Part shown: positions 1 through 21,565 of the stretch, one piece after another
How positions within the stretch are numbered: position 1 is the first letter of the stretch
How the letters are laid out: every line of letters starts with the position of its first letter
IMG/VR virus record: IMGVR_UViG_3300027881_000100
Location: 1 to 21,565 of that record
Length of the DNA: 21,565 nt
Origin: a virus
Strand: one strand, 5' to 3'
Program-made: the position numbers and the translations under genes
Notes under the pieces: model-generated
The model's input: the letters and a program-made list of their open reading frames with translations, nothing else
The model's database searches: none
Told to the model about the DNA's origin: nothing

Positions 1-125
1 CCGAAGCTGAGTTGAATGAAACTTTGACTGACCTCACAGAAGACGACACCACACTTCTCGATGAGATTGTGATAGGTGATCCTGAATCTGACGCTCTTGA
101 ACTTGAATTGATGAGGGACGAATAA
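1..125 (+). CDS. C-terminal end of an unidentified acidic protein (5' partial)
   Basis: An open frame enters from the left edge (first full codon at 3) and ends at the TAA at 123-125. The visible 40 residues are strongly acidic and end in ELELMRDE. No domain can be recognised in so short a tail. The stop overlaps the ATG of the next gene (TAATG), so the two are very probably co-transcribed and translationally coupled. Function unknown. Confidence 0.7.
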   Translation, partial: EAELNETLTDLTEDDTTLLDEIVIGDPESDALELELMRDE

Positions 126-352
126 TGGCTAGCTATCCGATTAAACTGACAGAATACCTTCATGGCGACAAGTTCCATGAAACTGACACCCCAAGCGAAC
201 TACGCGATGAGGGATACGACGAAGCAGCACTTGACAATGTTCGCTATCTGATATACGAGTTGGAACTCAGTGTCGAGTTGCACGAGAATGGCGATGTGTA
301 CATCACTCACATCAAGGGACAGAAACTCACAACCCCAATCAAGAACACGTAG
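125..352 (+). CDS. hypothetical small protein (75 aa)
   Basis: A 75-residue soluble, acidic protein with no signal peptide or membrane segment. The ATG at 125 is supported by GAGG at 113-116 (8 nt spacing) and by the TAATG overlap with the preceding gene. The C-terminal half (residues about 38-66) reads as alternating hydrophobic and charged beta-strands (YLIYELELSVELHENGDVYI). No known motif was recognised. It sits in a run of small same-strand genes typical of phage accessory clusters. Confidence 0.75.
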   Translation: MASYPIKLTEYLHGDKFHETDTPSELRDEGYDEAALDNVRYLIYELELSVELHENGDVYITHIKGQKLTTPIKNT

Positions 353-361
353 GAGATAACA

Positions 362-577
362 ATGGCTAACAAGATTCCAACAGATGTACGTGGATACGAA
401 TATGAAGTAGGGCAGGAAATTGCCATTGCTAAGAGTTCGTATGCACAGGCCAGTGGTGCGCATGTAGAAACACGCACTGTATCAAAGGTCGAAAACGGCA
501 AGGTTTATGTGGCAGGGTCAAACGGCACTGGCAATTATTGGCTTCGCAATCCTGCGGATGCCGCAATTTTAGACTAA
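362..577 (+). CDS. hypothetical small protein (71 aa)
   Basis: A 71-residue protein starting at an ATG with AGGAG at 351-355 and ideal 6 nt spacing. The sequence looks like a small beta-barrel or SH3-like fold: residues about 14-50 contain YEVGQEIAIAKS, an R-TVSKVENGKVYVAG turn, and then a polar end. This pattern (VGQ..AIA...V.KVENGKVYV) is common in small nucleic-acid or protein adaptor folds, but the assignment is only a fold guess. It is nine bases behind the previous gene, so in the same transcript. Confidence 0.75.
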   Translation: MANKIPTDVRGYEYEVGQEIAIAKSSYAQASGAHVETRTVSKVENGKVYVAGSNGTGNYWLRNPADAAILD

Positions 578-587
578 AGGAAAAATG

Positions 588-833
588 ATGGATAAAGTAT
601 TAATTGGAATTATCGCAGCACTTGGCGTGGCAGGATTGTTATTTGTTGCAATTTTGCTGAGTACGGTTTTCGGCGGAATCGCTGGTTGGGTTGTTGGCGG
701 AGTTTTTCCGTTCGTAACTGACACGGTTCGCGGAATCAGTGGGCTTACGCTGACGAACTTTGAAATCGGCGCAGTTTTGGGATTCGTAGGTAGTTTCCTG
801 AAAACGTCTAGCTCTAGTTCTAGCTCAAGCTAA
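588..833 (+). CDS. small membrane protein with poly-serine tail (81 aa)
   Basis: Residues about 4-26 form a strongly hydrophobic helix, followed by a Gly-rich hydrophobic stretch to about 42 and a second hydrophobic segment at about 58-72, so one or two membrane spans are expected in the inner membrane. The protein ends in KTSSSSSSSS, encoded by a TCTAGC-like repeat. Two in-frame ATGs occur (585 and 588). The second is preferred because GGA at 579-581 is then 6 nt away. Its small size and two hydrophobic segments would allow a holin-like role, but nothing in the context (no endolysin nearby) supports that. Function unknown. Confidence 0.75.
   Translation: MDKVLIGIIAALGVAGLLFVAILLSTVFGGIAGWVVGGVFPFVTDTVRGISGLTLTNFEIGAVLGFVGSFLKTSSSSSSSS
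808..831 (+). repeat. TCTAGC-type hexamer repeat encoding poly-Ser
   Basis: Four imperfect TCTAGC/TCTAGT/TCAAGC units at the 3' end of the membrane-protein gene encode eight serines. It is a simple repeat of the kind that can change length by slippage. Confidence 0.7.
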
Positions 834-1040
834 ATGTCAAGGACACGTATACTTGACGACCAGGGCAATCCGACGCCCTTCACCTCAGTTTACGAGGTGA
901 TTGGCGAAGAAGAATACGCTGAGGCGTCGGACCCCACATATTCATATTTTCCCTGTTACGTGCTGGAGAAGAATCCAGAAACAGGGAAAAAGGACAACGT
1001 TTTAGACCATTACGCAAGGCATAGGTACGAGGAAGACTAA
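834..1040 (+). CDS. hypothetical small protein (68 aa)
   Basis: A 68-residue soluble, acidic and tyrosine-rich protein. The ATG directly follows the TAA of the membrane-protein gene and there is no good Shine-Dalgarno, so translation probably relies on re-initiation by ribosomes finishing the upstream gene. The stop overlaps the next ATG (TAATG at 1038-1042). No domain recognised. Confidence 0.65.
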   Translation: MSRTRILDDQGNPTPFTSVYEVIGEEEYAEASDPTYSYFPCYVLEKNPETGKKDNVLDHYARHRYEED

Positions 1041-1432
1041 TGTCTAACCGAAACATACGCAGCAGGCACGAAACTGAAAAAAAGAAAATCGTCCCTGACC
1101 ACGATCTGGTTGCTACGCATCCGCTTGCCGATCGAATCAAGAAAATCGAATTTAAGAACAAACTGTCGGGCAAAGGTGGCTCACCTGTGAGTCGCATACA
1201 GAATATGATTACTGATCTACGCTCACTGACCTCAAAAACATACACCACAGTAAAAACCAATTATTGGGATTTGAATGGTGTAATTGAAACCGAGGAAGAG
1301 CTTGAAGAACATTTGGAGTGGATGTTCGATCAGGTTTATCTCTACGCAGAGAAGGCAAAGGATTTAATGCGCGAGCACCGCAAAGAATTGCTGGTAATCA
1401 AACAGGCGCGGGAGATTAAAAATGGACAATAA
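1040..1432 (+). CDS. hypothetical protein (130 aa), largely helical
   Basis: A 130-residue protein with a very basic N terminus (residues 1-48, rich in K, R and H) followed by a helical region with an acidic face (about 75-115, ETEEELEEHLEWMFDQVYLYAEKAKDLM). The start at 1040 has GAGGA at 1029-1033 with 6 nt spacing. The 3' end overlaps the next gene by 11 nt. The basic head plus amphipathic helix would suit nucleic-acid binding or oligomerisation, but this is only composition-based. Its second half resembles the protein encoded next (helical, with Trp-x-Met/Asp motifs), so the two could act together. Confidence 0.75.
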   Translation: MSNRNIRSRHETEKKKIVPDHDLVATHPLADRIKKIEFKNKLSGKGGSPVSRIQNMITDLRSLTSKTYTTVKTNYWDLNGVIETEEELEEHLEWMFDQVYLYAEKAKDLMREHRKELLVIKQAREIKNGQ

Positions 1433-1763
1433 ATTGAAAATGCCGAAAACCTTCTTCACTGAAGATTATCCCTTGTTTGAGAAAGTTGGCAAGGCTAATT
1501 TTGTTATCAAGTTGCAGCACGGTAAAAGCAAATTGAAATATTCACCTGAGCAGTTTGGTAAGGGCATGGACAGGACGCTCAAAAGTATGTTTCGTGATAC
1601 GGAACGTCAATTGTTGAACAGCATCCAGATGGAAGAATTGCAACACATGACCAGAGAAGACCGCATGAAACATGTGGATTGGGTTATGACCGAACTTGAC
1701 ACGTACATTCGTAACAGAGCCGATACACTTGTAGAGGCAATGGAAGAGATGTACGACTACTAA
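1422..1763 (+). CDS. hypothetical protein (113 aa), helical
   Basis: A 113-residue mixed-charge helical protein. Its ATG lies 11 nt inside the previous gene and has GGAG at 1411-1414 with 7 nt spacing. Residues about 45-113 (TLKSMFRDTERQLLNSIQMEELQHM...) look like two or three amphipathic helices. No family recognised. Its stop codon lies immediately before the -35 box of a sigma-70 promoter, so it is the last gene of the preceding unit. Confidence 0.75.
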   Translation: MDNKLKMPKTFFTEDYPLFEKVGKANFVIKLQHGKSKLKYSPEQFGKGMDRTLKSMFRDTERQLLNSIQMEELQHMTREDRMKHVDWVMTELDTYIRNRADTLVEAMEEMYDY

Positions 1764-1792
1764 TTGACATTTACTTAAAGTGGTGTTATACT
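1764..1792 (+). promoter_or_regulatory. sigma-70 (early-type) promoter
   Basis: TTGACA at 1764-1769 and TATACT at 1787-1792 are separated by exactly 17 nt: a perfect -35 and a 5/6 -10. It directs transcription into the gene starting at 1818 with an expected leader of about 20 nt. A host-RNA-polymerase consensus of this quality suggests early expression. Confidence 0.85.
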
Positions 1793-1817
1793 AGTAATAC
1801 CATTATTGGAGAACAAC

Positions 1818-2942
1818 GTGGCAAAAATTAAGAAACAGTATATTGTATCAGTGCCTGATTATACGTTAATGAACGTGGAAAATCCGAATCATCGTCGTGA
1901 ATTCCACAGGGCGATGCATTATGTCCAGCACGAACTTATGCCGAAGCAATTGAGCAAGGCAACAGTCCTTTACGCAAAGAATCACGAGGACTACGATCAC
2001 AAGCTTATTAATGTATTGTCTGATTGCTGGGTAGCAGTTGCAGGCAAGTATGCGCACATGGTCAATCAGGGTGGAGTACTGCCCGAGGACATTCAGGCAG
2101 GTTTGGATCGCCACATGGACGAATTGACAATCAGGGCAACGGCTGTTAAGGCAGAAAAGGACGCCATTGCAAAGGTTGATGAAACCAAAAAGAACTCAGG
2201 GCCTGTGCTGACGGTACAGGATCGTATGCGGATGCAAGCTGAAGAACTCGGTGCTGTATTTGATAGTTGGCTTGACGATTTGATGATCGGTAAAGTCAAA
2301 AGCGTAACCAAAGAAATGGACCCTGGTAAACACATGACTCTTGCTAATTTTAAGGCAGGTCAAGCACGTTGGGTCCGTAGCTTTTACGAGCCAGAGCTTG
2401 AACTTGTACAAGAAGTCATTGCGGGCAAGGACAAACAGTTGGTCGAGGGCTATAACAATGTAGCAAAGAGTTCGTTGCTGCGTGTGGCGAGATTACTCGA
2501 CAAAATCATTACTGCGACGACAATGATCGAAACAGTTTCAAAAGCACAACGCAAGACGCGCAAGAAAAAGGCGCCGTCTACAGCGAAACTTGTTGCAAAC
2601 GTCAAGTATTGTGCAAGGCACGATGAGGCGGGTGTAGCGAGTGTTAGTCCCGCAGGGATTATCGGTGCGCAGGAAGTTTGGGTGTACAACACTAAGACGC
2701 GCAAGCTGGGTAGGTATCTTGCACAGGATAGCGCAGGTCTGACGATCAAAGGCACAACGATCAAGGACTTCTCAGGCAGTAGCGTAGCGAAAAACTTGCG
2801 CAAGCCTAAGGCACAGTTGAAGGACTTTATGAGCAGCGGTAAGGTTAAGCTGCGTAAGTTCCTGGACGAAATCAAGGCAGTTGATGTCAAGATGAACGGA
2901 CGATTGAACAAAGATGTTGTTATATTAAAGGTTGTGAAATAA
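1818..2942 (+). CDS. conserved-looking protein of unknown function (374 aa), early expressed
   Basis: The preferred start is the GTG at 1818 (MAKIKKQYIV), because GGAG at 1808-1811 is then 6 nt upstream. An in-frame TTG at 1806 would overlap the Shine-Dalgarno itself. Residues 1-240 are mostly helical. A Lys/Arg linker (KAQRKTRKKK, about 242-252) follows, then a C-terminal domain (about 257-374) that reads as a beta-rich fold with VWVYNTKTRKLGRYLAQ, LTIKGTTI and a closing GRLNKDVVILKVVK. I recall similar C-terminal patterns in unnamed proteins of marine T4-like phages, but cannot assign a function. The basic linker suggests nucleic-acid contact. It is a single-gene unit behind its own strong sigma-70 promoter. 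Confidence 0.85.
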   Translation: MAKIKKQYIVSVPDYTLMNVENPNHRREFHRAMHYVQHELMPKQLSKATVLYAKNHEDYDHKLINVLSDCWVAVAGKYAHMVNQGGVLPEDIQAGLDRHMDELTIRATAVKAEKDAIAKVDETKKNSGPVLTVQDRMRMQAEELGAVFDSWLDDLMIGKVKSVTKEMDPGKHMTLANFKAGQARWVRSFYEPELELVQEVIAGKDKQLVEGYNNVAKSSLLRVARLLDKIITATTMIETVSKAQRKTRKKKAPSTAKLVANVKYCARHDEAGVASVSPAGIIGAQEVWVYNTKTRKLGRYLAQDSAGLTIKGTTIKDFSGSSVAKNLRKPKAQLKDFMSSGKVKLRKFLDEIKAVDVKMNGRLNKDVVILKVVK

Positions 2943-2945
2943 TTG

Positions 2946-2953
2946 GATAAATA
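2946..2953 (+). promoter_or_regulatory. T4-type late promoter box GATAAATA
   Basis: GATAAATA four bases after the stop of the preceding gene. A GTG follows after 5 nt (2959) and an in-frame ATG after 8 nt (2962). With T4 late geometry (box at about -13 to -6) the transcript would start at or within 3 nt of the start codon. Confidence 0.65.
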
Positions 2954-2961
2954 GTAGTGTG

Positions 2962-3195
2962 ATGATAGACAAAACCTCAATTGAGTATCTAAAAAAGGTA
3001 TTTGCCGAGAGATTCGCTCACGCTACATTAACCGTAACGCATAGAAAGGTCAAAGGAAAGACGCGTTATTATTTTAAAACAGTGGGTGCCTACAAAGTTG
3101 AAAGCGGTCGCCTAATAGAATGTCATTTCCCTACTGTATATCGTTACAAAGAAGATTACAGCACACTGACATATCATTACAGGACAGAAGAATGA
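2962..3195 (+). CDS. hypothetical protein (77 aa), probably leaderless mRNA
   Basis: A 77-residue basic protein with no recognised domain. The middle (about 22-45) is a KGKTRYYFKTVGAYKVESGRL beta-hairpin-like stretch. The next gene's product has a similar layout (helix, then KITRRQTAQGLKIYFVIEP), so the two may be distant paralogues. No Shine-Dalgarno is present: the late box ends at 2953, leaving 8 nt before this ATG, or 5 nt before the alternative GTG at 2959, which would add one residue. The 3' end overlaps the next ATG (ATGA). Confidence 0.7.
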   Translation: MIDKTSIEYLKKVFAERFAHATLTVTHRKVKGKTRYYFKTVGAYKVESGRLIECHFPTVYRYKEDYSTLTYHYRTEE

Positions 3196-3488
3196 AATTT
3201 ACACCCGAAGATTTTGCAAACCGACTTGCTGGCGGAATGGACAAACATGAGGCAGTTGAGAAAATCAAAAAATCACTTGAGAAAGATTTTTACAAGTGCA
3301 AGATAACCCGTCGTCAAACTGCACAAGGGCTCAAGATTTACTTTGTAATTGAGCCTGTGTTTATGCCCGACCATGAATCATACATTAGCCCTTGGTGGTT
3401 AACGTCGGAAACAACGATACACAAATATTTTCCAGATGCTCGCCTAACAAGCGGCAGTAACACGGGATGGACAATAGCAGAATTCTAA
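3192..3488 (+). CDS. hypothetical protein (98 aa)
   Basis: The ATG at 3192 forms an ATGA overlap with the preceding gene and gives MKFTPEDFANRL. The frame is open further upstream, but a start there would lie deep inside the previous gene. Residues 4-33 form an amphipathic helix, followed by a beta region and Trp-rich SPWWLTSETTIHKYFPDA. The protein is compact and soluble. It resembles its upstream neighbour in layout. Function unknown. Confidence 0.7.
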   Translation: MKFTPEDFANRLAGGMDKHEAVEKIKKSLEKDFYKCKITRRQTAQGLKIYFVIEPVFMPDHESYISPWWLTSETTIHKYFPDARLTSGSNTGWTIAEF

Positions 3489-4312
3489 TGCGCGAAGGAA
3501 TGGAAAAGAAGTTGATGTTGGACTTGTTAAAGCATCCTGCACAGGTGTTTTACAAGGACGAAACACTTGTGGTTCTAATTCCTAGCACTGACGAATCATT
3601 TGTCTATCACTTGACTGGCGCACATGGCTATTCTAACTCAGGGCCAACAGCAATTAGGCTCCGAAACGACGACGAAAAGTATGTAATCCAAACTCGCAAA
3701 AATGAAAGGTTTTTGCTCCGTTTAACTGAAACAGGTTGGAAGCAACACTCATTCATGTTTGAATACACACCAAATAATTATGGTGACTTTGGTATTATTA
3801 AGCGTTATCCATCCCTCAAAAATGCCTTTGAAGAAAGGGCAAAAACGATGGGATATTTGCCTATGATTAATGATCCAACTGAAGATGACATAAAGATAGC
3901 ACTCAAAAATTCTGCCGAGAACATTCGTCATGTTAAGAACTTGACCGAAGCAAAGAAACGCAAATACATTAAAGAATTTCCGCGCACCTTTGAGTACATG
4001 CAACAAAATCCAGCATTGGTCAAGTATGCGATGGAAAATACAGACATTACGTTGGGTGAAATCTCATCAACGTATTGCAGCGCAAGTATCTGTAAAATGG
4101 GGATCAAAAAGAATGCGCATGATCTGAAATATGTGCCTAATCACCACAAAACAGACGATATGATAATGCATGCTATCAGGCAAGATCCAGGTGTTATCAA
4201 AGACCTTAGACACCCCACAATGAAAATGTATGTGGCCGCAGTTAAGGCTGGAAAGAACGGCTGGGAGATGGTTCCTGACAGTTTGAGAAAGAAAGTGAGG
4301 AAGGCACTATGA
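3488..4312 (+). CDS. hypothetical protein (274 aa) with helical repeat-like C-terminal half
   Basis: The start at 3488 forms a TAATG with the preceding stop. An in-frame ATG at 3467 would overlap the neighbour by 22 nt, and another at 3500 is also possible. Residues 1 to about 115 look like a beta-rich domain (YKDETLVVLIPS, EKYVIQTRKNERFLLRLTETGW). From about 130 the protein is helical with loosely repeated units (IKIALKNSAENIRHVKN, NPALVKYAMENT, KKNAHDLKYVPN, DDMIMHAIRQDPGVIKDL, MYVAAVKAGKNGWEMVP) that recall DUF4116-type repeats. The repeat assignment is tentative. It overlaps the next gene by ATGA. Confidence 0.75.
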   Translation: MREGMEKKLMLDLLKHPAQVFYKDETLVVLIPSTDESFVYHLTGAHGYSNSGPTAIRLRNDDEKYVIQTRKNERFLLRLTETGWKQHSFMFEYTPNNYGDFGIIKRYPSLKNAFEERAKTMGYLPMINDPTEDDIKIALKNSAENIRHVKNLTEAKKRKYIKEFPRTFEYMQQNPALVKYAMENTDITLGEISSTYCSASICKMGIKKNAHDLKYVPNHHKTDDMIMHAIRQDPGVIKDLRHPTMKMYVAAVKAGKNGWEMVPDSLRKKVRKAL

Positions 4313-4659
4313 AGTGTCCCGTGTGCATAAGCGAGGACAAGAAAAGCAGGGTTTATCCCGTCAACAACAAGGAATATTTATGTTGGGATGAGCGAGGAAA
4401 TCTTTGCTATAGTGAGCCAGCCACACGATTTGAGTGTAGTAACGGGCATGAGGTATGTTTACTATCAGCATTTGATGATGATGCTTGGAAAGCACTTGAG
4501 GATCTAAACAGAATACAAAATATGATGTTTACGCGCAAAAAGGAATCCAGGCAGTTCCATAAAAAGATTTGTGCGGCACTTGATGCTGGCGAATCAGTAA
4601 CATTATGGTATACTGATGAAGATGGTAACATTGTGCATTTTGGAGATGATAATGAGTAA
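4309..4659 (+). CDS. putative zinc-ribbon protein (116 aa)
   Basis: The N-terminal half carries a likely zinc site: C3-x2-C6 and C43-x3-H47-x2-C50, plus C25 and C33. The remainder (about 55-116) is a charged helix followed by a short beta tail (SVTLWYTDEDGNIVHFGDDNE). The start overlaps the previous stop (ATGA) and has AGGAAGG just upstream. Small phage zinc ribbons often bind nucleic acid or host RNA polymerase, but nothing here decides between those roles. Confidence 0.7.
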   Translation: MKCPVCISEDKKSRVYPVNNKEYLCWDERGNLCYSEPATRFECSNGHEVCLLSAFDDDAWKALEDLNRIQNMMFTRKKESRQFHKKICAALDAGESVTLWYTDEDGNIVHFGDDNE

Positions 4660-4864
4660 ACGTAAACTGATAGTTGATGGACACGAATACGAATATCGAG
4701 TAGGTCGTGCGCATGTTGTTATTCGTCGCGACGGAAGAAAAGTTGCGGCGCCTGGTTTTCACGAAATAACAGGCGAATCATGGAGCGTAATTGAACACGA
4801 TACGCACAAACGTAATTTTCATATAACACCAAGTCAGGTAGAAGATTACATACGTGGCTTATGA
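4652..4864 (+). CDS. hypothetical protein (70 aa)
   Basis: The start is the ATG at 4652 (MSKRKLIVDGHEYEYRVG), which has GGAG at 4642-4645 at 6 nt and overlaps the previous gene by 8 nt. An upstream in-frame ATG at 4616 would lie well inside that gene with no ribosome site. The sequence reads as a small beta-sheet domain (RKLIVDGHEYEYRVGRAHVVIRRDG) with a short helix at the end, rich in His and Arg. It overlaps the next gene by ATGA. Function unknown. Confidence 0.65.
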   Translation: MSKRKLIVDGHEYEYRVGRAHVVIRRDGRKVAAPGFHEITGESWSVIEHDTHKRNFHITPSQVEDYIRGL

Positions 4865-5121
4865 GTGACGAAGAGACAATTTATCTAGTAAAGGCTAGTG
4901 TTCGCGGCAACTATCTTTGGGTTGGTGGTGAACAATCTAGAAATATGGGTAAAGCAAAATGTTGGGGTCTTGAAAAAGATGCACAAGAAGTTGCAGACTC
5001 AAACCAAGTGAAAATGGATGAAGAAATGAGTAGTGTCACAACTTATAAAAATCGCATACGATTTAAAGTGGTGCCAGTATCGAGAAAAGAATTTATGATT
5101 GCACGGTTGCGTGGAATATGA
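4861..5121 (+). CDS. hypothetical protein (86 aa)
   Basis: An 86-residue soluble protein joined to both neighbours by 4-nt ATGA overlaps, with no clear Shine-Dalgarno, so translation is probably coupled. The visible pattern is beta (TIYLVKASVRGNYLWVGG), a helix around WGLEKDAQEVADSNQV, then beta (YKNRIRFKVVPVSRKEF). The arrangement recalls small phage proteins that carry a strand-helix-strand 'EDA..VA' motif, but no family is claimed. Confidence 0.65.
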   Translation: MSDEETIYLVKASVRGNYLWVGGEQSRNMGKAKCWGLEKDAQEVADSNQVKMDEEMSSVTTYKNRIRFKVVPVSRKEFMIARLRGI

Positions 5122-5303
5122 GTACACATTCGTCAACAAATAAGGGTAAACGTGTCCGCATTAAGCTGAAGAATGGCGATGTGTTTGTTGATAAATTTGT
5201 CACCACAGGGAGCGGTTGGATCGAATTTGAGGAGCGCGGAAGAGTTCAGAAGAGGGATATTAAGAATTTTTCCATTCATAAGGGCGAAACAAACGCTAAA
5301 TAA
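5118..5303 (+). CDS. hypothetical basic protein (61 aa)
   Basis: A 61-residue basic protein, KRVRIKLKNGDVFVDKFVTTGSGWIEFEERG, which looks like a small Sm/SH3-like barrel (three or four strands). The start overlaps the previous gene by ATGA. The last codons and stop are written over the late-promoter box GCTAAATA (5295-5302), so the end of this gene doubles as the promoter for the downstream lipoprotein. Nucleic-acid binding is possible from the charge and fold guess only. Confidence 0.65.
   Translation: MSTHSSTNKGKRVRIKLKNGDVFVDKFVTTGSGWIEFEERGRVQKRDIKNFSIHKGETNAK
5295..5302 (+). promoter_or_regulatory. T4-type late promoter box GCTAAATA
   Basis: GCTAAATA embedded in the stop region of the preceding gene, 19 nt upstream of the ATG at 5322. 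A full UAAGGAGG Shine-Dalgarno (5308-5315) lies between, so this transcript has a short but normal leader. Confidence 0.6.
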
Positions 5304-5321
5304 CTTGTAAGGAGGCTATTT

Positions 5322-5564
5322 ATGAGAATTTTATTCGCACTTATAGCATTAGTTACACTAAACGGCTGTGAATCTCTCGGTGAGGTTATTCGGGAGAAAA
5401 AGTACACAGTCAATCTACATGAAACGGAAAATGCAAAGCACAAATTTGGATACGATGATGACAACAAGTACATCGGTTACATCGTTACTGGCGAATTTGG
5501 CGCAAGAATCTATAAGCACGAACATTCCACGTATTGTCATCCTGGTTCCACTCCAGGAAAATAA
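5322..5564 (+). CDS. small lipoprotein (80 aa)
   Basis: A type II signal peptide is visible: MRILFALIALVTLNG followed by the lipobox cysteine C16 (LNGC), then a mature polar domain of about 65 residues beginning ESLGEVIREKKYTVNL. Maturation by the host lipoprotein pathway would anchor it in the inner or outer membrane. The start has a perfect UAAGGAGG 6 nt upstream. The leader peptide is clearly similar to that of the next gene (MRILF...GCE), so the two probably arose by duplication or share a mobile leader. Phage lipoproteins are used for superinfection exclusion or as outer-membrane spanins. Neither role is shown here. Confidence 0.8.
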   Translation: MRILFALIALVTLNGCESLGEVIREKKYTVNLHETENAKHKFGYDDDNKYIGYIVTGEFGARIYKHEHSTYCHPGSTPGK

Positions 5565-5588
5565 TTCCCAAAATCACCCAATATTAAG

Positions 5589-5616
5589 CTGACGTTAAGG
5601 TTAAGAATGCTATTAT
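5589..5616 (+). promoter_or_regulatory. possible sigma-70 promoter (extended -10)
   Basis: CTGACG at 5589-5594 (4/6 of the -35 consensus), 16 nt spacer, then TATTAT at 5611-5616 preceded by TGC (extended -10). It overlaps the upstream side of a late box, so the lipoprotein gene at 5650 may be readable both early and late. Confidence 0.4.
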
Positions 5617-5618
5617 AT

Positions 5619-5626
5619 ACTAAATA
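5619..5626 (+). promoter_or_regulatory. late-promoter-like box ACTAAATA
   Basis: ACTAAATA, a weaker variant of the GATAAATA/GCTAAATA boxes, 23 nt before the ATG at 5650 with AAGGAG at 5636-5641 between them. Confidence 0.45.
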
Positions 5627-5649
5627 ATGTATACGAAGGAGAGTTAATC

Positions 5650-6129
5650 ATGCGTATTTTATTTGTATTAGCAGCACTATTTGCCTTAGCAGGATGCGAA
5701 AATATGGAGTGGACAGTTGTATCGGACAGCGGCCATAACTATTATCATCCGCACGGTCATATCAGTTATACGTTAGGCTATTATAGTGGCAGTCATTATA
5801 ATGGCTATTCAGTATATGGTTCGCATGGTCATAGATATTATTACGCACCGCGCTATTATTCTCATCACCGCTACTATTCTGCCCCACCTGTAGTCGTCGT
5901 ACATCAACATGTACACACTTCTAGGTGCTATGTAAGGGGTGGTCATAGTTATGTTGCTCCTCGTTACACCCCACCTGCAGTAACACCTCGCCATCGTCGC
6001 ACACCACCCGCAGTAACACCTAATCGCACACCACCTCGTGCAGTTCCGCCCCAGGTTCGCAATGATCGACGCGAAGATCGACAAGATCGTAACGACAGAC
6101 GACGTAACCCAAAACAAAAGCGTAAGTAA
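5650..6129 (+). CDS. His/Tyr-rich lipoprotein with Pro-rich and Arg/Asp-rich tail (159 aa)
   Basis: Signal peptide MRILFVLAALFALAG with lipobox LAGC (C16). The mature part is of extremely low complexity in three blocks: a His/Tyr/Gly/Ser region (about 25-95) with HGH and YY motifs; a Pro/Thr region (about 108-137) with a repeated PPAVTP; and a charged tail (about 138-159) of alternating Arg/Asp/Asn. Such a protein should be a surface- or periplasm-exposed lipid-anchored polymer-like chain. Its proline content recalls Rz1-type outer-membrane spanins, but length and histidine content do not, and no inner-membrane partner is adjacent. Metal binding by the histidines is conceivable. Confidence 0.8.
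   Translation: MRILFVLAALFALAGCENMEWTVVSDSGHNYYHPHGHISYTLGYYSGSHYNGYSVYGSHGHRYYYAPRYYSHHRYYSAPPVVVVHQHVHTSRCYVRGGHSYVAPRYTPPAVTPRHRRTPPAVTPNRTPPRAVPPQVRNDRREDRQDRNDRRRNPKQKRK
5971..6021 (+). repeat. 33-nt spaced direct repeat in the lipoprotein gene
   Basis: The 18-mer CCACCTGCAGTAACACCT at 5971-5988 recurs with a single change at 6004-6021, a period of 33 nt. A third, degenerate CCACCTCG unit follows at 6031. It encodes the PPAVTP repeats. Confidence 0.75.
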
Positions 6130-6143
6130 AATATATAAATGCT

Positions 6144-6151
6144 GATAAATA
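6144..6151 (+). promoter_or_regulatory. T4-type late promoter box GATAAATA
   Basis: GATAAATA followed by C, 24 nt before the ATG at 6176. AGAGGA at 6163-6168 provides the ribosome site. It should drive the gp13-like neck gene. Confidence 0.75.
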
Positions 6152-6175
6152 CTCTGTATACCAGAGGAATATTTA

Positions 6176-6928
6176 ATGTCAGCAACATCCACAGCTCGTT
6201 ACAACTTGATGAAGCAAATCATGCTTTTGCTTGGTGATCAAATGGTCGAAGTAGAGCTAGATGAGGAGCATCTAAACCTAGCTATTACAATGGCTGTTGA
6301 GCGTGTACGTCAACGTACAACAGGTGGTGTCGAAGAGGGTCATGTATTCATTACATTGCAGCCCGACCAAAATACGTACACTATGCCCGATGAAATTCAA
6401 GAAGTCGAAAAGCTTTATCGTCGAGGCGTTGGTGCAAACAGCACAGGCGGCACAAACTTTGATCCGTTTGAGGCAGCATTCTCAAATATCTACTTGTTAC
6501 AAGCAGGACGCACAGGTGGCCTAGCTACTTGGGATTTCTTTGCACAATACCAAGAGACAATTGGTCGAGTATTTGGATCAGAAATCAACTTTATCTGGGA
6601 ACCATCAACACATCAACTAAAAATCATTCGTCGTCCTACAGCGGAAGAAGATGTAATGTGTAAGGTGTGGTTAAAGAAGCCAGAAAACATTATTATTGAC
6701 GACGAGTACACAAAACCTTGGGTACGTGACTTCGCATTAGCTAAGAGTAAAGAAATGCTAGGCGAAGCTCGTGACAAATTCCCAGGTGGTCTTCCAGGCC
6801 CCGCAGGTTCAGTACTACTTAATGGTCAACAGTTGAAGACAGAAGCAGTAGCCGAGCTAGAAAGACTAGAAGTGGAGTTGCAGAACTTTGCAGTCTCACG
6901 AGACGGCATGCCGTTTAGGATTGGATAA
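6176..6928 (+). CDS. neck / head-completion protein, T4 gp13-like (250 aa)
   Basis: A virion connector protein that should sit under the portal and join the filled head to the tail. The N-terminal helices (about 1-45, with VEVELDEEHLNLAITMAVERVRQR) match the helical bundle of the gp13-like adaptor class. Next come a beta stretch (HVFITLQPDQNTYTMPDEI), the region GRTGGLATWDFFAQYQETIGRV, and a C-terminal block with WVRDFALAKSKEMLGEARDKF, LNGQQLKTEAVAELERLEVEL. These are patterns I know from neck proteins of marine T4-like phages. It is shorter than T4 gp13 (309 aa). It could be a paralogue of the strict gp13, so the exact number is not certain. Good late promoter and Shine-Dalgarno. Confidence 0.65.
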   Translation: MSATSTARYNLMKQIMLLLGDQMVEVELDEEHLNLAITMAVERVRQRTTGGVEEGHVFITLQPDQNTYTMPDEIQEVEKLYRRGVGANSTGGTNFDPFEAAFSNIYLLQAGRTGGLATWDFFAQYQETIGRVFGSEINFIWEPSTHQLKIIRRPTAEEDVMCKVWLKKPENIIIDDEYTKPWVRDFALAKSKEMLGEARDKFPGGLPGPAGSVLLNGQQLKTEAVAELERLEVELQNFAVSRDGMPFRIG

Positions 6929-7113
6929 TGAAGTTCGACGAAATCCTAAACGAGGGACGAGTAGAAGACTTCGCAATAAAACTTGAACAAATGTGGATCA
7001 AGAAATTGGAGGGCCAGATCACTCGCTACAGTGAAAACAAGGATAAAAGCGAGGAGTGGAACGAGGGCGCGCAGTGGGTTTTAAGAAAAATTTACGCACG
7101 TAATAGAATGTAA
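6928..7113 (+). CDS. small protein (61 aa) with capsid-targeting-like N terminus
   Basis: The ATG overlaps the stop of the neck gene (TAATG), so it is part of the same late unit. The N terminus MKFDEILNE-GRVEDF resembles the T4 capsid-targeting sequence MKTYQEFIAE-A. It is of similar length and ends in L-x-E before a small residue, the cleavage pattern of the gp21-type prohead protease. The remainder (about 13-61) is one or two charged amphipathic helices with Trp residues. An internal head protein carried into the cell with the DNA is a reasonable hypothesis, not a demonstrated function. Confidence 0.7.
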   Translation: MKFDEILNEGRVEDFAIKLEQMWIKKLEGQITRYSENKDKSEEWNEGAQWVLRKIYARNRM

Positions 7114-7116
7114 GTC

Positions 7117-7145
7117 TTGACATTTCACAAGACATGTAATATAAT
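7117..7145 (+). promoter_or_regulatory. consensus sigma-70 promoter
   Basis: TTGACA at 7117-7122 and TATAAT at 7140-7145 with exactly 17 nt between them: a full consensus match. It shares the longer block AGTCTTGACA with the promoter at 7879. It drives the two genes from 7179 to 7876. Confidence 0.9.
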
Positions 7146-7178
7146 ATAACATTAACCTCACTTTACAGGAATAGTGAA

Positions 7179-7421
7179 ATGCCAAAAGCAAAATTTAGAG
7201 AAGGAAGATACGGGAAAGGAATTCCCCGTGTGTACAAGTTTAAGCTAGGAAACAGAAAGAGCAGCATATCTGCACACTCAGTTTCATCAACAGAATTGTT
7301 AGAAATGTATAATTCTGGAAAGCGCCCGAAGGATAAACCAAAAATTGCGCAGGTTTTGTTTTTGCGTGGCATAAACTTAGCTGAACCCTTCGTAGAAGAG
7401 GAAGCACAACCTATAGAATGA
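7179..7421 (+). CDS. hypothetical basic protein (80 aa), early expressed
   Basis: An 80-residue protein with a basic N-terminal half (PKAKFREGRYGKGIPRVYKFKLGNRKSS) and an acidic last ten residues. Residues about 25-65 (VYKFKLGNRKSSISAHSVSSTELLEMYNSGKRPKDKPKIAQVLFLRG) are likely beta-helix. The ATG has AGGA at 7167-7170 with 8 nt spacing and lies about 30 nt behind a consensus host promoter, pointing to early expression. It overlaps the next gene by ATGA. No family recognised. Confidence 0.75.
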   Translation: MPKAKFREGRYGKGIPRVYKFKLGNRKSSISAHSVSSTELLEMYNSGKRPKDKPKIAQVLFLRGINLAEPFVEEEAQPIE

Positions 7422-7876
7422 AGATTACAGAAGTTGTTACACCACATCCAGCAGTAGCGGCGGAAGTCGAATTTACTAATCTGCTACAATCAGGCGAAGA
7501 TCGTATGGACGATATGGTTGCATTTGTTATGGATGATAGAATTGCAGACGCCCGTCGTCTGCATATTCTTAGGCGCATAGATGAATTACTTGGTGATCTC
7601 AAGGATCATTATGATGCATCCGACCTTGATGATTTTATGAATGATCCAGGCGAAATTTCTCCTGAAGAAGCAGACGAAATAGCACGAGATATGCGTTTGC
7701 CACCATATCATTTACAATCCGTAGATGAAACAGAAGACGATGAGACACCAACAGGCGAATATGAAATTTGCCAACGTTGTGGCGGAGCGGGTTGTATCGA
7801 ATGCGAAGAAGGCTTAAAAGATATTACTGGCATGCACAAAATTCCCGACTTTGACAAATACAACGATCCTAAATAG
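7418..7876 (+). CDS. acidic protein with DnaJ-like zinc knuckle (152 aa)
   Basis: An acidic, mainly helical protein (helices about 13-65 and 80-93) ending in a cysteine cluster C118-x2-C121-x4-C126-x2-C129 (CQRCGGAGCIEC). This has the CxxCxGxG style of DnaJ zinc knuckles, but only one compact unit. It begins with an ATGA overlap on the previous gene and has no clear Shine-Dalgarno, so translation is probably coupled. Similar knuckles recur in the large protein encoded at 16342-19554, suggesting exchange of a zinc module within this phage. The stop (AAATAG) is two bases from the -35 of the kinase promoter. Confidence 0.75.
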   Translation: MKITEVVTPHPAVAAEVEFTNLLQSGEDRMDDMVAFVMDDRIADARRLHILRRIDELLGDLKDHYDASDLDDFMNDPGEISPEEADEIARDMRLPPYHLQSVDETEDDETPTGEYEICQRCGGAGCIECEEGLKDITGMHKIPDFDKYNDPK

Positions 7877-7878
7877 TC

Positions 7879-7907
7879 TTGACACTTCCAACATAATCTG
7901 TTATAAT
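7879..7907 (+). promoter_or_regulatory. consensus sigma-70 promoter with extended -10
   Basis: TTGACA at 7879-7884, 17 nt, TATAAT at 7902-7907, preceded by TGT (extended -10). A full consensus early promoter about 25 nt upstream of the likely leader for the dNMP kinase start at 7938. Confidence 0.9.
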
Positions 7908-7937
7908 TATCTGCATAACTATAACTAAGGATTATCC

Positions 7938-8618
7938 ATGCTCATCGGACTTCTCGGTCGCATTGGTTCTGGCAAAGGAACTGTAGCAGACGAACTTGTA
8001 AACAAATATGGCTTCCGCCAAGACAGCTACGCATACGCCCTAAAAGACATGACTGCATTCCTATTTAATTGGGATCGCAGTATGCTTGAGGGTGATACAA
8101 TTGAGAGCCGCAGTTCAAGAGAACAAATCGACGAGTGGTGGTCAAAAAAATTAGGCATTCCTGAATTTACTCCCCGATTAGCATTGCAATTGATTGGTAC
8201 AGACGTATTTCGTAATAATTTTCATCAAGACATTTGGGTGTTGAGTGTTATAGCACGTTACAAAGAAGGCGATAACGTAGTAATAAGTGATTGCAGGTTT
8301 CCAAATGAAGTTCAAGCAATCCGTCAAGTAGGCGGACGTATTATTCAAGTTGATCGTGGTTTTGAACCCGAATGGTGGACTTGTGCTAAAGAAGCTGCAA
8401 GCGGTGTTCCAGAAGCAATAGAACAAATGGATGAACACTATAATATTCATGCAAGTGAATGGGCTTGGGCTAATCAAATCCCAGATGAGTTAATCCATAA
8501 TGATGGAACGCTCAACGAACTGTATGGTATGGTTAAATTATTGGATAACAGGTATGGGTTTAATACTAAAACAACTTATAGCCCCGATGATCCAGTTGGA
8601 ACCGAATATATATTTTAG
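7938..8618 (+). CDS. 1: deoxynucleoside monophosphate kinase, T4 gp1-type (226 aa)
   Basis: This enzyme phosphorylates dNMPs (in T4: dGMP, dTMP and hydroxymethyl-dCMP) with ATP and supplies precursors for phage DNA synthesis in the cytoplasm. The P-loop is visible at residues 7-15 (GRIGSGKGT). The family blocks TPRLALQLIGTDVFRNNFHQDIWV (78-101) and DCRFPNEV (118-125) follow, with a lid-like basic region between. Length is close to T4 gp1 (241 aa). AAGGA at 7927-7931 is 6 nt before the ATG. It has its own strong sigma-70 promoter, consistent with early nucleotide metabolism, yet lies amid late structural genes. The 3' end overlaps the convergent endonuclease gene by 4 nt. Confidence 0.85.
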   Translation: MLIGLLGRIGSGKGTVADELVNKYGFRQDSYAYALKDMTAFLFNWDRSMLEGDTIESRSSREQIDEWWSKKLGIPEFTPRLALQLIGTDVFRNNFHQDIWVLSVIARYKEGDNVVISDCRFPNEVQAIRQVGGRIIQVDRGFEPEWWTCAKEAASGVPEAIEQMDEHYNIHASEWAWANQIPDELIHNDGTLNELYGMVKLLDNRYGFNTKTTYSPDDPVGTEYIF

Positions 8619-9268
8619 TCTGATTCGATATAACGTTTGATAGTTGTGCGCGACACGCCATAATCCCTAGATAATTGACTAACAGTAGTACCGTTCTCGT
8701 ACTGCTCTATAATTTTAGTTCGACCTTCTTTGTTTACAGCCTTTACTTGTTTGCGTCCACATTTCTTTGAGAGTACTTCCTTCTGTTTTTGGCCTTCGGG
8801 TGAAGCCCAAAACTCTTTCATCTTTTCAGATTGCTTTTGTCGTGCTACTTTCCCTTCTTCTGTTTGAAAAAATGCTTTTTTGTTGTTGCTTATGGCTTTT
8901 TTGTAATCATATGATCGACCGACGTTTATCGGTGTTAATTTAATCAAATCCAAATCTTCCAAAGAAATATTTGATTTAAATACTAGATCCTCGCCACCTC
9001 TAGTACCGTTGTAACCACCATTAAACGTATTATTCTCCTCGATGTGTTTCATCTCTAAGAGATTAGCATCGACTCTTGTCTCACATTTTTCTAATATTTC
9101 CCATTTCCAACAACTTTCATCGTATTTTCGTAATGCATTATGAAATTGTACCGTAGAACCGCCACGCACACTAACAAGATGCCGTGCCTTTCGTTCTTTG
9201 AGTGTTTTAGACGTAAGCCCAACATAGGATTTGTTGGTGACGTTGTTTGTAGCTCTATATATAATCAT
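8615..9268 (-). CDS. GIY-YIG homing-type endonuclease (217 aa)
   Basis: The catalytic domain matches I-TevI residue by residue in spacing: Y4 (IIY), Y15 (YVG), R26, H30, E72 and N87 (GYNGT) correspond to Y6, Y17, R27, H31, E75 and N90 of I-TevI. Residues about 125-170 carry a NUMOD3-like basic segment (SEKMKEFWASPEGQKQKE). The last 30 residues (TTVSQLSRDYGVSRTTIKRYIES) form a resolvase-like helix-turn-helix for DNA binding. All catalytic residues are present, so it looks active. It is the only minus-strand gene here, lies between two phage genes like T4 Seg enzymes, and probably spreads by cleaving related phages near this site. Its start lacks a Shine-Dalgarno and sits 8 nt behind a minus-strand late box. 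Confidence 0.9.
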   Translation of the reverse strand: MIIYRATNNVTNKSYVGLTSKTLKERKARHLVSVRGGSTVQFHNALRKYDESCWKWEILEKCETRVDANLLEMKHIEENNTFNGGYNGTRGGEDLVFKSNISLEDLDLIKLTPINVGRSYDYKKAISNNKKAFFQTEEGKVARQKQSEKMKEFWASPEGQKQKEVLSKKCGRKQVKAVNKEGRTKIIEQYENGTTVSQLSRDYGVSRTTIKRYIESD

Positions 9269-9276
9269 AACACTAT

Positions 9277-9284
9277 TATTTAGC
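9277..9284 (-). promoter_or_regulatory. minus-strand late promoter box GCTAAATA
   Basis: Read on the minus strand, GCTAAATA (9284 to 9277) is followed after 8 nt by the endonuclease ATG at 9268. There is no Shine-Dalgarno in between. The predicted transcript starts about 3 nt before the codon. Confidence 0.5.
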
Positions 9285-9292
9285 GCACTTTA

Positions 9293-9300
9293 GATAAATA
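9293..9300 (+). promoter_or_regulatory. late promoter box GATAAATA for the tail sheath gene
   Basis: GATAAATA within TTTAGATAAATA (9289-9300), 54 nt upstream of the sheath ATG. The longer leader contains AGGAG at 9343-9347. Confidence 0.65.
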
Positions 9301-9321
9301 TTGGCATAAGGATAACGATAG

Positions 9322-9329
9322 TATTTATC
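9322..9329 (-). promoter_or_regulatory. minus-strand late promoter box GATAAATA
   Basis: On the minus strand the bases 9333 to 9320 read TTTAGATAAATACT, identical to the 14-mer at 21207-21220. It points toward the endonuclease gene and faces the plus-strand box at 9293. Confidence 0.55.
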
Positions 9330-9354
9330 TAAACATAAAAACAGGAGAAGAATT

Positions 9355-12216
9355 ATGCCCTTGGTATCCCCAGGCGTACAAGTTACCGTAACAGACGAAA
9401 GCTTTTTTAGTTCCGCTGGCCCAGGTACAGTACCACTAATATTCATTGCTTCAAAGCAAGATAAGTTGACCTCAGACGGGTCTTCTACTGCACTCGGCAC
9501 AACAGCCGCTAATGCAGATTCCCTATACCTAATTAGTAGCCAACGAGAGTTGCTACAGACGTTTGGCGATCCAGATTTCAACGAGATCGGTGGCCTAGCA
9601 CAGAATGGTAGCCCACTTAACGAGTATGGTTTGCTTGCAGCATATTCATACTTAGGTCTTGCAAATCGCGCATACGTAATTCGCGCTGACATTGACCTGA
9701 ACGAGCTTGAAGGAACAAGCATTGCACCAACATCCGCAGCAGCAGATAACGCTTACTGGAATAACACTGGTAACCTAACACCTGGTCTTTTCCGTTGGAC
9801 TGCAAGCGACACATGGGCGGCGGTTGTAACAACAACATTCATAGGTGACGAAAACGGTGACGAAGCGGCCCTGATTACTACAGGGTTGGGCAATTCAGAA
9901 CCATCTAGTGGCTATGTAGATGGCGACATTATCGTTAACCTAGACAATGTGGGTAATGTACAATACCTGCATCGAGATGGCGGTGACTGGTATAAAGCAG
10001 GTACATCAGCAGGACGTGGTTTCCGAGACTTTCAGTGGGCACCACACACATTTGTACCAAGTGTAAACCAATCAGACGATTCTACACCACTTGTTGCCGG
10101 CGATCTTTGGTTGAAGACAACCACACCTAACAGTGGCCTAGACCTAGACGTAAGCTTTTACGATAGCTCATTAGGACAATTTGTAAGCTTGGGTGATATT
10201 ACTATCTCTGATACACATACTGCATATTACGCACTTGCTGGCGGCGGCGTTACGCACACTAACCCAGCAGCAGGCACAGTAGTTGGCTTTGTTGATAGCA
10301 TAGATTCATATGCAGGCACGTTCAATACAACCGCACCTACTCCTCAAACAACTTCTGAGGCTGACGTGGTACTAGAAATTCACAACGGCGCAACAACAGT
10401 TGCATTCACAGGTGCATCACCTGTTGCAGGTACAATTACTGATGATACGACAACAGTGTTTACACTTAATGGTACAGTAACAACTACATTTGGCACAGCA
10501 GTAACAGCAGGTATGACAGGCATTGACGAAGTAGTTGTCGCACTTAACCTTGATCCAGCACTAGCAGCTCACAACGTTATTGCTTCTAAATCAGCAACAG
10601 ATCAGGTCATACTAACATCATCAGACGGCAGCGATATTATTATTACCTCAGCTAGTACGTCTGTTATAGGAGAGTTGTTCATTGTAAATGGCACAACATC
10701 TAACTTTGAATCATTTGCAACCTCAGCTTTGGCTTCTTCATACGAAGCAGATGCAACAGCACCAGCAGGCGCTGTAACTGATGGCACATACTGGTATGAT
10801 CCTAGCTTTATTGTTGACATACTAGAGAATGATGGCGCTGGCGTATGGGATGATTTTGCTGGTACGATTTCAGTACAAAGTGATGAACCAACTTCACCAA
10901 TAAGTGGTGATCTTTGGGTAGAAACAGACCAAGCATCTTACCCAGTAATTTACCGCTACACAACAGAGTGGGTATTGGTTGATAACACAGATCAAACAAC
11001 ACCTCTTGGTATTGTGTTCGGTGACGCTCGGCCTGCACCAGTAACAGCAGGCTCAGGTACAGGTATTAACAACGGCGGCGGCGATCTGGACTTAGATGCT
11101 GATCGTCCTGATCCGCTACTATATCCAGGTGGCACATTGCTATTTAATACACGTTACAGTGGTCGCAATGTTAAAGTTTGGACAGAGAATGCAACCTTCA
11201 GTGATGACGCAGGCCTAGTACCTGTTGATCGTTGGGTTACTTCAAGTGGCAACAACCCAGATGGTAGCCTAGTTTCAGGTTCTGACGCACAGCAGGCAGT
11301 AGTTGCAAATGCAATTGGTGCAGTAATGACAGCAAATCAGCAAGTACGAGATGACACAATCTTTTACAACTTGATTGCTGCTCCTGGCTATGTTGAACTA
11401 ATGGACGAGATGCTAGCACTGAACTTGGATCGCAAAGAGCAAGCATTTGTTATTGGCGACGTTCCATTCCACCTAGCAGACGATACAACATCTCTACAAG
11501 AATGGTCTGCTAACAGTAACAGTGCAGCAGGAAACGGCAATGACGGTCTTGTTAGCGCAAGTAGCAACTTGGGTGTTTACTATCCATCTGCTCTGACTAC
11601 AAACACAGACGGCACAGATGTAGTTGTACCTTCAAGTCATATGACATTGCGCGTACTAGCATATAACGATCAGGTTGCTTATCCTTGGTATGCTCCTGCT
11701 GGATTTACACGCGGTACAGTAAGTAACGCTTCAGCAGTTGGCTACTTGGATAGCTCAGACTCATTCGTAGTTAGTTCTTTGAATCAGGGACAACGTGATG
11801 TACTACAACTCAATAACGTTAACCCAATTGCAAGTATTCCAAACAGAGGACTTGTGGTTTACGGTCAGAAAACTCGTCAGGGTACATCATCAGCACTTGA
11901 TCGTGTTAATGTAGCACGCCTAATCAACCATGTTCGTTACCAATCAGACTTGCTGGCACAGCCATTCTTGTTTGAGCCAAACGATAGCGTAACTCGCGGT
12001 GCTGTTAAGGAAGCATTTGACGCATTCTTGTCAGAAATCGTTACATTACGTGGTATTACAGACTTCTTGGTAGTAGTTGACGAAAGTAACAACACACCAG
12101 AGCGTATTGACCGAAGCGAACTATGGATTGACATTGCGATTCAGCCAACCAAGTCTGTAGAGTTCATCTACATTCCAATCAGGCTACAGAATTCAGGTGA
12201 CGATCTTAACCTATAA
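9355..12216 (+). CDS. 18: contractile tail sheath protein, T4 gp18-type (953 aa)
   Basis: Subunit of the contractile sheath around the tail tube. The N terminus (MPLVSPGVQVTVTDESFF...GTVPLIFIAS) and the C-terminal 100 residues (FLFEPNDSVTRGAVKEAFDAFL, RGITDFLVVVDESNNTPERIDRSELWIDIAIQPTKSVEFIYI) are classic sheath signatures. At 953 residues it is about 300 longer than T4 gp18 (659). The extra length lies in the middle (about 120-600) and is Thr/Asp/Gly-rich, with several GDxW-like units: GDLW at 249-252, GTYW at 477-480, GDLW at 518-521 and a weaker GDII at 190. These probably form surface-exposed domains. AGGAG at 9343-9347, 7 nt from the ATG. An intrinsic terminator follows. Confidence 0.92.
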   Translation: MPLVSPGVQVTVTDESFFSSAGPGTVPLIFIASKQDKLTSDGSSTALGTTAANADSLYLISSQRELLQTFGDPDFNEIGGLAQNGSPLNEYGLLAAYSYLGLANRAYVIRADIDLNELEGTSIAPTSAAADNAYWNNTGNLTPGLFRWTASDTWAAVVTTTFIGDENGDEAALITTGLGNSEPSSGYVDGDIIVNLDNVGNVQYLHRDGGDWYKAGTSAGRGFRDFQWAPHTFVPSVNQSDDSTPLVAGDLWLKTTTPNSGLDLDVSFYDSSLGQFVSLGDITISDTHTAYYALAGGGVTHTNPAAGTVVGFVDSIDSYAGTFNTTAPTPQTTSEADVVLEIHNGATTVAFTGASPVAGTITDDTTTVFTLNGTVTTTFGTAVTAGMTGIDEVVVALNLDPALAAHNVIASKSATDQVILTSSDGSDIIITSASTSVIGELFIVNGTTSNFESFATSALASSYEADATAPAGAVTDGTYWYDPSFIVDILENDGAGVWDDFAGTISVQSDEPTSPISGDLWVETDQASYPVIYRYTTEWVLVDNTDQTTPLGIVFGDARPAPVTAGSGTGINNGGGDLDLDADRPDPLLYPGGTLLFNTRYSGRNVKVWTENATFSDDAGLVPVDRWVTSSGNNPDGSLVSGSDAQQAVVANAIGAVMTANQQVRDDTIFYNLIAAPGYVELMDEMLALNLDRKEQAFVIGDVPFHLADDTTSLQEWSANSNSAAGNGNDGLVSASSNLGVYYPSALTTNTDGTDVVVPSSHMTLRVLAYNDQVAYPWYAPAGFTRGTVSNASAVGYLDSSDSFVVSSLNQGQRDVLQLNNVNPIASIPNRGLVVYGQKTRQGTSSALDRVNVARLINHVRYQSDLLAQPFLFEPNDSVTRGAVKEAFDAFLSEIVTLRGITDFLVVVDESNNTPERIDRSELWIDIAIQPTKSVEFIYIPIRLQNSGDDLNL

Positions 12217-12236
12217 GAGAAGGACCCGCATAGGAG

Positions 12237-12268
12237 AAAAATGCGTCGTTAAGTCGGCGCATTTTTTT
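12237..12268 (+). terminator. intrinsic terminator after the sheath gene
   Basis: The stem AAAATGCGTCG pairs with CGGCGCATTTT (one T-G wobble) around a TTAAGT loop, followed by a run of seven T. It separates the sheath transcript from the tail-tube unit. Confidence 0.85.
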
Positions 12269-12293
12269 GGATGGAAATAAATTTGAAGGAAGT

Positions 12294-12301
12294 GATAAAT
12301 A
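12294..12301 (+). promoter_or_regulatory. late promoter box GATAAATA for the tail tube gene
   Basis: GATAAATA 25 nt after the terminator and 36 nt before the ATG at 12338. AGAGGAGA at 12321-12328 is the ribosome site. Confidence 0.75.
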
Positions 12302-12337
12302 ATAGCATAAGAAACTGTTCAGAGGAGAACAATACAA

Positions 12338-12958
12338 ATGGCAGATTTAAGTAAATTTGGTGTACCACTAGATGGCAATAAGCTGGGAATGTTACAGCCT
12401 AAGTTGGCATACCGTTTCCGAATTATTTTTCAGAATTTCGGCACCAACAACAATCTACGTGAATTGACTTCCAGTGTACAGTCGGTAGGACGACCATCAG
12501 TTCAGCACGAGGAAGCTGTAGTGCATTCTTACAATTCCGTTGCATATGTAATGGGCAAGCACGCTTGGCAACCACTTGAAGTCATGGTTAGGGATGATAT
12601 TACTAATGCTGTAACGTCAGCCGTTAGTTCACAGGTTCAGCGTCAGCTTAACCACTTTGAACAAATCGGCCCTGTTGCTGGAACAAACTACAAGTTTGGT
12701 ATGCAGATTCATACACTAGACGGCGGCAACGGCGAAGAACTAGAAAGCTGGCAGCTAGATGGTTGCTGGTTGCAAACTGTAGCTAATGGTGATTTCAACT
12801 ACGAAACGGCAGCAGACTTTATGCGTATTACATTGACTATACGCTTTGACAATGCTACACTTCTAAGCGGACCAAATGACAATGATGGAACAACTGTTGC
12901 TGGCGATCCGTTCCCTAATATCCTAGACGGCTATACTGGCGGCACTTCAATAGGATAA
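12338..12958 (+). CDS. 19: tail tube protein, T4 gp19-type (206 aa)
   Basis: Subunit of the inner tail tube through which DNA passes. The pattern YRFRIIFQNFG (about 26-36), then ELTSSVQSVGRPSVQHEEAVVHSYNSVAYVMGKHAWQPLEVMVRDDI and the C-terminal ESWQLDGCWLQTVANGDFNYETAADFMRITLTIRFDNATL match the beta-sandwich tube fold shared with type VI Hcp. It is longer than T4 gp19 (163 aa), owing to an N-terminal extension and a polar Gly/Asp tail (about 180-206). It directly follows the sheath gene and its terminator, the usual gp18-gp19 order. It is separated from the next gene by a single base. Confidence 0.88.
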   Translation: MADLSKFGVPLDGNKLGMLQPKLAYRFRIIFQNFGTNNNLRELTSSVQSVGRPSVQHEEAVVHSYNSVAYVMGKHAWQPLEVMVRDDITNAVTSAVSSQVQRQLNHFEQIGPVAGTNYKFGMQIHTLDGGNGEELESWQLDGCWLQTVANGDFNYETAADFMRITLTIRFDNATLLSGPNDNDGTTVAGDPFPNILDGYTGGTSIG

Positions 12959-12959
12959 A

Positions 12960-14243
12960 ATGGCTAAGACATTTGAAGGAATTTTTGGCGGCATTTTCGA
13001 TCAAGGTGTATACTTACGTGATTCGAGACATGCCGCCAATGCCTTTGGCCTTAATAAGAGTGATCTAAGCAATGGCACACCTCGCCATAAGTTTGAATTT
13101 TTTGTAAAGATCAACTTCAACAACGTTGATCCTGATGTAAGAAATTTTGTACGTTCATTCTTTGTAGATCCCGCAGAGCAGGCTATACTGCATACAATGA
13201 TTAAGTCGATTAATATGCCGTCAATGCAAATTGATACGACTACACTAAATCAGTATAACAAGAAACGAGTCTCACAAACAAAAATCAACTATAATCCAAT
13301 TAGCATTACTTTCCACGATAGTGTTGAAGGTAGGACGTTACGTTTGTGGGAGATGTACTATGAATATTATTTCCGCGATGGTTTAGCACCTCAAAAACTA
13401 GAAGTAGGTACAAGTAAACCAACATCATTTCTTGATGCGTTTGTTGGTGCATTTACTGGTCAGAATGGTTCTACAGCAAATAGAAAAGCAACAGAATTTA
13501 AGCCAGATGATACTATTACAGATCGCTTTAAGGATAACTATGGTTATAATTTGGCGCGTGTAGGTAACGAAAAATATTTGATAGATACTATTGAAATTTA
13601 TCAAGTGCATGGTGGCAAATTTTCAAGAACAGACATTATTCGTCCTCGCGTTTCTGGCTTTACACATGATACACTTGATTATGAAGATAGTGCGGGTCTA
13701 GTTGAGATGAAACTCGACTTTGAATATGAGGGTGTTGTATACGCTAACGTCAATCAAAAACTAAATTCAGATGAACTAGAGAAATATAGGTATGGCGACT
13801 TCCATCAAATGGCTGGCTTAATTACTATACGACAAAATGTTAATGGTCGAACATTTGGTAAGCGTGTTCCATTGCCGAACGTAGTAACATGCGGCGAAGG
13901 ATCAAATCCAGATGCAAGTGACACTAAGAAAAATAAAGAACGTACATTAGGTGATACAGTTACAGGTTTTATCGGAGAACGGAACAAAAACCTACTTCAA
14001 GGAAGCATAGACAATCTTGTAGGTGCAGTTCCTGGCGCAATTAGCTCAGTTGTTACGACAAGTATTTTTGGCGGCACAGTTAGTATTAATCCTGATCCAC
14101 TTAAAGCACTCAAAACCACAGCAAACCAAGTCGGACGTAATGTTGTAAATAATACAAGAAATAATTTTGGGTCAGGCGTTGAGGCCGCTATAGGTACCGT
14201 AGTTAATGGTTTCGTACCTGAGGGAGATGACGGTGGTAGTTAA
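12960..14243 (+). CDS. tail-tube-fold structural protein (427 aa), possible tube initiator/baseplate cap
   Basis: Residues about 40-150 carry a second tube-like domain: HKFEFFVKINFNN, then MIKSINMPSMQIDTTTLNQYNKKRVSQTKINYNPISITFHDSVEGRTLRLWEMYYEYYFRDG. This is the tube signature of an interface strand plus a 'pISITFhDs' strand and Trp helix. A further beta segment follows (LIDTIEIYQVHGGKFSRTDIIRPRVSGFTHDTLDYEDSAGLVEMKLDFEYEGV, about 205-260) and then a low-complexity Gly/Asn/Val-rich tail (about 325-427). The domain plus long extension fits the T4 gp48/gp54 class, which starts the tube on the baseplate. A second minor tube protein is the alternative. Last 11 nt overlap the next gene. Confidence 0.6.
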   Translation: MAKTFEGIFGGIFDQGVYLRDSRHAANAFGLNKSDLSNGTPRHKFEFFVKINFNNVDPDVRNFVRSFFVDPAEQAILHTMIKSINMPSMQIDTTTLNQYNKKRVSQTKINYNPISITFHDSVEGRTLRLWEMYYEYYFRDGLAPQKLEVGTSKPTSFLDAFVGAFTGQNGSTANRKATEFKPDDTITDRFKDNYGYNLARVGNEKYLIDTIEIYQVHGGKFSRTDIIRPRVSGFTHDTLDYEDSAGLVEMKLDFEYEGVVYANVNQKLNSDELEKYRYGDFHQMAGLITIRQNVNGRTFGKRVPLPNVVTCGEGSNPDASDTKKNKERTLGDTVTGFIGERNKNLLQGSIDNLVGAVPGAISSVVTTSIFGGTVSINPDPLKALKTTANQVGRNVVNNTRNNFGSGVEAAIGTVVNGFVPEGDDGGS

Positions 14244-14685
14244 TAGAACCAGTAAACAAATAACCAAATTCTTGGGCGCAGAAATTACTGCTAGAAATAC
14301 TGGCGGCGGACTACGTAACACTTTTAAGAATAATTTAGGTGGTGAGCGCACTCGTCAACCAGATGCAATTCGCGGCTCTACTAGTGATTTTGAAGCAGGC
14401 TCACTCAATATTGGCGACTATGAAGCAGCACTAATGTACATGCAAAATAATGGCGCACAACCATTGGCAGCAAAGGCTATGGCACTTGTTTTGGTCGATG
14501 TAGCAAAGGCACAGGGAGTAGGTGTTAACACGTTACTAAGTAATTCGGACGCCGTTGCAGTTGCATTGAATAGCACCGAAGCATACACATATATTAATCA
14601 ACTTAGGGGCGGCAGTTCGCAACTTAGCGGTTCAGATACAATAGATAATTCAAAGAGTTTGCGCAGTCGTTATTTGGTAGCATAA
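14233..14685 (+). CDS. probable structural protein of unknown role (150 aa)
   Basis: Several in-frame starts exist (ATG 14206, ATG 14227, GTG 14233). The GTG is preferred because GGAG at 14223-14226 is 6 nt upstream, the same spacing used by several genes in this window. The protein has a basic Gly-rich N terminus (about 1-45), a helical Ala-rich middle (LAAKAMALVLVDVAKAQGV) and ends DTIDNSKSLRSRYLVA. It lies between a tail-tube-like gene and gp4, with overlaps on both sides (11 nt; TAATG), so it is very probably a late virion or assembly protein. The Arg-Tyr-hydrophobic C terminus may be a docking tail. Not assigned. Confidence 0.65.
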   Translation: MVVNRTSKQITKFLGAEITARNTGGGLRNTFKNNLGGERTRQPDAIRGSTSDFEAGSLNIGDYEAALMYMQNNGAQPLAAKAMALVLVDVAKAQGVGVNTLLSNSDAVAVALNSTEAYTYINQLRGGSSQLSGSDTIDNSKSLRSRYLVA

Positions 14686-15134
14686 TGGCAAGACGTAAGA
14701 AGTATAACAGTGGTGTATACACACCATCGTACCCAGAAAAGTATAAAGGCACACATGCACCACGCTACAGAAGTAGTTGGGAGTTACAGCTATTCCGTTT
14801 GGCTGATATGCACCCCAACATAGTAAGCTGGGCAAGTGAAGCCATCAAAATACCATACTATAATCCTATAACTAGAAAAGCGGCAATGTATACGCCTGAC
14901 GTATTGATGGTATTTGAAGACAAGAACGGCAATCGCCGCAACGAGCTTATTGAGATTAAGCCGAGCAAGCACACTCACCTCGAAGAAGCAAAAACTGCAT
15001 ATGATAGGGCACAATTTGCTATTAACGTAGCAAAATGGAAAGCCGCACAAGAGTTTTGTAAAAATCATGGTATGACTTTCCGTGTAATTAACGAAAATCA
15101 AATCTTCCGAACCAAGAAAAAGAAAAAGAAATAA
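14685..15134 (+). CDS. 4: head completion protein, T4 gp4-type (149 aa)
   Basis: T4 gp4 (also called gp50) is needed to finish DNA-filled heads, and its family has a TnsA/restriction-endonuclease-like core. Length is essentially that of T4 gp4 (150 aa). The nuclease motif is visible: E33 (SSWELQLF), D72 (YTPDVLMVF) and E90-x-K92 (ELIEIKPSK). The N terminus MARRKKYNSGVYTPSYPEKYKG and poly-Lys C terminus suggest DNA contact. The ATG overlaps the preceding stop (TAATG). All PD-(D/E)xK residues are intact, so catalytic capacity, perhaps trimming DNA ends after packaging, is plausible. Confidence 0.88.
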   Translation: MARRKKYNSGVYTPSYPEKYKGTHAPRYRSSWELQLFRLADMHPNIVSWASEAIKIPYYNPITRKAAMYTPDVLMVFEDKNGNRRNELIEIKPSKHTHLEEAKTAYDRAQFAINVAKWKAAQEFCKNHGMTFRVINENQIFRTKKKKKK

Positions 15135-15155
15135 TCATTCCACTAGTCTTTTGAT

Positions 15156-15163
15156 GATAAATA
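15156..15163 (+). promoter_or_regulatory. late promoter box GATAAATA directly abutting the gp16 start
   Basis: GATAAATA followed by CAATT and then ATG (15169): a gap of exactly 5 nt, which places T4-type +1 on the A of the start codon. No Shine-Dalgarno. Confidence 0.7.
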
Positions 15164-15168
15164 CAATT

Positions 15169-15672
15169 ATGACTAAGAACTTAGAAGAGGCGTTTGATTT
15201 GCCACCCATTAAAGAGGCAATCGCAAAACAGAAGGGTGAAATAATTGTTGAGACGAAGCACACTCCCGAAGAAGCATTGGCGGAGTCTGCTAGAATTCTT
15301 AAAGCACTTACTATTACCGAAAAAGTTGACCATGCCTTGACAACTGTGGATAATATTAACGAACATGATATTGAAATGGATGATATTGCTCAAGAAGCAC
15401 TTGAGTCTTACACAGAACTAAAAGAACTAGGCATGAATATGTCCGATGCACACAGTGGACGTATGATGGAAGTAGCAGCATCTATGCTAAAGACCGCGCT
15501 TGACGCTCGCTCTGCAAAAATGGAGCGTAAACTAAAAACCATTGATCTACAGTTAAAGAAGTTGCGTATTGATAAAATGAATGGTAGAGAAAACGATCCA
15601 AATGACGACACCCCTGAATTTGACCGCAATGAGCTATTAAAGCACATATATATCCAGCGCGAAGAGGAATAA
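15169..15672 (+). CDS. 16: small terminase subunit, T4 gp16-type (167 aa)
   Basis: Forms the ring that recognises or feeds DNA to the large terminase gp17 and regulates its ATPase. The N-terminal LEEAFDLPPIKEA is the short element typical of gp16 proteins of T4-like phages. The rest is helical, with MSDAHSGRMMEVAASMLKTALDARSAKMERKLKTIDLQLKKLRI (about 98-140) forming the coiled-coil oligomerisation region. Size matches T4 gp16 (164 aa). Chosen start: ATG 15169. An in-frame ATG at 15154 lies before the promoter box and would be excluded from the late transcript. Unusually, it is not next to gp17: two genes (about 3.8 kb) intervene. Confidence 0.72.
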   Translation: MTKNLEEAFDLPPIKEAIAKQKGEIIVETKHTPEEALAESARILKALTITEKVDHALTTVDNINEHDIEMDDIAQEALESYTELKELGMNMSDAHSGRMMEVAASMLKTALDARSAKMERKLKTIDLQLKKLRIDKMNGRENDPNDDTPEFDRNELLKHIYIQREEE

Positions 15673-15694
15673 TCTTGCAAATTTTGTGGTATTA

Positions 15695-15702
15695 GATAAA
15701 TA
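15695..15702 (+). promoter_or_regulatory. late promoter box GATAAATA
   Basis: TTAGATAAATACT context, 29 nt before the ATG at 15732. AAGGAA at 15717-15722 is the ribosome site. Confidence 0.75.
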
Positions 15703-15731
15703 CTACAAAATAAGCAAAGGAATTTCCTACA

Positions 15732-16352
15732 ATGACATCAGTATTTAAAGAGTATTATTTGGTAGAATCTGCAAAAGAATACAAGTATCGTATTAAGCTT
15801 GCAGTAAATGACCTATCCACAGATCAAAAGGCTGCGCTAGAAAATGCGCTAGCTAAGTTTGATGTACGATCAGTAGGCCAGTTCACACAATCACCAATTC
15901 AACAATCCCCGCTTGATTTTCCTAATGTACGCAACGCACAGGTATATACAACAGAAGTTGTCCTCGGTTATCCAGTAACAGTTGATACACTTCGTGTATT
16001 CCTTAGCGATAAAATTTCTATTAACCAGCAAGAGATTGCAGTATATAATGAGTATGATCCTCGCGACGCCTACAATGATGAAGCACTTCTTATTACAGCA
16101 GGCAAAGATGAAAATTACGTTACATCACTAGGTAACGAGTATCTTCCTGACGAAAAACCTGCTTATGGCGCAGAGTATAATGAAAAGTTCCTAAAAGAAC
16201 TTGACGACATTAAAAAAGAACGCCCAGTAGTAGAAGTTGAAAATCCGCTAATGCAGAAAACAAAGGTTGACAACACTAGTGTAGCACCAAGAGATGTTGG
16301 CGAAGCGGGTGGTGATAGCGTACTAGGTGGAAAAGGGACAGATGGCCCATAA
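15732..16352 (+). CDS. unknown late protein (206 aa), candidate internal head protein
   Basis: A two-part protein. Residues about 18-110 are a structured domain (YKYRIKLAVNDLSTDQKAALENALAKFDVRSVGQFTQ... VYTTEVVLGYPVTVDTLRVFLSDKI), which reads as a ferredoxin-like alpha/beta fold with two beta-alpha-beta units. Residues about 115-206 are acidic and disordered, ending GGDSVLGGKGTDGP. The N terminus MTSVFKEYYLVE-SAKEY contains L-V-E before Ser, compatible with prohead-protease processing. Late promoter and Shine-Dalgarno are good. It overlaps the following giant gene by 11 nt, so the two are coupled and may form a pair. Not recognised. Confidence 0.75.
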   Translation: MTSVFKEYYLVESAKEYKYRIKLAVNDLSTDQKAALENALAKFDVRSVGQFTQSPIQQSPLDFPNVRNAQVYTTEVVLGYPVTVDTLRVFLSDKISINQQEIAVYNEYDPRDAYNDEALLITAGKDENYVTSLGNEYLPDEKPAYGAEYNEKFLKELDDIKKERPVVEVENPLMQKTKVDNTSVAPRDVGEAGGDSVLGGKGTDGP

Positions 16353-19300
16353 TCCTAACATGCGCGATCTTCTTATGATTGCTGAGTCTTATACTCAGAA
16401 TCTGATGGAAGAATTTGCAATAGAGCCGACTCCTGCGAGAGGCATAATGTCGGACACACCTGTAGACGATCCGTTTCGTGATACAGAGCCTGCACTACCG
16501 TTAGAGCTTACTGCACTAACAGATGTGCCTGGTTTGTACATGAAGAAAGGTGATAAGCTTTACGTTGAGCCAACTACTAATCATGGCGAAGTGTACAGCG
16601 AAGAAAATGGTATGACATATGATTGGGATTGGATTTCTAGTTTTTCTGAACGTGGTATGCTTAGTGTTAACCCTGTTGAAGGCGAGAAAGATCCTGTAGA
16701 AGTACCGTTTGTTGAAGATGCAGGAGAACAACAAGAATGTGCATGGTGGGCACTATGCACAAATGATGCGACAACAACTGAGCCGCATCCTGTACTTGGC
16801 GAAGTACCTATTTGCGATAGATGTGTAGACAAGCTACGTAAGATTGAAGGACTTGACGAAGAAGAATTAGAAGAGCCAGGCCCAGAATGCACATATTGTG
16901 ATGACGAGGAGCCGCTAGATGGTTTCCCATGTTTGAACTGTGGCAGCAAACAGTTTGTTGGTGAAGCAGGCGATCCAGACGATACAGATTGGGACGCACA
17001 TTGGGCTAGAGAAGATGGCGACGATGAACGCGCAGATGATCTTGAAGCAGATGCAGAATGGGCGCGCATGGATGATGAACTAAACGAAGCAGCAACACGC
17101 AAAGATTTTCGTATGGTCGCTGATCTTATTTCTAAGATCGAAGACCCTGCATTACGTCAATCATCTGCGGAAGATCATGCACGTATGTTTGCACTACAGA
17201 ATCCGCGCTTCAATGCTACGCTATTTTATGCGGCAGCAGGCGCAGAGGAACCACTTGATGAAGATATAAATGCAGGTGCAGATGCAGGGGGAGAATTACT
17301 ATATCCGCCAACCGTATATGATGGTGAAGGCAACGAACATCCTTACAGTATCTACTACGACACAATGAAAAATTATAGCGTAGGCGATACAGTTACAAGT
17401 TCTGCAGCGGCACCAGGATACGGCAAGATCAGTCATCGTATTACACGCATGGACGACACTGGTGTATATGGCGTAGAGACCGAAAATACAATCCAAGAGC
17501 TTGAGCCCTGGATGGTAGAAGATGAGAATGATGCACGAGGAAAGATGTGTCCAGTATGCACAGGCGGACGACGCGAAGGTTATGGAAGAGATTGTCCGAA
17601 CTGTAATGGCGAAGGTTACGTAACAGAAGCAGGCAAGCCTTACGCAACAATGAAAGACGGACCAGATAAATATTTGTTCCGCAAAGACGGCAGACAAAAA
17701 CTTGTAGGCTCAGCAAATAACGAAGTAGATACAGACGAAGAAACGTGTAACGATTGTTTGGGCGTGGGCACTGATGAGATGTTTAATACTTGCTATAGCT
17801 GCGGCGGATCAGGTATTGTAGCAAAACAAGAATTAGAAGATCTTTGTGCATGGTGCCACGGTGATCATGAAGAATACGGGTGTTTAGAAATGCCTTGGGG
17901 TGATGCTGATGACTTTGAAGTAGACGACGAAGGTTACGTTTACTTTTATGATCCAAAGGGAACACGAAAAGAGACGCCAGAATGGAAAATGTTAGAGTTA
18001 GAAGAAAGTCGTTTCCAGTATGAAGTAGATGGCTACGGCTATGAAGAAGAGGAAGATTGGCCATTTGATAATGATGAGCCAAGTAAAAAATGGCACTATA
18101 TGACTACACCAAGCGGCGAACGCGTTACACTAGATCATTCACCGTATCAAACAATGGACAAAAACGAATTTGCAGCGCATGTTGCAAAACATAGAGGCAT
18201 AAAAGAAATGACTATGGATAAAGAAATTAGAGAAATGCAAATCGCAGCAGGCATTGTTGTTGAAGAAGAAAAATGTGAACAGTGTGCAGATTGCAAATGT
18301 GATCCTTGCGAATGCGAAGAAGCAGTTGAAGAAGGCAAGTTGCCTGATGCTCTCAAGCAACACCAATTCGGCAAGAAAGATGATGACAAGGAAGAAGTCG
18401 ATGAAGAATCTTGCGACGAAGATGCTGATATTAAAGAGATGCAGATCGCAGCAGGTATCATCGTTGCTGAAGATTGCTCCGAAGAAGATGAAGAAAATGA
18501 CGACGGCGAATGCAGTCCATTCACTCATGCTGACGACAACGTTAAGATGGTACGCGAAGAAGAACTAGACGAAGGCGGAGACATTGTTAAAGCCCTCATG
18601 AAAATGGGCAAGCAAAAGCTATGGATAGAATATAATCGCGCAATGGAAGATGACGGCGCACCTACTAAGCATCTAATTGCTATGAAGCAAGCACTTTCTA
18701 ATCTTGGCGTTGATATTGTAGACGAAGACATGCTACTTGCACCACCTGGCGACGTTGGCCCAGGTGTAGACGAAGATGATTTCGACAGAGTTGAGCCTGA
18801 ACTAGATCGACAAACAGATTTCAATGCGCCGCCTCGTGATGATGGTGATGACAGTTACGATATGAACGAAGAACCAAACGATAATGAGCGCATTATTGAT
18901 GTTGGCGACGACGAAGATTATGAAAAATATGATTTTGATGATGAGTTTGAACAGATGCTAGGTGGTTCAAGCGATATGCCAGGAGCGGAGTATAACGGTA
19001 TGTATGAAATGAATGAACTACGCAGGCTTGCAGGCCTCGAACAGTTGGAAGAGAAAGATGTTGTTGATGGACAAGATGTAGCAGACGGCGAAGATGAGGA
19101 AGTTGAAGTTGACGAAGCTATTGCTGCAGGTCCTCAGATAGCTTCTGATGAAATAGTTGCATATGAAGTTGGAGATGAGAAAGCATACTATGTAATGGCT
19201 GACCTACTAGGCGCAGAACTAGACTTTGGCCCACAAGATGAGGTTCTTATTCCCAAAGCGCGTCAGGACGAAATAGAGCATGAGTTAGATATGCAGGGAT

Positions 19301-19554
19301 TTGTACAAGGCAGAGATTTTGCAGTAGCAGGTCAAATGTTTGATGACCTACAAAATGGATATGATGATCGAGCATTTACAAAAGGTTCAGATTACTTCCC
19401 AGGTGGAGCTACAAGTAGTCCTTCAAATGAGCTTGGCCCAGCAGGTGCGAAGCAAGGCGACAACCCAATGCGCACATCAATGATTTCTGTAGACAAAGAA
19501 GACGAAATTTACGAAAGCATGAAGCTTTCTTATCGCAGGCATCGCCGAGCGTAA
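16342..19554 (+). CDS. giant acidic multi-zinc-knuckle mosaic protein (1070 aa)
   Basis: No known family covers it. The ATG at 16342 has AAGGGA just upstream and an 11-nt overlap with the previous gene (GTG 16327 is an alternative). The protein is extremely Asp/Glu-rich. Cysteine clusters: C133-C139/C158-C161; C183-C186/C197-C200; DnaJ-like C403-C406/C418-C421 (CPNCNGEG) and C469-C472/C484-C487 (CYSCGGSG); C502-C505/C514; and a dense C645-C658 cluster of six. Residues 253-300 form a small helical domain ending NPRFNATLFYAAAG. Short motifs IREMQIAAGIVV (629), IKEMQIAAGIIV (697) and MNELRRLAGL (890) recur. A basic tail YRRHRRA ends it. MRDLLMIAE-S (7-16) resembles a capsid-targeting peptide. 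It is a late protein between gp16 and gp17, possibly scaffold, internal head or packaging accessory. Confidence 0.8.
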   Translation: MAHNPNMRDLLMIAESYTQNLMEEFAIEPTPARGIMSDTPVDDPFRDTEPALPLELTALTDVPGLYMKKGDKLYVEPTTNHGEVYSEENGMTYDWDWISSFSERGMLSVNPVEGEKDPVEVPFVEDAGEQQECAWWALCTNDATTTEPHPVLGEVPICDRCVDKLRKIEGLDEEELEEPGPECTYCDDEEPLDGFPCLNCGSKQFVGEAGDPDDTDWDAHWAREDGDDERADDLEADAEWARMDDELNEAATRKDFRMVADLISKIEDPALRQSSAEDHARMFALQNPRFNATLFYAAAGAEEPLDEDINAGADAGGELLYPPTVYDGEGNEHPYSIYYDTMKNYSVGDTVTSSAAAPGYGKISHRITRMDDTGVYGVETENTIQELEPWMVEDENDARGKMCPVCTGGRREGYGRDCPNCNGEGYVTEAGKPYATMKDGPDKYLFRKDGRQKLVGSANNEVDTDEETCNDCLGVGTDEMFNTCYSCGGSGIVAKQELEDLCAWCHGDHEEYGCLEMPWGDADDFEVDDEGYVYFYDPKGTRKETPEWKMLELEESRFQYEVDGYGYEEEEDWPFDNDEPSKKWHYMTTPSGERVTLDHSPYQTMDKNEFAAHVAKHRGIKEMTMDKEIREMQIAAGIVVEEEKCEQCADCKCDPCECEEAVEEGKLPDALKQHQFGKKDDDKEEVDEESCDEDADIKEMQIAAGIIVAEDCSEEDEENDDGECSPFTHADDNVKMVREEELDEGGDIVKALMKMGKQKLWIEYNRAMEDDGAPTKHLIAMKQALSNLGVDIVDEDMLLAPPGDVGPGVDEDDFDRVEPELDRQTDFNAPPRDDGDDSYDMNEEPNDNERIIDVGDDEDYEKYDFDDEFEQMLGGSSDMPGAEYNGMYEMNELRRLAGLEQLEEKDVVDGQDVADGEDEEVEVDEAIAAGPQIASDEIVAYEVGDEKAYYVMADLLGAELDFGPQDEVLIPKARQDEIEHELDMQGFVQGRDFAVAGQMFDDLQNGYDDRAFTKGSDYFPGGATSSPSNELGPAGAKQGDNPMRTSMISVDKEDEIYESMKLSYRRHRRA

Positions 19555-19576
19555 CAATTACAAGGAATGTAAGTAA

Positions 19577-19598
19577 AAACGGGGCTTCGGCCCTGTTT
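19577..19598 (+). terminator. hairpin terminator with UUCG tetraloop
   Basis: AAACGGGGC-TTCG-GCCCTGTTT: nine base pairs (one G-T wobble) closed by a C(UUCG)G tetraloop. Only a short T tract follows (TTTCT), so it may terminate partially or act as a 3' end stabiliser. It lies between the giant gene and the gp17 promoter box. Confidence 0.75.
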
Positions 19599-19604
19599 CT
19601 ACCT

Positions 19605-19612
19605 GCTAAATA
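19605..19612 (+). promoter_or_regulatory. late promoter box GCTAAATA directly abutting the gp17 start
   Basis: GCTAAATA, then CTTAT, then ATG (19618): a 5-nt gap and no Shine-Dalgarno, so the gp17 mRNA from this promoter should be leaderless. Confidence 0.65.
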
Positions 19613-19617
19613 CTTAT

Positions 19618-21201
19618 ATGGCACAATTAGACCTAGAGTTAATCAAAAAAGCGCATACTAAAGTCAAGTATACGCCCGAAATGGCGGACGAACTTATGCG
19701 TTGTACTGATCCTGATAAGGGTCCGATGTACTTTATGGAAAACTTTATGATGATCCAACATCCAACTAAGGGTCGTATAAAGTTTAAGCCGTATGACTAT
19801 CAAAGAGAATTGTGTCAAGTATATAACGATCATAGATACTCTATTGCAATGATTGGTCGCCAGTTAGGCAAGACCACACTAGCAGCAGGCTACCTACTTT
19901 GGTACGCAATGTTTATACCTGACTCAACAATCCTAGTAGCAGCACACAAACGCGACGGTGCAACAGAAATTATGCAACGTATTCGTTTTTGTTATGAAGA
20001 ATTGCCCGATCATATTCGTGCAGGTGTTGCTGAGTACAACAAACAAAGCCTAACATTTGACAATGGCTCACGTATCATCTCACAAGCAACGACACCAACT
20101 ACAGGTCGTGGTCTTGCTCTATCACTTGTGTACTTGGATGAGTTTGCATTCGTTTCACCAAACGTAGCAAGGGAATTCTGGACTGCTATTTCACCAACAC
20201 TATCAACAGGTGGTAAATGTATTATTACTTCTACGCCTAACGTTGATGATGACCAGTTTGCACAAATTTGGTTCGAGTCTCAGAACAAACTTGACGAGTT
20301 TGGTAACGAACGTGAGAGTGGCGAGGGCGCTAATGGGTTCTGCGGCTACCACGCTACATGGGAAGCACATCCTGATAGAGATGAAGAGTGGGCAAGACAA
20401 GAACGTGCTAAGACAAGCGACGATCAGTTCAAACGTGAGCATGAATGTCAGTTTATCTCTTTCCAAGAGACACTTATCAACTCTGCGAAGCTTGCATTCC
20501 TTAGCGAGAACGGAATGATACCAAGTCGCAAGACAGGACAAGTACGCTGGTACGATAAAATCCGAGATGGCAAATCTTATTGTGTTGCACTAGATCCTAG
20601 TATGGGTACTGGTGGCGATAATGCTGCTATACAAATATTGCAGCTACCTGAAATGAGACAAATCGGAGAATGGCAACACAACCACAGTATTGTTGAAGAA
20701 CAAGTAAAAATTCTTCGAGGTATATTGATGGAAATAGAGCATCACGCACCTAAGTCTGACATTTATTGGACTGTAGAGAACAATACAATGGGTGAAGCGG
20801 CCCTTGTTGTTATACGTGACACTGGTGAAGACAGATTCCCAGGCACGTTCATGCATGACCCTAACCGACACCTTGGCCCTAAGAAGCGTAAGGGTTACAA
20901 CACAACTCATCGCACTAAGCTTGAGGCGTGTGCTAAGTTTAAGGGTCTAGTTGAAAACGAGAAGCTTGAGATACGCAGTCGCAACCTTATTCACGAACTC
21001 AAATACTTTATTTCTAAAGGCAACACATTTGAGGCAGCTATTGGTGAATCTGATGATCTAGTTATGTCTATGCTACTCAATGTACGCATGGCACAGCATA
21101 TTGCACAATGGGATGGTGACCTTGAAGGGCACATGAACAGTGGTGTAGCTGGTAAATTTGAAGAGGCTATTGAGGAGCCTCTCCCAATGCTCTTACTTTA
21201 A
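19618..21201 (+). CDS. 17: terminase large subunit, T4 gp17-type (527 aa)
   Basis: The ATP-driven DNA packaging motor and headful nuclease, docked on the portal. ATPase: Walker A GRQLGKTT at 80-87 (K85), Walker B LVYLDE with D174-E175 and the coupling motif ITSTPN (about 200-205). Nuclease (RNase-H fold): D326 (ALDPSMGTGGD), E387 (TVENN) and D479/D480 (GESDDLVMS) give the metal triad. It is shorter than T4 gp17 (610 aa), mainly at both ends. The start has no Shine-Dalgarno but sits 5 nt behind a late box. All catalytic residues look intact. Transcription is isolated from upstream by a hairpin terminator. Confidence 0.95.
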   Translation: MAQLDLELIKKAHTKVKYTPEMADELMRCTDPDKGPMYFMENFMMIQHPTKGRIKFKPYDYQRELCQVYNDHRYSIAMIGRQLGKTTLAAGYLLWYAMFIPDSTILVAAHKRDGATEIMQRIRFCYEELPDHIRAGVAEYNKQSLTFDNGSRIISQATTPTTGRGLALSLVYLDEFAFVSPNVAREFWTAISPTLSTGGKCIITSTPNVDDDQFAQIWFESQNKLDEFGNERESGEGANGFCGYHATWEAHPDRDEEWARQERAKTSDDQFKREHECQFISFQETLINSAKLAFLSENGMIPSRKTGQVRWYDKIRDGKSYCVALDPSMGTGGDNAAIQILQLPEMRQIGEWQHNHSIVEEQVKILRGILMEIEHHAPKSDIYWTVENNTMGEAALVVIRDTGEDRFPGTFMHDPNRHLGPKKRKGYNTTHRTKLEACAKFKGLVENEKLEIRSRNLIHELKYFISKGNTFEAAIGESDDLVMSMLLNVRMAQHIAQWDGDLEGHMNSGVAGKFEEAIEEPLPMLLL

Positions 21202-21210
21202 TTACTTTTA

Positions 21211-21218
21211 GATAAATA
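21211..21218 (+). promoter_or_regulatory. late promoter box GATAAATA
   Basis: TTTAGATAAATACT (21207-21220), 18 nt upstream of the ATG at 21237. AGGAG at 21227-21231 lies between them. Confidence 0.8.
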
Positions 21219-21236
21219 CTGCTATTAGGAGTATTT

Positions 21237-21565
21237 ATGATAAACTACGATAAAGTAGCAGAGAAAATTTTTGCAATCATCAAGGGCTTTGGGTATGATC
21301 TATCCTTGTTCACTATTGATGGCATGGACACATCTATTCCATCAGATGGTCGACGCTTTTACGTAAAGAAGCCGAACTTCATGGTAACACTCGATGAAGA
21401 AACCGACGAAATCAAAATAAATAAAAATAGCCGCGTTACCCTTGAGGAAATCGAGAGCGTAATGAAGCAGCTAAAGAACCTAGCCAAGCAGAACTTACTT
21501 AATACTCAAGTCAAAGTGTTCGGCAAGGAAATCACTCCTAAAGATTTCGCATATCAAGCCAAAAA
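21237..21565 (+). CDS. unknown late protein, N-terminal part (3' partial)
   Basis: An open frame of 109 residues runs off the right edge. It starts MINYDKVAEKIFAIIKGFGY, with AGGAG at 6 nt spacing (21227-21231) behind a strong late box. The visible part reads as helix, then beta strands (FYVKKPNFMVTLDEETDEIKI), then a helix (LEEIESVMKQLKNLAKQNLL), then QVKVFGKEITPKDFAYQAKK. I recall similar N termini (a beta stretch with 'DEE..EI.i', then 'FGK.i.PKDfayQ') in long unnamed proteins of marine T4-like phages near the terminase and structural genes. The function is unknown and most of the gene is outside the window. Confidence 0.75.
   Translation, partial: MINYDKVAEKIFAIIKGFGYDLSLFTIDGMDTSIPSDGRRFYVKKPNFMVTLDEETDEIKINKNSRVTLEEIESVMKQLKNLAKQNLLNTQVKVFGKEITPKDFAYQAK

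Follow-up and report, generated by a model that had tools for sequence, protein, structure and literature searches.

A scaffold-tail motif in the acidic mosaic protein encoded before the terminase gene of T4-like phages suggests entry into the head as cargo

The window analyzed here (positions 1 to 21,565 of IMG/VR virus record IMGVR_UViG_3300027881_000100) encodes a large acidic mosaic protein directly before the gene of the large terminase subunit (TerL). This slot protein contains three copies (residues 627, 695, and 888) of a short helix-like motif of 12 residues, x-E-phi-x-x-[LMI]-x-x-[LA]-A-G-[IL], which in related phages forms the tail of the head scaffold; the presence of this scaffold-tail motif within the slot protein is new here. 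Judged from sequence, the slot protein is probably an internal-head (prohead-core) cargo of a T4-like jumbo-type phage, tethered via natural scaffold-tail tags. A broader proposal is held more tentatively: T4-like jumbo and aquatic phages may load rapidly shuffled mini-domain proteins generally via a natural, portable scaffold-C-terminus tag, the pre-terminase slot being the main cassette in which new cargo is assembled from zinc knuckles and other modules common to several head genes.

The slot gene and its neighbors are arranged as follows.
15732-16352, plus strand: upstream partner gene (206 aa, KEYxYRIK) with an N-terminal helix resembling a capsid targeting sequence (CTS); the PA5oct orthologue, EST35_0202, is annotated as structural (ESI-MS/MS)
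16342-19554, plus strand: slot protein, 1070-aa acidic mosaic, from the ORF call, composition and relatives in IMG/VR contigs
19618-21201, plus strand: TerL (gp17-like), 58% identical to that of PA5oct
21237-21563, plus strand: N-terminus of the gene downstream of TerL, a virion structural protein (phrog_13484), cut at the contig end

A small-terminase-like gene, whose identification is weakly supported, lies at ~15151-15672, and two genes, the 206-aa gene and the slot gene, stand between it and TerL. The earlier note described a single gene splitting the terminase pair; intervening genes do exist, but there are two of them, and they follow a conserved clade-wide gene order rather than marking an unusual insertion. 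The order KEYxYRIK 206-aa gene, variable acidic gene, TerL recurs in IMG/VR contigs and in PA5oct and Phosso, and in Atu_ph07 the same slot is occupied by a minimal 113-aa form that retains only the motif, DNPM and a short remainder. The slot gene of the window lies directly before TerL and after the 206-aa gene, a slot that a variable acidic gene fills across a wide clade of T4-like, mostly jumbo, phages.

The slot ORF opens with ATG (a GTG upstream, at 16327, would add 5 residues), and its coding frame is under purifying selection, with dN/dS of 0.21-0.33 across four slot-gene pairs. Because same-slot frames are long and intact in related contigs, a chance frameshift fusion unique to this isolate, which the earlier note had named as a possible refutation, is excluded; the ORF is real and not a one-off insertion. 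The protein contains 25.6% D+E, in line with the high Asp/Glu content first noticed, 8.7% K+R (pI 4.08, net charge ~ -180) and 28 Cys, with 11 CxxC pairs where 0.72 are expected (maximum 5 among 2000 shuffles). Its other described features were likewise recovered: six cysteine clusters (~133-161, 183-200, 403-421, 469-487, 502-514, and 645-658), of which 403-421 and 469-487 are the two DnaJ-like CxxCxGxG ones, a small helical-looking module at ~247-300, recurring short motifs (EMQIAAGI / NELRRLAGL) and a basic C-terminal tail (YRRHRRA). Pfam, NCBIfam and PDB sequence searches gave no full-length match, and to that extent the earlier remark that the full architecture is unmatched stands; relatives do exist, though, and PHROGs matches single knuckles.

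The motif copies have the profile scores given below, to be read against a maximum of <12.3 in 99% of shuffled slot proteins.
18220-18255, plus strand: copy 1, KEIREMQIAAGI, residues 627-638, score 14.9; repeat partner of copy 2 at the DNA level (79% identity over 47 nt)
18424-18459, plus strand: copy 2, ADIKEMQIAAGI, residues 695-706, score 17.2
19003-19038, plus strand: copy 3, YEMNELRRLAGL, residues 888-899, score 25.6

In 75 of 80 loci, under a strict pattern, the gp22-type scaffold, whose gene directly precedes that of the major capsid protein, has the motif at its extreme C-terminus, and the scaffolds of PA5oct, Phosso and Atu_ph07 also end in it. These homologues are annotated as scaffolding proteins (in 121Q as "T4 gp22-like"). 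The window itself holds no scaffold gene, and the tails compared are those of other genomes. A scaffold-tail-only profile gave 78 matches in 24,231 aa of slot ORFs vs 6 in 138,436 aa of neighboring ORFs, and in a reduced set 74 in slot ORFs vs 2 in other ORFs; column-permuted profiles averaged 0.26 matches in slot ORFs and the reversed profile had 0. Of the 74 matches, 51 sit at a protein terminus (~11% expected). Across the whole genomes of PA5oct, G009, G010 and G016, the best profile matches comprise the scaffold and the slot gene plus one or two further genes, and the further PA5oct match, EST35_0235, is also annotated ESI-MS/MS. The motif is not uniform across the clade: some slot proteins have no strong copy, that of G012 scores only 12.7, T4 gp22 has no LAGI tail, and a comparison by eye of slot motifs with same-genome scaffold tails in three genomes revealed no pattern of covariation. 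The slot protein shares the tail motif alone with gp22-type scaffolds, having neither full-length homology to them nor a position before the major capsid gene. Its scaffold-tail motifs support the earlier idea that it may act as a scaffold.

The scaffold-tail copies suggest that the slot protein enters the new head by imitating the scaffold. During prohead assembly they would bind the same partner as the scaffold's own tail, either the capsid shell on its inner side or the core, and the slot protein would therefore be built into the prohead as cargo. In P22 it is the C-terminus of the scaffold that binds coat, and fusion to this part leads to encapsulation of proteins in vivo (PMC9962691). As in the proposal made here, the P22 fragment acts as an encapsulation tag that carries unrelated proteins into procapsids, but those fusions were made by engineering and the helix-turn-helix of P22 has an unrelated sequence, whereas the slot tag is apparently natural. 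The motif could instead be a generic element, such as a degron, a protease-docking site or an oligomerization helix, given that it is short and amphipathic-looking and that one protease probably acts on scaffold and slot proteins alike. This seems unlikely to us: the motif is fixed at the scaffold C-terminus, the coat-binding part in P22, and in slot proteins it is found at either terminus or internally, as expected for a portable tag.

Which of the many virion proteins of jumbo phages enter the head, and how they are selected, is largely an open question, for which the capsid targeting sequence of T4 serves as the classic example. A motif common to the scaffold tail and to head-cargo candidates would amount to a simple sorting code. 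It would allow new internal head proteins to be predicted from sequence only, suggests a ready-made encapsulation tag, and would account for the hypervariable, unannotated pre-terminase gene of many environmental phages. Propeptides of giant phages resemble the T4 signal only in part (PMC5694885), and the literature covered, in which subscription journals are mostly not included, contains no description of a scaffold-tail motif common to scaffold and head cargo.

Association with the virion, as first proposed, is supported by Pseudomonas phage PA5oct, in which the product of the same slot (EST35_0203, QCG76084.1, 498 aa) is annotated as "structural protein", ESI-MS/MS; this detection concerns the positional homologue and is taken from the record's own annotation. 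Its neighbors EST35_0202 and EST35_0206 are labeled likewise, and the small neighbor EST35_0201 and the terminase have no MS label. The PA5oct MS list includes ribonucleotide reductase, thymidylate synthase and FtsH, and is therefore not purely a list of structural proteins. EST35_0203 resembles the slot protein in its position, its acidity, two LAG[IV] motifs and a DYFP...GDN C-terminal region, but it is half as long, with one small Cys cluster and almost none of the modules. The C-terminal region of the slot family (LQNGY..FP.G....GDNPM..) is strong in close relatives and is shared with EST35_0203 at a BLASTP E of 3e-4, homology outside the motif being weak. No characterization of EST35_0203 beyond the MS annotation was found.

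The earlier note also raised a role in packaging, and asked whether homologues always adjoin the terminase. In the loci examined the slot gene is always beside TerL, as an accessory working with the terminase (e.g., a portal or terminase cofactor) might be. Nothing but this adjacency speaks for such a role, and we regard it as very improbable: in PA5oct the slot protein is MS-labeled and TerL is not, the scaffold-tail motifs suggest a part in assembly, not in the motor, and the minimal Atu_ph07 form consists of so little besides the motif. Of the overall interpretation, the virion-associated, scaffold-like protein is retained, and the packaging role and the unusual insertion are not.

Between and around the motif copies lie the following elements (↓ marks a candidate cleavage position).
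16360-16389, plus strand: N-terminal helix MRDLLMIAE↓S, T4-type capsid-targeting-like, with a candidate prohead-protease site (hydrophobic-x-E↓S), from sequence
16735-16824, plus strand: zinc-knuckle module ECAWWALC...VPICDRC, residues 132-161 (phrog_15221, E=6.7e-13)
16888-16965, plus strand: zinc-knuckle module CTYCDDEEPLDGFPCLNCGSKQFVGE, residues 183-208, with an 88% identical copy in an unrelated L002 gene
17080-17241, plus strand: helical-looking RKDF...NPRF module, residues ~247-300, its position shuffled in L001, L015, L018 and L020
17548-17604, plus strand: CxxC / CxxCxGxG knuckle, residues 403-421, from sequence and composition
17746-17802, plus strand: DnaJ-like double CxxCxGxG knuckle, residues 469-487, from sequence and composition
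18274-18315, plus strand: Cys-rich CEQCADCKCDPCEC, residues 645-658, from sequence and composition
19147-19371, plus strand: conserved C-terminal small alpha/beta domain, residues ~936-1010 (alignment A1; AlphaFold2)
19372-19551, plus strand: conserved tail LQNGYDDR..DYFPGG..SP..LGPAGAKQGDNPM...IYE↓SMKLSYRRHRRA, with a second candidate protease site near the C-terminus (alignment A1; PA5oct region E=3e-4)

The cleavage consensus of T4 gp21 is L/I-x-E (PMC9026906). The N-terminal MRDLLMIAE↓S fits this (L/I)-x-E pattern as a candidate site, is kept in L004 (MRELLMIAE↓S) and has counterparts in L001 (IRELKAIVE↓S) and L015 (IRELRAIVE↓S). The prohead protease may trim the slot protein close to its two ends, at hydrophobic-x-E sites; the protein would stay in the mature head at least in part. 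More extensive processing would make it a polyprotein, cut at hydrophobic-x-E↓[AGS] between modules to free zinc-knuckle and acidic peptides in the head, as with T4 gp22, gp67 and gp68. Several module ends read accordingly (YVTE↓A, FVGE↓A, AVFE↓S, EMFE↓G, IIE↓S), the capsid protein of the clade has a candidate site of the same kind (YLAE↓SATAG), and T4 core proteins are cleaved in this way (PMC9026906). The site counts leave the polyprotein unsupported and, in our view, quite unlikely: the slot protein has 9 sites vs 6.9 in shuffles (p=0.26), and only L015 (p=0.016) and L018 (p=0.002) show enrichment of the strict pattern.

The proposed prohead-core cargo has its closest parallels in T4. The internal head proteins IPI, IPII, IPIII and Alt are prohead-core cargo sorted via a short peptide signal and, like the slot protein with its candidate, have a hydrophobic-x-E protease site near the N-terminus. 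In T4 the signal is a CTS at the N-terminus, whereas the tag proposed here copies the C-terminus of the scaffold and often occurs several times per large modular protein, and no sequence homology to T4 internal head proteins was found. The T4 core proteins gp22, gp67 and gp68 are core-associated prohead-protease substrates, as proposed for the slot protein, and gp67 is also acidic; the slot protein differs in its zinc modules and in not being encoded beside the capsid gene.

The segments between motifs are shuffled in order and exchanged with other genes. Pieces of mycobacteriophage small proteins are 58-63% identical to the 132-161 knuckle; the proteins of PHROG 15221 / 31194 (mycobacteriophage Giles gp44 and others) are homologous to residues 126-168, although they cover only ~4% of the slot protein. 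In L022 and L009 the gene that follows TerL has the 132-161 module at 83% identity, and full-length relatives of that gene bear the same zinc knuckles as the slot protein. The RKDF...NPRF and WHY...SPY modules had no match as free-standing small proteins in cultured phages; of the marine slot proteins, the L029 type had no match in cultured phages, and the L083 type matched only by a 41-residue piece, in an uncultured 735-kb phage. A DnaJ central domain (PF00684; four CxxCxGxG repeats) was considered and rejected, with no Pfam match in the slot protein and 18.1 bits for L004, below the cutoff of 32.7. AlphaFold2 gave residues ~936-1010 as beta-alpha-beta-alpha-beta (pLDDT ~80); the model resembles no more than a small ferredoxin-like alpha/beta domain, and the best hit of a fold search (E 0.07) was not significant. 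The DNPM of the conserved tail also occurs in Atu_ph07 AUZ94908.

As internal-head cargo, the slot protein would present exchangeable zinc knuckles and mini-domains between the tags, the C-terminal domain and acidic linkers. They probably serve for binding, either inside the head or in the host after ejection. A specific version of the latter is an anti-defense factor delivered with the DNA, as T4 IPI is; the acidic stretches of the slot protein would mimic DNA, as the earlier note suggested they could, and its knuckles would bind host factors. The strong negative charge, the virion location and the fast turnover of modules among close relatives, as expected for an arms race, agree with it. 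We find it doubtful, in that domain and profile searches (PADLOC left out) yielded no anti-restriction or counter-defense domain and the acidity may equally serve core assembly, the C-terminal part of T4 gp67 being an Asp/Glu run. Such a function is compatible with head cargo, as it concerns the job after entry.

The protein encoded directly before the terminase gene TerL (16342-19554, + strand, 1070 aa) is, as an earlier note described it, an acidic zinc-knuckle mosaic: Asp and Glu make up 25.6% of its residues, its pI is 4.08, and it contains 28 Cys and 11 CxxC pairs (vs. 0.72 expected). Sequence searches of Pfam, NCBIfam and PDB return no matches, and PHROGs yields only short matches to single knuckles. 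The same note read the gene as inserted between gp16 and gp17; it is instead the local form of a clade-wide gene, because this slot and its gene order recur in cultured phages. The nearest cultured-phage match of TerL (19618-21201) is Pseudomonas jumbo phage PA5oct (58%), followed by Sinorhizobium phage Phosso (52%) and Agrobacterium phage Atu_ph07 (49%). PA5oct has the order of the window: a small-terminase-like gene, EST35_0202 (the KEYxYRIK gene), EST35_0203, TerL, EST35_0205, EST35_0206. The slot protein is acidic in PA5oct (EST35_0203, 498 aa) and Phosso (404 aa); the smallest form seen, in Atu_ph07 (113 aa), starts MDIERLKILAGLE and includes ADNPMM. EST35_0203 and the window protein have a C-terminal region in common (BLASTP E=3e-4; NDYFPNG...GPSSAKSGDN vs. 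SDYFPGG...GPAGAKQGDN), and slot genes show dN/dS of 0.21-0.33. The PA5oct record annotates EST35_0202, 0203, 0205 and 0206 as structural by ESI-MS/MS, evidence that comes from another phage than the window's and from a list that also holds some enzymes. Residues about 41-60 of EST35_0203, VEETASAGASSAGGIASVA, resemble the presumed mature N-terminus of the PA5oct capsid protein, LVENASAGATQAGNIATIN, a sequence likeness that could be chance.

The window protein carries three copies (residues 627, 695, 888) of a 12-residue motif, x-E-phi-x-x-[LMI]-x-x-[LA]-A-G-[IL] (LAG motif). A loose form of this pattern occurs in four PA5oct ORFs: the slot gene (twice), the MS-labelled EST35_0235, an ATPase, and EST35_0153. 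The latter sits between the gene of the gp21-like protease and that of the major capsid protein and ends in ...VEELRRLAGIK; it has no MS label, which fits the expectation for a degraded scaffold. Its homologues in MIJ3, BF, 7t3 and 121Q are annotated as scaffolding protein ("T4 gp22-like" in 121Q). Among 80 IMG/VR loci collected with the PA5oct capsid protein (many near copies; about 17.5 effective distinct tails), the gene directly 5' of the capsid gene ends in the strict pattern in 75 and in close variants in the other five. The scaffold ends in ELRRLAGIEK in Phosso and DLKRLAGIKK in Atu_ph07, and in the diverged LSILSGIIKK and ISQLSGINKKR in RaK2-like phages; T4 gp22 has no LAG motif. Some jumbo phage scaffolds (MF403008 AUZ94996.1, PV764938 XYS97496.1, the PP408249 scaffold gene) are labelled "DNA double-strand break repair Rad50 ATPase", a misannotation that probably arose from their coiled coils.

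The window, which is the entire 21,565-base virus record, has no scaffold gene, and its motifs were scored against scaffold tails of other loci with a profile built from 46 tails. They score 25.6, 17.2 and 14.9; in 1500 shuffles of slot proteins, 99% of the whole-protein maxima lie below 12.3 and the highest is 19.7. At a score of at least 15, a threshold set once this null had been seen, slot ORFs of TerL loci (duplicates removed) give 78 matches in 24,231 aa vs. 6 in 138,436 aa for other + strand ORFs. Of these six, four belong to the gene that follows TerL and one probably to a misassigned slot gene. A reduced set gives 74 slot-ORF vs. 2 other-ORF matches, with 51 of the 74 at a protein terminus (about 11% expected). 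In slot ORFs, the mean over 200 column-permuted profiles is 0.26 matches (maximum 10), and no match is obtained with the profile reversed. Genome-wide, the scaffold, the slot gene and one or two more genes give the best matches in PA5oct and in the genomes G009, G010 and G016; in G012 the scaffold and one more gene score high and the slot copy is weak (12.7). Further genes with the motif are candidates for additional head cargo:

PA5oct 155221-155847 (EST35_0235)
G009 3825-4775
G010 92836-93705
G012 276749-277399
G016 168045-168620
G016 187631-189100

Same-slot relatives (L001, L004, L009, L015, L018, L020, L021) have common blocks in differing order. Window residues 21-176 correspond to L001 166-325 and those from 245 onwards to L001 from 102, a swapped order. 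The C-terminal domain with its tail and the LAG motif are constant; a model of this domain (mean pLDDT 62, rising to about 80 where it is folded; modest confidence) has no significant match in a fold search. The two EMQIAAGI copies of the window lie in a 47-nt repeat (79% identical). Judged from sequence likeness, modules move among three or more genes, since a 602-aa protein (L002:5749-7557) adjoining Hsp20, ClpS, FtsH and ClpP genes, a different neighbourhood, has the same knuckles (window 183-208 vs. L002 91-116, 88%). In L022 and L009 the gene that follows TerL has a stretch 83% identical to knuckle 128-168, and a 153-residue block of that gene is 52% identical to the L002 gene. This gene (21237-21563 in the window) is a second zinc-knuckle mosaic that has modules in common with the slot protein; its PA5oct counterpart, EST35_0206, is annotated by ESI-MS/MS. 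The C-terminus is C..C.G.G...GEGYV or similar in the following relatives, the first two of which have a LAGL motif:

L012:2020-4650
L013:2748-4730
L009:6030-9620
L022:2613-4769

In T4, an N-terminal capsid targeting sequence (CTS) brings internal proteins into the prohead, and cleavage by gp21 occurs after L/I-x-E (PMC9026906); signals of a related kind are used by giant phages (PMC5694885). In P22 the coat-binding part is the scaffold C-terminus, and cargo proteins fused to it become packaged in vivo (PMC9962691). The window protein begins with a CTS-like helix closing with a candidate site, LLMIAE|S (also in L004; AIVE|S in L001 and L015), and its C-terminal tail holds another, IYE|SMK (V/I-YE|[SG] in most relatives). 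From these precedents and candidate sites we infer that the LAG motif may bind the scaffold tail's own partner and so carry the slot protein into the prohead. Its modules would then be payload, and the prohead protease would process it at the candidate sites.

Elsewhere, in G015:108152-110698 (L211, L212, L215), the TerL match lies in an open frame of 854 aa and is split by an in-frame insertion, probably an intein. In PA5oct a Hef-like homing endonuclease lies just 3' of the sheath gene. Further window features are:

5322-5564 and 5650-6129: two neighbouring ORFs whose signal peptides look like those of lipoproteins (LNGC, LAGC); the second ORF is very high in His, Tyr and Arg
7418-7876: small acidic ORF with a zinc-knuckle-like end, CQRCGGAGC
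8615-9268, - strand: GIY-YIG homing endonuclease, free-standing and with an HTH, just 5' of the tail sheath gene
14685-15134: TnsA-like endonuclease N-terminal domain (PF08722, E=4.7e-21), kept in position in relatives and possibly a head-completion nuclease
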